DNA from: Bryobacteraceae bacterium
Lineage (GTDB): Bacteria > Acidobacteriota > Terriglobia > Bryobacterales > Bryobacteraceae
NCBI GenBank assembly: GCA_026002875.1
Contig: BPGE01000001.1
Location: 3,472,001 to 3,536,000 of the forward strand
Length of the DNA stretch: 64,000 nt
Reading direction: 5' to 3'
The notes beneath the pieces are model-generated. The model saw nothing but the letters and a program-made list of their open reading frames with translations, made no database searches and was not told the DNA's origin. The position numbers and the translations under genes were made by a program. This document shows positions 1-64,000 of the stretch, piece by piece (position 1 is the stretch's first letter; each line of letters starts with the position of its first letter).

Positions 1-605
1 CGCTGCCGGACGTACTCGGCCATTTCGGGGTCGAGCGGCGGCAAGACCTGGTCCGCGGCTTCGATGAGCGTCACCTCCAGCCCGCGGCGGGCGAGATTCT
101 CGACCATCTCCAGGCCGATGAATCCGCCGCCGATGACCACGGCGCGCTTCGCCTGATGCCGGCTGATCCAATCCCGGATCTGTTCGCTGTCGGGCACGGT
201 GCGGACGGTGAAGATGCCGGGCAGGCCGATGCCTTCCAGCGGCGGCGTGACCGGAGACGCTCCGGGAGAAAGCACCAACGCGTCGTAGGGCTCGCGGTAT
301 TCTTCGCCGCCGACCAGATCGCGGATGACGAGTTCGCGCTTCTCCCGGTCAATGCGGACGGCCTCGTGCTGCGTGCGCACCTCGATGCGGAAACGCTGGC
401 GGAACAGCTCCGGCGAGGCCTGCAGGAGCTTCCCTTCCTCGCGGATCACGTCTCCGACGTAGTACGGCAGGCCGCAGTTGGCAAACGACACGTACGGTCC
501 GCGCTCGAGCACGATGATCGCGGCCTGCTCGTCCAGCCGCCGCAGCCGCGCGGCGCAGGTGGCGCCGCCGGCCACACCGCCCACGATCAGAATCTTCTTG
601 GCCAT
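1..605 (-). CDS. CoA-disulfide reductase-like FAD/NAD(P)-dependent oxidoreductase (3'-truncated by window edge)
   Basis: The first 201 residues are visible; the C-terminus lies outside the window. The N-terminus has an FAD-binding glycine motif (VGGVAGGATCAARLRR, residues 8-23). The redox-active Cys44 is in FANCGLPYYVGD, the single-cysteine signature of the CoA-disulfide reductase / NADH oxidase branch, and differs from the CxxxxC of glutathione reductases. A second glycine-rich NAD(P) motif (VVIGGGFIGLEMVE) begins near residue 158. The start is ATG at 605, preceded closely by AGAGAGG. Family members reduce CoA disulfides, polysulfide or oxygen; many carry a C-terminal rhodanese domain, which cannot be checked here. 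The exact substrate is unknown. Confidence 0.85.
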   Translation of the reverse strand, partial: MAKKILIVGGVAGGATCAARLRRLDEQAAIIVLERGPYVSFANCGLPYYVGDVIREEGKLLQASPELFRQRFRIEVRTQHEAVRIDREKRELVIRDLVGGEEYREPYDALVLSPGASPVTPPLEGIGLPGIFTVRTVPDSEQIRDWISRHQAKRAVVIGGGFIGLEMVENLARRGLEVTLIEAADQVLPPLDPEMAEYVRQ

Positions 606-762
606 GTTCCTCTCTGGATTGTCGCAGTCTCAGGCAGGACGCCGCGGCCCGAAGGTGGTTCCGGCCCTTGGCCGGCGTGGAATGCCGGACCGCGGCTCTT
701 TTTTAAAGATGCTGCCTCCCCGCGCGGGGTGACGGGGCAGGACGGGAGCCGCCTCTCCGAGT
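606..762. other. Intergenic spacer downstream of the atp operon
   Basis: No coding potential is evident. It contains a short GC palindrome (CCCCGCGCGGGG, 718-729) that could help end atp transcription, but no T-run follows directly on the minus strand, so a terminator is not claimed. Confidence 0.4.
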
Positions 763-1170
763 CTATTTGTGCGAGGCGGCCTCGAGGCGGGCGCGGGCGC
801 GGGCGGCGGCGTTGAGAGCGCGGGCGATGTCGACGCCGGGCGCCGGATTCAGGATGCGCTCTTCGGCGCGCTTCAGCGCCGCCTGGGCGCGCGCCAGGTC
901 GATTTCATCGGCGCTTTCGGCGCGGTTGGCGAGGACGCGGATGCGGTCCGGCCCTGCTTCGACGTAGCCGCCGATGACCGACATCCACTTCTTCTGCCCG
1001 TTATCGAGCTCGTAGACGAGCACGCCCGTGCCGAGTTCGGCCAGCAGCGGAGCGTGCTCGGGGAGGATGCCGAGATAGCCGTTGGCCGCCGGCACCTGGG
1101 CCTGGCGGACGTTCTCCCGGAGCAGCATCCGCTCCGGGGTCGCCACTTCCAGCCGCAGCAGTCCAGCCAT
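763..1170 (-). CDS. atpC: F1 ATP synthase epsilon subunit
   Basis: This 135-residue protein has the usual epsilon size and two-part structure: an N-terminal beta-sandwich (MAGLLRLEVATPERMLL, then GYLGILPEHAPLL near residues 32-44) and a C-terminal helical hairpin rich in Ala, Arg and Glu. Epsilon sits on the central stalk with gamma and can inhibit ATP hydrolysis. It is the last gene of the atp operon, 3 nt after atpD, which is the normal position. Confidence 0.95.
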   Translation of the reverse strand: MAGLLRLEVATPERMLLRENVRQAQVPAANGYLGILPEHAPLLAELGTGVLVYELDNGQKKWMSVIGGYVEAGPDRIRVLANRAESADEIDLARAQAALKRAEERILNPAPGVDIARALNAAARARARLEAASHK

Positions 1171-1173
1171 GGC

Positions 1174-3505
<2,332 letters not shown>

Positions 3506-3517
3506 GGTGCCTCCGCG

Positions 3518-5044
3518 CTACTGGAGCTTGTGCTCGGCCTTGAAGCGCTGCTTGAACTCGGCCATCATCTTCTCGATCCGCGCCTTCAGGTCTTCGCTGA
3601 TCGCTTTCTTCTCGCGGATCTCGGCCGGAATCTCGGGATGCGTGGCATCCACGTAGCGGTAGAGCTCGGCCTCGAATTGCTGGCAGGCTTCCACCGGCAG
3701 ATCGTCCAGGTACCCGTTGACGCCGGCGAACAGGATCAGCACCTGCTTCTCGACCGGCAGCGGATGATACTGCGGCTGCTTGAGGATTTCCGTCAGGCGC
3801 CGGCCGCGGTTCAGCTGCGCCTGCGAGGCTTTGTCGAGGTCGGAGCCGAACTGCGCGAACGCCGCCAGGGCGCGGTACTGGGCGAGGTCGAGGCGGAGCG
3901 AGCCGGCCACCTGCTTCATGGCCTTGATCTGCGCGTTGCCGCCGACGCGGCTCACCGAGATGCCGACGTCGACCGCCGGGCGGATGTTCGAGTTGAACAG
4001 GTCCGTCTGGAGGAAGATCTGGCCGTCGGTGATCGAGATGACGTTGGTGGGGATGTAGGCGGAGACGTCGCCGGCCTGGGTTTCAATGAAGGGCAGCGCG
4101 GTGAGCGAGCCGCCGCCGAGCTTCTCGTTCAGCTTCGCCGCGCGCTCGAGCAGGCGCGAGTGCAGGTAGAACACGTCGCCCGGGTAAGCCTCGCGTCCCG
4201 GGGGCCGCCGCAGCAGCAGCGAGATCTCGCGGTAGGCGGCCGCCTGCTTGCTGAGGTCGTCGTAGATGCAGAGGGCGTGGCCGCCGCGGTCGCGGAAGTA
4301 TTCGCCCATGGCGCAGCCGGCGTACGGGGCGATGTACTGCAGCGCGGCCGACTCGCTCGCCGTGGCGGCGACGACGATCGTGTAGTCCATGGCGCCGTAG
4401 TCGGTGAGCGTCTTGACGACCTGCGCCACGGTGGAGCGCTTCTGGCCGATGGCGACGTAGATGCAGATGACGTCCTGGCCCTTCTGGTTGATGATGGTGT
4501 CGATCGCGATGGCGGTCTTGCCGGTCTGGCGGTCGCCGATGATGAGCTCGCGCTGGCCGCGGCCGATGGGGATAAGGGCGTCGATGGCCTTGATGCCGGT
4601 CTGCAGCGGCTCGCGCACGGGTTTGCGGTCGATGACGCCGGGCGCGAGGCGCTCGACGGGGCCGTAGTGCTCGGTCTTGATGGGCCCCTTGTCGTCGATG
4701 GGCTCGCCGAGAGCGTTGACGACGCGGCCGATGAGCGCCTCGCCCACCGGCACGGACATGATGCGCCGCGTGCGGCGCACTTCGTCGCCTTCCTTGATGA
4801 CGTGCGGCTCGCCGAGCAGCACGACGCCCACCTCGTCTTCCTCGAGGTTCATGGCCAGGCCCACAACGCCGTGGGGCAGCTCCACCAGCTCGCCCGCCAT
4901 CACCTTGTCGAGCCCGTGTACGCGCGCGATGCCGTCGCCTACCGTGACCACATACCCGGTTTCGGCGACTTCCACCGCCTTGTCGTAGCTCTCGATCTCC
5001 TCCCGCAGCACGCGGGCGATTTCATCGGCACGAATCTGAGCCAT
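3518..5044 (-). CDS. atpA: F1 ATP synthase alpha subunit
   Basis: The 508-residue non-catalytic nucleotide-binding subunit has the P-loop GDRQTGKT (residues 170-177), followed by the [14 protein letters not shown] segment and the C-terminal helical domain ending [11 protein letters not shown]. It alternates with beta in the F1 head and contributes the arginine finger to the catalytic sites. It lies between atpH and atpG in the standard F1 order. Confidence 0.98.
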
Positions 5045-5074
5045 AACTGAAATTCCTGTCTGATCTGCCTCGTG

Positions 5075-5629
5075 TCAACTTCCGCTCACCAACCGCCGCC
5101 GCAACGCGTCCAGATGCCCCCGCACGGAACCGTCGAAAACCGAGGAGCCGATCCGCACCGCCACGCCGCCCACCAGCCCCGCGTCCACCGCATAGCCGCA
5201 GCGCACCTGGCCGCCGGTGGCGCGCGCCAGAGCCTCTTCAATCGCTTTTTTCTGCTCTTCCGTCACCGGCAGAGCGCTGCGCACTTCGGCGCGCACGATG
5301 CCTTCAGCTTCGTCGAGCAGCGCCTGGTAGCGGTCCCGGATCTGCTCGAGCAGCGCCAGCCGCCTCTTCTTCGTCACAACGTTGAGAAAATTCCGCACCG
5401 GACGGCCCGCTCCGATGGCCTCGCACAGCCGCGCAATCACGCGCATTTTGTGCCCGTGGTCGACCACCGGCGACAGCAGCGCCGTGCGCAGATCCCGGCT
5501 TTCGCGGAACAGCGCCGCGAACTGCGAGATCTGGTCCAGAGCCGCTTCGGCAGCCGCCGCGCCGCCTTCCGCCTGCGCCACTTCCAGCAGCGCCTTCGCG
5601 TATTGGTTGGCCAGAGCCAGTTCCGCCAT
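5075..5629 (-). CDS. atpH: ATP synthase delta subunit (OSCP-type)
   Basis: This 184-residue protein joins the peripheral stalk to the top of the F1 head. The N-terminal helical domain (MAELALANQYAKALLEVAQ) and the C-terminal part GLVGGVAVRIGSSVFDGSVR (around 150-172) are typical of delta/OSCP. It is located between the two b-type subunits and atpA, as expected for an F1 operon that includes its stalk genes. Confidence 0.95.
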   Translation of the reverse strand: MAELALANQYAKALLEVAQAEGGAAAAEAALDQISQFAALFRESRDLRTALLSPVVDHGHKMRVIARLCEAIGAGRPVRNFLNVVTKKRRLALLEQIRDRYQALLDEAEGIVRAEVRSALPVTEEQKKAIEEALARATGGQVRCGYAVDAGLVGGVAVRIGSSVFDGSVRGHLDALRRRLVSGS

Positions 5630-5638
5630 GCCGTGCTC

Positions 5639-6202
5639 CTAGTTCCTACCGTCGAGCGAGCGCACGAACCGCTCCACCAGACGCTCCTGCGCGCCGCGGG
5701 CCACTTCTCCGGCCAGCCGCTTCTCCGCCATCTCCACGGCGAGATCGACGGCCATGGCGCGCAGCTCCTTTTTCGCGTGATCCACGGCCGAAGCGATCTC
5801 GAGCTGCGCCTGCTGCTCGACTTTCTCGAGCAGCCGCTGCGTTTCGGCCTGCATCTCGCGCGCCTCGACGGCCATTTCCTCGGCGGCCTGCATTTTCAAC
5901 GCCTCGATTTCGAGCTCGAGGAAGGCCACCTTCTCTTCCACGGCCCTCGTGTGCCGCTCGGCTTCAGCCGCCTTCTTCTGGGCCTGCTCCAGCTGCTTGA
6001 GGATGGCGGCCTGCTGACTCCGCAACGCGGGCAGGCCGAACTTCACGGCAAGGAAGCCCAGGCCCGCGGCCAGAATGGCGAAGTTGAACCACTTGTAGCC
6101 GAGATACGGGTCGCCCCCGTGCTCTTCGCCGTGTCCGGCGGCCTCCGGGGAAGCCAGCGCCAGAGACGCCGCCATCACCGCCAGCAGCAGGATCCGCCTC
6201 AT
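5639..6202 (-). CDS. atpF: ATP synthase b subunit with N-terminal signal-like segment
   Basis: This 187-residue peripheral-stalk subunit starts with a hydrophobic signal-peptide-like stretch (MRRILLLAVMAASLALA, residues 1-17), then a short His/Glu-rich loop. A second membrane segment (FNFAILAAGLGFLAVKFG, about 40-57) and a long charged coiled coil follow. Classical b subunits have only one N-terminal membrane segment. A cleaved leader would leave the N-terminus outside the membrane. It overlaps the preceding b-type gene by 4 nt, suggesting translational coupling and formation of a b/b' heterodimer. Confidence 0.9.
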   Translation of the reverse strand: MRRILLLAVMAASLALASPEAAGHGEEHGGDPYLGYKWFNFAILAAGLGFLAVKFGLPALRSQQAAILKQLEQAQKKAAEAERHTRAVEEKVAFLELEIEALKMQAAEEMAVEAREMQAETQRLLEKVEQQAQLEIASAVDHAKKELRAMAVDLAVEMAEKRLAGEVARGAQERLVERFVRSLDGRN

Positions 6203-6648
6203 TGCGCCCTCCCGGCCAGCACGGTCTCCGCGATCGCATCCGCGAGGCGCGCCGCTTCCTCGCGCAGGGCCTGCCTGGCGTTTTCCGCTTCCGCCTGAAT
6301 CTCGGCTTTGGCCGCTTCCACCCGCTCCCGCGCCCGCTGCCGCGCCTCGGCCAGCAGCGCCGCGCGCTCGGCGGCCATCCGTTTGCGCTCGGCCTCCTGC
6401 TGATCGAAGATCTCTGCCTGGGCCTGACGCAGGCTGTTTTCGTATTCCTGGATGCGCGCCTGCGCCCGCTCCATCGCCGCCTGGCAGGACTCGAGCACGC
6501 CTTCCGTCCGCTGCCGCCGCTCCTCGATCACGCGGTCCAGGGGCTGGAAAAGAACTTTCTTGAGGAACCAGTGGAGGAGGATGACCAGGAAGAATGTGGG
6601 CAAGGCTCGAACGATGATGCCTTGCAGGGCATGAAATATCTGTTCCAT
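6199..6648 (-). CDS. atpF: ATP synthase b'-type subunit
   Basis: The 149-residue protein has one N-terminal membrane segment (residues 11-24, IVRALPTFFLVILL) followed by KKVLFQPLDRVIEERRQRTE and an uninterrupted alpha-helical coiled coil to the C-terminus. It is the first gene of the operon and overlaps the next b gene by 4 nt. Two unequal b genes in tandem are known from cyanobacteria and alphaproteobacteria, where they form a heterodimeric stalk. Which of the two should be called b' is a naming choice. Confidence 0.9.
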   Translation of the reverse strand: MEQIFHALQGIIVRALPTFFLVILLHWFLKKVLFQPLDRVIEERRQRTEGVLESCQAAMERAQARIQEYENSLRQAQAEIFDQQEAERKRMAAERAALLAEARQRARERVEAAKAEIQAEAENARQALREEAARLADAIAETVLAGRAQ

Positions 6649-6736
6649 CGCGACGCGTTTCGAGAGAAGCGGACAGGGCCGGAAGCGGAACCGGGGCCCT
6701 GAAGGAACGGCGAACGGCGCGCCGGCCCGAAAGAAA

Positions 6737-6766
6737 AGGCTATCACGGTCTGATTCAGGGGGTCAA
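6737..6766 (-). promoter_or_regulatory. Probable sigma70-type promoter of the atp operon
   Basis: On the minus strand, TTGACC (6766-6761) and TAGCCT (6742-6737) are separated by 18 nt. The -35 matches 5 of 6 consensus bases; the -10 matches only 3 of 6. It lies about 90 nt upstream of the first ATP synthase gene and just downstream of the terminator of the preceding gene, so the position fits. Confidence 0.45.
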
Positions 6767-6781
6767 ACCGGCCCGGAAAGG

Positions 6782-6817
6782 AAAAAGGGCCGGACCCGCG
6801 GCTGCGGGACCGGCCCT
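6782..6817 (-). terminator. Intrinsic terminator of the Gfo/Idh gene
   Basis: An 8-bp stem AGGGCCGG/CCGGCCCT (6786-6793 with 6810-6817) is extended by CCCGC/GCGGG after one A-A mismatch, with a 4-nt loop. On the minus strand the hairpin is followed by a short T-run (plus-strand AAAAA, 6782-6786). It starts 25 nt after the stop of the Gfo/Idh gene. Confidence 0.85.
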
Positions 6818-6841
6818 GATCCTTTGCGCGGCGGAAGAGTC

Positions 6842-8170
6842 TCAGGCGCGCACGGGCTTGTCGGTCACCCGGAAGTTCTTCTCGTCGAAGTAGAGCACCT
6901 TGCCCTGCCGGTAGCTCATCACGGCCATGGTGATCACCACCTGGGCGCGGGCTGCGGTTTCCACGTCGAGCGTGGGCTTCTGGCGCGTGCGCATGCAGTC
7001 GAGGAAGTTGCCGATGTGCGCCATCATCGTGTCCTTGTTCTCGACCTCGATCTTGATCGGCTCCTCGCCGAACTTCTCCTTGTACTCCGCGCTGATGACG
7101 CGCTTTTCGGGCTTCACCGTGATGAACGGCGCATAGCCTTCGAACCGGCCGTGCTCGACCATCACGATCGTTCCCTCGTGGCCGCGCACCGTGCCGGGGA
7201 TGTGTTCGGAGTTGGCCATGGAGCTCGACAGCACCACCGAGAAGCCTTTCGGGTATTCGGCGATCATGTGGAAGGTGTCGGGCACCTCGCGCTCGTCCTT
7301 GAAGACGTAGATGCCGCCGGAAGCGGCCACGCGGTGCGGATACTGCGGCTCGCCCCAGCAGATGTTGAACGGCGCCATCACATGGAAGAACAGATCCGTG
7401 GCGATGCCGCCCGAGTAGTCCCAATACTTGCGGAAGCGGAAGAAGCGGTCGGCGTCATAGGGGCGCCTGGGCGCCTTGCCGAGCCACATCTTCCAGTCGA
7501 TGTAATCGTCGCCCTTGGCCTCGGGGCCGGCGGCGGGGTCGATCTTCCAGTTCCACTCGCCTTCGACGGAGTTGCGGTGGTAGGAGCCCTGGCTCATGAT
7601 CATCTTGCCGATCATGCCGTCGGCGATGGCCTTGCGCGCCTTCCACCACTGGTCGCCGGAGGTCGTCTGCGAGCCCACCTGCACGACGCGGCCGGTTTCG
7701 CGCACGGTGTTGATGAGCGCCTTGACCTCCTCGATGGTGTGGCACATGGGCTTCTCGAGGTAGACGTCCTTGCCCTTGTCCATGGCCTCGAGCGCGATCT
7801 GCGCGTGCCAGTGGTCGGGCGTGGCGACGATGACGGCGTCGACGTCCTTGTCTTCGAGAATCTCGCGGTAGTCGAGCGTTCCCTTGCACTGGAAGCGCTC
7901 TTTGGCCAACGTCACGCGTTTCTGGTAGACGTCGCAGACGCCGGTGATCTGGCAGGCGTTCGGCTTCACCTGTTCGGCGTAGCGCTGGAAGCGCTCAGCG
8001 ACGTAAAAGCCGCGGCCGCCGGCGCCGATGACGGCCACGTTGATGCGGTCGTTGGCGCCGATGACGCGGCCGGGGTTCAGCTTGTTGGCGGTCCTGGCTG
8101 TCGCGGATGAGGCGAGGAGCGCGGCGGCGCCGGCCACGAAGGCGCGGCGGTCGGTCTGATTCTGTGTCAT
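6842..8170 (-). CDS. Gfo/Idh/MocA family oxidoreductase, Tat-type signal
   Basis: A 442-residue dehydrogenase-like protein. Residues 1-24 ([19 protein letters not shown]) look like a twin-arginine signal. A Rossmann motif [10 protein letters not shown] lies at 45-54, followed by ATPDHWHAQ and the conserved EKPMCHT, typical of NAD(P)-dependent sugar or cyclitol oxidoreductases. ATG 8170 was chosen because AAGGTGG lies 8 nt upstream and the signal motif starts there; longer in-frame starts add unconvincing sequence. Such secreted paralogues are abundant in Acidobacteriota and Planctomycetota. The substrate is unknown. Confidence 0.9.
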
Positions 8171-8204
8171 GGATGATGCCACCTTGTCCGGGGAGTTCAG
8201 CTTC

Positions 8205-8210
8205 ATTCTA
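8205..8210 (-). promoter_or_regulatory. Candidate -10 element of the Gfo/Idh gene
   Basis: TAGAAT on the minus strand is 34 nt upstream of ATG 8170 and would give a leader of about 28 nt that contains the AAGGTGG ribosome binding site. No good -35 hexamer is visible. The divergent nfeD-type gene starts at 8274, so the region probably holds two divergent promoters. Confidence 0.35.
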
Positions 8211-8273
8211 TCCGCACGGCGGCGCACGGCGCACCCGCTGTGATATGCTTGCGCGGGATTGCAGGAGGCCCGC

Positions 8274-8723
8274 ATGGAGGAGTTTGCCGTTTCCTGGTGG
8301 CTCTGGGTCGTTCTCGGCATCGTCCTGCTGGTGGGCGAGGTGCTGACGCCGGGAGGGTTTTACATCTTCTTTTTCGGCGCCAGCGCCGTCTGCGTGGGCC
8401 TGCTGAAGCTGCTCGGCTTCACTCAGGGGCTGATCAGCGAGGGGTTGCTGTTCGTCGGCCTGGCCATCTGCGGCGTCGCCTTCCTGCGCAAGCCCTTGAT
8501 GGAGAGGTTTCAGCCGAAGACGGCGTCGCATCCCGACGAGGACCGGCTGGTGGGGGAAACAGCCGTCGCTTCGCAGGAGATCGCGCCGGGAGGATTCGGC
8601 AAGGTCGAGCTGCGCGGGTCGGTCTGGAATGCGGTCAACGACGGGGACGGCGTCATCGCCGCATCCGAACGCTGCCGCGTCGTTGCGGTGGAGGGTCTGA
8701 CGCTGCGCGTGCGGCGCAGCTGA
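8274..8723 (+). CDS. NfeD-like membrane protein
   Basis: A 149-residue protein with two to three N-terminal membrane segments ([17 protein letters not shown], residues about 7-23, then [18 protein letters not shown] and a third) and a C-terminal OB-fold-like domain ([20 protein letters not shown] onward). The start at 8274 is set by AGGAGG 5 nt upstream. NfeD proteins are encoded next to SPFH/stomatin proteins and are thought to act with them in membrane microdomains; here the SPFH gene follows 38 nt later. Confidence 0.85.
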
Positions 8724-8761
8724 GCCATTCGTGCTGACTGTTTGAGAGGAGGAATCAACCA

Positions 8762-9769
8762 GTGGAAATCGGCGCATTGATCGTCGTCTTCTTTGTCATC
8801 TTCCTGGCGCTTGTCGTCATCGCCAAGACCGCCGTCGTCGTGCCGCAGCAATCGGCTTACATCGTCGAGCGCCTCGGCAAGTACTCCGGAACGCTCTACG
8901 CCGGCTTCCACATTCTGGTGCCGTTCATCGACGTCATCCGCTACAGGCACTCGCTGAAAGAACAGGCCATCGACATCCCCGAACAGATCTGCATCACGCG
9001 CGACAACGTGCGCGTCAACATCGACGGCGTGCTGTATCTGAAAGTGCTCAATCCCGAGCGCGCCTCGTACGGCATCGCCGACTACATCTTCGCCATCACC
9101 CAGCTGGCGCAGACGACGCTGCGCAGCGAGATCGGCAAGATCGATCTCGACCGCACGTTCGAGGAGCGCACCAACATCAACGCCGCGGTGGTCAGCGAGC
9201 TCGACAAGGCCAGCGAGCCGTGGGGCGTCAAGGTGCTGCGCTACGAGATCAAGACGATCAACCCGCCGGCCGACATCCTGGGGGCGATGGAGAAGCAGAT
9301 GCGCGCCGAGCGCGAAAAGCGCGCCACGATCCTCAGCTCGGAAGCCGCCCGCGAAGCGGCCATCAACACGGCGGAAGGCGAGAAGCAGAAGGTGATCAAG
9401 GCCAGCGAGGCGCGCCGGCAGCAGCAGATCAACGAAGCCGAAGGCCAGGCGCAGGCGATTCTCGCCATCGCCCAGGCCACCGCCGAGGGCATCCGCCGCG
9501 TGGCCCAGGCGATCAACGAGCCGGGCGGCTTCGAGGCCGTCCAGTTGCGGGTGGCCGAACAGTACATCGCCGAGTTCGGCCGCATCGCCAAGACGTCTTC
9601 CACCGTGGTGGTGCCGTCGAACCTGAGCGACGTGGCCTCGATCCTGAGCGTGGCGATGAACGTGATCCGCCACACGTCGGGCGAGGCGCCGCCTGCGCCG
9701 CCCCCGCCGCCGCAGCCGCGCCGTCCGCAGGCGCCGCCGCAGCCGCCTCCGCCGCCGGCGCAGTTCTGA
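8762..9769 (+). CDS. SPFH/Band 7 domain protein (stomatin/paraslipin type)
   Basis: A 335-residue membrane-anchored protein: N-terminal hydrophobic anchor (residues 4-21), SPFH domain from about 22 (VVVPQQSAYIVERLGKYSGT) to 200, a long Ala/Glu/Lys coiled coil (about 175-245), and a proline-rich C-terminal tail from about 305. The start is GTG 8762 with AGGAGG 9 nt upstream. It forms an apparent operon with the NfeD-like gene. Members oligomerise at membranes and influence proteolysis or lipid organisation; the precise role here is not known. Confidence 0.92.
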   Translation: MEIGALIVVFFVIFLALVVIAKTAVVVPQQSAYIVERLGKYSGTLYAGFHILVPFIDVIRYRHSLKEQAIDIPEQICITRDNVRVNIDGVLYLKVLNPERASYGIADYIFAITQLAQTTLRSEIGKIDLDRTFEERTNINAAVVSELDKASEPWGVKVLRYEIKTINPPADILGAMEKQMRAEREKRATILSSEAAREAAINTAEGEKQKVIKASEARRQQQINEAEGQAQAILAIAQATAEGIRRVAQAINEPGGFEAVQLRVAEQYIAEFGRIAKTSSTVVVPSNLSDVASILSVAMNVIRHTSGEAPPAPPPPPQPRRPQAPPQPPPPPAQF

Positions 9770-9850
9770 GCGGGCAGATCCGGCCGCGTCCTGACCGGTG
9801 GACCGCACGCTACTGGCGTCCGCGCTGTCAAGAAAGCACGGGTTGTCGGC

Positions 9851-9856
9851 TAGAAT
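9851..9856 (+). promoter_or_regulatory. -10-like element close to the start (possible leaderless mRNA)
   Basis: TAGAAT ends 8 nt before GTG 9865. A transcript starting about 7 nt after this hexamer would have almost no leader, and no Shine-Dalgarno sequence is visible. The same arrangement recurs upstream of six other genes in the window. Confidence 0.5.
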
Positions 9857-9864
9857 AGAAGTCC

Positions 9865-10248
9865 GTGTCCGAGCCTCGGAAGTCGTTCCGGTTTTCGCAC
9901 CGACAGTCGGTCGGCCTGGTGTTTCTCTGCACGCTGTTCGGCGTGGCGGCGCAGTATTTCATCAAGTCGAGCGGCATGCAGATGGCCCAGATCACGCTGG
10001 CTGCCCTGCTCGCCAACTGGCAGCTCTGGACCGGGCTCAGCCTGTACGGCGTCAGCACGGGGCTGCTGATTCTCGCCCTGCGCGACGGAGAGCTGTCGCT
10101 GCTGTATCCGGTGATTTCGCTGACGTATGTCTGGGTGACCATCCTCTCCGTGCTGGTGTTTCAGGAGAAAGTCACGATTTTTAAAACCGCCGGCGTGGCG
10201 ACGATCTGCTGCGGCGTGGCGCTGCTCGGCAAGGGGAAGAGCGAATGA
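9865..10248 (+). CDS. Half-size EamA/SMR-type membrane protein, first of a pair
   Basis: A 127-residue, four-helix protein of small-multidrug-resistance size and DMT-superfamily type: a segment around 16-32, then LWTGLSLYGVSTGLLILALR, GELSLLYPVISLTYVWVTIL and a last helix near 105-122. The motif LLYPVISLTYVW resembles that of EamA-type and ArnE/ArnF-type flippases. GTG 9865 is the apparent start. It overlaps the next, related gene by 4 nt, so the two probably form a heterodimer. Transport of a lipid-linked sugar is possible but unproven. Confidence 0.8.
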   Translation: MSEPRKSFRFSHRQSVGLVFLCTLFGVAAQYFIKSSGMQMAQITLAALLANWQLWTGLSLYGVSTGLLILALRDGELSLLYPVISLTYVWVTILSVLVFQEKVTIFKTAGVATICCGVALLGKGKSE

Positions 10249-10595
10249 GCACGCCGGCCAGGTCGATTTTTCTGGTCCTCATCGCCAGCTTCATCGGCAG
10301 CTTTGGCGCGGTGTTCCTCAAGTTCGGCGCAGGGCGGCTGCACCGGCGGATCTCAACGCTGCTGTTCAACTGGCGGCTGGCGGCGGGCGTCGCCCTGTAC
10401 CTTCTGTCGTTTGTTTTTTACTTCCTCGGCGTCCGCGAGGGCGAGCTGAGCGTGCTGTATCCGATGGTGGCGCTCGGCTACATCTGGACGATGTTCTGGT
10501 CGCGGCTGTTTTTCGGCGAGCCGCTGACGCGCCGAAAGGCGGGCGGCATCCTGCTGATCCTGGCGGGCGTGGCTCTGCTGAATTTCCCGGGCTGA
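10245..10595 (+). CDS. Half-size EamA/SMR-type membrane protein, second of a pair
   Basis: A 116-residue, four-helix protein related to the preceding gene (shared GELSVLYPMVALGYIW motif, same helix pattern). The ATG overlaps the upstream stop (ATGA), implying coupled translation. Paired small DMT proteins such as ArnE/ArnF act as heterodimers. Downstream genes for GDP-mannose synthesis and a glycosyltransferase suggest, but do not show, a role in moving a glycan precursor. Confidence 0.8.
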   Translation: MSTPARSIFLVLIASFIGSFGAVFLKFGAGRLHRRISTLLFNWRLAAGVALYLLSFVFYFLGVREGELSVLYPMVALGYIWTMFWSRLFFGEPLTRRKAGGILLILAGVALLNFPG

Positions 10596-10623
10596 ACGCT
10601 GCCGCCCGCTGCCCGCGGCCCGC

Positions 10624-10629
10624 TATCCT
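10624..10629 (+). promoter_or_regulatory. -10-like element close to the start (possible leaderless mRNA)
   Basis: TATCCT ends 9 nt before ATG 10639, and no ribosome binding site is visible. It matches the spacing seen upstream of several other genes in this window. Confidence 0.4.
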
Positions 10630-10638
10630 CAATACGAG

Positions 10639-11727
10639 ATGACAACCGGGAGTCAACACCGTTACGCCCTCATTTTGGCCGGAGGCCGCGGCACCCGCTT
10701 CTGGCCGCGCAGCCGCCGCGCGAACGCCAAACAGGTGCTCGACCTCACCGGCGCCGGACCGCTGATCCGCCTCACGGTCGACCGGCTGCTGCCGCTCGTG
10801 CCCGCGGACAACATCCTGGTGCTGACTTCGGCCGAGCTGTGCGGCGCCGTGCGCCGCCTGCTCCCGGACGTGCCCGCCCGGCAGATCCTGGCCGAGCCCG
10901 CCGGCCGCAACACGGCGCCGGCCATCGCGCTGGGCGCGAAGATCCTGCTCGACCGCGATCCCCGGGCGGTGATGGGCGTGTTTCCCGCCGATCACCACAT
11001 CGGCCGGCCGGCGGCGTTCCGCCGGCTGGTTTCTGCGGCATGGCGCGAGGCGGCCAAAGGCAGGATGGTGCTGCTCGGGATTGAACCGCGCCGGCCGGAA
11101 ACCGGCTACGGCTACATCGAGTTTCCGAAGGATTCGTTGCAGCCCGGCTCGCTGCGGCCTGCGCCCGTGGTGCGGTTTCGCGAAAAGCCCGATGCGGCCA
11201 CGGCTCGGCGTTATCTTCGCTCGGGCAAGTACCTGTGGAATGCGGGCATCTTTTTCTGGCCCGCGGCGCTGTACATGGAACGGCTGCGCGAGTGCCTGCC
11301 GGACACGCACGGGCGGATCTCGCAGCTGCCGCCGTTCGGAAGCCGGCGCTTCGGCCGCGCTCTGGAGGAGTCCTTCCCGCACTGCGACAACATCAGCGTC
11401 GACTACGCCGTGCTCGAAAAAACCCCCGGCGTCGCCGGCTTCGCCGCAGGCGATATCGGCTGGAGCGATCTGGGCAGTTTCGAGGCCGTTTACGAACTGC
11501 TGGAAAAAGACGCCGCGGGCAACGCCTCGCGGGGAGAACTGCTGGCGCTGGACGCGCGCGGCAATTACGCCGACGCCCCCGCGAAACTGGTGGCGCTGCT
11601 GGGCGTCGAGGGTCTCGTCATCGTCGATACGCCGGATGCGCTGCTGGTGGCGCGCCGCACGCACGCGCAGCGCGTGGGCGAAATCGTGAAGGCGCTGGAG
11701 GCGCGCGGCAGGCGCGAGCTTCTCTGA
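10639..11727 (+). CDS. manC: Mannose-1-phosphate guanylyltransferase
   Basis: A 362-residue nucleotidyltransferase that makes GDP-mannose from mannose-1-phosphate and GTP. It has the N-terminal signature LILAGGRGTRFWPRSR (residues 11-26), the FREKPD motif and the family-specific NISVDYAVLEK. It lacks the C-terminal isomerase domain of bifunctional ManC/AlgA, so it is the short form. A glycosyltransferase gene follows. The start is ATG 10639. Confidence 0.93.
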   Translation: MTTGSQHRYALILAGGRGTRFWPRSRRANAKQVLDLTGAGPLIRLTVDRLLPLVPADNILVLTSAELCGAVRRLLPDVPARQILAEPAGRNTAPAIALGAKILLDRDPRAVMGVFPADHHIGRPAAFRRLVSAAWREAAKGRMVLLGIEPRRPETGYGYIEFPKDSLQPGSLRPAPVVRFREKPDAATARRYLRSGKYLWNAGIFFWPAALYMERLRECLPDTHGRISQLPPFGSRRFGRALEESFPHCDNISVDYAVLEKTPGVAGFAAGDIGWSDLGSFEAVYELLEKDAAGNASRGELLALDARGNYADAPAKLVALLGVEGLVIVDTPDALLVARRTHAQRVGEIVKALEARGRRELL

Positions 11728-11773
11728 GCGCGGAGCGAAGGCCCGCCGCAGCACCGGGCGGCGGCAGCGCCGA

Positions 11774-11808
11774 GAAAAGGGCAATTGTGTTCCTGTCCCC
11801 TTTTTTTT
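11774..11808 (+). terminator. Probable terminator of manC formed by a dispersed repeat element
   Basis: AAAAGGG (11775-11781) can pair with CCCTTTT (11798-11804) across a 16-nt loop holding AATTGTGTTCCTGTC, followed by further Ts. It is 47 nt after the manC stop. The same loop sequence occurs at 55449-55480, and a relative at 55641-55672, so this is also a member of a small repeat family. Confidence 0.6.
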
Positions 11809-11812
11809 GACA

Positions 11813-13099
11813 ATGGGGGCGTTGCCGACGGAGACCGGCCCGCTGGTACAGATCTTCGCCTTCCACTTTCCGCCGTCGAGCGCCTCCGGCGCGGCGCGTC
11901 CCGGCCGCTGGGCGAAGTATCTCCCGCAGCAGGGCATCCGCTGCCGCGTCACGGCCTGCGGCGCGCCCGGCGCGGCGGAGACTGGAACCGCGTGTTTCCT
12001 CGACCCGGACAGCGCCCGCGGCCGCTGGCGCAGAGCTCTTCCGCTCGCCCGCCTGCTGCACCGTCTGCTGCCCTACAACGAGCAGATCACGTGGCTCCCC
12101 GCCGCCCTCAGCCATGCCTGGCCGGCACAGGCCGGCAGTCCCGCGCAGGCTGTCATATCGACGTTCCCTCCGCTGGCCGCCCATCTCGCCGCGCTGCTGT
12201 TCCATCTGCGCTTCGGCGTCCCGTGGATCGCCGATTTCCGCGACCCGCTGGCAGGCAACCCGTTTCGCGACCGCCCATGGGCGCGTCCCTACGACCGCGC
12301 CATCGAGTCTCTCGTCCTGCGCCGCGCGGCCGCCGTCCTGCTCACCAACGACGCCGCCGCGGAGAAGCTCCGCCGCCGCCACCCTGAGCACGCCGCCAAG
12401 CTCCGCGTCCTGTGGAACGGCTTCGACCCGGCGGACCCGCCTGTTCTGCCCTGCCCCGCCACGCATCCCAGACGGCTCGTCCATGCCGGTTCCCTGTATG
12501 GCCCGCGGCGCCCTTCGTCCCTGCTCCGGGCGCTGACCCTTCTGCTCGATGCCGGAAAGCTGCGCGCCGCTGACTGGCGCATCGAGTTCATCGGCCCCCA
12601 TGAGGAGTCGAGCTTCGCGGATTGCCAGGCTGCGCTCGATCGGCTCCGCGCCGCCGGTCTGGTGGAAATCCGCGGCGGACTGCGTCCGAAGGCGGAGCTT
12701 GATGCGGCCATGGCCGCCGCCTCCATCCTGCTGCTGCTGGATCTGACCGGGGAACGGGAATCGGTGCAGGTTCCGGCGAAACTGTTCGACTACGTGCGCA
12801 CGGGTCTGCCCGTGCTGGCATGGTCGCCGCAGGGCTCGCCCACGCGGCGCGTGCTGGAGCGGTCAGGCGTGGCGAGCCTTGTTTTCGCTCCGGACGATTC
12901 CGACGCGAGCGTAGCGCAACGGCTGGGCGCATGGCTGGACAATCCACCCGCCCCGGCGCAGCCTTCCGCCTGGTTTCTGGAGACGTTCGACGGCGCGCGG
13001 CAGGCAGGCTGGCTGGCGGATCTGATCCGCAGCATCGCCGCGGCGCCTGACGCCGGTTCTGCATCCGGAGACCGGGCGGCGGCATCCGGAAATCTGTGA
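11813..13099 (+). CDS. GT-B glycosyltransferase
   Basis: A 428-residue protein with features of family 4-like GT-B enzymes: an N-terminal region beginning VQIFAFHFPPSSASGAARP, the mid-protein WIADFRDPL, an inter-domain LVHAGSLYGPRR, and a C-terminal nucleotide-sugar-binding part with VQVPAKLFDYVRTG and an acidic stretch. It probably builds a surface polysaccharide, and the adjacent manC makes GDP-mannose a plausible donor. ATG 11813 directly follows the T-rich repeat and has no ribosome binding site, so the start could be further downstream. Confidence 0.8.
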   Translation: MGALPTETGPLVQIFAFHFPPSSASGAARPGRWAKYLPQQGIRCRVTACGAPGAAETGTACFLDPDSARGRWRRALPLARLLHRLLPYNEQITWLPAALSHAWPAQAGSPAQAVISTFPPLAAHLAALLFHLRFGVPWIADFRDPLAGNPFRDRPWARPYDRAIESLVLRRAAAVLLTNDAAAEKLRRRHPEHAAKLRVLWNGFDPADPPVLPCPATHPRRLVHAGSLYGPRRPSSLLRALTLLLDAGKLRAADWRIEFIGPHEESSFADCQAALDRLRAAGLVEIRGGLRPKAELDAAMAAASILLLLDLTGERESVQVPAKLFDYVRTGLPVLAWSPQGSPTRRVLERSGVASLVFAPDDSDASVAQRLGAWLDNPPAPAQPSAWFLETFDGARQAGWLADLIRSIAAAPDAGSASGDRAAASGNL

Positions 13100-13578
13100 A
13101 GCTGCTGTTCGTGTGTCTGTTCGCGGTGACTCTTGCGGCGAACCCGCTGCCGCGGGCCGAAGGCGAGTCCCTCACCGGCCAGAAGGCCCTGCTGCCGGAC
13201 GCCTGGCGGGGACAGACGGCCGTCGTCGTGTGGAGCTTCACGCGCGAAGCTGGCGAGCAGGTGGAGAAGTGGGTCGCCCCGTTGGCCCGCGATCGCGTGA
13301 ATGTTTACAGCGCAGCCGTGATCGAGGCCGCCCCCCGCATGATCCGCCCCATGATCCGCGCCAGCATGCGCCGCGCCTCCCCCCAGCCTTTCCACGAACG
13401 TTTCATCTGCATCACGCGCGGCGAAAAAGAACTGCGCCAGGCGCTGAATGTGCGCAACGACAAAATTCCTTACCTGACCATCGTCAACCCGGAAGGCGCC
13501 GTGGTCTGGCAGCACGCCGGTCCTTACAGCGAGACGGCTCTGGCCGAGCTGATGCGCCAGTTCCAGCAGGCGCAGTGA
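13096..13578 (+). CDS. Exported thioredoxin-like protein of unknown function
   Basis: A 160-residue protein with a signal peptide (residues 1-15) and a thioredoxin-like ending (KIPYLTIVNPEGAVVWQHAG, about 125-144) but no CxxC active site. GTG 13096 overlaps the stop of the glycosyltransferase (GTGA). The layout VVWSFTREAGEQV followed by a helix is loosely reminiscent of Atp10-type or DUF4174-type folds; this is a weak resemblance. The function is unknown. Confidence 0.7.
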   Translation: MKLLFVCLFAVTLAANPLPRAEGESLTGQKALLPDAWRGQTAVVVWSFTREAGEQVEKWVAPLARDRVNVYSAAVIEAAPRMIRPMIRASMRRASPQPFHERFICITRGEKELRQALNVRNDKIPYLTIVNPEGAVVWQHAGPYSETALAELMRQFQQAQ

Positions 13579-13608
13579 CGCGCCCTCCCCGCGCGGCCGC
13601 ATTGATGG

Positions 13609-13614
13609 TATCGT
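13609..13614 (+). promoter_or_regulatory. -10-like element close to the start (possible leaderless mRNA)
   Basis: TATCGT ends 8 nt before ATG 13623; no clear ribosome binding site intervenes. The spacing matches the other cases in the window. Confidence 0.35.
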
Positions 13615-13622
13615 CACTAGGT

Positions 13623-14225
13623 ATGAACAAGGCCGCATTGCTGTGCTCCCTGCTGCTGCTTTCCGCCTGCCAGGCGCAGACTCTCAGCCAGGGGGAGCGC
13701 GACTTCGCCCTGAGCGCCCTGCACGGGTCCCGCAAGCTGTTTCTGGACTCCGTAGCCGGGCTGAGCGAGGCCCAGTTGAAGTGGAAGCCGGATGCGAAGA
13801 CGTGGTCGGTGATGGAGGTGGCCGAGCACATCGTGGCGAGCGAGGAGTTCATCGCCGGTCAGGCGCAGAAGGCCCTGCAGTCTCCCGCGGATCCCTCGAA
13901 GAAGCAGCCGAAGCCGCGGGAAATGGACGCAAAGATCCTGGCGGGCGTCGTTGATCGCAGCCAGAAGGCTCAGGCGCCGGAAGGCCTGGCGCCGAAAGGG
14001 CGGTTCCGCTCGATTGCCGAACTGACGGCGGAATTCCGCAAGCTGCGGGACCGCAACATCGCCTTCGTGCGCGAAACCCAGCAGGATCTGCGGTCGCACT
14101 TCGCCCCGTCTCCGATGGGGGATCTTGATGTGCTGCAGTGGTACATCTTCATGGCGGGGCACACGGAGCGCCATGTAGCCCAGATCCAGGAAGTGAAGTC
14201 GAACCCCGGCTTCCCGAAGAAGTAG
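13623..14225 (+). CDS. DinB-family putative lipoprotein
   Basis: A 200-residue protein with a lipobox-type signal (LLLLSAC, Cys16) followed by a DinB four-helix bundle. The expected metal-binding histidines are visible: WSVMEVAEHI (His69) and the pair in AGHTERHVAQIQE near the C-terminus. DinB proteins bind a divalent metal; some are thiol-dependent transferases, many are uncharacterised. ATG 13623 was preferred to ATG 13605 because the signal peptide then starts normally. It converges with nusB, 11 nt away. Confidence 0.8.
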   Translation: MNKAALLCSLLLLSACQAQTLSQGERDFALSALHGSRKLFLDSVAGLSEAQLKWKPDAKTWSVMEVAEHIVASEEFIAGQAQKALQSPADPSKKQPKPREMDAKILAGVVDRSQKAQAPEGLAPKGRFRSIAELTAEFRKLRDRNIAFVRETQQDLRSHFAPSPMGDLDVLQWYIFMAGHTERHVAQIQEVKSNPGFPKK

Positions 14226-14236
14226 CGTCAGCGCGG

Positions 14237-14701
14237 TCAGCCGGACTGCGCGGCGGTCTCGGGAAACAGGGATTTCCGGATCGCGTCCAGCACGCCGTTC
14301 AGGAAGGGAATCGCCTCTTCGCCCGTGTAGCGGCGCGCCAGCTCAAGCGCCTCGTCGATGACGACCGGCGGCGGCGTGCCGATGTCGCGCATTTCGTAAA
14401 CGGCCATGCGGAGGATGCAGCGGTCGACGCGCGGCATGCGCTCCAGACGCCAGTGCTCGGCGTGTTCGGCGATCTTGGCGTCCAGAGAAGCGAGGTTTGC
14501 GCAAGTCCCCTTGGCGAGGGTTTCCATGAAGGCGTCCAGCTCGGGGTCGCGGACAACATCCTCGCCGGATTCTTCCTCGCGCTCGGCGAAGTAGAGGTGG
14601 TCGTTGAAGATCTGCATCGCCTCCTCGACAGGCATGCCGCACAGATCGCACATGTAGAGGATCTGCAGGGTACGCTGACGGGACTTGCGCCGTGCGGGCA
14701 T
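14237..14701 (-). CDS. nusB: Transcription antitermination factor NusB
   Basis: A 154-residue all-helical RNA-binding protein. The N-terminal arginine-rich RRKSRQRTLQILYMCD and the C-terminal VIDEALELARRYTGEEAIPFLNGVLD match NusB. It acts with NusE (S10) at boxA sites in rRNA antitermination. It is 3 nt downstream of ribH, a very common bacterial pairing, and the two are probably co-transcribed. Confidence 0.95.
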   Translation of the reverse strand: MPARRKSRQRTLQILYMCDLCGMPVEEAMQIFNDHLYFAEREEESGEDVVRDPELDAFMETLAKGTCANLASLDAKIAEHAEHWRLERMPRVDRCILRMAVYEMRDIGTPPPVVIDEALELARRYTGEEAIPFLNGVLDAIRKSLFPETAAQSG

Positions 14702-14704
14702 CGC

Positions 14705-15184
14705 TCAACCCAACTGGCGGAGGCTGCGGAGCAGGTTGGCCATTTCCACGGCGGTCATGGCGGCTTCGTAGCCCTTGTTGCCGCCCTTCGCCCCAGCCCG
14801 GTCGATCGCCTGTTCCAGCGTGTTGGTGGTGAGCACGCCGAAGGCGACCGGAACGCCGGTCTCCATCGAAACCTGGGCCAGGCCCTTGGCCGCTTCGGCG
14901 GCGATGTAGTCGAAGTGCGGTGTTTCGCCCCGGATCACCGCGCCCAGGCAGACGATGGCGTCAAAGCGCTTCTGCCGCGCCAGGACGGAGGCCGCCGCAG
15001 GCATCTCCCACGAGCCGGGCACGCGGACAATCTCGATATCCGCCTCCGCGGCGCCCGTGCGCTGCAAGGCGTCGAGGGCGCCCGCCAGCAGCCGCTCCGT
15101 CACGAAGCTGTTGAACCGGCTCACAATGAGCGCGAACCTCAGCCCGCGCGCATCCAGTTGTCCCTCAAAGACCTTGTGCGCCAT
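14705..15184 (-). CDS. ribH: 6,7-dimethyl-8-ribityllumazine synthase
   Basis: The 159-residue penultimate enzyme of riboflavin synthesis condenses 5-amino-6-ribitylaminouracil with dihydroxybutanone phosphate. Conserved elements are visible: [13 protein letters not shown] (substrate binding), [25 protein letters not shown] and [15 protein letters not shown], including the catalytic His of the GETPHFDY segment. No other rib genes are nearby; nusB follows. Confidence 0.97.
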
Positions 15185-15211
15185 ATGGGATAATTCAGTT
15201 AGCCTCCCTTC

Positions 15212-15217
15212 TATTAC
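15212..15217 (+). promoter_or_regulatory. -10-like element close to the lepA start (possible leaderless mRNA)
   Basis: TATTAC ends 8 nt before ATG 15226; no ribosome binding site is visible between them. It is the weakest member of the set (its final base is C). Confidence 0.3.
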
Positions 15218-15225
15218 AGCACAGC

Positions 15226-17040
<1,815 letters not shown>

Positions 17041-17085
17041 GGTTTTTCCGGCGAAAGTACTAGGTAGAAAATCTGCGTACTCCTG

Positions 17086-17115
17086 TTGTCCCAAGGGGGA
17101 TATCCCCGCTAGAAT
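17086..17115 (+). promoter_or_regulatory. Promoter with a palindromic operator-like spacer
   Basis: TTGTCC (17086-17091) and TAGAAT (17110-17115) are 18 nt apart. The spacer holds a perfect 12-bp palindrome GGGGATATCCCC (17096-17107), a position where a bound repressor or MerR-type regulator would control transcription. It lies about 48 nt upstream of the ATG of the interrupted PEP-CTERM gene. Confidence 0.5.
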
Positions 17116-17162
17116 GCCAGCATTAGCCCGCGAGGGCGAAGTGCCAAGAGGTATGTGTACAT

Positions 17163-17927
17163 ATGGTTCTCAGAGTCGCACGGACCGCAGTTGCGCTGGT
17201 GGTGCTGGCCACAGCGTGATGGGGGATTCAGATCCCGATTACTTCATACAACGTCGGAAGGCTGAGTACAGGAATCTCAGATCTGACAGGCAATCCCGTT
17301 GCGGCGGGAGCTAACGAAGACAGTTGGGTTTTTTACACCGGCACCACTGCATCAACGGCCTATGTGGTTCGGAGCGACCGCTCGCCTCTCGGCACGCCGC
17401 CAATATGGGCGGCGAACGACACATCCTCCCAATGGATCTCGCCAACGCAGCAGAATTATACGGGCCAAGGCGGGGGGTGCTGTGCCCTGCCGACGTCGAC
17501 TCTGACAAGTTACACGGCGGCCCTGACATTCACGATCCCTTCCATGACCAACCCGCCGAACCTGCCGCAGTGGTGGCTGGTGATGTCAGGGCTCGTATGG
17601 GGCGATGACCAGGTGACGGGGTTCGCCCTGTACCCGGGGGCAACGCCTGCAGGCACGCCGGTCTACAGCTATTCCTACAGCTCGCCGTTTCCGAGCCCCG
17701 TGACGCCGCAATCTTTTTCGCTGCAGAGGTGGGTTCAGCCGGACCAGCAGTACACGCTGGCCTTCTTCCTTCAGAACACGTCCGGCACGGTGACAGGCTT
17801 CCGCCTGCAGATAAACGAGGCCTACGTCACGCCCGAACCCGGCGCGTGGGCGCTGATGCTGACCGCCGGCGCGGGGCTGGCGTTCGCCTCATGGCGGCGC
17901 CGCAGGGCGAAGAAGCCGCAGACCTAG
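17163..17927 (+). pseudogene. PEP-CTERM sorting-domain protein interrupted by an in-frame TGA
   Basis: Reading from ATG 17163 gives a signal peptide (MVLRVARTAVALVVLATA), then TGA at 17217-17219. The same frame then stays open for 235 codons, with sensible extracellular sequence (WGIQIPITSYNVGRLS onward), and ends in a typical exosortase-sorting tail: TPEPGAWALM, a hydrophobic helix and RRRRAKK. The stop falls exactly at the signal-peptide end. It may be a nonsense mutation, a sequencing error or read-through; GTG 17364 could start a protein lacking the signal. The mature part has no recognised domain. Confidence 0.75.
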
Positions 17928-18004
17928 TCGGTTTTCCTCAAACATAATCTCTGCCCATTCGCAGGTTGCATCGTCCGTGGTGCGCCCGGACGGACTCGCA
18001 GCGC

Positions 18005-18532
18005 GGTTCAGAGCCGCGAGTGAAGCGGTCCGAAGGACCGCGAGAACGAGCGGTCCTGGCGTGGCCCCGTGCGGGTGACCGCTCACTTTCGGCGGCTTAC
18101 GCCGCCTTCGTTCGCGGCTCTGACAAGCGCCATCCACGCGGGTTCAGAGCCGCGAGTGAAGCGGTCCGAAGGACCGCGAGAACGAGCGGTCCTGGCGTGG
18201 CCCCGTGCGGGTGACCGCTCACTTTCGGCGGCTTACGCCGCCTTCGTTCGCGGCTCTGACAAGCGCCATCCACGCGGGTTCAGAGCCGCGAGTGAAGCGG
18301 TCCGAAGGACCGCGAGAACGAGCGGTCCTGGCGTGGCCCCGTGCGGGTGACCGCTCACTTTCGGCGGCTTACGCCGCCTTCGTTCGCGGCTCTGACAAGC
18401 GCCATCCACGCGGGTTCAGAGCCGCGAGTGAAGCGGTCCGAAGGACCGCGAGAACGAGCGGTCCTAACGTGGCCCCGTGCGGGTGACCGCTCACTTTCGG
18501 GCGCTTCCGCGCCCTTCGTTCGCGGCTCTGAC
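18005..18532. repeat. Four tandem 136-bp structured repeats
   Basis: Copies start at 18005, 18141, 18277 and 18413, exactly 136 bp apart; copies 1-3 are almost identical, and the last ends at 18532 without the 16-bp linker. Each unit is closed by TCAGAGCCGCGA/TCGCGGCTCTGA (12 bp) and contains three inner hairpins: GCGGTCC-gaa-GGACCGC, GAGCGGTC/GACCGCTC, and GGCGGC-ttac-GCCGCC. In copy 4 the last hairpin is GGGCGC-ttcc-GCGCCC, changed on both arms. It fills the space between two convergent genes. Apparent 93-residue reading frames in it are by-products of the repeat. Confidence 0.9.
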
Positions 18533-18603
18533 TCTGCGGCTTCGCCGCCTTCAGTCGCGGCACCGGTTCCGCCGCTGACGCGGCCTTCGTGCGCGTCACC
18601 GAC
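18533..18603. repeat. Degenerate hairpin tail of the tandem array
   Basis: Further short hairpins such as GCGGC-ttc-GCCGC (18536-18548) and CCGC-tga-CGCGG-like pieces repeat the motif style CTTCgttcGCGG. They look like decayed or partial arms of the array, ending just before the stop of the convergent barrel gene. Confidence 0.45.
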
Positions 18604-18607
18604 CGGA

Positions 18608-21211
18608 TCAGAACGCGAAGCGGAGGCCGAACTGGAAGACGCGGCCGTCGTTCAGCGTGTTCGTGATCTTGCCGAAGGCCGGCGAGGACAGATTGCGCTG
18701 CGGCTCGTCGAACTGGGGCGTGTTCGACAGGTTGTAGGCTTCGGCGCGCCACTGCAGGATCCACTCGTTGGGGAGGCGGAACTGGCGGGCGATGGAGGCG
18801 TTCCAGTTCCAGATGGGCGCTTTGCGGAACGTGCCGCGGCCGACGGAGCCCGCAAGTTCGCCAGGACGGAGATAGGCGAACCGCTCGCGCGAAAGGATCA
18901 GCGGAGCCGTGTCCGGATGGCCGATGGTCCTGCCGAGGATCGACGGATCGAGGATGTGCGGGCGGTCGCCTCCGCCGCCGTCGACGTTGCCGAAGCCCGG
19001 CGCATCGCTGCCGATGTAGAGCGTCAGCGGGGTGCCTTTCTTCCACATGTGCGAGCCCGCCACCTGCCAGCCGCCGGCAACCGCGCGCACCCACCGCGAA
19101 GACGAGCGCGGAGCGGGGATGTCGTAGCTGTAGTTCCACAGCAGGCTGTGCGTGGAATCGAAATTCGACAGCCCCTTCTTGTCGCCGAAGGAATCGTACT
19201 GCCACTGCGAGCGCATGGAGATGATGTCGCGCGCGGCGGCGGTGGTGGCGAAGTCCGGCCCCTGATCGATGGCCTTGGAAAACGTATAGGCGGCCGAGAC
19301 CAGCAGTCCGCGCCACAGGGGCAGATCGTACTGCGCCTGCGCGGCGTCGAAATAAGCGATGCCGCCATTGACGATGGTGCGCGTGTCGTAATAGCGGGGG
19401 TCGGGGCGGCGGATATCGAGGTTGCCTGTCGTGAGAGGCAGGCCAGGCACGGGCTCGGCGCGGTTCATCGTGTAGGCGTTCAGCAGTTTGATGGAGCGGC
19501 TGCCGATGTAATGGAGCCTGAGCATGGAGGCGGCCGCCAGCCGGCGCTCGAGCGTCAGCGAGTACATGTGGGAATAGGGCGTGCACAGGTCCGGGCTGAG
19601 CCACGTGGGCGAATAGCGCGCGTCGGGGCGGACATCGACTCCGCGGAGGGGATCGGCGAGATCCGGATCGGGCACCATGACGTAGAGCACGTGCGGCGGA
19701 TTGAGGCGGATCTGCTGGTACGTCACGGGCGGAATCTGGGAGAACGTCGTCGTGTAGGCCGCGCGCACTACCCAGCCGCGGCCCGCCTGCCAGGCCAGGC
19801 CGAGCTGCGGGCTCAGGTTGTTTGCGTCGGTCTGATAGGGGATGACGTCGTAGCGGTGCACTTCCACGGGGCGCGAGTCGGCCATGTAGCGGACGCCGTA
19901 CGTGACGGTCAGCCGCGGGTGCGCTTTCCATTGATCTCCGAAGAAAAGGTGCGCCGTCCAGTTGCGGTAGCCGCGGTGGATCTCGCCCAGGGCCACCTCG
20001 TACAGCAGGGCGCGGCCCAGGCGCAGATTGTCGATCGACGTGAGGCCGGCGGTGGCGCCGAACTGGAAGTAACCGCGGCCGTTGTATGTCTCGCGCCCGT
20101 TGAGCTGAAAGCGGACGAAATCGCCGCCCGCGGTGAACTGATGGCGCCCCCCTGCGGCCAGGCGCCGCCAGACGCCGCCGTAGCGGAATGTGTTCGTGGC
20201 GCGTTCGATGGGGAAGTACGAATCAGGACCGAGCTCTTCAATCGCGTAGCCGAAGCGGACGCGGGGGCCGACGGCGTTCGGCTCGGGCACCAGATCCGTG
20301 CGGTTGCGGTGGAAGGAGGCGGCAAGGGAGAACTCGTCCACCGGGGACAGCACGCGCCGCCAGGTCAGGCGCGCGCGTTGCGAGTGAATGGCCGTGTCGG
20401 GATTCTGCCCGGCAACGAACTGGAAGGCCCGAATGCGCTGGCGGTCGATCGTGTGGGAGAGGAAGATCTGGTCGCGCGCGCCGAGATTGCGGTCGAGTCG
20501 GAGCGTGCCCGTCAGGGCGTCGATGCGCTGTGGAGAGTTTGTGTTCAGCGCGCGCGGATCGAAATCCGGCCGGTTTGGCGCCGCTTTCGGATAGGCATCC
20601 AGAAATCGCTGAACGATGGCGCGCACGGCAGGGTCGGCGGCAAGAGGCGTGCGCTCCTCGAGCAGCGGCACGAGAACATTTCCGTTCACCATGCCGCGCA
20701 CGTCGCGCTGCGAATAGATGGCGGTCAGCGCGCCAAGGCGCGGAACGGCGCCTGTCAGCCGCCCGCTGGCGAAATTGCGGCGCGAAGGCTGCACAGGACC
20801 CACCTGAAAGAACGTCCGGGCGTTGAACACGCTGTTCTGATGCTGGAAGCCCGCCTCTCCATGCCAGCCCTGCTGCTGCGGCGCAGGCCGCAGAGGGAGG
20901 GATTCGGAGGCCGGCTGGCCGTGCTCGGCGGCGTAGTAGTCCGACTCGGGCGAGAAGGAGCTGACGGCCGTGGGCCGGTTTCCGAGGCGGATGTTCGCTT
21001 CCTTGATGGCGTTCGTGTCGATGAAGTAGATGATGACGTTTTCGTTGCGCTGGCCGGCGGCGCCAAGCCTCGAGCCGGAGAAGCGCGGAGCGGCGGCCGG
21101 CAGCCGCGCGGGCGCGCCGTTGGCGGCAGCGGCGGGCGCCGCCGCGATGGAGGCGCTCTGGGCGCAGAGAACTGCAGGAACAGCGGCCAGAAAGATCAGG
21201 AGGCGATGCAC
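18608..21211 (-). CDS. TonB-dependent receptor-like outer-membrane beta-barrel protein lacking the usual regulatory domain
   Basis: An 867-residue protein with a signal peptide (HRLLIFLAAVPAVLCAQ, residues 2-18) and the aromatic-rich alternating strands of a large outer-membrane barrel, ending GLRFAF with a C-terminal Phe. The C-terminal part (FRLPNEWILQWRAEAYNLSN) is like that of Oar-type receptors. The N-terminal carboxypeptidase-regulatory domain seen in the 1145-residue receptor at 49667-53104 is absent, and the plug region is hard to place. The start is GTG 21211. The ligand is unknown. Confidence 0.82.
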   Translation of the reverse strand: MHRLLIFLAAVPAVLCAQSASIAAAPAAAANGAPARLPAAAPRFSGSRLGAAGQRNENVIIYFIDTNAIKEANIRLGNRPTAVSSFSPESDYYAAEHGQPASESLPLRPAPQQQGWHGEAGFQHQNSVFNARTFFQVGPVQPSRRNFASGRLTGAVPRLGALTAIYSQRDVRGMVNGNVLVPLLEERTPLAADPAVRAIVQRFLDAYPKAAPNRPDFDPRALNTNSPQRIDALTGTLRLDRNLGARDQIFLSHTIDRQRIRAFQFVAGQNPDTAIHSQRARLTWRRVLSPVDEFSLAASFHRNRTDLVPEPNAVGPRVRFGYAIEELGPDSYFPIERATNTFRYGGVWRRLAAGGRHQFTAGGDFVRFQLNGRETYNGRGYFQFGATAGLTSIDNLRLGRALLYEVALGEIHRGYRNWTAHLFFGDQWKAHPRLTVTYGVRYMADSRPVEVHRYDVIPYQTDANNLSPQLGLAWQAGRGWVVRAAYTTTFSQIPPVTYQQIRLNPPHVLYVMVPDPDLADPLRGVDVRPDARYSPTWLSPDLCTPYSHMYSLTLERRLAAASMLRLHYIGSRSIKLLNAYTMNRAEPVPGLPLTTGNLDIRRPDPRYYDTRTIVNGGIAYFDAAQAQYDLPLWRGLLVSAAYTFSKAIDQGPDFATTAAARDIISMRSQWQYDSFGDKKGLSNFDSTHSLLWNYSYDIPAPRSSSRWVRAVAGGWQVAGSHMWKKGTPLTLYIGSDAPGFGNVDGGGGDRPHILDPSILGRTIGHPDTAPLILSRERFAYLRPGELAGSVGRGTFRKAPIWNWNASIARQFRLPNEWILQWRAEAYNLSNTPQFDEPQRNLSSPAFGKITNTLNDGRVFQFGLRFAF

Positions 21212-21220
21212 TTTTTTCCC

Positions 21221-21226
21221 ATCATA
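21221..21226 (-). promoter_or_regulatory. -10-like element close to the start (possible leaderless mRNA)
   Basis: On the minus strand TATGAT (5 of 6 consensus) ends 9 nt before GTG 21211, with only an A-run and no ribosome binding site between. Confidence 0.5.
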
Positions 21227-21287
21227 GTGACAGCGGTCCGGGCGCTGCAGAGGAAAATCCTCAAGGTTTTTTCATCGATCGCGGACA

Positions 21288-22487
21288 TTACGGCGATTTG
21301 ACCAGGGAACGAAGGGCCAGCCAGGCGTCCTCGTTATACTCGGTCTTGATTCGTTCGCGGCCCTCCAGACGGATGTCGCCGGGCTGGGGGCCCCGCTGCT
21401 GGAGGCAGCGGCCGAGGAGCAGCGTGGCGGTGGAGTCCTCGCTCGCCTGGAGGCTCCGGCGCAGCGCCCCGGCGGCTTCTTCGAACCGTCCGGAGCGCCA
21501 CAAAGCATAGCCCAGATTGAACTGGATGTCCGCATCCGAAGGGTTGGCTTCGGCGGCGGACTGCAGCACCGATGCGGCCGAAGGATCGTTCAGGCGGAGC
21601 AGCACGGCGCCGAGGTTGTTCAGCACCTCGGGCAGCGGGGCGAGGCCGGCGAGCGTGCGCAGCGCGGCCGCGGCGGCGGCGAATTCGCCCTTCCGGTAGC
21701 GGGCGATGGCGAGGTAAAACAGGGCCGGACGGTAATGAAGGCTCGAGGAAGAGACTTTTTCAAACCAGGATGCCGCCGCCGAATCATCCCTGAAGACGAA
21801 AAAATTCAGCCGCCCCAATTGGTACGAAGCGGGGGACCATTCCGGGGCGATTCTGGCGGCAGCAGCGAAATATTTATGCTGCATTTGAGGCGTGGTTGCG
21901 CGCAATCCCCGGGCGTAATTTTCGAGAGCGTCCAGACGGATGTCGGGGTGCTGGCGGCGGAAATCTTCTTCCGTCACCATCGCCCCGGGCCTCAGCGTCC
22001 GGAGCACCTGCCAGGCGAGCGACGTCTGGGCCGCCGATAGCGACTCCAGGGGCTTCTCGATCAGGAAGGCGCCTTTGCGGACGAGGCGGCGGGCGTCGAG
22101 CAGGTGGGCGTCGATGCGGAGCATGGCGCCGGATTCCGGCCTCGCGCCGCGGGGCCGGATGTCGAAGGAACCGAGAAGCACCAGCGCCGCGTCCGCTTCT
22201 GCGGCAGCCTCGATGGCCGTGGCGCGGGCCATGAGAGCGTACCGGCGAAGGCCCAACTCTTCCATCGCCTGATCGCGCAGTCCGGGCGGAACGATGGCGA
22301 CGCCTTCAGACGAGAGAACTTCCAGGAGCGTCTCGCTCACCGAGTCGCCGATCCAGTCCAGGCTGCTGTTGCCGGTGAGATTCGACAGCGGCAGAACCAG
22401 AAGGGCGTCGGAGGCGGCCGCCGGAAGGGACAGCCCCGCGGCGCAGGCCAGCGCCAGGACAGACAGCAGCGGGAACCGGAGCATCAT
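21288..22487 (-). CDS. Exported TPR protein with TolB/FlgO-like N-terminal domain
   Basis: A 399-residue protein. A signal peptide (MMLRFPLLSVLALACAAG) is followed by ALLVLPLSNLTGNSSLDWIG, a motif of the TolB-N/FlgO/CsgG-like domains that precede TPR arrays in many Acidobacteriota. From about residue 190 the sequence consists of TPR-type helices (YQLGRLNFFVFRDDSAAASW, VLNNLGAVLLRLNDPSAA, IQFNLGYALWRSGRFEEAAG). It probably scaffolds envelope complexes. ATG 22487 was chosen because the signal peptide begins there. It follows the terminator of the ribosomal operon. Confidence 0.75.
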   Translation of the reverse strand: MMLRFPLLSVLALACAAGLSLPAAASDALLVLPLSNLTGNSSLDWIGDSVSETLLEVLSSEGVAIVPPGLRDQAMEELGLRRYALMARATAIEAAAEADAALVLLGSFDIRPRGARPESGAMLRIDAHLLDARRLVRKGAFLIEKPLESLSAAQTSLAWQVLRTLRPGAMVTEEDFRRQHPDIRLDALENYARGLRATTPQMQHKYFAAAARIAPEWSPASYQLGRLNFFVFRDDSAAASWFEKVSSSSLHYRPALFYLAIARYRKGEFAAAAAALRTLAGLAPLPEVLNNLGAVLLRLNDPSAASVLQSAAEANPSDADIQFNLGYALWRSGRFEEAAGALRRSLQASEDSTATLLLGRCLQQRGPQPGDIRLEGRERIKTEYNEDAWLALRSLVKSP

Positions 22488-22504
22488 CAGACCGGAAAAG
22501 AGAC

Positions 22505-22541
22505 GAAAAGGGCGGGATGCCCGCTGCCGAGCAGCCCGCCC
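22505..22541 (-). terminator. Intrinsic terminator of the ribosomal superoperon
   Basis: On the minus strand, GGGCGGG/CCCGCCC (22541-22535 with 22516-22510) encloses an inner GCTGC/GCAGC stem and is followed by TTTTCGTCTCTTTT. It begins 28 nt after the rplQ stop. Confidence 0.9.
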
Positions 22542-22568
22542 GGGAAACACGGAAGAAAGGAAGGGCCG

Positions 22569-23024
22569 TTAATTGCCGGATTCTTCCTCTTCGCGCCCTT
22601 CGCGCATGGCTTTCAGGCGCTCTTCGCGGCGGCGGGCCCTCTCCTCGGCGCGCTTGATGAGCTGCGCGCCGGTGAGCTGGAGGATGGCCAGCTCGGCGCC
22701 GTCGCCCTTGCGCCAGCCGACACGGATGATCTGGGAGTAACCGCCCGGACGCTGGGCGAAGCGCGGGGCGATCTTGTCGAACAGCTTCTTGACGGAAGAC
22801 GGCGTCAGCAGGAAGCGCGCCGCCTGGCGGCGGGCATGCAGGGTGTCCTGTTTGCCGAGGGTGATCATTTTGTCGAGGAGCGGCTTGGCGGCCTTCGCCT
22901 TCGGGACGGTGGTGATGATGCGCTCGCCTTCGCTCTCGATGACGCTGGTGACGAGATTCCGCAGCAATGCGCGGCGCGCGCTCATGTCGCGCTTCAGTTT
23001 GAAACCTGCTCGTTTGTGCCTCAT
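22569..23024 (-). CDS. rplQ: 50S ribosomal protein L17
   Basis: The 151-residue L17 begins [20 protein letters not shown], the family signature, and has [21 protein letters not shown]. It has an additional charged C-terminal tail of about 30 residues compared with E. coli L17. It is the last gene of the alpha segment, directly after rpoA and before a strong terminator. Confidence 0.97.
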
Positions 23025-23073
23025 ATCGTTCGTTACCCTTGGAACCGCCCCGCGCCGGCGGGGCCTGTGGTGG

Positions 23074-24102
23074 TTATTCGCTCAACTCCTGGGGTTCTGC
23101 GCCGCCGGGAATGACGGGGTTGCCGGAGGGATCGAGCAGACGGCCCTGGCTGTCGATGCGCATGCCGAAGGAGAGCCCGAGCCCTGCCAGAATCTCCTTG
23201 ATCTCGTTCAGCGACTTCCGGCCGAAGTTCTTGGTGCGGAGCATTTCGGCCTCGGTCTTCTGAATGAGGTCCTGAATGGTCTGGATATTGGCGTTCTTCA
23301 GGCAATTGTAAGAGCGGACGCTCAGCTCCAGCTCTTCGACGGAGCGGTTGAGAATGTCGTAGATGGCGCCAACGGGCCGCTCGACGGTCTCTTCGACGGT
23401 TTCCGGAGTCTCCTCGAAGTTGATGAAGATGGCCATGTGGTCCTTGAGGAGCTTGGCGGCCATGCCGATGGCGTCCTGAGGGCTGACGGCGCCGTTGGTC
23501 CAGACTTCGAGAATGAGCTTGTCGAAATCGGTCATCTGGCCGAGGCGGGCGGCCTCGACGCTGTAGCGGACCTTGCGCACGGGGGAGTGGACGCTGTCGA
23601 TGGGGATGTAGCGCAGCGGCAGGTCTTCATCGAAATTGCGGTCGCGGGAGACGTAGCCCCGGCCCTTCTTCAGGCGCATTTCAATCTGGAGCGAGCCGCC
23701 CGCCGAAACGGTGGCGATGTGAACGTTGCGGTCGAGAACCTCGACGTCCGGCCCGGTTTCGATCATGGCTGAAGTGACTTCGCCGGGCTGGTCCGTGCGG
23801 AGAGTGAGGGTCTTCACGCCGTCGTCCATCATCTTGAACGGAATCTGCTTCAGGTTCAGGATGATGTCGGTGGCGTCCTCGACCACGCCAGGGATCGGGC
23901 TGAACTCGTGCTCGACGCCCTCGATGCGCACGGCGGTGATCGCCGCGCCCTCGATCGAGCTGAGCAGGATGCGCCGCAGCGCATTGCCGATGGTGGTCCC
24001 GAAACCGCGCTCGTAGGGCTGGGCGGTGAACATTCCGTACCGATCGGTCAGCGTCTCGGTGTTGGCGACCAGCCGCTTGGGTTTCTGGAATCCTTTGAAC
24101 AT
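23074..24102 (-). CDS. rpoA: RNA polymerase alpha subunit
   Basis: A 342-residue protein with an N-terminal assembly domain ([20 protein letters not shown], about 34-53) and a C-terminal DNA/activator-binding domain ([19 protein letters not shown], then [20 protein letters not shown]). The two are joined by a linker near residue 235-250. It nucleates polymerase assembly. It lies between rpsD and rplQ as in E. coli and most bacteria. Confidence 0.98.
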
Positions 24103-24115
24103 CTGTGCGCTCCTC

Positions 24116-24748
24116 TTACTTCGAGTACAGTTCGACGATCATCTGCTCTTCGAGCTTGATCTGGACCAGATCCTCGCGCGCCGGCTGGGTGAGAATCCTG
24201 GCCTTGAAATTGTCGCGGTCGACTTCGATCCAGTTCGGAGAGGGCAGATGAGCGGTGGCCTCGAGCGAGCCGAGGATGGCCGGGCTCTTGCGGCTCTTTT
24301 CACGGACCTCGATGACGTCGCCGGGACGGAGCAGGTAGGAGGGGATGTTGACCTTCCTGCCGTTGACGGCGATGTGGCCGTGGCGGACGAGCTGGCGCGC
24401 CATGGCGCGCGAGGCGCCGAAGCCCGCGCGGTAGACGGCGTTGTCCAGGCGCCGCTCGAGCAGATTGAGCAGCGTGTCGCCGGTGACGCCCTTCATGCGC
24501 GTGGCTTTCTCGAACAGGTTGCGGAACTGGACTTCGTTCAGCCCGTAGTAGCGCTTCGCCTTCTGTTTCTCGCGGAGCTGCAGACCGTAGCCGATGATCT
24601 TGGGACGGCGGGCTTTGCCATGCTGTCCGGGGGGGAAATTGCGTTTCTCAATGGCGCACTTTTCCGTGTGGCACCGGGCGCCCTTGAGGAAAAGCTTCAT
24701 GCCTTCGCGTCTGCACAGGCGGCAGACCGGACCAGTGTAACGAGCCAA
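24116..24748 (-). CDS. rpsD: 30S ribosomal protein S4, zinc-binding form
   Basis: A 210-residue primary 16S binder with an S4 RNA-binding domain ([20 protein letters not shown] onward). The N-terminus retains four cysteines (Cys9, Cys12, Cys26, Cys31), so this is the zinc-containing C+ form. ATG 24748 has AGGAGG upstream. It is 169 nt downstream of rpsK, the widest gap in the alpha segment. Confidence 0.97.
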
Positions 24749-24917
24749 TGGACCTCCTTTGTTCCTGTTGAACCGAGGTGCAGTTTACGGCAGCCTCAGG
24801 GGCTGCTTTCGTCCTGCTTTCCCTGCATTGCAACCGGCTGTAGAGCAGCCGGCGGAAACCCGACCTCCGGACGCGCTTCGCGAAGCCGCCCGGAAAAAAC
24901 CCTTGCCAGACCGGGCG
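24749..24917 (-). promoter_or_regulatory. Structured rpsK-rpsD spacer, possible leader of rpsD
   Basis: The 169-nt gap holds CCGGCTG-tagag-CAGCCGG (24834-24852) and a second hairpin CAGCC-tcag-GGCTG (around 24791-24804). Gaps elsewhere in the operon are mostly below 80 nt. S4 autoregulates its operon in E. coli and Bacillus through mRNA structures; a similar role here is only inferred from position. Confidence 0.3.
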
Positions 24918-25325
24918 TCAGACGCGCCGCCGCTTCGGCGGACGGCAGCCATTGTGCGGGATGGGCGTGACGTCCCGGATGGCCTTCACTTCGATGCCGG
25001 CGGTGGCCAGCGCGCGGATGGCCGATTCGCGGCCGGAACCCGGCCCCGCGACACGGACTTCCACCTGGCGCATGCCGGCTTCCTTGGCGCGGTTGGCCGC
25101 CGTAATGGAAGCCTGCTGGGCGGCGAACGGCGTGCCCTTGCGCGAGCCGCGGAAGCCGAGCGAGCCGGCGCTGGACCAGGCCACGGTGTTGCCGGCCGGA
25201 TCTGTAAAGGTGACGATCGTGTTGTTGAACGTGGCCTGGATGTGGCAGATGCCCACCGGCACGTTCTTCTTTTCTTTCTTCTTGAACGACTTCTTCTTGC
25301 CCGCCTTGGGTTGCTGCTTGGCCAT
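24918..25325 (-). CDS. rpsK: 30S ribosomal protein S11
   Basis: This 135-residue platform protein has [20 protein letters not shown] and the conserved end [18 protein letters not shown]. The basic N-terminal extension ([19 protein letters not shown]) is longer than that of E. coli S11. It sits between rpsM and rpsD. Confidence 0.97.
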
Positions 25326-25353
25326 GGGTGTGGACTATGCTCCCTCGTGCGTG

Positions 25354-25734
25354 TTACTTGCCAGCCTTCTTCTTGTTGGCGACGGTGCCGCGGCGCGGCC
25401 CCTTGCGGGTGCGCGCATTGGTGTGCGTGCGCTGGCCGCGGACCGGCAGCCCGCGGCGGTGGCGCAGGCCGCGGTAGGCGCCCATTTCGATGAGCCGCTT
25501 GATGCTCATCGACACTTCCTTGCGCAGGTCGCCCTCGACGGCGCCTTCCTCTTCGATAATCTGGCGGAGCCGCGAGACCTCTTCCTCGGTCAGATCCGCG
25601 ATCTTCTTGTTGAAGTCGATGCCTGCCCGGTAGAGAATCGACTGCGCGCGGGCGCGCCCGATTCCGTAGATATAGGTCAAACCGATCTCAGCCCTTTTCC
25701 GGGCCGGAAGATCCACGCCTGCAATGCGAGCCAT
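25354..25734 (-). CDS. rpsM: 30S ribosomal protein S13
   Basis: A 126-residue head protein contacting the P-site tRNA and the 50S subunit. [20 protein letters not shown] and the C-terminal [16 protein letters not shown] are the family signatures. It is the first gene of the alpha segment, 15 nt after rpmJ. Confidence 0.97.
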
Positions 25735-25749
25735 ACGTCCTGCCTCCTG

Positions 25750-25863
25750 CTAACCCTGCCTCTGCTTATGCTTGGGGTTCTTGCAGATCACGCGCACCAC
25801 GCCGTGGCGGTGGATGACCTTGCACTTGTCACAGATTTTTTTCACCGATGCCCGGACTTTCAT
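25750..25863 (-). CDS. rpmJ: 50S ribosomal protein L36, zinc-binding form
   Basis: A 37-residue protein beginning [20 protein letters not shown]. It has the C+ zinc ligands Cys11, Cys14, Cys27 and His32. The start is ATG 25863 and the stop TAG at 25750-25752. It lies between infA and rpsM, its usual place. Confidence 0.97.
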
Positions 25864-25902
25864 GACAATCCTCGATAAGCCAACCTGTCTCGGCCGCGCC
25901 GC

Positions 25903-26160
25903 TCAGCGGCGGGGCAATACCTTCACCACACGGCCCCGGCCGGGATCCGACGCGGTCAACTCCACTTCCACGCGATCCCTCAACCTCAGCCTTTCGAATC
26001 CTCGTTTCACCGCGGGGGCCAGGTGGGCCACCACGACGCGGCGGTCATCCAGCTCCACTTTGTACGTCAGAGCCGGCAGGATTTCAACAACCTCTCCGGC
26101 GGCGGTTCCTGCAGGCCGCGCGCCGCTGCAATCCTCGATCACGGCCTCGTCAGCACCCAT
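25903..26160 (-). CDS. infA: Divergent translation initiation factor IF-1
   Basis: An 85-residue OB-fold (S1-like) protein in the infA position between map and rpmJ. The core GEVVEILPALTYKVELDD and VVAHLAPAVKRGFERLRL then DRVEVELTASDPGRGRVV aligns with IF-1, but the familiar HISGKMR and RGRI(T/V)YR wording is lost and the N-terminus is longer. ATG 26160 overlaps map by 22 nt; GTG 26142 (next to VIE, as in normal IF-1) is an alternative start. It is probably the functional IF-1, unless a canonical copy lies elsewhere. Confidence 0.8.
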   Translation of the reverse strand: MGADEAVIEDCSGARPAGTAAGEVVEILPALTYKVELDDRRVVVAHLAPAVKRGFERLRLRDRVEVELTASDPGRGRVVKVLPRR

Positions 26161-26909
26161 GGGCCGTTGGACGTCACCGCGACCGTATGTTCGAAATGGG
26201 CGGCGAAGCTGCCGTCGCAGGTGACGGCCGTCCAGCGGTCCGGCAGGACTTTCGTCTCCGGACGCCCGGCGTTCACCATCGGCTCGATCGCCAGAACCAT
26301 TCCTTCCTTCAGGCGCGGATTCTCGTTGCGCCGGTCCACATAATTGGGCACCTGCGGCTCTTCATGGAGCGAGGCCCCGATGCCGTGGCCGACAAACTCG
26401 CGCACAATCGAAAAACCGTTTTGCGTGACATGCCTCTCGATGGCGCCGCAGACGTCGAACAGGCGGTTGCCTGCCTTCATCTGGCCGATCGCCAGCTCCA
26501 GGCTCTCCTCGGTGACGTCGAGCAGGCGCTGCACCTCGGCGCTGATCCTGCCCACGGGAACCGTGATGGCCGAGTCACCGTAATAGCCGTCGATGGAGAC
26601 GCCGGTGTCGATGGAGACGATGTCGCCTTCCTTCAACACGCGCTTCGCCGACGGCATGCCGTGAACCACTTCCTCGTTGACCGACGTGCACAGAACGAAC
26701 GGATACCGCCCGCCTGCCGCCGGCACGTAATACCCCTTGAACGCCGGCTTCGCTCCGGCGTCCCTGATCATCCGCTCCGCCTCGTTTTCCAGATCGAGCG
26801 TCGTCACGCCGGGCTCGACCATCTGCTTCAGCCGCTGGAGGATCTCGTAGACGAGCAGACCCGCCTTGCGCATCTTTTCCAGTTCAGCCGGGCTCTTGCG
26901 GATGATCAT
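26139..26909 (-). CDS. map: Methionine aminopeptidase, type I
   Basis: A 256-residue metallopeptidase removing initiator Met. All five metal ligands are identifiable: Asp in SIDTGVSIDGYYGD (two), His in VGHGIGASLHEEP, Glu in AIEPMVNAG and Glu in HFEHTVAV. ATG 26909 overlaps the adk stop by 4 nt and the gene overlaps infA at its 3' end, so the three are translationally linked. Confidence 0.97.
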   Translation of the reverse strand: MIIRKSPAELEKMRKAGLLVYEILQRLKQMVEPGVTTLDLENEAERMIRDAGAKPAFKGYYVPAAGGRYPFVLCTSVNEEVVHGMPSAKRVLKEGDIVSIDTGVSIDGYYGDSAITVPVGRISAEVQRLLDVTEESLELAIGQMKAGNRLFDVCGAIERHVTQNGFSIVREFVGHGIGASLHEEPQVPNYVDRRNENPRLKEGMVLAIEPMVNAGRPETKVLPDRWTAVTCDGSFAAHFEHTVAVTSNGPWVLTRP

Positions 26910-27610
26910 TGGAGTTTCAGCAAACTCCGGATTCTGTCAAAGATCTCTTCGGGACTGCCCGTGCTGCCGTCAACTTCGAACAGCTCCGAGCGGCGCTCCC
27001 GGTAATAATCGAGCAGGGGGCGGGTCTGACGCTCGTAAGCCTCCAGGCGCTCGCGGATCACCGATTCCCTGTCGTCGTCGCGGATCACAAGGCGCGCCCC
27101 GTCCAGGTCGCATACCTCAGGCTGGCGGGGAGGGTTCGATGTCAGGCTGTACAGAGTCCCGCACACCGGGCAGACTCTTCGGCCCGCAATCCGCGCGATA
27201 ACTTTAGTGTAATCCACTTTCAAGTGAATCACCAAATGCCGATAGCCGCGCTCGGCCAGCAGCGTGTCCAGGACGGCCGCCTGCGGCAAGGTTCTGGGGT
27301 ATCCGTCAAGGATGAATCCCCGGAGACAGTCCGCCTGGGCGATGCGGTCGGCCACCAGCTGATTGACAGCGTCGTCGGGCACGAGCCGGCCGGCCTGCAT
27401 CAGATCCTTCACCCTCAGCCCGAGCTCGTCGCCCGAAGCGATGCGTTCGCGCAGCATATCGCCGGTGGAGATATGAGGGAAGCCCGTGGCTGCCTTCAGC
27501 AACCTCGCCTGCGTGCCCTTGCCCGAACCGGGCGGACCGAACAGGATGACCGCCGTGGGCCTCTGCTGGGAGAGATCTTCTGAATCCAACTCTTGTATCG
27601 TTTCTTCCAT
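26906..27610 (-). CDS. adk: Adenylate kinase, zinc-type LID
   Basis: A 234-residue AMP kinase with P-loop GPPGSGKGT (about 25-33), the AMP-binding STGDMLRERI and DGYPRT segments, and a long LID carrying CPVCGTLYSL and CDLDG, the Cys/Cys/Cys/Asp pattern of zinc-stabilised enzymes. ATG 27610 was chosen (GGTGG 5 nt upstream); an in-frame ATG at 27685 would add 25 residues of low-complexity sequence. It lies between secY and map. Confidence 0.93.
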   Translation of the reverse strand: MEETIQELDSEDLSQQRPTAVILFGPPGSGKGTQARLLKAATGFPHISTGDMLRERIASGDELGLRVKDLMQAGRLVPDDAVNQLVADRIAQADCLRGFILDGYPRTLPQAAVLDTLLAERGYRHLVIHLKVDYTKVIARIAGRRVCPVCGTLYSLTSNPPRQPEVCDLDGARLVIRDDDRESVIRERLEAYERQTRPLLDYYRERRSELFEVDGSTGSPEEIFDRIRSLLKLQ

Positions 27611-27693
27611 CTGGGCCACCGGCGGCTCACTCCGCCAGGGCGGCGCGACCGCGGTCCTCGAACCGGGAGGACCAGCCTCCTGCATTCACAAAC

Positions 27694-29097
27694 TCAGAAC
27701 GAACTCCGCCGGCCGCGGATCCTGCCCGCGCGCGGCGTGAAACCGTCGTAGTGGCGCATGATGAGCTGCGCCTCCACCTGATTCACCGTATCCATGGCCA
27801 CGCCCACCACGATGAGCAGCGACGTGCCGCCGAAATAGAAGGTCACGCCCAGGCCGTCGAGCAGCCAGCGGGGGAAATGGGCGTCGATCCAGTTGCCGAG
27901 AGCGGCCGGAGGCAGGTGCTGCAGCTTCAGGCCGCCGATCATGATCTCGGGGATCAGGGCCAGCAGCGCCAGATACAGGCCGCCGACCACGGTGATCCGG
28001 GTCAGAATCCTGTTGATATACTCCGCCGTGTTGCGGCCGGGACGGATGCCCGGAATGAACCCGCCATACTTGCGCATGTTGTCGGCGGCTTCATTGGGAT
28101 TGAAGATGATGCTGACGTAGAAGAACGAGAAGAAGATGATCAGCGCGACGAAGAGCACCACGTACAGCGGCTCTCCGCTGCGGATGGAGCTGAAGAAGCC
28201 CGACAGCCACTTGTTGTTGGCGATGAACGGAATGCCCTGCAGCGTAAGGGGGAACGCCAGCAGGGACGAGGCGAAGATGATGGGGATGACGCCGCCCGCA
28301 TTCACCTTCAGAGGCATGTGCGTGGACTGCCCGCCCATCATGCGCCGCCCCACCACGCGCTTGGCGTACTGCACCGGGATGCGGCGTTCGCCGCGCTCGA
28401 CGAGCACGATGAACGCCACCACGAATACCATGATGGCGAGGATGATGATCAGCTGGAGCGGGTTCCAGACGTTGGTGACGAACGTGTTCTGGTAAATGTT
28501 GGCGATGGCCCCGGGCAGGCCGGCGACGATGCCGGCGAAGATGATGAGCGACATCCCGTTGCCGATGCCGCGCTCGGTGATCTGCTCGCCCAGCCACATG
28601 ATGAAGGCGGTGCCCGTGGTGAGCGTCAGCATCGTCATGGCGATGAAGCCGAAGCCCGGGTTGAGGACGAAGTCGCCCTGGCGCTGCAGAGCCGTGGCGA
28701 TGAACAGGGACTGCATCATCGACAGCCCGACGGTAAGGTAGCGCGTCCACTGCGTGATCTTGCGGCGTCCGAGTTCGCCCTCCTTCTGCAGCTTGGCCAG
28801 AGTGGGAACCACGACAGTGAGAAGCTGGAGCACGATCGACGCCGTGATGTAAGGCATGATGCCGAGGGCGAAGATCGTCAGGCGCCGGAACTGGCCGCCC
28901 GAAAAGAGATCCAGAAATCCGAACAGCGTTCCCTGGTTGCGGCGGAAGAACTCCTCGAACCGGATGGCGTCCACGCCGGGGATGGGGATGGCGGCGCCAA
29001 GACGGTAGACGGCCAGAAGTCCCAGGGTGAACAGCACCCTCTGGCGCAGGTCCGGAATCCGGAACACATTGGCCAAAGCTTCAAAGAATTTCTGCAT
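27694..29097 (-). CDS. secY: Preprotein translocase subunit SecY
   Basis: A 467-residue, ten-helix channel protein. The plug/TM1-2 region (YRLGAAIPIPGVDAIRFEEF, about 31-50) and the conserved GMSLIIFAGIVAGLP and RRMMGGQSTHMPLKVNAGGV segments are present. It forms the protein-conducting pore with SecE and SecG. It lies between rplO and adk in the spc segment. Confidence 0.98.
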   Translation of the reverse strand: MQKFFEALANVFRIPDLRQRVLFTLGLLAVYRLGAAIPIPGVDAIRFEEFFRRNQGTLFGFLDLFSGGQFRRLTIFALGIMPYITASIVLQLLTVVVPTLAKLQKEGELGRRKITQWTRYLTVGLSMMQSLFIATALQRQGDFVLNPGFGFIAMTMLTLTTGTAFIMWLGEQITERGIGNGMSLIIFAGIVAGLPGAIANIYQNTFVTNVWNPLQLIIILAIMVFVVAFIVLVERGERRIPVQYAKRVVGRRMMGGQSTHMPLKVNAGGVIPIIFASSLLAFPLTLQGIPFIANNKWLSGFFSSIRSGEPLYVVLFVALIIFFSFFYVSIIFNPNEAADNMRKYGGFIPGIRPGRNTAEYINRILTRITVVGGLYLALLALIPEIMIGGLKLQHLPPAALGNWIDAHFPRWLLDGLGVTFYFGGTSLLIVVGVAMDTVNQVEAQLIMRHYDGFTPRAGRIRGRRSSF

Positions 29098-29144
29098 GGC
29101 TCAATCGTTTCTCCTCCGCACGCGGCACAGGCCGGGCGGGAGCG

Positions 29145-29630
29145 CTACTTCTTCTTCTCTTCCTTGGGCCTGGGCCCGCGCGGCTTGATGCCGAGAGCGG
29201 TGGCCGCGCCGCCGGCGGCCTGGATCTTCTGCAGAGCCGTCTCCGAGAACAGGTGAGCCGTCACGGAAATCCTGCGCGTCAGCTCGCCGTTGCCGAGCAC
29301 CTTCAGCCCGTCGCCCAGCTTCTTGATGACGCCTGCGGCCATGAGCGATTCCGGCGTGAACGTGTCGCCTTCCAGCTTCTCGAGCTGTCCGACGTTGATC
29401 ACCGCGAAGTGCTTCTTGAACGGCTCGTTGGAAAAGCCGCGCTTGGGCAGGCGGCGGTGCAGGGGCATCTGGCCGCCCTCGAAGCCGCGCATGTGGCCGT
29501 AGCCGCTGATCGACTTCTGGCCCTTGGCGCCGCGGCCGGAGTACTTGCCCCGGCCGGAGCCCATGCCGCGGCCGACCCGGCGCTGCTGCTTGACTTGACC
29601 CTTGGGAGGCTTCAGGCTGCTGAGATCCAT
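29145..29630 (-). CDS. rplO: 50S ribosomal protein L15
   Basis: A 161-residue protein. The glycine/arginine-rich N-terminal extension (RRVGRGMGSGRGKYSGRG, about 17-34) threads into 23S rRNA, followed by GFEGGQMPLHRRLPKRGF. It overlaps the end of rpmD by one nucleotide, between rpmD and secY. Confidence 0.97.
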   Translation of the reverse strand: MDLSSLKPPKGQVKQQRRVGRGMGSGRGKYSGRGAKGQKSISGYGHMRGFEGGQMPLHRRLPKRGFSNEPFKKHFAVINVGQLEKLEGDTFTPESLMAAGVIKKLGDGLKVLGNGELTRRISVTAHLFSETALQKIQAAGGAATALGIKPRGPRPKEEKKK

Positions 29631-29836
29631 TACTGCTTCCTTTCCGCCGCGTCGCCGCTGACGATCTCCAGCAGATGGGGCGCCTTGGCCACCATGCCGC
29701 GGAAGCCGGGCGTATCGGGCTTCTCAACGATCTGGTTCAGCTTGCGCAGTCCGAGCGCGCGCACGATTTTCTTGTGGTCGGGGTGGGCGCCGATGGGGCT
29801 GCCCTTCAGCCGGATTTTCACGGTCGCCTCTGCCAT
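29630..29836 (-). CDS. rpmD: 50S ribosomal protein L30
   Basis: A 68-residue protein; VKIRLKGSPIGAHPDHKKIV and ALGLRKLNQIVEKPDTPGFR are diagnostic of bacterial L30. It follows rpsE by one nucleotide. The gene is absent in some phyla, so its presence is informative. Confidence 0.95.
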   Translation of the reverse strand: MAEATVKIRLKGSPIGAHPDHKKIVRALGLRKLNQIVEKPDTPGFRGMVAKAPHLLEIVSGDAAERKQ

Positions 29837-29837
29837 G

Positions 29838-30350
29838 CTACAGATTCTCCGGTTGGATGCCGCGCAGGGCGGCCACCTCCGCCTTGCTGCGGAGCTGGTC
29901 GAGCGCGTTGATGGTCGCCTTCACGACGTTGTGGGGGTTGGTCGTGCCGAGCGACTTGGTGAGCACGTTGCGGATGCCGGCGGCTTCGATCACGGCGCGC
30001 ACGGGACCGCCGGCGATGACGCCGGTGCCGTCGGGCGCCGGTTTCAGCAGCACGGCGCCGGAACCGAAGCGGCCCAGGGCGAGGTGCGGAATCGAATTGC
30101 CGAGCGTGTTCACCTGCCGCAGGTTCTTCTTGGCGGCCTCGATGGCCTTCTTGATGGCGGCAGGCACTTCGCGCGCCTTGCCTTTGCCGTAGCCGACGAC
30201 TTTCTGGTCGGCGTCGCCGACCACGACGAGCGCCGAAAAGCTGAGGTTCTTGCCGCCCTTGACCACCTTGGTGACGCGGTTGATGCTGACAACCTGCTCT
30301 TTCAGATTGAGCGTTTTCGGGTCGATGCGTTTGGCGCGATTCGCTGTCAT
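29838..30350 (-). CDS. rpsE: 30S ribosomal protein S5
   Basis: A 170-residue protein with the N-terminal dsRNA-binding-like fold ([37 protein letters not shown]) and C-terminal domain ([20 protein letters not shown]). It contributes to decoding fidelity. It is one nucleotide from rplR and rpmD on either side. Confidence 0.97.
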
Positions 30351-30351
30351 G

Positions 30352-30711
30352 TCAGAACTCCAGGCCCGCTTCGCGGGCGGCGTCGGCCAGGGCCTTGATG
30401 CGGCCGTGATAGAGATAGCCGCCGCGGTCGAAGACGACGCGGGTGATGCCTTTCTCGCGGGCGCGCTCGGCCACCAGGCGGCCGACCTCGCGGGCGCCGG
30501 CGATGTTGCCGCCGCTCGCGGGCGCGCCCTTCTCGTTGCTCGAGGCCGAAACGAGGGTGCGGCCGGCGCGGTCGTCGATGATCTGCGCGTAGATGTGCTT
30601 GAGGCTGCGGAACACGGCCAGCCGGGGCCGCTCCGGCGTGCCCTTCACCTTCCGCCGGATGCGCACATGGATCCGCCGGCGGCGTGCGTCTTTGTCGATG
30701 GAACGCTTCAT
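30352..30711 (-). CDS. rplR: 50S ribosomal protein L18
   Basis: A 119-residue 5S rRNA-binding protein: [20 protein letters not shown], then [20 protein letters not shown] and the end [20 protein letters not shown]. It lies between rplF and rpsE. Confidence 0.97.
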
Positions 30712-30732
30712 CTCTTCACCTCAACTCCGCCA

Positions 30733-31269
30733 TTACTTGCCGCCCGCGCCGGTCTTGCCGACCTTCTTGCGCAGGACTTCGCCGGTGTAGCGGATGCCCT
30801 TCTGCTTGTAAGGCTCCGGCGGACGCAGGCTGCGGATGTTGGCCGCCACCTGCCCCAGCAACTGCTTGTCAATGCCGCTCAGGATGATATGGGTGTTCTT
30901 GTCCACCTTGCATTCCACGCCCGGCGGCATCATGAACTCGATGGGGTGCGAGTAGCCGAGGCTGAACATCAGCACATTGCCGCGGGCTTCGGCGCGGTAG
31001 CCGATGCCGACGATGTCCAGCTCGCGCGTGAAGCCCTGGCTGACGCCCGTGACGGCGTTGGCCGCCAGCGCGCGGGTGAGGCCGTGCAGCGCGGCGTACT
31101 CGTCGCCGTCGCGCTTCACCTCGAGCATGCCGTCGTTCTTCTCCACGCGGATGCCCTTCGGCACGGGCACAGTGAGCTTGCCCTTCGGCCCTTCGACAAT
31201 CAGCTGCTCGCCGATCTGAACCTTGACGCCCGCAGGCAGCGGGATCGGCTTTTTCCCAACTCGTGACAT
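30733..31269 (-). CDS. rplF: 50S ribosomal protein L6
   Basis: A 178-residue protein beginning [20 protein letters not shown]. Two related domains and the conserved C-terminal [19 protein letters not shown] are present. It lies near the factor-binding site of the 50S subunit, between rpsH and rplR. Confidence 0.97.
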
Positions 31270-31331
31270 CGTTGACTCCAGTCCGCTTTCCAGGAAACCT
31301 GTGGATTTCCAGACCTGAATTCAGCCGCGCC

Positions 31332-31727
31332 TCAGTAGACGCGGCACAACAGTTCGCCGCCGACGTTCTGGCGGTTCGCTTCCTTGCCCGTCATGACGCC
31401 CTTGGGCGTCGTGAGAATGCTGATGCCCAGCCCGCCGAGCACTTTGGGAATCTCGCGGCTGCCGACGTAGACGCGGCACCCGGGGCGCGAAACGCGCTCG
31501 AGGCTCGAAATCACCGGGGCGCCGTTGTCCTGATACTTCAGGTACACGCGAATGGCCTTGTGGCTGCCTTCGTCGACGATCTTGTAATTGAGGATGTAGC
31601 CCTCGTCCTTGAGAATGCGGGCGATCTCCAGCTTCAGCTTGGAGGACGGCACATCCACCTTGGGGAACTTGGCCTTCAGCCCGTTGCGGATCCGCGTGAG
31701 CATGTCGGCGATGGGATCGGAAACCAT
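31332..31727 (-). CDS. rpsH: 30S ribosomal protein S8
   Basis: A 131-residue primary binder of 16S rRNA helix 21: DPIADMLTRIRNGLKAKFPK at the N-terminus and ISILTTPKGVMTGKEANRQN near the C-terminus. S8 represses the spc operon in E. coli; no equivalent site was identified here. Confidence 0.97.
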   Translation of the reverse strand: MVSDPIADMLTRIRNGLKAKFPKVDVPSSKLKLEIARILKDEGYILNYKIVDEGSHKAIRVYLKYQDNGAPVISSLERVSRPGCRVYVGSREIPKVLGGLGISILTTPKGVMTGKEANRQNVGGELLCRVY

Positions 31728-31823
31728 ATCAGACGTTCTTCCTCGCGACTCGTGTCTGTTGCCCTCGGTTTGGCGTGCTCAGTCGCGGCTGCGGGCCGCG
31801 CTGCTGCGCCAGAATCGCACTGC

Positions 31824-32051
31824 CTACCAGCTGGCCTTGGTGACGCCGGGAATCTCGCCGGCGAGCGCAAGCTGGCGGAAGCAGATGCGGCAGAGTTGGA
31901 ACTTGCGCAGGAACCCGCGCGGCCGGCCGCACCGCTTGCACCGGTTGCGGTGCCGCACGGCGATCTTCGGCGTCTTCTTGCCCTGGCTGCGGTCCTGCCG
32001 GATCTTCTCTTCCAGCTTCAGGTCCCGGGCGATCTTTGCTGTGGTTGCCAT
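31824..32051 (-). CDS. rpsN: 30S ribosomal protein S14, zinc type with longer N-terminus
   Basis: The zinc-binding type Z S14: Cys38-x2-Cys41 and Cys54-x2-Cys57 in [20 protein letters not shown], ending [11 protein letters not shown]. It has 75 residues, against about 61 for the usual type Z protein. The added residues form a charged insert ([13 protein letters not shown], about 14-26) before the core. It lies between rplE and rpsH. Confidence 0.93.
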
Positions 32052-32086
32052 GTCAGGTCGTTGCCTCCCGCTCTGTCTTCATCCGC

Positions 32087-32632
32087 TCAGTTCTGACGGA
32101 ACGGCATGCCGAGCTGCTTCAGCAGGGCCAGCGCCTCGGCGTCGGTCTTGGCCGTCGTCGTGATGCAGATGTTCATGCCCTTCACTTTTTCCACTTTTTC
32201 GTAAGAAATTTCGGGGAAGATGAACTGGTCCTTCAGGCCGAGCGTGTAATTGCCGCGGCCGTCGAAGCTGCGCGTGCTGACGCCGCGGAAGTCGCGCACG
32301 CGGGGCAGCGAAATGTTCATCAGCCGGTCGAGGAACTCGTACATGCGGTCGCCGCGCAGCGTCACCATGCAGCCGATCGACATGCCTTCGCGGAGCTTGA
32401 AGGCGGCCACCGACTTGCGGGCTTTGGTGACGACGGGCTTCTGGCCGGTGATCTGCGCCAGCTCCTGCACGGCGCCGTCCATCAGCTTGGGGTTCTGCGT
32501 GGCTTCGCCCAGGCCGATGTTGACGGTGATCTTTTCGAGCTTCGGCACCGACATCACGTTCTTGTAGCCGAACTCCTTCATCAGGGCCGGAATGACTTTC
32601 TTCTGGTAATGCTCCCTGAGTCTCGCCTTCAT
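32087..32632 (-). CDS. rplE: 50S ribosomal protein L5
   Basis: A 181-residue 5S-binding central protuberance protein. [20 protein letters not shown] and [20 protein letters not shown] are diagnostic, with the C-terminal [20 protein letters not shown]. It lies between rplX and rpsN. Confidence 0.97.
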
Positions 32633-32663
32633 TGCTGCTTCCTCTCGTGCTCTCGGCCGCGGC

Positions 32664-33041
32664 TCACTTCTTGTCCAGGATCTCGCCGGTCTTCACGGCC
32701 ACGCGGACGCGGCGCGGCTTGCCGCCCACGGTTTCCGTGCGCGTGCCGATGCGGGACGTCTTGCCGTCGCTGGTGACGATCATCACGTTCGAGACGTGGA
32801 TGGGGCTTTCGCGCTCGGCGATGCCGCCCTTGATGCCGCGGGCCGGGTTGGGGCGGACGTGCTTTTTCACCATCATCACGCCCTCCACCAGGATGCGGCC
32901 GGTTTCGCGGTTCACCTCCAGCACGCGGCCGACCTTGCCCTTGTCCCGGCCGGCGATGACCTTCACGATGTCGTTCTTGCGGATGCGGATCCGCAGGGGT
33001 TTCTTCGGCTGATTGTGCCTGTTGGCAAGACGGCCGGCCAT
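32664..33041 (-). CDS. rplX: 50S ribosomal protein L24
   Basis: A 125-residue assembly initiator with the KOW motif ([20 protein letters not shown], about 20-39) and [18 protein letters not shown]. The first 15 residues ([15 protein letters not shown]) extend beyond the usual start. It is one nucleotide from rplN. Confidence 0.96.
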
Positions 33042-33042
33042 G

Positions 33043-33411
33043 TCAGATCACCTCCGGAGCGAGCGAAACGATTTTCATGAAGCGCTTGTCGCGCAGTTCG
33101 CGCGCCACGGGGCCGAAAACGCGCGTTCCGATGGGCTCGCCGAGATCGTTGACCAGAACGGCGGCGTTCGAGTCGAAGCGGATGTAGGTGCCGTCCTTGC
33201 GGCGCGTCTCCTTGCGCATGCGCACGATGACGCACTTGACCACTTTGCCCTTCTTGATGTTGGAGTCGGGCGCGGCTTCCTTCACGCTGGCCGTGACGAT
33301 GTCGCCCAGGCCCGCCTGCAGGCCCTTGTCGCCGCCGCGGGGCAGGATGCACATCAGCTTCCGGGCGCCGCTGTTGTCGGCGACCTCGAGCATGGTTCTC
33401 ATTCCGATCAT
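33043..33411 (-). CDS. rplN: 50S ribosomal protein L14
   Basis: A 122-residue protein beginning [40 protein letters not shown] closes it. It forms part of the 30S-facing bridge. Length and ends match the family exactly. Confidence 0.98.
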
Positions 33412-33450
33412 GGCAGTGTCCTCGTCGTTGCTAGCGAATCCCTGTCCGGC

Positions 33451-33744
33451 CTATTGCTCGTCGGCGAGCTGCACGCTGGTGTCGGCGGCGCGGCGCACCA
33501 CCTCGGCCAGCGTCCACCGCTTCAGCCGGCTCAGCGGGCGGCTCTCCACAATGCGCACCACGTCGCCGAGGCGGGCGGCGCCCGCCTCGTCGTGGGCGTA
33601 GAACTTCTTGCGCCGGGTCACGATCCTCTTGTAGAGCGGATGGGGCACGCGGCGGGTGACCTCGACGACGATCGTCTTGGCCATCTTCGTCGAGACCACT
33701 TCGCCCACCTTCTCGGTCCTGCGCTTCACGGGTGTTTCTGACAT
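33451..33744 (-). CDS. rpsQ: 30S ribosomal protein S17
   Basis: A 97-residue OB-fold protein: VGEVVSTKMAKTIVVEVTRR, RRKKFYAHDEAG and GDVVRIVESRPLSRLKRWTL are conserved. Position between rpmC and rplN is standard. Confidence 0.97.
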   Translation of the reverse strand: MSETPVKRRTEKVGEVVSTKMAKTIVVEVTRRVPHPLYKRIVTRRKKFYAHDEAGAARLGDVVRIVESRPLSRLKRWTLAEVVRRAADTSVQLADEQ

Positions 33745-33748
33745 CTGA

Positions 33749-33955
33749 TTACTTCGCCTCCGCTGCCTTCAGTTCCCGCTCGCGCCGCACCGTGAGGATG
33801 CGCGCCTTGTCTTTCCGCAGTTCCCGGTACTTCTTCAGACCCTCCATCTGGCCCAGCGACATCTGCAGGCGCAGATGGAACATCTGCTCGTCGATTTCAT
33901 GGAGCTTCACGTCGAGCTCCTTGGTATCCAGCTCTCGAATCTTGTCGGCCTTCAT
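33749..33955 (-). CDS. rpmC: 50S ribosomal protein L29
   Basis: A 68-residue helical hairpin near the tunnel exit: [20 protein letters not shown] and [20 protein letters not shown]. It is 4 nt upstream of rpsQ. Confidence 0.96.
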
Positions 33956-33980
33956 GGTTTCATCCCGATCTGGCGCCGGC

Positions 33981-34400
<420 letters not shown>

Positions 34401-34438
34401 GGGTCGATCTCTCCCTGGTCAATTCGCTCCGGCGCGGG

Positions 34439-35245
<807 letters not shown>

Positions 35246-35246
35246 G

Positions 35247-35606
35247 CTATTCCTTCTCCGCCTGCTGCCCGCCGCGGGGGCCGACCTTGACGACGATATG
35301 CGCGAGCCGCCGCTGATAGCGGTAGGCGCGCCCCATCGGGGCGGGCCGGATCCGCTTCATCCGCGGCCCTTCGTTGACGTACGCTTCCACCACGAACAGA
35401 TCGTCGACGTCGACCTCGCTGTCGCGGTTCTCGGCGTTGGCGATGGCCGAACGCAGCACTTTCTCCACCATCGGCGCCACGCGCTTGTTCGTGGTGCGGA
35501 GGATCGTGATGGCGTCGCCGGCCTTCCTGCCGCGGATCAGGTCGACGACGAGCCGCGCCTTCTGCGGCGACGTCCTCACCATTCTGGCTTCCGCTTTCGC
35601 GATCAT
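35247..35606 (-). CDS. rplV: 50S ribosomal protein L22
   Basis: A 119-residue protein lining the exit tunnel: [38 protein letters not shown] and the beta-hairpin region [20 protein letters not shown]. It is one nucleotide from rpsC. Confidence 0.97.
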
Positions 35607-35638
35607 CTTCCTGTTCCTTTCACTCTCCCGTGCCAGCC

Positions 35639-35920
35639 TCAGCTCTTGCCGGACTTGTCACCCTTGTTGGCGTGCCCCTTGAACGTGCGCGTGGGAGAAA
35701 ACTCGCCCAGCTTGTGGCCCACCATGTTCTCGGTGATGTAGACGGGGATGAACTTCTTGCCATTGTGCACGGCCAGCGTGTGCCCGACGAATTCCGGCAG
35801 GATCGTCGAGCGGCGCGACCAGGTGCGGATCACCTTCTTCTCGTTCTTCGCGTTCAGCTGCGCGATCTTCTCGAGCAGATGGCCGTCGGTGAACGGCCCT
35901 TTTTTCAGTGAACGGCTCAT
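35639..35920 (-). CDS. rpsS: 30S ribosomal protein S19
   Basis: A 93-residue head protein: [19 protein letters not shown], then [20 protein letters not shown] and [20 protein letters not shown]. Standard place between rplB and rplV. Confidence 0.98.
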
Positions 35921-35941
35921 CGTGCCTCTGCCTCTTTCCCG

Positions 35942-36772
35942 TTACTTGCCCTTCGACCGCGGCGTCACGATGAAGCGGTCGGTCCGTTTGTTGTTCCGCG
36001 TCTTGTAGCCGCGCGTCGGCTGGCCCCACGGCGTCACCGGATGGCGTCCGCCCGAGGTGCGGCCCTCGCCGCCGCCGTGCGGGTGGTCGATGGGGTTCAT
36101 CGACACGCCGCGGTTGTGCGGCCGCCGGCCGAGCCAGCGCGTGCGGCCCGCCTTGCCGAGCGATTCGTTCTCGTGATCCAGGTTGCCCACCTGGCCCACG
36201 GTCGCGTAGCAGTTGGACGGCACGCGGCGCACTTCGCCGCTGGGCAGCTTCACCAGCGCGGCGCCGCCTTCCTTGGAAACCAGCTGGGCCGCCGCGCCGG
36301 CCGAGCGCACCATCTGGCCGCCCTTGCCGGGGCGCAGCTCGATGTTGTGGATCGTCGTGCCCGCCGGAATGTTCTCGAGCGGCAGCGCGTTGCCGGGGCG
36401 GATATCAGCCTCGGGACCGCTGACGACGGTCTGTCCCACTTCCAGCCCCACAGGCGCCAGGATGTAGCGCTTCTCGCCGTCCGCGTAGTGCAGCAGGGCG
36501 ATGCGGGCCGAGCGGTTGGGGTCGTACTCGATGGCGGCCACGCGCGCCGGCACGCCGGTCTTGTCCCGGCGGAAATCGATGATGCGGTACAGCTTCTTGT
36601 GGCCGCCCCCGCGGAACCGGATGGTGATCTGGCCCTTGTTGTTGCGGCCGCCCGACTTGGCCTTGCCCTCGACAAGGCTCTTCTCGGGGCGGTCCTTCGT
36701 GATTTCATCGCGCGTGACGACGGTCATGAACCGCCGCGACGGCGTCACCGGCTTGAACGACTTGATCGGCAT
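35942..36772 (-). CDS. rplB: 50S ribosomal protein L2
   Basis: A 276-residue protein near the peptidyl transferase centre. [20 protein letters not shown], and the hallmark [20 protein letters not shown] with its conserved His (near residue 230), are present. Full length. Confidence 0.98.
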
Positions 36773-36784
36773 CCAGGGCCTCCC

Positions 36785-37072
36785 TTACAGCTCCGCGAAC
36801 TCGGGCATCTTCTCGCCCGGCTTCAGGCGGACATACGCTTTCTTCCAGTCCGAGGTGTAGCCAGCGTAGCGGCCGCGCCGCCGCAGCTTGCCTTCGAACG
36901 TGGCCGTGCGGACGTCCTGCACCTTCACCTTGAACAGTTTCTCGACGGCGTTGCGGATGTCGGTCTTGGTGGCGTCCAGCTTCACCTGGAAGCACAGCGT
37001 CCGCTCGGCGTCTTTCTTGCCCACGGCCTTTTCCGTGATGATCGGGCGGAGGATCACATCATAGAGGTTCAT
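36785..37072 (-). CDS. rplW: 50S ribosomal protein L23
   Basis: A 95-residue tunnel-exit protein, docking site for trigger factor and SRP: LYDVILRPIITEKAVGKKD and VEKLFKVKVQDVRTATFEGK. Its start overlaps the rplD stop by 4 nt. Confidence 0.97.
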   Translation of the reverse strand: MNLYDVILRPIITEKAVGKKDAERTLCFQVKLDATKTDIRNAVEKLFKVKVQDVRTATFEGKLRRRGRYAGYTSDWKKAYVRLKPGEKMPEFAEL

Positions 37073-37698
37073 TGCGCCAACGCCTCCGACAGCTTCTTCG
37101 CGGCTGCCTCGCTGAGCAGAACAGTCTTGTGAGCCAGCAGGTCGTAAGTGGTGACGTCCCGCGTGGCCACCAGCTTGACGCCGGGCAGGTTGCGGCTGCC
37201 AAGCTCCAGATTCCGGTTGGCTTCCGCCGTGTTGACCAGCAGCACGCTGCGCTGCGCTTCCAGCTTGCGCAGGACCTCGGCCATCGTCCGCGTCTTGTGA
37301 TCAGCCAGCGTCCAGCCGCTGACGACTTTCAGCTCGCCGTCGCGGAGCTTCGCCGTCAGGGCGGAGCGCAGCGCGCCGAGCACCATCTTGCGGTTCAGCC
37401 GGTAGGAATAATCCCGGGGCACGGGTCCGTGGATCGTGCCGCCGTGGCGCCACAGCGGCGAGCGGATGGAGCCCATGCGCGCCCGCCCGGTGCCTTTCTG
37501 CCGCCACAGCTTCTTGCCGGAGCCGGCCACTTCGCCGCGCACTTTCGTCTTGGCCGTGCCGCTGCGCTGGCAGGCCAGGTAGTGGCGGACGCTCTCGTAC
37601 AGCAGGTGCTCGTTGACGGGCGCGTTGAACACCGCGTCGGACAGCTCGAGCTCGCCCACCTTGTTGTTGTTCAGATCGAAGACGTCAACCTTGGCCAT
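37069..37698 (-). CDS. rplD: 50S ribosomal protein L4
   Basis: A 209-residue protein whose loop enters the exit tunnel (RQKGTGRARMGSIRSPLWRH, about 65-84). In E. coli L4 also represses the S10 operon; no matching leader is obvious before rpsJ here. It overlaps rplW by 4 nt. Confidence 0.97.
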   Translation of the reverse strand: MAKVDVFDLNNNKVGELELSDAVFNAPVNEHLLYESVRHYLACQRSGTAKTKVRGEVAGSGKKLWRQKGTGRARMGSIRSPLWRHGGTIHGPVPRDYSYRLNRKMVLGALRSALTAKLRDGELKVVSGWTLADHKTRTMAEVLRKLEAQRSVLLVNTAEANRNLELGSRNLPGVKLVATRDVTTYDLLAHKTVLLSEAAAKKLSEALAQ

Positions 37699-37705
37699 GG
37701 CTGTC

Positions 37706-38332
37706 TTACCTCTTGGCGCGGCGCACGATGACGTAGCCGCCGTTGGGTCCGGGCACGGCGCCCTTGACCATCAGGACATGATCCTCGGGATCGACGTCGA
37801 TCACCTCGAGGTTGCGCACCGTCACCTGCGCGTGCCCCATGTGGCCGCCCATGCGGGTGCCGGGGAAAACGCGCGACGGGAAGCTCGACGCGCCGATCGA
37901 ACCGGGGGCGCGGTGGAACATCGAGCCGTGGGTGGCGTCGCCGCCGCCGAAGCCATGCCGCCGGACCACGCCGGCGAAGCCCCGGCCCTTGCTGATGCCG
38001 GTGACGTCCACCTTCTCCTTCGGCTTGAACTGGTCCACCAGCACGCGGTCGCCGGGCTTGAGATCGGCGCCGCCCTTCAGCCGGAACTCGCGCAGGAAGC
38101 GCGCGCCGCCTTCGATGCCGGCCTTCTTCAGGTGGCCGGCCATCGGCTTGTTGGGCTTGCGGGTCTTCTCGATCAGGGCGAGCTGCACGGCGTCATATCC
38201 GTCGCGCGCGGGCGTCTTGCGCTGCACGACGACGCACGGGCCCGCCTTCAGCAGGGTCACGGGCACGACCTGGCCGTCGGGCCGGAACACCTGGGTCATC
38301 CCAATCTTCTTGCCGATGATTCCTGGGCTCAT
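37706..38332 (-). CDS. rplC: 50S ribosomal protein L3
   Basis: A 208-residue protein beginning [20 protein letters not shown], with [20 protein letters not shown] and [23 protein letters not shown] 38332 is preferred (AAGGA lies 10 nt upstream, and the homologous start is here); an in-frame GTG at 38350 would add six residues. Confidence 0.97.
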
Positions 38333-38429
38333 ATCCCTCAATTCCTTCACTGCTCGCCTCCCCGGCTTCGGCCGCCGGGGGGTTCAATCCGGCAATCGCC
38401 GCCCGTCCGCGATGCGGCGGGCGCGCCGC

Positions 38430-38756
<327 letters not shown>

Positions 38757-38808
38757 TGCCTTCCCATTCCTGCCGGGGCGCGGCCGCAGCCGCGCCCGGC
38801 TTTGGCTG

Positions 38809-39996
<1,188 letters not shown>

Positions 39997-40052
39997 GAGC
40001 TGTTTCTTCTCCTGTCCGAATCAGTCGAACGCGGCTCGGAAGCCTCCTGTCC

Positions 40053-42143
40053 TTACCGGGAAACCTTGCCCTGCATCCGGCTGATCACTTCTTCAGTGAC
40101 CGACGCCGGCGCCTCCTCGTACCGGCCGAAGTGCATCGTGAAGCTGCCGCGGCCCTGCGTGCGCGACCGCAATTCGGTCGCGTAGCCGAACATCTCCGAC
40201 AGCGGCACCATCGCCCGGATGATCTGCGTGCCGCCCTTCATCTCCACGCCCTCGAGACGGCCGCGGCGGCTGATCAGGTCGCCGTTGACGGCGCCCATGT
40301 ACTCGTCGGGCACCACCACTTCGACCTTCATCACCGGCTCGAGCAGCACCGGCTTGGCCTTCTGCGCGGCGTCCTTCAGGGCCATCGAGCCGGCGATCTT
40401 GAACGCCATTTCCGAGGAGTCCACCTCGTGATAGCTGCCGTCGTAGAGGGTGACCTTGAGGCCCGTCATCGGATAGCCGGCCAGAACGCCGCCTTCCATG
40501 GCCTCGACGATGCCCTTCTCCGCGGCGGGAATGTATTCCTTCGGAACCACGCCGCCCACGATCGCGTTGACGAACTCGTATTCCTTGTCCGCGATCGGCT
40601 CGACGCGGATCTTCACGTGGCCGTACTGGCCGCGGCCGCCCGTCTGCCGCACGAAGCGGCCTTCGCCCTCGGCGGCGCGGTTGATCGTTTCGCGATACGC
40701 CACCTGCGGCTTGCCGACATTGGCGCCGACGCCGAACTCGCGCTGCAGGCGGTCGACGATGATCTCCAGGTGCAGCTCGCCCATGCCGGAAAGGATCGTC
40801 TGGCCCGTTTCCGGATCGGTGTTGACCCGCAGCGTCGGGTCCTCGGCCACCAGCTTGGCGATGGCCATGCCGAGCTTTTCCTGGTCGGCCTTCGTCTTCG
40901 GTTCGATGGCGAGCTGGATGACGGGCGCCGCGAAGTCGATCGCCTCAAGCAGGATCGGGTGCGCTTCGTCGCAGATCGTGTCGCTGGTGGTGACCGTCTT
41001 CAGCCCGACGCAGGCGGCGATGTCGCCGGCGCGGATCTCCTGGATCTCCTCGCGCTTGTTGGCGTGCATCCGCAGCAGGCGGCCGATGCGCTCTTTCTTG
41101 TTCTTGGAGACGTTGAGCACCGTGTCGCCGTTCTTCAGCACGCCCGAGTAGACGCGGATGAAGGCCAGCTGGCCGACGTAGGGGTCGGTCATGATCTTGA
41201 ACACGAGAGCCGAGAACGGCTCGTCATCGCTCGCCTTGCGCTCCAGCTCGCGGGAGGGATCGGCCGGATCGGTGCCGCGCACGGCGGCGATGTCGACCGG
41301 CGACGGCAGCAGGTCCACGACGGCGTCGAGCAGGTTCTGCACGCCCTTGTTCTTGAACGCCGACCCGCAGACGACGGGGAAGATTTTCAGGTCGCAGGTG
41401 CCCTTGCGGAGACCCTGCAGAATCTCTTCTTCGGTCAGCTCCTCGCCGTTGAGATACTTCTCCATCAGATGGTCGTCGCATTCCGCAGCGGCTTCCACCA
41501 TCTTTTCGCGGTACTCTTTGGCCTTGTCGAGCAGCGCGGCGGGGATGTCGACGTCGTCATAAGCGGCGCCGAGCGTTTCGTCGCGCCAGATACGGGCCTT
41601 CATCTTCACCAGATCGACGACGCCCTTGAACTGATCCTCTGCGCCCACGGGGATCTGGATCGGCACCGGGCGAGCCTGCAGCTTCTCGACGATCGTGTCG
41701 ACGGCGTGGAAGAAGTCCGCGCCTACGCGGTCCATCTTGTTGATGAAGCAGATGCGCGGAACCGAGTATTTGTCGGCCTGGCGCCAGACGGTTTCCGACT
41801 GCGGCTGCACGCCGGCGACCGCGTCGAACACGGCCACCGCGCCGTCCAGCACGCGCAGCGAGCGCTCGACTTCCGCGGTGAAATCAACGTGGCCCGGCGT
41901 GTCGATGATGTTGATCTGGCAGTCGCGCCACTGGCAGAAGGTCGCAGCCGAGGTGATGGTGATGCCGCGTTCCTGCTCCTGCACCATCCAGTCCATCGTC
42001 GCCGTGCCTTCATGCACCTCGCCGATCTTGTAGGTCCGGCCGGTGTAGTAGAGGATGCGCTCGGTGGTCGTGGTCTTGCCGGCATCGATGTGGGCCATGA
42101 TGCCGATGTTTCTCATCTTCTCGATTGCGATGGTGCGGGGCAT
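40053..42143 (-). CDS. fusA: Elongation factor G
   Basis: A 696-residue translocase: G1 [15 protein letters not shown] (17-31), switch [19 protein letters not shown]4 NKMDR, and domain IV/V segments such as [16 protein letters not shown] and [16 protein letters not shown]. Full length, in the str segment between rpsG and tuf. Confidence 0.98.
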
Positions 42144-42185
42144 ATCAGTCGTCGCAGGCGCGGCGGCTCAGCTCGGTTTCTCCTT

Positions 42186-42674
<489 letters not shown>

Positions 42675-43067
42675 CTACTTCTTCGCGGGCGCGCCGGCCT
42701 TCGGCCGCTTGGCGCCGTACTTGGAACGCCCCTGCATGCGGCCGCTGACGCCGGCGGCGTCCAGCGCTCCACGGATGACGTGGTAGCGCACGCCGGGCAG
42801 GTCCTTCACACGGCCGCCGCGGATCAGAACAATCGAGTGCTCCTGCAGGTTGTGGCCGACGCCCGGGATGTAGGTCGTGACCTCGATCCCGTTGGTCAGC
42901 CGCACGCGCGCCACCTTGCGGAGCGCCGAGTTCGGCTTCTTGGGCGTGGTGGTGTAAACGCGGGTGCACACGCCGCGCTTCTGCGGGCAGGCCTGCAGGG
43001 CAGGGCTGGCCGTCTTGTAGCGCGGCGGCTTCCTTCCCTTGCGAACGAGCTGGTTGAATGTCGGCAC
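42675..43067 (-). CDS. rpsL: 30S ribosomal protein S12
   Basis: A 130-residue decoding-centre protein beginning [40 protein letters not shown] (streptomycin-resistance lysine region, normal Lys) and [20 protein letters not shown] are conserved. It is the first gene of the superoperon, about 315 nt downstream of its probable promoter. Confidence 0.98.
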
Positions 43068-43389
43068 GTACGTTCCTCGGAAAACTGTTTCAACCCGAAC
43101 CTGCCGCCGGCCGCGCGTCTCCGTCGGGCGGCCACAGCCTGGCGCCTTCCGGCGCGCCGCTCCGGCAGCATTCCATCAAAACCGTGTGTTTGGCTCAGAG
43201 CGCGGCAGGTCTCAGCCTGGCCAGCGCTGCATCAGCAAAAGAGGGCCTTCTTCGGACACGCCCATGCTCCGCTCAGCGTGAATCTGAGGGAACCTCGGGG
43301 CGGGCCCCTGGTCGGCTTTCCTTCAGGCCGGCGTTCCGGCCTTGGAAAGGGTCACCAGGAGCGGAACAGAGCACTCCTCAAACTCTTTC
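43068..43389 (-). promoter_or_regulatory. Long 5' leader of the ribosomal superoperon
   Basis: If the promoter at 43390-43419 is right, the transcript has an untranslated leader of roughly 315 nt before rpsL. It contains hairpins such as AGGCCGG-cgtt-CCGGCCT (43325-43342) and GCGCC-ttcc-GGCGC (43142-43155). No known riboswitch or protein-binding motif was recognised and no coding potential is evident. Confidence 0.45.
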
Positions 43390-43419
43390 AAGATAGCGAA
43401 GCCGCGGGAAACTTGTCAA
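43390..43419 (-). promoter_or_regulatory. Sigma70-type promoter of the str-S10-spc-alpha superoperon
   Basis: On the minus strand, a perfect TTGACA (43419-43414) is followed after 18 nt by TATCTT (43395-43390). This is the best -35 match found in the window and lies upstream of rpsL. Confidence 0.7.
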
Positions 43420-43744
43420 CTTCCCCTGGAAGAAGCCCTTTCCCAGGGCCACTGCGTCCGCCAGACAGCCGGCGGGGCTGCCCCGGCCTCCCGTCCAGAC
43501 CAATCGGAAGGCCTGTGCGGACGGGCTCTCCAAACCTGGGACGCAGCAGAAATCGCCCTCCGCACGCGCCGCTGGCAACCTCTGTTCAGGAGCGGCCGGG
43601 ATTCCCGGGCCTGCCGGAGGGCGATTGTTCCTGCCGTTCCGGATCGGCCGCCCGGTTACGGCATCAGCCGGGACTCCGCTGCTCTCCGGGAACCTGGCCC
43701 CCGGCCTCTGGCCCGCGTTCGGCGTAGCGGATGCGGCCGCCCCG
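43420..43744. other. Intergenic region with a 12-bp inverted repeat
   Basis: No gene is apparent between the cyclophilin stop and the rpsL promoter. AATCGCCCTCCG (43551-43562) and CGGAGGGCGATT (43615-43626) are perfect inverted repeats enclosing a 52-nt loop with a further CCGGG-att-CCCGG hairpin. It could end cyclophilin transcription or be a structured RNA; no T-rich tail is clear. Confidence 0.4.
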
Positions 43745-44260
43745 CTACTCGGCCACGGCGGCTTTCACAATTCCGTCCAGCAGGGGGAAATTCGCCTCCA
43801 GATAGCGGTTGCCGTAGATGCGGATCTGGCCCTGGTGAGGCTGTTCGCCATAGCCCGGGTAGATGGAATCCACCACTTCCATGCCTTCGACAACCTCTCC
43901 GAACGGAGCGAAGCCCTGCCGGTCCAGAAACGTGTTGTCACCCAGATTGATGAAAAGTTGCGTGGTCCGCGTGTTCGGCCCAGCGGTGGCGAACGTGAGG
44001 CGGCCGCGGCGGTTGGACTCCTTCACGGGATCGTCGGCGATGGGCTTCGAGCCGAGCCGGGCCGTCATTTCCGGGTCGGCGGCCAGGCCGAACTGGACGA
44101 CGAAATTCGGCACCACCCGGAAGAACTTGGCCCCGTCGTAAAAGCCTGCTTCGACGAGCGAGCGGAACTGCGCGGCGCCGAGAGGCGCCCAGTCGGGATG
44201 CACCTCGACGACAAAATCGCCCTTGCTTGTTTCAAACTTGACGCGGAACGGTTGTGACAT
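43745..44260 (-). CDS. Cyclophilin-type peptidyl-prolyl cis-trans isomerase
   Basis: A 171-residue protein with no signal peptide. HPDWAPLGAAQFRSLVEAGF, GAKFFRVVPNFVVQFG and FATAGPNTRTTQLFINLGDN are cyclophilin motifs, including the catalytic-region FFRV and QLFIN. ATG 44260 was chosen because AAGG lies 5 nt upstream; ATG 44272 would add four residues. It presumably assists folding in the cytoplasm. Confidence 0.92.
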   Translation of the reverse strand: MSQPFRVKFETSKGDFVVEVHPDWAPLGAAQFRSLVEAGFYDGAKFFRVVPNFVVQFGLAADPEMTARLGSKPIADDPVKESNRRGRLTFATAGPNTRTTQLFINLGDNTFLDRQGFAPFGEVVEGMEVVDSIYPGYGEQPHQGQIRIYGNRYLEANFPLLDGIVKAAVAE

Positions 44261-44315
44261 GGATGCCTTCATTGTCGCATGGCTGCGGGTACAAGCCCGG
44301 GACCGGGCGATCTTT

Positions 44316-44321
44316 TATTCT
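44316..44321 (+). promoter_or_regulatory. -10-like element close to the start (possible leaderless mRNA)
   Basis: TATTCT ends 8 nt before GTG 44330; no ribosome binding site lies between. The spacing matches the other cases in the window. Confidence 0.45.
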
Positions 44322-44329
44322 GAAATGTT

Positions 44330-46006
44330 GTGCCTCCCTGGATTCCGAAATCCATTCAGTGTCTCCGTGAGTATTCGTGGAAGCTGTTCGCCGCCGATGC
44401 AGTGGCGGGCGTGACGGTGGGGCTGGTCGCCTTGCCGCTGGGCATGGCGTTCGCCATCGCCTCGGGCCTGAAGCCGGAGGCGGGCATCTATTGCGCCATC
44501 GTCACCGGCTTTGTCATCGCTCTGCTGGGCGGTTCCAGGACTCAGGTCAGCGGCCCGACGGGCGCATTTGTGGTGGTCGTTGCGGGCATTGTCAGCCAGT
44601 ACGGCGTCAACGGCCTGTATATGTGCACGATGATGGCCGGGGTGCTGCTGGTCATCATGGGCCTCACCGGACTGGGCTCGGCGGTCAAGTTCATCCCGCG
44701 GCCGATTGTGATCGGCTTTACGAACGGAATCGCGGTCCTGATCGCCAGCACGCAGATCCGCGACTTTTTCGGCCTGAGGATCCGCGAGGTGCCAGGGGAG
44801 TTTCTGGAGCGCATGGAAGCCCTGGCGGCGCACGCCTCCACCTTCTCGCCGCTGGAGACGGCCGTCGGCGCGGCTTCTCTGGTGGTGATCGTCCTGTTCA
44901 CGAAATTCCTTCCACGCGTGCCCGGCACGATCGTGGCCCTGGTCGGCTCCACGTGCGCAGTAGCGTTGCTCGAGCTCGATGTGCAGACCGTTGGAACCCG
45001 TTTCGGCGGCATTCCGGCCGGACTTCCGCACATTCACGTGCCCGAATTCCAGCCTCGCATGGTGCTGAAACTGTTGAGCCCCGCCCTCACGGTGGCCGTT
45101 CTCGGCGCGATTGAAAGCCTGCTGAGCGCCGTGGTGGCCGACCGCATGACGCGCGACCGTCACAACCCGAACACGGAGCTGTTCGCCCAGGGAGTGGGCA
45201 ACATTCTCTCGCCCGTCTTCGGCGGTCTGCCCGCCACCGGGGCGATTGCGCGGACGGCGACCAACATCCGCAGCGGCGCCCGGACGCCGGTGGCGGCGAT
45301 GATTCACTCCCTGACTTTGCTGGCGGTTCTGCTCGTGGCGGCGCCGCTGGCGAAGAACATCCCGCTGGCGGCGCTCGCGGCCATCCTCTTCGTGGTCGCC
45401 TACAACATGGGCGAGTGGCGGGAGATCCCGGACATTCTCAGGCTGGGCAAGCGGGACGCTTCCGTATGGGCGCTGACGTTCCTGCTGACGGTCTTCGCCG
45501 ACCTGACCGTGGCGGTCGAATTCGGCATGATCCTGGCGGCGCTGGTCTTTATCAGCCGGGTCGCCCTGACGACCACGGTGAGCCGCGTGACGGACGAGTA
45601 TCTGGCCGAGGGCTGGCGGCACATCCTCCAGGACAAGCACATCCCGCCGTACGTGGCGGTTTTCCGCATCCATGGACCGTTTCTTTTCGGGAGCACGGAC
45701 AAACTGGATGTGATTGAAGAGCAGCTCGACACTCTTCCACCCATCGTGATCCTGCGCCTGCGCAACATGACGGCCATTGATGCGACCGGGCTTCACGCCC
45801 TGGAGATGCTGGCCGACCGCCTGCATGCATCCGGACGGACGCTGATTCTGTGCGGGGCGCCCTGGCAGCCATCGCGGCTGCTGGAGCGGGCAGAATTCCA
45901 GCGCCATGTGGGCGAGGCCAACATCTGCGGGAGCATCGAGGAGGCCCTGGCGCGCGCCGCTACATTGTACGAGGAGATGCGTGCGGCGAAGCCGGCGGAA
46001 TCCTGA
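44330..46006 (+). CDS. SulP-family anion transporter with STAS domain
   Basis: A 558-residue inner-membrane protein: a transport domain of about 12 segments (DAVAGVTVGLVALPLGMAFA at 23-42, GPTGAFVVVVAGIV, FGGLPATGAIARTATNIRSG) and a C-terminal STAS domain containing MTAIDATGLHALEM. SulP proteins carry sulfate, bicarbonate or dicarboxylates; the substrate cannot be fixed. The GTG start has no ribosome binding site. The 3' end overlaps the convergent hemH by 47 nt. Confidence 0.93.
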   Translation: MPPWIPKSIQCLREYSWKLFAADAVAGVTVGLVALPLGMAFAIASGLKPEAGIYCAIVTGFVIALLGGSRTQVSGPTGAFVVVVAGIVSQYGVNGLYMCTMMAGVLLVIMGLTGLGSAVKFIPRPIVIGFTNGIAVLIASTQIRDFFGLRIREVPGEFLERMEALAAHASTFSPLETAVGAASLVVIVLFTKFLPRVPGTIVALVGSTCAVALLELDVQTVGTRFGGIPAGLPHIHVPEFQPRMVLKLLSPALTVAVLGAIESLLSAVVADRMTRDRHNPNTELFAQGVGNILSPVFGGLPATGAIARTATNIRSGARTPVAAMIHSLTLLAVLLVAAPLAKNIPLAALAAILFVVAYNMGEWREIPDILRLGKRDASVWALTFLLTVFADLTVAVEFGMILAALVFISRVALTTTVSRVTDEYLAEGWRHILQDKHIPPYVAVFRIHGPFLFGSTDKLDVIEEQLDTLPPIVILRLRNMTAIDATGLHALEMLADRLHASGRTLILCGAPWQPSRLLERAEFQRHVGEANICGSIEEALARAATLYEEMRAAKPAES

Positions 46007-46946
46007 CGGGCGCGGGGCAGCACAGCTGATGGCAGGGCTCGGCCCAGGCGAAGTCCCGGCGGCGCTCTTCCACCAGCTCCACGATCATGCGGATGAAACG
46101 CGGATGCGTGCCCGCCGTGCCCGCCCGGAACATTTTCAGGCCGATCTGTGCGGCGTGCTGCTGCGCCTCGCAGTCGAGGTCGTACAGGACCTCCATGTGA
46201 TCGCTGATGAAGCCGATCGGCGCGACAACCACGGCTTCCGCCCCGGCGGCCCGCGTTTCGTCCAAAGCTTCAAGAATGTCGGGTCCCAGCCAGGGCTGAT
46301 GCGGCGGTCCGCTCCGGCTCTGGTACACGAGCCTGTACTGGCTGACGCCTGCCGCCTCCGCCACAAGCCGCGCCGTCTCTTCCAGCTGCTCCACGTAACG
46401 CGACGTGCGGGCCATCTCGAGCGGAATCGAGTGGGCCGTGAACAGCACGGGCGCGGGTCCGGCGAGCGCCAACTGTTCACGGAGCCGATCGGCGTTGACC
46501 TCGATAAAGCCGGGATGGTTGTGAAAGTGCCGGATCTTGTCGCACTGCGGCGCCAGCGGACCGGCGGCGGCGCGGGCGCGTTCGATGTCCTCGAGATATT
46601 GGCGGCAGGCGGAATAGGAACTGTAAGCGGAGGTGACGAACACCAGCGCGCGTTCGACGCCGTCCTCCATCATCCGCCGCATCGTGTCCTCGATGAACGG
46701 ATGCCAGTTGCGGTTGCCCCAGTAGATAGGCAGGTCCAGATGCGGCCGCAGCGCGCTGATCAGGGCGCGGCACTGGTCGTTAATCGGGCTGCGCCCGCCG
46801 AAGTGGTAGTAGTGTCCGGCGACTTCCTCCAGCCGCGCCCGCGGGATGTTGCGCCCGCGCGTCACGCGCTCGAGAAACGGCATCACGTCCTCGGGCTTCT
46901 CGGGCCCGCCGAAACTGAGCAGCAGAAAGGCGTCGTATTGCGGCAT
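45960..46946 (-). CDS. hemH: Ferrochelatase, probably [2Fe-2S] type
   Basis: A 328-residue enzyme inserting iron into a porphyrin. MPQYDAFLLLSFGGPEKPED, GGRSPINDQCRAL and the active-site TAHSIPLEMAR are present. Cys114 in SSYSACRQYLEDI and a C-terminal cluster Cys305/Cys309/Cys310 (CHQLCC) resemble the iron-sulfur ligands of mycobacterial-type ferrochelatases. It may make protoheme or coproheme. It supplies heme for the nearby oxidase genes. The last 15 codons overlap the SulP gene on the opposite strand. Confidence 0.95.
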   Translation of the reverse strand: MPQYDAFLLLSFGGPEKPEDVMPFLERVTRGRNIPRARLEEVAGHYYHFGGRSPINDQCRALISALRPHLDLPIYWGNRNWHPFIEDTMRRMMEDGVERALVFVTSAYSSYSACRQYLEDIERARAAAGPLAPQCDKIRHFHNHPGFIEVNADRLREQLALAGPAPVLFTAHSIPLEMARTSRYVEQLEETARLVAEAAGVSQYRLVYQSRSGPPHQPWLGPDILEALDETRAAGAEAVVVAPIGFISDHMEVLYDLDCEAQQHAAQIGLKMFRAGTAGTHPRFIRMIVELVEERRRDFAWAEPCHQLCCPAPVRIPPASPHASPRTM

Positions 46947-47014
46947 TGGCTACTGACTAGGATGCACGCGGGCGGCGGCGCGGCGCACGCCTATGAGAGA
47001 ATTCAGGGAAAACG

Positions 47015-48424
47015 ATGCAGAGAAGGGAACTCTTCAGAGGGGCGCCGTTGTTGCTGATGGTGCGGCATGCGCGGGCTTCCAGCCTGGCCGGATACGAACA
47101 GACGGCGCGGCGGATCATCGATGCAGCGCTGGCCGACAACGGCGGCTGGGCCAAGCTCGAATACTTCTGCGACCGGATCGGCCACCGGCTGTCCGGATCG
47201 AAGGCGCTGGAGCGGGCGATCGAATGGGCCGCGGGCGAGATGCGCCGGGAAGGGCTCGAAAACGTTGCAACGCCCGCCGTGCAGGTGCCCGTGTGGGTGC
47301 GCGGCGAGGAGAGCGCGTGGATGGTGGAGCCGCGCGAGGCGCGGCTGGCCATGCTCGGCCTCGGCGGCAGCGTGGGCACGCCCGCCGAGGGCATCACAGC
47401 CGAGGCTGTGTGCGTCGAGAATTTCGAGGAACTCGAGAAGCTGGGCGCGGAGAAGGTGCGCGGCAGGGTGGTCGTGTACAACCAGCCCTGGCGCGGGTAT
47501 CGCGATACCGTGGTTTACCGCAGCCAGGGGGCGTCGCGCGCGGCGCGGCTGGGCGCGCGCGCCGTGCTGCTGCGCAGCGTGACGCCCGCGGGCCTGCGCA
47601 CGCCTCACACGGGCGCGCTGAACTATTCTGCCGACGCCCCGAAGATTCCCGCCGCGGCCATCAGCATCGAGGACGCGCTGATGATTGACCGGCTCTGCCG
47701 GCAGGGGCTCCGCGTCGTCGTCAAGCTTCAGATGGAAGCCAGAACGCTGGAAGACGCCGCCTCGGCGAACGTCATCGGCGAAATCGCAGGCCGCGAAAAG
47801 CCCGAAGAGATTGTCGTCATGGGCGGCCACATCGACTCCTGGGATGTGGGCCAGGGCGCCCACGACGACGCCAGCGGCTGCGCCGCGACGTGGCAGGCAG
47901 TGCAGATTGTGAAGTCGCTTGGCCTGCGCCCGCGCCGCACGCTGCGCGTCTGCCTCTGGACGAACGAGGAGAATGGATTGCGCGGCGGGCGCGCTTATCG
48001 CGAGTGGGCGGGCGATTCCGTGCGGCGGCACGTGGCAGCCATCGAGATGGACGGCGGGGCTGAGAAACTGCGCGGCTTCGGGCTGACCATTCAGGGGGCG
48101 TCGGGCGCTGTGCAGGAGCAGGCCATCGAACGCATGCAGCAGATCGCCGCGCTGATGCGGCCGCTGGGCGCCGTAGAGATGGTGCGCGGCGGCGGCGGCG
48201 CCGACATCGGGCCGCTCATGCGCGAAGGCGTCCCGGGCATCGGCCATCTCACCACGGGACGGCGCTACTTCGAGTGGCACCACACAGAGGCCGACACGCT
48301 CGACAAGATCGACCGCCGCGAATTCCAGGAGCACGTGGCCGCCCTCGCCGTGCTCGGCTACGTGCTGGCTGACATGGAAGAGCGGCTGGCGGAAGAGGTT
48401 CATCCGACGGGAGGCATGAAATGA
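47015..48424 (+). CDS. M28-family zinc peptidase with PA domain
   Basis: A 469-residue aminopeptidase-like protein. It has a twin-arginine-like start (MQRRELFRGAPLLLM), a protease-associated insert (about 120-235), and the dinuclear zinc site of family M28: GGHIDSWDVGQGAHDDASG, NEENG and the late WHHTEADTLDKID. CAGGGA lies about 9 nt upstream of ATG 47015. It is predicted to be exported and to cleave N-terminal residues of peptides. It overlaps the next gene by 4 nt. Confidence 0.9.
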   Translation: MQRRELFRGAPLLLMVRHARASSLAGYEQTARRIIDAALADNGGWAKLEYFCDRIGHRLSGSKALERAIEWAAGEMRREGLENVATPAVQVPVWVRGEESAWMVEPREARLAMLGLGGSVGTPAEGITAEAVCVENFEELEKLGAEKVRGRVVVYNQPWRGYRDTVVYRSQGASRAARLGARAVLLRSVTPAGLRTPHTGALNYSADAPKIPAAAISIEDALMIDRLCRQGLRVVVKLQMEARTLEDAASANVIGEIAGREKPEEIVVMGGHIDSWDVGQGAHDDASGCAATWQAVQIVKSLGLRPRRTLRVCLWTNEENGLRGGRAYREWAGDSVRRHVAAIEMDGGAEKLRGFGLTIQGASGAVQEQAIERMQQIAALMRPLGAVEMVRGGGGADIGPLMREGVPGIGHLTTGRRYFEWHHTEADTLDKIDRREFQEHVAALAVLGYVLADMEERLAEEVHPTGGMK

Positions 48425-48849
48425 AACAGATTCTGGCCGTTCTGTTCCTGTGCGCCGCGGCCGCCTGGGGCGCGGACGAGGCGAAGGCTGTCGAGGAGGC
48501 GGAGCGCGGCTGGGCGAGAGGCGTGACCACCAACGATTTCGCTCTGCTCGAAAAGGTTCTCGCGCCGGACCTTGTCTACACGCACTCCAACGGGCTGGTC
48601 GACTCGCGCGACAGCTACATCGAAAGCCTGCGCAGCGGCAAGAGCCGGTATCTCAAGGTCGAGTACAGCGAGATCAAAGTCCGGCTCCTGACGCCCGACA
48701 TCGCCACGGCCAACTGCCGCGCGCTGATTGTCAGCATGCAGCAGGGCAAGGAAACGCCCATGAACCTGGCGCTGCTGCACGTCTTCAAGAAGAACGGCGG
48801 GCAGTGGCAGATGGTGGCGCACCAGAGCGCGCGTCTGCCGCAGCAGTAG
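48421..48849 (+). CDS. Exported DUF4440/SnoaL-like (NTF2 fold) protein
   Basis: A 142-residue protein with a signal peptide (KQILAVLFLCAAAAWG, residues 2-17) and a single NTF2-like domain: AEEAERGWARG-like helix, LVYTHSNGLVDSRDSYIESL and LHVFKKNGGQWQMVAHQSAR. The ATG overlaps the peptidase stop (ATGA), so the two are co-translated. Function unknown; such domains may be binding pockets or isomerase-like. Confidence 0.85.
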   Translation: MKQILAVLFLCAAAAWGADEAKAVEEAERGWARGVTTNDFALLEKVLAPDLVYTHSNGLVDSRDSYIESLRSGKSRYLKVEYSEIKVRLLTPDIATANCRALIVSMQQGKETPMNLALLHVFKKNGGQWQMVAHQSARLPQQ

Positions 48850-48850
48850 T

Positions 48851-49564
48851 TCAGCGCAGGCGCAGTTGGCGCACGGCGATGTTGCGGAACTGGATGTAGA
48901 GCTCGTCCCGCGTGTGCAGTTGCAGCGCGATGTGGCCCCGCAGCCCCACGCGATGCGCACGGTGATGCTCATCGTCGAGAATGCCGGCGAAATCCCGGTC
49001 CGTGATGACGTGGCCGTTCACGGTGGAGCGGATGCGCGTGCCGTCGCAGAGGATCCGGATCTCGTTCCAGCCTGAGCCTTCGTCCGCGTGGCGCCATTCC
49101 CACTTCTGCGGCGCGTGTTCCGGTCCGATGTTCCAGTCCGGCAGCATGGGGTGGATCCAGCGTTTCCAGCCGCGCGTCTCGTCGTAGACGAGGCCGGTGC
49201 GCCAGGGCGCGGGCGGATGGATGTCGACCTGCGGACCGTCGAGCCATTGCGCTTCGCGGTCGTACCGGCTGCGGACCTGGACGCCTGAATTGCCGGGGCT
49301 CGTGCGGAAGCTGCGGACTTCCAGGCGCAGCTCGAAATCATCGAACTCCCGGCCGGTCATCAGCCAGACGTAATCGTGGTCCGGGCGGCCGCGCGAGTCG
49401 CAGACGATGAGGCCGTCTTCGACTTTCCAGAAGCCCCGGGCGGCGTCGGCGGGCTTCGCCTCCACGCGCCAGCCGTTGAGCGTGCGGCCATCGAACAGGG
49501 GCGTCCATTCCTGCGCCGGAGCGGCACAGGCGAGCATGGCCATCGTGAAAAACACGCTTCGCAT
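48851..49564 (-). CDS. DUF1080 (3-keto-disaccharide hydrolase-like) protein
   Basis: A 237-residue exported protein: signal MRSVFFTMAMLACAAPAQ, then the family opening EWTPLFDGRTLNGWRVEA, SPGNSGVQVRSRYDREAQWL, and GWNEIRILCDGTRIRSTVNG. DUF1080 folds as a concanavalin-like beta sandwich; some members hydrolyse 3-keto-glycosides, often beside Gfo/Idh dehydrogenases. One such dehydrogenase is at 6842-8170 but is not adjacent. ATG 49564 was chosen at the signal peptide. Confidence 0.88.
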   Translation of the reverse strand: MRSVFFTMAMLACAAPAQEWTPLFDGRTLNGWRVEAKPADAARGFWKVEDGLIVCDSRGRPDHDYVWLMTGREFDDFELRLEVRSFRTSPGNSGVQVRSRYDREAQWLDGPQVDIHPPAPWRTGLVYDETRGWKRWIHPMLPDWNIGPEHAPQKWEWRHADEGSGWNEIRILCDGTRIRSTVNGHVITDRDFAGILDDEHHRAHRVGLRGHIALQLHTRDELYIQFRNIAVRQLRLR

Positions 49565-49573
49565 TGCATCCGC

Positions 49574-49579
49574 ATCATA
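49574..49579 (-). promoter_or_regulatory. -10-like element close to the start (possible leaderless mRNA)
   Basis: On the minus strand TATGAT (5 of 6 consensus) ends 9 nt before ATG 49564, with no ribosome binding site between. Confidence 0.45.
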
Positions 49580-49605
49580 CCGGAAGCGGCGCCGCAGAAA
49601 CACGA

Positions 49606-49642
49606 AGGGCCGGGGCGTCCCGCTGTGGAACGCCCCGGCCCT
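49606..49642 (-). terminator. Strong hairpin terminator of the Oar-like receptor
   Basis: A 13-bp perfect stem AGGGCCGGGGCGT/ACGCCCCGGCCCT with an 11-nt loop begins 24 nt past the receptor stop. Its minus-strand tail is only weakly T-rich. It is also upstream of the DUF1080 gene. Confidence 0.75.
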
Positions 49643-49666
49643 CGAGTCAGGGTCGCCGGAGGCCAG

Positions 49667-52600
49667 CTAGAACGAGTAGCGGAGGCTCAACTGCATGTTG
49701 CGCTCGCTGCTCTTGCTGGTGACCATGCCGAAGGTGGCCGACGTCGGGTTGGTGTCGACGCCGCCCCAGTTGGGATGGTTGGGGAAGTTGAAGGCTTCGG
49801 CGCGGAACTGGAGGAACTGCTTCTCCGTGATGCGGAAGCTCTTGAAGAGCGTGGCGTTCCAGTTCTGGAAGCCGACGTTGTTGAACGGGATCGAGTTGCG
49901 GTTCTGGTTCGGCAGCGTGCCATTGGCCGGCTTGGTGGCCCAGGGCTGGCCGTCGACGCGCGGCTCGAACCAGTAGTCGGTGATGCCCGAGTAGTTGCCC
50001 TGCGCGTTCACGTTGGCGAACTTCTGCGGGCGGTTGGGCATGCCGTTCAGGTTCCAGGGCTTGAAGTTGGAGTCGCCGATGCCGAGGTAGTCGTCGTTGT
50101 TGCCGACGGTGATCGGCGCCCCGGTCTGGAAGTGGATGGTGCCGGAGATCTGCCAGCCGCCGAGGGCCGTCCGCACGAACTTCGACTGGGTGTTGTTGAA
50201 GAACGGCATGTCCCAGACGAAGCTGGAGATGGCGACGTGGCGGGTGTCGTTCGACGACTTGCCCCAGTTCAGCTGCTGGTTGAAGACGTCGATGAAGCGG
50301 TCGCGCGGGCCGGAGTTGTTGTCCATCAACTTCGAGTAAGTGTAGGCGAAGTTGTAGAGCAGCCCGCGGGAGAACCGGCGGTTGACCTCCAGCTGGAGGC
50401 CGTTGTATTCGCTGCGGCCCGAGTGCTCAAGCATGGGGATGTTGGCGAAGCCCTTATAGGTGCGGAGCCAGTTGACGTTGGCGCCGGCGGCCCAGGGCTG
50501 GAAGGTGGTCCCGGTGGGCAGCTGGTTCAGGTCGCGCTCGCGGGACAGGTGGATGCCGGAAGAGCCGATGTAGCTGACTTCGACGGTCGTGTCGCCGGTG
50601 AGCTGGCGCTGATAGCTGACGTTCCAGTTGTAGCTGTAGGGGATATTGTACACCGGGTCGATGGTCATGAAGAACTGCGGGAAGGCCACGCGCGGGCCGG
50701 CGCCGGGGTTGTCAGCGATGCCGTTGGTGACCGAGACCATCGGCTGCCAGGGCGGGTTGCCGCCGAGGAAGACGCTGTCGTACACGCCGGGGCGCGACAC
50801 GAAGCCGCCCAGACCGGCGCGAAAGACGTTCTTCGAGCTGGCCTGGTAGGCAAGGCCGAGGCGCGGCACGATGTTGAACTGGTTCGGCGCAGGATAGGGG
50901 CTGCCGCCGCTGAGGAGGCGGTCGTACTCGCCGCTGTCAATCGCCGGGACGCGGCCGCGGCCGGCATCGGGGAATTTCTTGCCCGGGATGATGACGCCGT
51001 TGAAGCGGTCGCCGGAGAGGACGTTGCCGGTGGCCCGGTCGAGCACGGCGGCGCGGGCCGGATCATACCGGTCGGGGCGGAACACGCTCATGTTGCCCCA
51101 GAGCGACTTGTAATAGCCGTTCATCCAGGTGCCGCGAGTGCCGAGCTCGAGCTTCAGCTTCGAATTCACGCGCCAGGAGTCCTGGCCGAAGAACTCGAAC
51201 ATGTGGCCGCGATAAGGGGTGAAGCTGCGCGGACCGATTTCGGCATACGTCGAGAACAGGCCCAGGGCCACGTTGCCGAGGCCCGTGCCCGTGCCGGGGG
51301 CGCCGCCAGGACGGGTGTCGTCGAACACGAAGCGGCCGTTCTGGTTGTTGGTGCCGCCGGGCACGCCGGTCACGTTGATCTGGTCGAAGTCATTCTGGCC
51401 GCTGCGCTCGAACAGCACGCCGAATTTCCAGGTGTGGTTGCCGACGATTTTGGTGAAGTTGTTCGAGATCTGGTAAATCGGCCCCGTGGACTGCGCCGGG
51501 TAAGGGCCGCCGTCGATCGTGCCCACGTTCGGAATCTGGATCGTCGGCACTTTGTCGAAGATCTCTTTGCGCTCGGGGAAGATGTAGGGGTAGTTGATGC
51601 CGCTGCGGCTGCGCAGGTAGCGCTCGCCGGTGCGGTCGATGCCGATGTAGACGCGGTCCACCGAAGCCGTCACCAGCAGCTCGTTGATCGAGGTCGGCGA
51701 GAGCGTCCAGGTGTGGCCGAGGCTGGCCGTCTTGTTCGGACGAGACCAGTCCGTGATGGCGTAATCGAAGCCCGAGCGGAAGCTGTCCAGAGCCGTGTAG
51801 GCGTAATTGTTGTGGCGGAACTTGATGAAGTGGTTCTGGGCCGGGTTGTAGTCGATCGAGATCGTGTCCTTGCGCTGGTTCTGCCGCGAGGGCCGCACCT
51901 TGAACCAGTTGGTGTTGCCCTGATAGGCGCCCGTTGGGAGCGGGTAAGTCCGCAGGAAGGCCATGCCGTTGGGGCTCTGCTGGGCGCGGGGGATGATGTT
52001 GCCCGGAAACGGATTGCCCGTAGCCGGATCGCGCAGGATGCGGGCCGTGCCGTAAAAGATGCTCGGCTGGAGCAGCTCGCTGAAGTCGCCCTCGCGCATT
52101 GCCGCGGTGGGCACGCGCTGGAAGCTGGTGTCCTCGACGCGGCGGCGGACCCACTCCTGGCTCCACAGGAAGAACAGCTTCTCGCGGTTCTCGTTGAACA
52201 CTTTGGGGATCATCACCGGGCCGTTCAAGTTGTAGCCGAACTGGTTGAACTTCAGCGGCGGCGTGAAGTTGGTGGCCGGGTTGCGGTTGCGCGCCCAGCT
52301 GTTGGCGTCCAGCTTGTTGTTGCGGAAGAACTCGTAGAAGGTGCCGTGGAACTCCTTGCCGCCGGAGCGGGTGACCATGCGGATCTGCCCGCCGCCGGAA
52401 CGGCCGTACTCAGCCGCATACGTGGCCGTCAGGACCTGCACCTCCTGGATGGCATCGAGGTCGACGCTGCCGATGGAGGTGCCGTTGGCGCGCGTGCGGA
52501 CCGCCACCGCGCCGTCAAAGGTGATCACGTTGTCCTGGGAACGGCTGCCGTTGATCGTGAAGCCGCCCGAGTCCATGGCGAAGCTGAGCGAGTTCATGGG

Positions 52601-53104
52601 CGAGCCGCGCCGCACGCCCGGCTTCAGCATGGCCAGAAACAGCGGGTTGCGCCCATTGAGAGCGAGGTTCTGGATCTGGGTCTGCTCGACAGTCTTGCCG
52701 ACGGTGGCCGATTCGGTGTTCAGCACGGCAACGGTCGCTTCGACGGTGACCGATTCTGTGAGCTGGCCTACGGCGAGATCCGCGTTCACCTGAATCGGCA
52801 GCGCGGCGTCCAGCTTGTTGCGCGTCTTGACGAATGTCTTGAAGCCCGGCGCCTCCACGCGCACTTCGTAATAACCGGGCGGGAGGTTCGGGACGTTGTA
52901 AAAACCGGATTCGTTCGTGGTCGTCTGGCGCTCAAAGCCCGTGGCCTCGTTCTTGATGATGACCTTGGCATTCGCAACGACCGCCCCTGAAGGGTCGCGC
53001 ACGATGCCCGAGATGGCTGCGTTATCGGACTGCGCCAGCGCGCACAGCCCGACGAGCATGAGAACTGCGAACAGAGCAGTTCCTCTGCGAAGAGCCTGGA
53101 TCAT
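49667..53104 (-). CDS. Oar-like TonB-dependent receptor with CarboxypepD regulatory domain
   Basis: An 1145-residue outer-membrane protein: signal peptide (about 1-25), carboxypeptidase-regulatory-like beta sandwich (AAISGIVRDPSGAVVANAKV at 29-48, up to about 110), plug (QIQNLALNGRNPLFLAMLKP), and a large barrel ending NMQLSLRYSF with the terminal Phe needed for BAM recognition. Acidobacteriota encode many such receptors; ligands are mostly unknown, often glycans or peptides. AGGAGA lies 7 nt before ATG 53104. Confidence 0.93.
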   Translation of the reverse strand: MIQALRRGTALFAVLMLVGLCALAQSDNAAISGIVRDPSGAVVANAKVIIKNEATGFERQTTTNESGFYNVPNLPPGYYEVRVEAPGFKTFVKTRNKLDAALPIQVNADLAVGQLTESVTVEATVAVLNTESATVGKTVEQTQIQNLALNGRNPLFLAMLKPGVRRGSPMNSLSFAMDSGGFTINGSRSQDNVITFDGAVAVRTRANGTSIGSVDLDAIQEVQVLTATYAAEYGRSGGGQIRMVTRSGGKEFHGTFYEFFRNNKLDANSWARNRNPATNFTPPLKFNQFGYNLNGPVMIPKVFNENREKLFFLWSQEWVRRRVEDTSFQRVPTAAMREGDFSELLQPSIFYGTARILRDPATGNPFPGNIIPRAQQSPNGMAFLRTYPLPTGAYQGNTNWFKVRPSRQNQRKDTISIDYNPAQNHFIKFRHNNYAYTALDSFRSGFDYAITDWSRPNKTASLGHTWTLSPTSINELLVTASVDRVYIGIDRTGERYLRSRSGINYPYIFPERKEIFDKVPTIQIPNVGTIDGGPYPAQSTGPIYQISNNFTKIVGNHTWKFGVLFERSGQNDFDQINVTGVPGGTNNQNGRFVFDDTRPGGAPGTGTGLGNVALGLFSTYAEIGPRSFTPYRGHMFEFFGQDSWRVNSKLKLELGTRGTWMNGYYKSLWGNMSVFRPDRYDPARAAVLDRATGNVLSGDRFNGVIIPGKKFPDAGRGRVPAIDSGEYDRLLSGGSPYPAPNQFNIVPRLGLAYQASSKNVFRAGLGGFVSRPGVYDSVFLGGNPPWQPMVSVTNGIADNPGAGPRVAFPQFFMTIDPVYNIPYSYNWNVSYQRQLTGDTTVEVSYIGSSGIHLSRERDLNQLPTGTTFQPWAAGANVNWLRTYKGFANIPMLEHSGRSEYNGLQLEVNRRFSRGLLYNFAYTYSKLMDNNSGPRDRFIDVFNQQLNWGKSSNDTRHVAISSFVWDMPFFNNTQSKFVRTALGGWQISGTIHFQTGAPITVGNNDDYLGIGDSNFKPWNLNGMPNRPQKFANVNAQGNYSGITDYWFEPRVDGQPWATKPANGTLPNQNRNSIPFNNVGFQNWNATLFKSFRITEKQFLQFRAEAFNFPNHPNWGGVDTNPTSATFGMVTSKSSERNMQLSLRYSF

Positions 53105-53125
53105 TCAGTTGTCTCCTTCGTTCAG

Positions 53126-53177
53126 ATTTCCTGAAATCAAACTAACAAAGTGAACGCGCAAGCCAATTTCTGAAATG
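53126..53177 (-). promoter_or_regulatory. Two related palindromes upstream of the Oar-like receptor
   Basis: GATTTC-ct-GAAATC (53126-53139) and ATTTC-t-GAAAT (53167-53177) are perfect palindromes with centres about 40 bp apart, 22-73 nt before the start codon. The spacing and likeness suggest two half-operators for one regulator. No promoter hexamers were confidently placed. Confidence 0.35.
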
Positions 53178-53266
53178 GCTGCGCACCCCTAGCATGGCCC
53201 CAGTCTACCAGAATGCGCATGTCGCGTTTGCGACATTTTCGTGAAGCTGTACAGACAAGTCCGGCT

Positions 53267-54151
53267 TCAACCCCTCGGGCGAAGAGAAGGCAACGTGGCG
53301 GCGAAGACCAGCAGCCAGAGCGAGGCGCCCAAAGCCAGGTGCACGAGCTGCATCCAGACAGGCGCCAGCAGGAGCACGTTGACCGCGCCCGCCGCCAGCT
53401 GCACCACCACCCACGCGACAATCGCCCTCTGCAGAGGTCCGCGCACCGCCTGAAAGGCGGCGGTCAGGATGATGAACGCCGCCGCCACGCTTGCCACCGG
53501 GTGCATCAGCCGCAGCCGCAGCAGGGCGGGGCTGTCGGGAGAGAACTCCTGCCGGATCCCTTCGATCATGGAGACCGCAGGGAACACGGTATCGCCGAGC
53601 GCGGCGATCGCTCCCGTGATGCTGGCCAGCAGCACCGCCGCCAGGCTGGCCTTCATCCATGCGGAGACCGACGAGAGACGCCAGCGCTGATCCGACATCG
53701 AGTGCCACGCCGTCCCGGCCAGGGCCGCCAGCAGCAGGAACGTGTTGGTCAGATGGGCGCACAGGTACACGGCGCGGCCCGCTGAAGCGTTCTGTTCGAC
53801 GTATTCGAGAAGAACCAGGCCCGCGCCCAACAGCGCTTCCACGAGAATGAAGCCGAGGGACGCCCAGGCCCAGGCTCGCACGGCATGCCCGCGCGGAAAC
53901 AGCCGCCGCGCGAACCACACGAGCGCTGCCACGCCCAGCAGCGCCAGCCCGCTGGTGAGCCGGTGCGTGAATTCGATCATCGTCGCCACCGTGGGCGATG
54001 GCGGGATCACTTCTCCGTTGCACAGCGGCCAGTGGCTGCCGCAGCCGGCGCCCGAGCCCGTGGCGCGGACAAACGCGCCCCACAGGATCACCAGGAAATT
54101 CCACCCGAGCACCGCCCAGGCAAACCGCGTGTAGCGCCGCTGCGCTTCCAT
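53267..54151 (-). CDS. ctaA: Heme A synthase (CtaA/Cox15)
   Basis: A 294-residue, eight-helix membrane enzyme oxidising heme O to heme A. Conserved His in IEFTHRLTSGLALLG and LCAHLTNTFLLLAAL, the Cys pair in GCGSHWPLCNG and His in LRLMHPVASVAAAF are visible. It serves the caa3 oxidase encoded at 57326-61050. It is 5 nt downstream of an unknown membrane protein gene and probably in one transcript with it. ctaB was not found in the window. Confidence 0.93.
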   Translation of the reverse strand: MEAQRRYTRFAWAVLGWNFLVILWGAFVRATGSGAGCGSHWPLCNGEVIPPSPTVATMIEFTHRLTSGLALLGVAALVWFARRLFPRGHAVRAWAWASLGFILVEALLGAGLVLLEYVEQNASAGRAVYLCAHLTNTFLLLAALAGTAWHSMSDQRWRLSSVSAWMKASLAAVLLASITGAIAALGDTVFPAVSMIEGIRQEFSPDSPALLRLRLMHPVASVAAAFIILTAAFQAVRGPLQRAIVAWVVVQLAAGAVNVLLLAPVWMQLVHLALGASLWLLVFAATLPSLRPRG

Positions 54152-54156
54152 GTTTT

Positions 54157-55431
54157 CTAGGATGACATCGCCGGCGCCGCGGGCGCCTCATCGGCGGCAG
54201 TGCAGGCTCGGCGCAGCCACAGGGAGCAGGCCAGGGCCATCAGGACGAACAGCCCCTCCGTGACCAGATGTCCAGCGCTGACAAGCAGAGGCGGAACGAA
54301 GGTCTTGGCGAGCGAAACCGCCACGGCGCTCCACATCAGCGCCAGAAACAGAAGCCGCATATCCTGTTCTTTTCGAACCCAGACCGCCGCGAGCGCCGTT
54401 CCGGTGACAACCAGCGCCCAGCCTGTGAGACCCGCCAGCGCGGGCGTGTTCTCGGCGAAATCCATCAGGAACGCAGCGATGGTCACCGTGATTGCCACGT
54501 GGCGCGCAATCAAGGAGGACTGCAGCGCCGCCGCCAGAGCCAGCGCGCCTCCGACGCTGTAGTTGAACCGCAGCGCCACGCGGTATTCAATACCAATCAC
54601 GACCACGGCGGCGGCAGCCGCCAGCAGCAGCGATGCAGACAGGGCTGCCGGCGCTTCCTCCGCATCTTCTGCGGAGGCTGCCAATTCGCGCCGCGAGATC
54701 CACGCCGCGGCGCCAAGGCCCAACCCCAGCAGCGCCCCGAGCGTGAATTCCATCCCCTTCCACCAGTCGAACCAGCGGAGCGCATCCAGCCCCCTGCCCC
54801 ACGCCTGCAATGCCGCGCCCAGAGGAAAACCCAGCGCGCCGCCCGCACAGGTCCACAGCGCGAACCGCCACGCAATGCGGCGCAACGGCCCATGCGCCGC
54901 CACCGCGAGAAACGCCAGCGCCCCTGCCAGCAACCCCGCCCAGACCTCTTCCCGCGGCTTGTTGAGCGGATCAGAAAAGTAGACGAGCTTCGGCGCGTTC
55001 ACCAGACGCCAACCCGCCCATGTGGCCGAAAGCATGGCCGCCAGACCCCAGAGCAAACGGCGTGCGCTCCAGCCAGCCTGTCCGCGCAGAAGCCCCGCGC
55101 CGATGAGCCCCCCTCCCGCCAGCCCCCACGCGCCGCCTTTGAGTGCGAAGCCCAGCAACGCCCACCAATATGTCTCCGGCCTCAGCGACAGCCCGACCGT
55201 TTGCCCGTACGTCTCCTGCCCCCCGAGACCGAAGCCCACCGCGCCGCATGCGGCCAGCCACGCCGCCTGCCGCTCCTGTTTCAGAAGAGCGGCGAGAACC
55301 AGCCCGATCATGGCCCCGGGGATCATCGCCCCCAGCGGCCCGCCGCCGATGAACCCCCTCAGCCCCCAGCCCAGGGCCATGGCCGCTGCGCACAGAGCCA
55401 TCGGCAACCGGCCATCCCGCCCGTTCCGCAT
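54157..55431 (-). CDS. Polytopic membrane protein of unknown function
   Basis: A 424-residue protein with about 11-12 hydrophobic segments rich in Ala, Gly, Leu and Trp. Recurring glycine-rich stretches (WGLRGFIGGGPLGAMIPGAM, GGAWGLAGGGLIGAGLLRG, GGALGFPLGAALQAWG) suggest an internal repeat. No family was recognised. The start is ATG 55431, where the hydrophobic sequence begins; upstream in-frame sequence runs through a repeat element and is not coding. It precedes ctaA by 5 nt. Confidence 0.75.
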   Translation of the reverse strand: MRNGRDGRLPMALCAAAMALGWGLRGFIGGGPLGAMIPGAMIGLVLAALLKQERQAAWLAACGAVGFGLGGQETYGQTVGLSLRPETYWWALLGFALKGGAWGLAGGGLIGAGLLRGQAGWSARRLLWGLAAMLSATWAGWRLVNAPKLVYFSDPLNKPREEVWAGLLAGALAFLAVAAHGPLRRIAWRFALWTCAGGALGFPLGAALQAWGRGLDALRWFDWWKGMEFTLGALLGLGLGAAAWISRRELAASAEDAEEAPAALSASLLLAAAAAVVVIGIEYRVALRFNYSVGGALALAAALQSSLIARHVAITVTIAAFLMDFAENTPALAGLTGWALVVTGTALAAVWVRKEQDMRLLFLALMWSAVAVSLAKTFVPPLLVSAGHLVTEGLFVLMALACSLWLRRACTAADEAPAAPAMSS

Positions 55432-55448
55432 GCCCTGCAATTCTCCCT

Positions 55449-55480
55449 GAAAAGAAGACAGGAACACAATTACTCTTTTC
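55449..55480 (-). repeat. Dispersed GTGTTCCTGTC element, copy 2
   Basis: Read on the minus strand it gives GAAAAGAGTAATTGTGTTCC followed by TGTCTTCTTTTC. This matches the element at 11774-11808 at most positions, including the whole AATTGTGTTCCTGTC core. The ends GAAAAGA and TCTTTTC are complementary. Confidence 0.7.
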
Positions 55481-55640
55481 TGCGGAATCAGGATCCGCTG
55501 CCGCTCTGGCTTCGCGCGGGCGCAATCATGCGTCAGCGGCCCCGGCGCGCCAGGGGGATCTCCGCAGGCTGACTGCCCCCGCATGGCGCCCTGGGCAGCC
55601 GGGGCCGCCAGGAACTCCGGCCCGGAGGCCGGCTGGATTC

Positions 55641-55672
55641 GAAAAAGGGGAACTCTGTCCCTGTCCCCTGTT
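55641..55672 (-). terminator. Dispersed element acting as probable xylB terminator
   Basis: On the minus strand, directly after the xylB stop, GGGGA and TCCCC pair around an ACAGGGACAGAG-type loop and are followed by TTTTTCG. The sequence is a diverged member of the repeat family at 11774 and 55449 (shared CCTGTCCCC). Confidence 0.6.
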
Positions 55673-57169
55673 TCAGGCCATCTGCTGGATCAGGCTGTAG
55701 ACGGGTTTCAGCGTCGGGTACAGGATCGAGAACACCTCGTAGCCGCGCTCGTAGGCAGCAGACTCATGCACGCTCGGAATCAGGCACTCCGTCTCGCGGA
55801 TGGCCACCGAGCACAGCTCCTCGACGCTCGCATACTGCCCCGTGCCTGCCACGGCCAGCAGCGCCGCTCCGTAGGCCGAGCCTTCCGTGTTCTCGAGCGT
55901 CGCCACGCCGCGGCCGAAGATGTCGGCCAGCATCTGGCGCCAGAACGGGCTGCGCGCGCCGCCGCCGCTGGCCCGCACGCTCTGGATGTCGACGCCCATG
56001 CTCTCGATCACGCCGAGGCAGTCCTTCAGGCTGTAGCTGACGCCCTCGACAATGGCACGGATCATTTCCGGGCGGCCATGTTTCGCTGTCAGCCCGATCC
56101 AGCCGCCGCGGGCGATCGGATCCAGGTGCGGCGTCCGCTCGCCCATCAGATACGGCAGCCAGAACAGGCCGTGCGACAGCGGCGGCGCCTTCTGCGCCTC
56201 GGCCATCAGCGTGTCGTAATCCGTCCCCGGCGCAAACTGGTTGCGGAACCACTGCAGGCTCAGCCCGGCGCCCTGCGTGACGCCCATCACGTGCCACTTG
56301 CCGCGCACCGCATGGCAGAACGTATGCACGCGCCCCTGAGGATCGTAGTGCGGCCTGTCGAGATACGCAAACACGACGCCCGACGTGCCGATCGTGCAGG
56401 AAGCCACTCCTGCGTGAACGATCCCGTTGCCGATCCCGCTGGCCGCCTGATCGCCCGCGCCGCCTACAACCGGCGTGCCTTCCTTCAGACCCGTGGCTTC
56501 CGCCGCCGCGCGCGTCACGGTCCCGGTCACGTCGGCCGATTCCTTCACCTCGGGCAGCAGGGACGCATCCAGATCCAGCCGCTCGATCATCGCCGACGAC
56601 CAGCGCCGTGTCACCACGTCCAGCAGTCCCGTGCCCGAAGCGTCGCTCACTTCCGTGGCATGCACTCCAGTGAGCATGAACCGCACGTAGTCCTTCGGCA
56701 GCAGAACCTTGCGGGCGCGCTCGAAGTTCTGCGGCTCGTTGTCCCGCACCCACAGCAGCTTGGGCAGCGTGAAACCGGTCAGCATCGGGTTGGCCGTGTG
56801 CGCCACAACGTTGGCGCGCCCGATGGTCTGGTGGATGAAATCCACCTGGGGCTGGCTGCGCTGGTCGCACCAGATCAGCGAGGGCCGGATCACGCGGTTG
56901 TCGGCGTCCAGCAGAACCAGGCCGTGCATCTGCCCGCTCAGGCCGACGCCCTTCACCTGATCGCCGCTGACACCGGCCTGTTCGAGCACGCCGCGGATGG
57001 CCGCCTGCGCTGCGTCCCACCAGTTTTCGGGGCGCTGCTCCGCCCACAGCGGCCGCTCCATCCGGATGTCTTCATGCGGCGCCGTAAAGCCCGCAATCAG
57101 CTTCCCTTTCTCGTCGACGAGCAACGCGCGGCTTCCGCCGGTTCCGATATCAATGCCAAGCCAGTACAT
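55673..57169 (-). CDS. xylB: Xylulokinase (FGGY family)
   Basis: A 498-residue sugar kinase phosphorylating D-xylulose. WLGIDIGTGGSRALLVDEKG (ATP/phosphate), GVGLSGQMHGLVLLDADNRV and SLIWCDQRSQ are xylulokinase features; the FGGY C-terminal motif region ASGGGARSPFWRQMLADIFG and GSAYGAALLA are present. AGGAGA lies 11 nt before ATG 57169. No xylose isomerase or transporter is adjacent, so another ketose substrate cannot be excluded. Confidence 0.92.
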   Translation of the reverse strand: MYWLGIDIGTGGSRALLVDEKGKLIAGFTAPHEDIRMERPLWAEQRPENWWDAAQAAIRGVLEQAGVSGDQVKGVGLSGQMHGLVLLDADNRVIRPSLIWCDQRSQPQVDFIHQTIGRANVVAHTANPMLTGFTLPKLLWVRDNEPQNFERARKVLLPKDYVRFMLTGVHATEVSDASGTGLLDVVTRRWSSAMIERLDLDASLLPEVKESADVTGTVTRAAAEATGLKEGTPVVGGAGDQAASGIGNGIVHAGVASCTIGTSGVVFAYLDRPHYDPQGRVHTFCHAVRGKWHVMGVTQGAGLSLQWFRNQFAPGTDYDTLMAEAQKAPPLSHGLFWLPYLMGERTPHLDPIARGGWIGLTAKHGRPEMIRAIVEGVSYSLKDCLGVIESMGVDIQSVRASGGGARSPFWRQMLADIFGRGVATLENTEGSAYGAALLAVAGTGQYASVEELCSVAIRETECLIPSVHESAAYERGYEVFSILYPTLKPVYSLIQQMA

Positions 57170-57261
57170 AGTCCGTATTTTCTCCTGCGGTTGCTTCCTC
57201 AGTTTGACAGACCCGGAACGGGCTTGGAAACTCCCCTGCCCCGCCCCGTAATCCGGCCCTG

Positions 57262-57294
57262 CAAAACAGGCGCGCCCCGGAGCGGGGCGCGCCT
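57262..57294 (-). terminator. Terminator of the ACIII-cytochrome oxidase operon
   Basis: An 11-bp perfect stem AGGCGCGCCCC/GGGGCGCGCCT with a 5-nt loop, followed on the minus strand by GTTTTGC, starts 31 nt after the coxD stop. Confidence 0.9.
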
Positions 57295-57325
57295 GAGGAA
57301 AAACAGGATGGCCTTGGCCGGATGA

Positions 57326-57727
57326 CTACTGCGCCGGAGTTCCCCGCGGCTGGCCCGTCGAAGGCCGCACCGGCCCGCCCAGCGGCGCGCCCGGGAACTC
57401 CTGCACGGGCGTCTTGAGGTTCGAGGGCAGCACCGTCTGGCGCGTGGCGATGTCGAACAGGGTCCAGATCAGGAAGATCGCCAGGAACAGCAGGCCTCCG
57501 ACAAAAATGACCGCGTTGAACTTGTCATGCCGCAGGTGCATGAAGAACAGCGCCACCAGCGACCCCTTGGCCGAGGCGATCAGCAGCGCCACGACAATGT
57601 TCCAGGCGCCGAAGTCGAAGTAGGAAGCCTGCACCGTGATGACGGTCAGCACGAGGAGCGCCGCCAGCACCATTGCATAGGTCTTCGGACCCGTAACCGG
57701 ATGAGCGTGTTCGTTCGCATGAGCCAT
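57326..57727 (-). CDS. coxD: Cytochrome c oxidase subunit IV (caa3 type)
   Basis: A 133-residue protein with three membrane segments: TYAMVLAALLVLTVITVQAS (16-35), WNIVVALLIASAKGSLVALF and AVIFVGGLLFLAIFLIWTLF, with MHLRHDK between the last two as in prokaryotic subunit IV. A proline-rich tail ends the protein. It is the last gene of the respiratory operon. Confidence 0.9.
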   Translation of the reverse strand: MAHANEHAHPVTGPKTYAMVLAALLVLTVITVQASYFDFGAWNIVVALLIASAKGSLVALFFMHLRHDKFNAVIFVGGLLFLAIFLIWTLFDIATRQTVLPSNLKTPVQEFPGAPLGGPVRPSTGQPRGTPAQ

Positions 57728-57739
57728 GGCCGTGCCTCC

Positions 57740-58414
57740 TCAGCTGATCAGGTACATCAACGGGAACAGGTAGATCCAGATCAGGTCCACCAGGTGCCAG
57801 TACAGCCCGGTGATCTCCACCGGCGCGTAATATTCCGCGGAAAAGTGCCCCTTCAGGGCCCGCCACACAAGCCACGCGATGGCCGCCATGCCCAGCAGCA
57901 CATGGATGCCGTGCAGTCCCGTCATCATGAAATAGAAGCTGAAGAACATGAATTGACCCGGCACGGTGTCGCCCTTGTGGGAGTAATACTTCCCGGGCAG
58001 AAGGCCTTCGTGGAACTTGTGGCTGTACTCGAAGTACTTCACCACCATGAAGACCCCCGCGCACAGCAGCGTCAGCAGCAGGAAGATCACCAGCAGCTTC
58101 TGACGGCTCGTCTGCGCAGCCCAGACCGAGAGCACCATGGTGAAGCTGGAAATCAGCAGCACCACGGTGTTCAGCGCGCCGAGCGTCCGGTCCAGGTGGT
58201 GGTGGGCGGCCATGAAGGCCTCCGGATGCCGGGCGTGCATGATGCCGTAGCCGACGAACAGGCCGCCGAACAGCAGCACTTCCGTCACGAGGAACAGCCA
58301 CATGCCGATCTTGGCCGCATCGAACTGCTGCGACATCTCGCGGAAGTGATGCTGCAGAAACGGCGAGTGGCCGTGTTCGGCATGGGCGTGCGCGGAGGGT
58401 GTGGCAGTGCTCAT
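57740..58414 (-). CDS. coxC: Cytochrome c oxidase subunit III
   Basis: A 224-residue protein with a His-rich N-terminus (HAHAEHGHSPFLQHHF) and five to six membrane segments. KIGMWLFLVTEVLLFGGLFV and GLHGIHVLLGMAAIAWLVWR then GLYWHLVDLIWIYLFPLMYL are the subunit III signatures. ATG 58414 is preferred to an upstream TTG. It stabilises subunit I. Confidence 0.95.
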   Translation of the reverse strand: MSTATPSAHAHAEHGHSPFLQHHFREMSQQFDAAKIGMWLFLVTEVLLFGGLFVGYGIMHARHPEAFMAAHHHLDRTLGALNTVVLLISSFTMVLSVWAAQTSRQKLLVIFLLLTLLCAGVFMVVKYFEYSHKFHEGLLPGKYYSHKGDTVPGQFMFFSFYFMMTGLHGIHVLLGMAAIAWLVWRALKGHFSAEYYAPVEITGLYWHLVDLIWIYLFPLMYLIS

Positions 58415-58439
58415 GGGTGACAACTCTCGTTCAGATTTT

Positions 58440-60092
<1,653 letters not shown>

Positions 60093-60108
60093 TGTCGCTC
60101 TTCCTTTC

Positions 60109-61050
60109 TTACTGCAGCTCTTTGATGAACTCGATCAGGCCCAGAATTTCCCGCTCCCGCAACAGCCCCTGGTAGGTGGGCATGATCGGCTCGTAGCCCT
60201 GAACAACCATCGCCTGCGGCATCAGGATGGACTGGCGGATGTATTCGGCGTCCACGAGATACTCCTTGCCGTCCGTGCCGCGGTGCTTTTGTCCCCAGAT
60301 GCCTTTCCACGACGGGCCCTGCCCCCGCGTGCCGTCGATCGAGTGGCAGGTCGCGCAGCCCTTGTTTTCCCAAACCAGCCGGCCCAGCTCTTTCAGCGGC
60401 ATCTTGCGCACCTGCTCGTCGCCTTCGCGCAGGAACGTCTCGTACTGCTCCGGCGTGTCCACGAAGATGCGCGCCAGCATGTCGGAGTGGCCCTTGCCGC
60501 AGTATTCCGTGCAATACACCTGGTACACGCCCGGCTCGGTCGCCGTGAACCACAGTTCCGTGTACCGTCCGGGAATCGCGTCCCGCTTCAGCCGGAACTC
60601 GGGGATGTAGAAGCTGTGGATGACGTCCTCGGAAGTCATCACCAGCTTCACCGGCTGATTCACCGGCACATGCAGATCGTTCAGCGTCCGCGTCCCGTCG
60701 GGATACTCGAACTCCCAAACCCACTTCTTGCCGGTGACGATGATCTCCATCGAGTCGTTCGGCGCCACCCAGGCCTTCACGTAGCCCTGGAAGCCCCACA
60801 GGAAGATCAGCATCACGACGCCAAGCGGAATCAGGCTCCAGATCAGCTCCAGCCGCGTGTCATGCGTGATGTGCGGCGTCACCTCTTTGTCCGAGCGCCG
60901 GCGCCAGCGGCGGACGGCGTAGAAGATCAGCCCGCCGTTGAAGAAGAAGAAGAACACGGTGAGCCACGTGATGAACATGAACAGCCCATCCATCTCACCG
61001 GCGTGTGTGGCCCCCCCGCGGGGCAGCAGGAAGTCGCGGAACCAGTTCAT
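60109..61050 (-). CDS. coxB: Cytochrome c oxidase subunit II with fused cytochrome c domain
   Basis: A 313-residue protein: two N-terminal membrane helices (about 23-45 and 72-88), a CuA cupredoxin domain with His145, Cys180, Glu182, Cys184, His188 and Met191 ([13 protein letters not shown]), and a C-terminal cytochrome c with CATCH (232-236). The fusion defines a caa3-type oxidase that receives electrons directly from ACIII. It overlaps the Sco gene by 4 nt. Confidence 0.97.
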
Positions 61051-61877
61051 TTGGCAGTCACCATTTCAGTCCGGGTTGCTGCGCGCAGGCGCTCGCGGCG
61101 CCAGTAGCGGAAAAGCATGAAACCGAGCGCCAGCACGGCCAGCGCCCCTCCTGCGCGCATGATGTTCATCGCCACCAGCGTGTAGCTGCGGGCGGCAGGA
61201 TCGTAGTGGAAACAGTACAGCAGAATCTTGTCGCTGAGGCCGGTCTTCCCGCTGGCCGCTTCGGCCAGCGCCAGGCGCAGATCGAACGGCTTGAACCGCA
61301 CCCCGTACAGATACCGGCTCACCATGCCGTCGGGCGACAGCACCATGATCGCGGCGGCATGCGCGTACTGCTTGCTGCGGTCGTCCCAGCGGTAGCGGAA
61401 TCCCACCTGATCGGCCAGCCGCGCCACGTTGCCCTGATAGTCGGCCAGGAAATGCCAGCCCTGCCTGGTGCGCTCGTACGACTCCAGATACAGCGCGCGC
61501 TTGGCCTGGGCCAGTTTGTAGTTTTCCGTGGGATCGATGCTGATCGTGACGATCTCGAAGTCCTTCCCCGCCGTCTGCGGGATCTGCCGCAGCGCTTCCG
61601 TCTGCCCGTTCAGCACCAGCGTGCAAAGCATTGGGCAGGAATAGTAAACGAGGTTCAGGATCACCGGCTTGCCCGAGGCGAAATATTCGCCCAGCGCGTG
61701 CGGGTAGCCGTCCTCGCCCACGAACTGCAGTGAGAGATCCACCTTCTGGCCGAGCTTCTCGTCGATGCCCACGCCCTCCAGCTCCCGCGGCGTTTCGTGA
61801 GCCGGCAACTGCGCGCGCACGGCGCCTGCAGCGGCCAGAAAGGCCATCAGGACCGGGAGTGTGCGGCGCAGCGTCAT
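61047..61877 (-). CDS. SCO1/SenC/PrrC-family copper chaperone with C-terminal anchor
   Basis: A 276-residue protein: signal peptide (about 1-22), thioredoxin-like domain with copper ligands Cys81 and Cys85 (YYSCPMLC) and His173 (KQYAHAAAI), and an additional C-terminal membrane helix (AGGALAVLALGFMLFRYW). It helps load the CuA site of CoxB, whose gene it overlaps by 4 nt. ATG 61877 was chosen at the signal peptide. Confidence 0.93.
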   Translation of the reverse strand: MTLRRTLPVLMAFLAAAGAVRAQLPAHETPRELEGVGIDEKLGQKVDLSLQFVGEDGYPHALGEYFASGKPVILNLVYYSCPMLCTLVLNGQTEALRQIPQTAGKDFEIVTISIDPTENYKLAQAKRALYLESYERTRQGWHFLADYQGNVARLADQVGFRYRWDDRSKQYAHAAAIMVLSPDGMVSRYLYGVRFKPFDLRLALAEAASGKTGLSDKILLYCFHYDPAARSYTLVAMNIMRAGGALAVLALGFMLFRYWRRERLRAATRTEMVTAK

Positions 61878-61884
61878 CCTCGCC

Positions 61885-62346
61885 TCACTGCTTCGCGGGC
61901 GCGGCCGCCGGAGCGGCGGCGCCATCGCCGCCGGCCGCGCCGCCGGGCGGCTCCGGCTTGGCCGGATACGTCTTCGTGTTGTAGGTCACCTTGCCGGCTG
62001 CGTAGTCGGCGGCCAGGATCTCCATGGCGCGGTCGATCGGAATGCGCACGATTCCCTTTTCTTTATCGATGAAGCTGTAGCGGTGGAGATTCTCCTCTTC
62101 GCGCTCGCGGATCGCCATCAGCTCCCTGCTCGGCGCGCCCGAGTACACCTGCTGGTCGATCCGCTCGTAAGCGACCACATACAGCCAGTACACGCCGATG
62201 ATCATCACCACCAGCAGCGCAAGGATTCCGCCGCTGACAGCCGCGATCAGGCCGGCCCGCGCTTCCCGGTGGTCGTAGTCGACCCCGTCGACAAAGACCG
62301 CCGTGTCCGGCGCCGTGGAGTCCAGGTCGGGTTTGATTTCAGACAT
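61885..62346 (-). CDS. Small membrane-anchored protein of the ACIII-caa3 operon, function unknown
   Basis: A 153-residue protein with one membrane helix (GLIAAVSGGILALLVVMIIG, about 32-51), a charged linker and an exported C-terminal part containing DKEKGIVRIPIDRAMEILA and an Ala/Gly/Pro-rich tail. GGAGAG lies 7 nt before ATG 62346. Its fixed place between actF and sco suggests an accessory or assembly subunit. No enzymatic motif or heme site is present. Confidence 0.8.
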   Translation of the reverse strand: MSEIKPDLDSTAPDTAVFVDGVDYDHREARAGLIAAVSGGILALLVVMIIGVYWLYVVAYERIDQQVYSGAPSRELMAIREREEENLHRYSFIDKEKGIVRIPIDRAMEILAADYAAGKVTYNTKTYPAKPEPPGGAAGGDGAAAPAAAPAKQ

Positions 62347-62363
62347 CGCCAAACTCTCCAGCC

Positions 62364-63563
62364 TCAGACGTTATGGAAGGCCAGGCACTGCTCCAGCCTC
62401 GGATCGCCGACGGGCACCAGAGGCTTCTCCTTCAGCCCCTGCCAGAACACCAGTCCGTAGGCGCTGCCCACCGCCAGCCATGCCGCCGCGTCCATCCAGT
62501 GCAGCGCCACGCCCTTCGTGTGCAGCACCGGCATGATCTGCCAGTACAGGTCGCAGAAGTGCATCAGCATCATCCAGCCGGCGAAGAAGCCCAGCAGCTT
62601 CAGGTTCCTCTTGTTGGCGCGCGGCAGCAGCGTGAAGAACGGCAGAATGAAGTGCCCGATGGCCAGAATCGGTCCGAACGCCGCCCAGCTCCCCTGCAGC
62701 CGCTTGTGGAACCAGAACGTCTCCTCGGGCAGGTTGCTGTACCAGATCAGCATGTACTGCGAGAACGTCACATACGCCCAGAACGTCGTCAGCGCGAACA
62801 GCCACTTGCCCAGGTCGTGGTAGTGCTCCTCGCGGATCGACTGCGTCAGATAGCCTGCCGAACGCAGCCCGAGCGTGACGGCGATGAGGATCGCCATGAA
62901 CCCGACGGCGCCGCCCGCCAGGAAGTAGACGCCGAACATCGTCGAGAACCAGTGCGGCTCCAGCGACATCACCCAGTCGAACGCCGCCATCGAAGCCATC
63001 AGGAACAGCACCACCGTGCCCGGCGCGCTCCACTTCGCCGCCGCTTTCGTGTCTTCGATCGAGCCGCTCTCGTCCTGCCGGCGGCTGATCGAGTACAGCC
63101 TCAGCGCGAACACGCTCCACAGCGCAATCGCGATCAGCCCGCGCAGGATGAACCACTTCTCGTTCAGATACCCGAGCTTGGCCGAAATCACCGGATCCTT
63201 CGCCGCCTCCGCGTGCGACCACTCATAGAGCGAGTGGATGCCCGCAAACACGGGCAGCACCAGCAGGAACGCCAGCGGCACCGTCCGCATCATGTTCTCC
63301 ATCAGCCGCCGCACGGTGACGCTCCACGCGCTGCCCGTCAGGTGCTGCATCATCACGAAAAACAGCGCCCCCAGCGACACCGACGCGAAGTAGGCAAACG
63401 CCACCAGATACGAGAAGTGGAACTGCTGGCGGTCCAGCGCGAATCCCGCCGCCAGCGCAAGCCACGACACCAGCGCCACCAGCGCCAGCGAGTTGCGCAC
63501 TGCGCTCCACGCCTCCGGCTGGAGGAAGTAGCTTTCCGAAGCGTGTTCTCTGTGTTCAGCCAT
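62364..63563 (-). CDS. actF: Alternative complex III subunit ActF
   Basis: A 399-residue polytopic protein with about ten helices, a member of the NrfD/PsrC-like fold family. WSVFALRLYSISRRQDESG, MASMAAFDWVMSLEPHWFST and IGHFILPFFTLLPRANKRNL are typical of the ActF branch. ACIII oxidises quinol and reduces a cytochrome. It follows actE by 17 nt. Confidence 0.93.
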   Translation of the reverse strand: MAEHREHASESYFLQPEAWSAVRNSLALVALVSWLALAAGFALDRQQFHFSYLVAFAYFASVSLGALFFVMMQHLTGSAWSVTVRRLMENMMRTVPLAFLLVLPVFAGIHSLYEWSHAEAAKDPVISAKLGYLNEKWFILRGLIAIALWSVFALRLYSISRRQDESGSIEDTKAAAKWSAPGTVVLFLMASMAAFDWVMSLEPHWFSTMFGVYFLAGGAVGFMAILIAVTLGLRSAGYLTQSIREEHYHDLGKWLFALTTFWAYVTFSQYMLIWYSNLPEETFWFHKRLQGSWAAFGPILAIGHFILPFFTLLPRANKRNLKLLGFFAGWMMLMHFCDLYWQIMPVLHTKGVALHWMDAAAWLAVGSAYGLVFWQGLKEKPLVPVGDPRLEQCLAFHNV

Positions 63564-63580
63564 TCGCGTTCCCTCGCTCC

Positions 63581-64000
63581 TCAGCGGATCCGGCTCTGCA
63601 GCTCCGGCGGCACGTCGTCCATCGTGCCCCGCCAGGAGCGCTGCAGCGCGCGGATGTAGGCGACGATCGCCCAGCGGTCGTTTTCGGAAATCTGATAGCG
63701 GTAGCCGGGCATCGACCGGCGCCCGTTGGCGATCACGTGGTACAGCTCGCCGTCGACGAAATTCACGATCCGCTCGTCGTGCAGGTTGCCCGGCACCCAG
63801 ACAGCCTTCGCCGGCACGATGCCGCGCCCCGATCCCGTGCGGTCATGGCAGGGCGCGCAGTAGATGTCATACTTGCGCTGGCCCTGGACGAGCGTCTCTT
63901 TCGTGATGGGCAGCGGGTTGCGCGCCACGTAGGTCCCGTCGGGGTTGATGCCCGTCGAAAACGCCGTGTCCGGACGGTACAGCTCCCGAGCCACGGAGCC
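63581..64000 (-). CDS. actE: Alternative complex III monoheme cytochrome subunit ActE (5' end outside window)
   Basis: The last 139 residues are visible and the frame is open to the window edge, so the start and probable lipoprotein signal lie beyond. It has a heme c motif CAPCH and the axial Met in RRSMPGYRYQ. ActE is the monoheme subunit that hands electrons on to the oxidase. The GTG at 63994 is probably internal. Confidence 0.9.
   Translation of the reverse strand, partial: GSVARELYRPDTAFSTGINPDGTYVARNPLPITKETLVQGQRKYDIYCAPCHDRTGSGRGIVPAKAVWVPGNLHDERIVNFVDGELYHVIANGRRSMPGYRYQISENDRWAIVAYIRALQRSWRGTMDDVPPELQSRIR

Follow-up and report, generated by a model that had tools for sequence, protein, structure and literature searches.

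A tandem REPIN cluster and its likely class 3 tyrosine transposase in a Bryobacteraceae genome

Locus and anatomy of the array

The stretch of DNA analysed here, a window of 64,000 nt from a Bryobacteraceae bacterium, harbours a tandem array between two convergent genes. Upstream, on the forward strand, lies an ORF with a PEP-CTERM sorting motif (17364-17927; TIGR02595, 22.4 bits for a cut-off of 16). On the reverse strand, a gene encodes a TonB-dependent receptor-like outer membrane protein (18608-21211; PF25183, E 4.8e-98; PF00593, E 4.6e-12), with homologues in all four same-genus genomes. The array is the single strong one of the window. TRF places it at 18005-18532 with a period of 136, 3.9 copies, 98% matches and no indels, in agreement with a previous reading made from the sequence alone (the sequence-only reading), which had described four units at exactly 136 bp. 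The first three copies are identical over the 136-bp unit and the fourth is 94% identical to them. The same reading had extended the array to 18603; it holds to near 18532, and the remainder (18533-18603) contains only degenerate REP remnants, recognised by a two-mismatch match to the REP core (genome positions 3490543-3490561) and by the partial repeat family D2. This segment does not fold significantly by itself (z -1.4) and resembles eroded REP ends; the stop of the TonB-receptor-like gene sits directly beyond it.

Each unit is made of two inverted copies of one 46-47-nt palindrome of the form CAGA-GCCGC...hairpin...GCGGT. On its own strand and in the 5' to 3' direction, this module, the REP, begins with CAGA and GCCGC. 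A loop side of 7 nt leads to the inner hairpin (6-7 bp), and a second loop side, of 8 nt, leads to the closing GCGGT(C). In copy 1, the left REP (18009-18055, forward strand) combines the CAGA foot with the outer stem GCCGC/GCGGT and the inner hairpin GCGGTCC-GAA-GGACCGC, and it is repeated at 18145, 18281 and 18417 (65.8 bits each with R1, a covariance model of the REP module). The right REP is inverted (18077-18122, reverse strand), with the same foot and, on its own strand, the inner hairpin GGCGGC-GTAA-GCCGCC; it returns at 18213 and 18349 (72.8 bits each), and in copy 4 it carries the variant hairpin GGGCGC-GGAA-GCGCCC (18485-18530, reverse strand; 70.2 bits). R1 has exactly eight strong matches in the window, four on each strand and all within the array.

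Arranged head to tail, the four units form a cluster of REPINs, or REP doublets, each composed of two inverted REPs with a spacer and foldable as one hairpin. The REPINs, to which no strand is assigned, occupy 18008-18123, 18144-18259 and 18280-18395 for the three copies of the same sequence and 18416-18531 for the fourth, whose right REP is of the GGGCGC/GCGCCC hairpin subtype. A 20-bp flank, CAAGCGCCATCCACGCGGGT, was copied along with each REPIN (18124-18143, and again at 18260 and 18396), and the duplicated 136-bp unit is the REPIN together with this flank.

For RNA of the forward strand, the unit has a four-way junction bearing three hairpins as its minimum-energy fold. Copies 1 and 2 reach a z-score of -5.4 and copy 4 reaches -4.9, with none of 200 shuffles folding equally well; DNA parameters yield about -4.2 to -5.5. 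The junction arises when one strand folds on itself, from the pair of inverted REPs and the spacer between them, which is partly paired. The 12-bp closing stem announced by the sequence-only reading (TCAGAGCCGCGA/TCGCGGCTCTGA) is perfect in all four units and forms where the two modules pair through their conserved 5' ends, while hairpins 1 and 3 are their inner hairpins and hairpin 2 forms where the 3' ends of both modules pair over the spacer. All of these folds retain the closing stem. The interior is rearranged on the reverse strand and under DNA parameters, so the cloverleaf of that reading is the preferred fold of the forward-strand RNA and not of the other two. Under DNA parameters, folding the whole unit is about 18 kcal/mol more favourable than folding two separate REPs; the reverse complement of the unit matches the unit itself at 69%.

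The third hairpin of copy 4 reads GGGCGC/GCGCCC in place of GGCGGC/GCCGCC. Two positions changed on each arm and all six pairs remain intact, precisely as had been reported; copy 4 further differs in the spacer (CTAACG for CTGGCG) and in the loop of this hairpin. Over 54 distinct REPs of the genome, 96% of the cells are paired, a percentage favoured by an alignment that was fitted to the structure. In the inner hairpin, four of the six pairs changed on both sides, with 66 such cells compared to 23.6 in shuffles. Several inner-hairpin types recur across the genome, among them GGCGGC, GGGCGC, GCGGTCC and GCGGCC. Because the subtype of copy 4 is also present at dispersed REP copies, its hairpin can be explained as an existing REP type. 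The covariation that the sequence-only reading had seen in copy 4 is real across genomic copies, the copy 4 variant itself being a pre-existing subtype, and the alternative it had offered, an exchange of arms between related elements, is the better fit. The variant probably stems from an exchange between REP types, or else this REP diverged at an earlier time; compensatory mutations arising one by one at this spot would fit it less well.

Dispersed copies and tyrosine transposase genes

REPs of this family (family 1) are widespread in the 4.86-Mb Bryobacteraceae-like genome. The covariance model recovers at least 61 matches at E 0.01 or better, a lower bound since 150 candidates per genome were scored, and these fall in about 40 separate places. 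The copies are essentially extragenic, with 54 of the 55 better matches (40 stretches) overlapping no ORF called by a simple, and crude, GC-frame caller. Intact doublets make up only part of them and many are singlets. Tandem arrays of single REPs of the same family occur at 3334794-3335124, with a period of 145 bp, and at 4666864-4668001, with a period of about 273 bp. As these other arrays have other periods, the 136-bp period is a local matter of one REPIN and its 20-bp flank.

On the same chromosome, a 164-aa ORF (800887-801378, reverse strand) has REPINs on both sides. Eight REPs, hence four REPINs, lie within about 1.35 kb (800282-801626), with three units on one side of the ORF and one unit on the other, the ORF itself lying on the opposite strand. 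This tyrosine transposase gene beside a REPIN cluster was located by reading the DNA between the REPINs at about 800 kb, and a genome search with PF01797 missed it while matching two other Y1 genes. The Pfam Y1_Tnp model remains below threshold on this ORF (E 0.11), the best NCBIfam match, the equivalog REP_Tyr_transpos (NF047646; E 4.5e-4), reaches 20.1 bits against a curated cut-off of 80 bits, and phmmer finds no match among PDB sequences. With a score so far below the curated cut-off, the class rests on motifs, fold and neighbourhood. Following the motif definitions of class 3 TnpA_Y1 (PMC6006769), we found the HUH motif, a single tyrosine within Y----Q and W[TA]: all 14 aligned sequences share H87, H89, W126, Y147 and Q152, with A, T or S following W126. 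The AlphaFold2 model of the protein (pLDDT 82) adopts a Y1 HUH fold, and its top PDB match is 4er8, a REP-bound REP-associated tyrosine transposase (E 5.8e-5), followed by the IS200/IS605 transposases ISDra2 and IS608, with modest TM-scores of about 0.45. The flanking palindromes have a CnGA foot, CAGA in family 1 and CGGA in a second family; the GT[AG]G foot of classical RAYTs (class 2) is absent from them. Motifs, taxonomy, REP foot, predicted fold and neighbourhood all agree with an assignment to class 3 TnpA_Y1.

The genome possesses a second class 3 transposase gene (2181811-2182785, at 2182133), 51% identical to the first. It is flanked by the family-2 REP, GAGCCGCGCGGGAGC-hairpin-CCAAGCGGTT, also written with CGACCAAGCGGTT. 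Exact patterns of this REP number 50 in this genome, 11 of which are clustered at 32915-35652, 14 in the congener G004 and none in G001-G003; it is limited to two of five same-genus genomes, the two that have its transposase. Other Y1 genes are accompanied by palindromes of their own. The third palindrome type CCTCGCGCTTGCGCGAGGGCTGCATCCCAACTGTG surrounds a third gene with Y----Q retained (2167796-2168143, 28% identity). A Y1_Tnp gene at 3427295-3427624 (PF01797, 53 bits, open frame of 339 aa) lies between inverted copies of AAAAGGGGACAGGAACACAATTCCCCTTTT, apparently another transposase-REP pair.

Class 3 genes and the REP core also occur together on a wider scale. Around 80 class 3 loci of named genomes, the core CNGAGCCGCG has 152 flank copies for a Markov expectation of 9.1 and a maximum of 17 in 200 simulations. 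It is present at 51 of the 80 loci, with 130 of the 152 copies at most 300 nt from the gene, and the genes that carry it span several phyla. Most relatives display a short REP form of about 27 nt, for example CAGAGCCGCGACCGTAAGGGAGCGGTC, with an inner part of about 9 nt between the core halves versus 29 nt in this genome. The short-REP pattern, with its gap of 26 nt, misses the REPs of this genome because their inner part exceeds that gap, and family-1 counts for this genome come from the covariance model. At least ten short REPs were counted in 10 of 18 genomes with a class 3 gene compared to 3 of 43 without (61 genomes; Fisher p 9e-5, an optimistic value given the phylogenetic dependence of the relatives). 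The three exceptions are possibly incomplete assemblies. In Legionella shakespearei, a class 3 gene is followed by regular GAGCCGCG motifs of alternating orientation in steps of about 172 bp, an arrangement that resembles tandemly clustered REPINs, in this case in another phylum.

These observations invite a broader and rather doubtful proposal, that class 3 Y1 enzymes and the core CNGAGCCGCG...GAGCGGT are paired across phyla (Acidobacteria, Planctomycetes, Proteobacteria including Legionella, and others) with the inner hairpin free to vary, and that this genome would then have a long-hairpin form whose enzyme recognises the REPIN through its complete four-way junction and not through single REPs. 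A text search of the literature with the core sequence gave unrelated matches only, among the matches listed, and none of the papers searched links Bryobacteraceae with REPINs.

Origin of the array and rival readings

The array is very probably a tandem REPIN cluster of a class 3 TnpA_Y1 system, inserted by the transposase and then duplicated in tandem. This reading draws directly on the doublet architecture, the dispersal, the extragenic placement, the neighbourhood of the transposase, the association of the gene with motif and copy number, and the difference at the same site between relatives. It is most likely the genome's own tyrosine transposase that copies these REPINs. When DNA becomes single-stranded, for example in replication, the HUH-tyrosine enzyme would recognise, at both ends, the foot of the REP together with its hairpin, then cleave and rejoin the strand, and the REPIN would thereby be moved or copied to a new intergenic site. 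One REPIN may have entered the gap between the two convergent genes in this way, and together with its 20-bp flank it would have multiplied through slippage or unequal recombination. Cleavage, mobility and the mode of tandem duplication are what we infer here, the recognition, cleavage and rejoining steps from the known biochemistry of TnpA_REP, which recognises a single-stranded foot and hairpin, cleaves through its tyrosine and rejoins the strand (PMC8266576).

The same site in relatives is only consistent with such a mobility. The flanking gene pair is syntenic in the congeners G003 and G004, and a different neighbour is found in G001 and G002. Where this genome has an aligned intergenic gap of 667 nt, G003 has 131 nt and G004 has 280 nt. 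In G003 the array is absent and a possible degenerate REP-like remnant is all that the gap contains, for which reason it does not represent a clean pre-insertion site. The gap of G004 is occupied by family-2 REPs, the type of the transposase that this genome possesses. Among the functions that the sequence-only reading had considered, the mobile palindromic repeat is the one borne out, by the dispersed copies, the bracketed class 3 gene, the congener without the array and the other REP type in another.

The convergent genes on both sides and the strong hairpins on both strands would also suit a bidirectional terminator or a stabiliser of mRNA 3' ends, whatever its origin, a role already suggested for some REPs and BIMEs. 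Out of 32 REP sites with both neighbours called, 12 are likewise between convergent genes; however, the other 20 are not, and G003 has the same gene pair without the array. Moreover, no intrinsic terminator (a G+C-rich hairpin with a T tract) is found in 17930-18610, and the array, lacking any terminator-like site, does not bear out the terminator that had been suggested for it. Such a role is an unlikely explanation of the array; a secondary effect on the 3' ends of both genes is possible and would be compatible with a mobile origin.

It is very unlikely that the array is a structured RNA, non-coding or part of a 3'-UTR, with a fold under selection and a covariation that reflects RNA function. 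The strong fold (z -5.4), the genomic covariation (66 versus 23.6) and a site downstream of two convergent genes speak for it. Against it, both strands fold, with differing interiors, copies lie in unrelated intergenic places, one congener is devoid of the array, the site in another is occupied by REPs of a different family, and covariation is already known for REPINs as DNA elements (PMC3116915). The Rfam scan of the 64,000-nt window matched no family, and the structured RNA once proposed for the repeats is not upheld. A tRNA-like cloverleaf was rejected, ARAGORN finding no tRNA.

It is also very unlikely that a local palindrome was duplicated by chance or by recombination alone, without the action of a transposase: tandem duplication did occur, as the inclusion of the 20-bp flank in the unit and the identity of copies 1-3 indicate, but it leaves unexplained the dispersed copies, the four REPINs around the class 3 gene and the association of motif and gene across phyla.

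Significance and comparison with known REP systems

The array adds a well-preserved member to an established category of bacterial repeats; it is not a novel RNA. More generally, the case illustrates that a conspicuous cloverleaf showing covariation is not necessarily an RNA and may instead be a mobile DNA palindrome. Among the REP transposases, class 3 is a rare branch that has received little study, and it has been suggested to be intermediate between IS200/IS605 insertion sequences and RAYTs. With two paralogues 51% identical, accompanied by one REP family each (at least 61 and 50 copies), this genome provides a compact test system, to which same-genus genomes without one or both transposases add value, and the shared core motif names the DNA for testing.

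Class 3 TnpA_Y1 was described with a Y----Q motif, a CnGA foot and an acidobacterial distribution (Quentin et al. 2018, PMC6006769). Our system shares with it the HUH and Y----Q motifs, a short protein, a distribution in acidobacteria, planctomycetes and proteobacteria, and a gene amid multi-copy imperfect palindromes with a CnGA foot, here CAGA or CGGA. The structures associated with class 3 were termed atypical secondary structures, whereas here they take the form of a long inner hairpin, inverted doublets and tandem arrays. About 600 of them were counted in Solibacter usitatus (PMC6006769); the numbers here are at least 61 (family 1) and 50 (family 2).

The REPINs of Pseudomonas fluorescens SBW25 (Bertels and Rainey 2011, PMC3116915) are likewise inverted REPs, extragenic and hairpin-forming, with compensatory changes; tandem clusters including flanks were already described there, and in both systems a cluster lies beside the cognate transposase gene. 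In contrast to SBW25, the core here is CnGA-GCCGC and not the GTAG-type foot of classical RAYT systems, the transposase belongs to another class, and both REPs of the 114-137-bp unit contain a long hairpin. With the GTAG and CGTC super-families (PMC3733652) and the BIMEs of E. coli, our REPs share dispersed palindromes, head-to-head dimers and clusters, but they are defined by neither tag and, unlike the CGTC families without associated transposase genes (PMC3733652), they have such genes.
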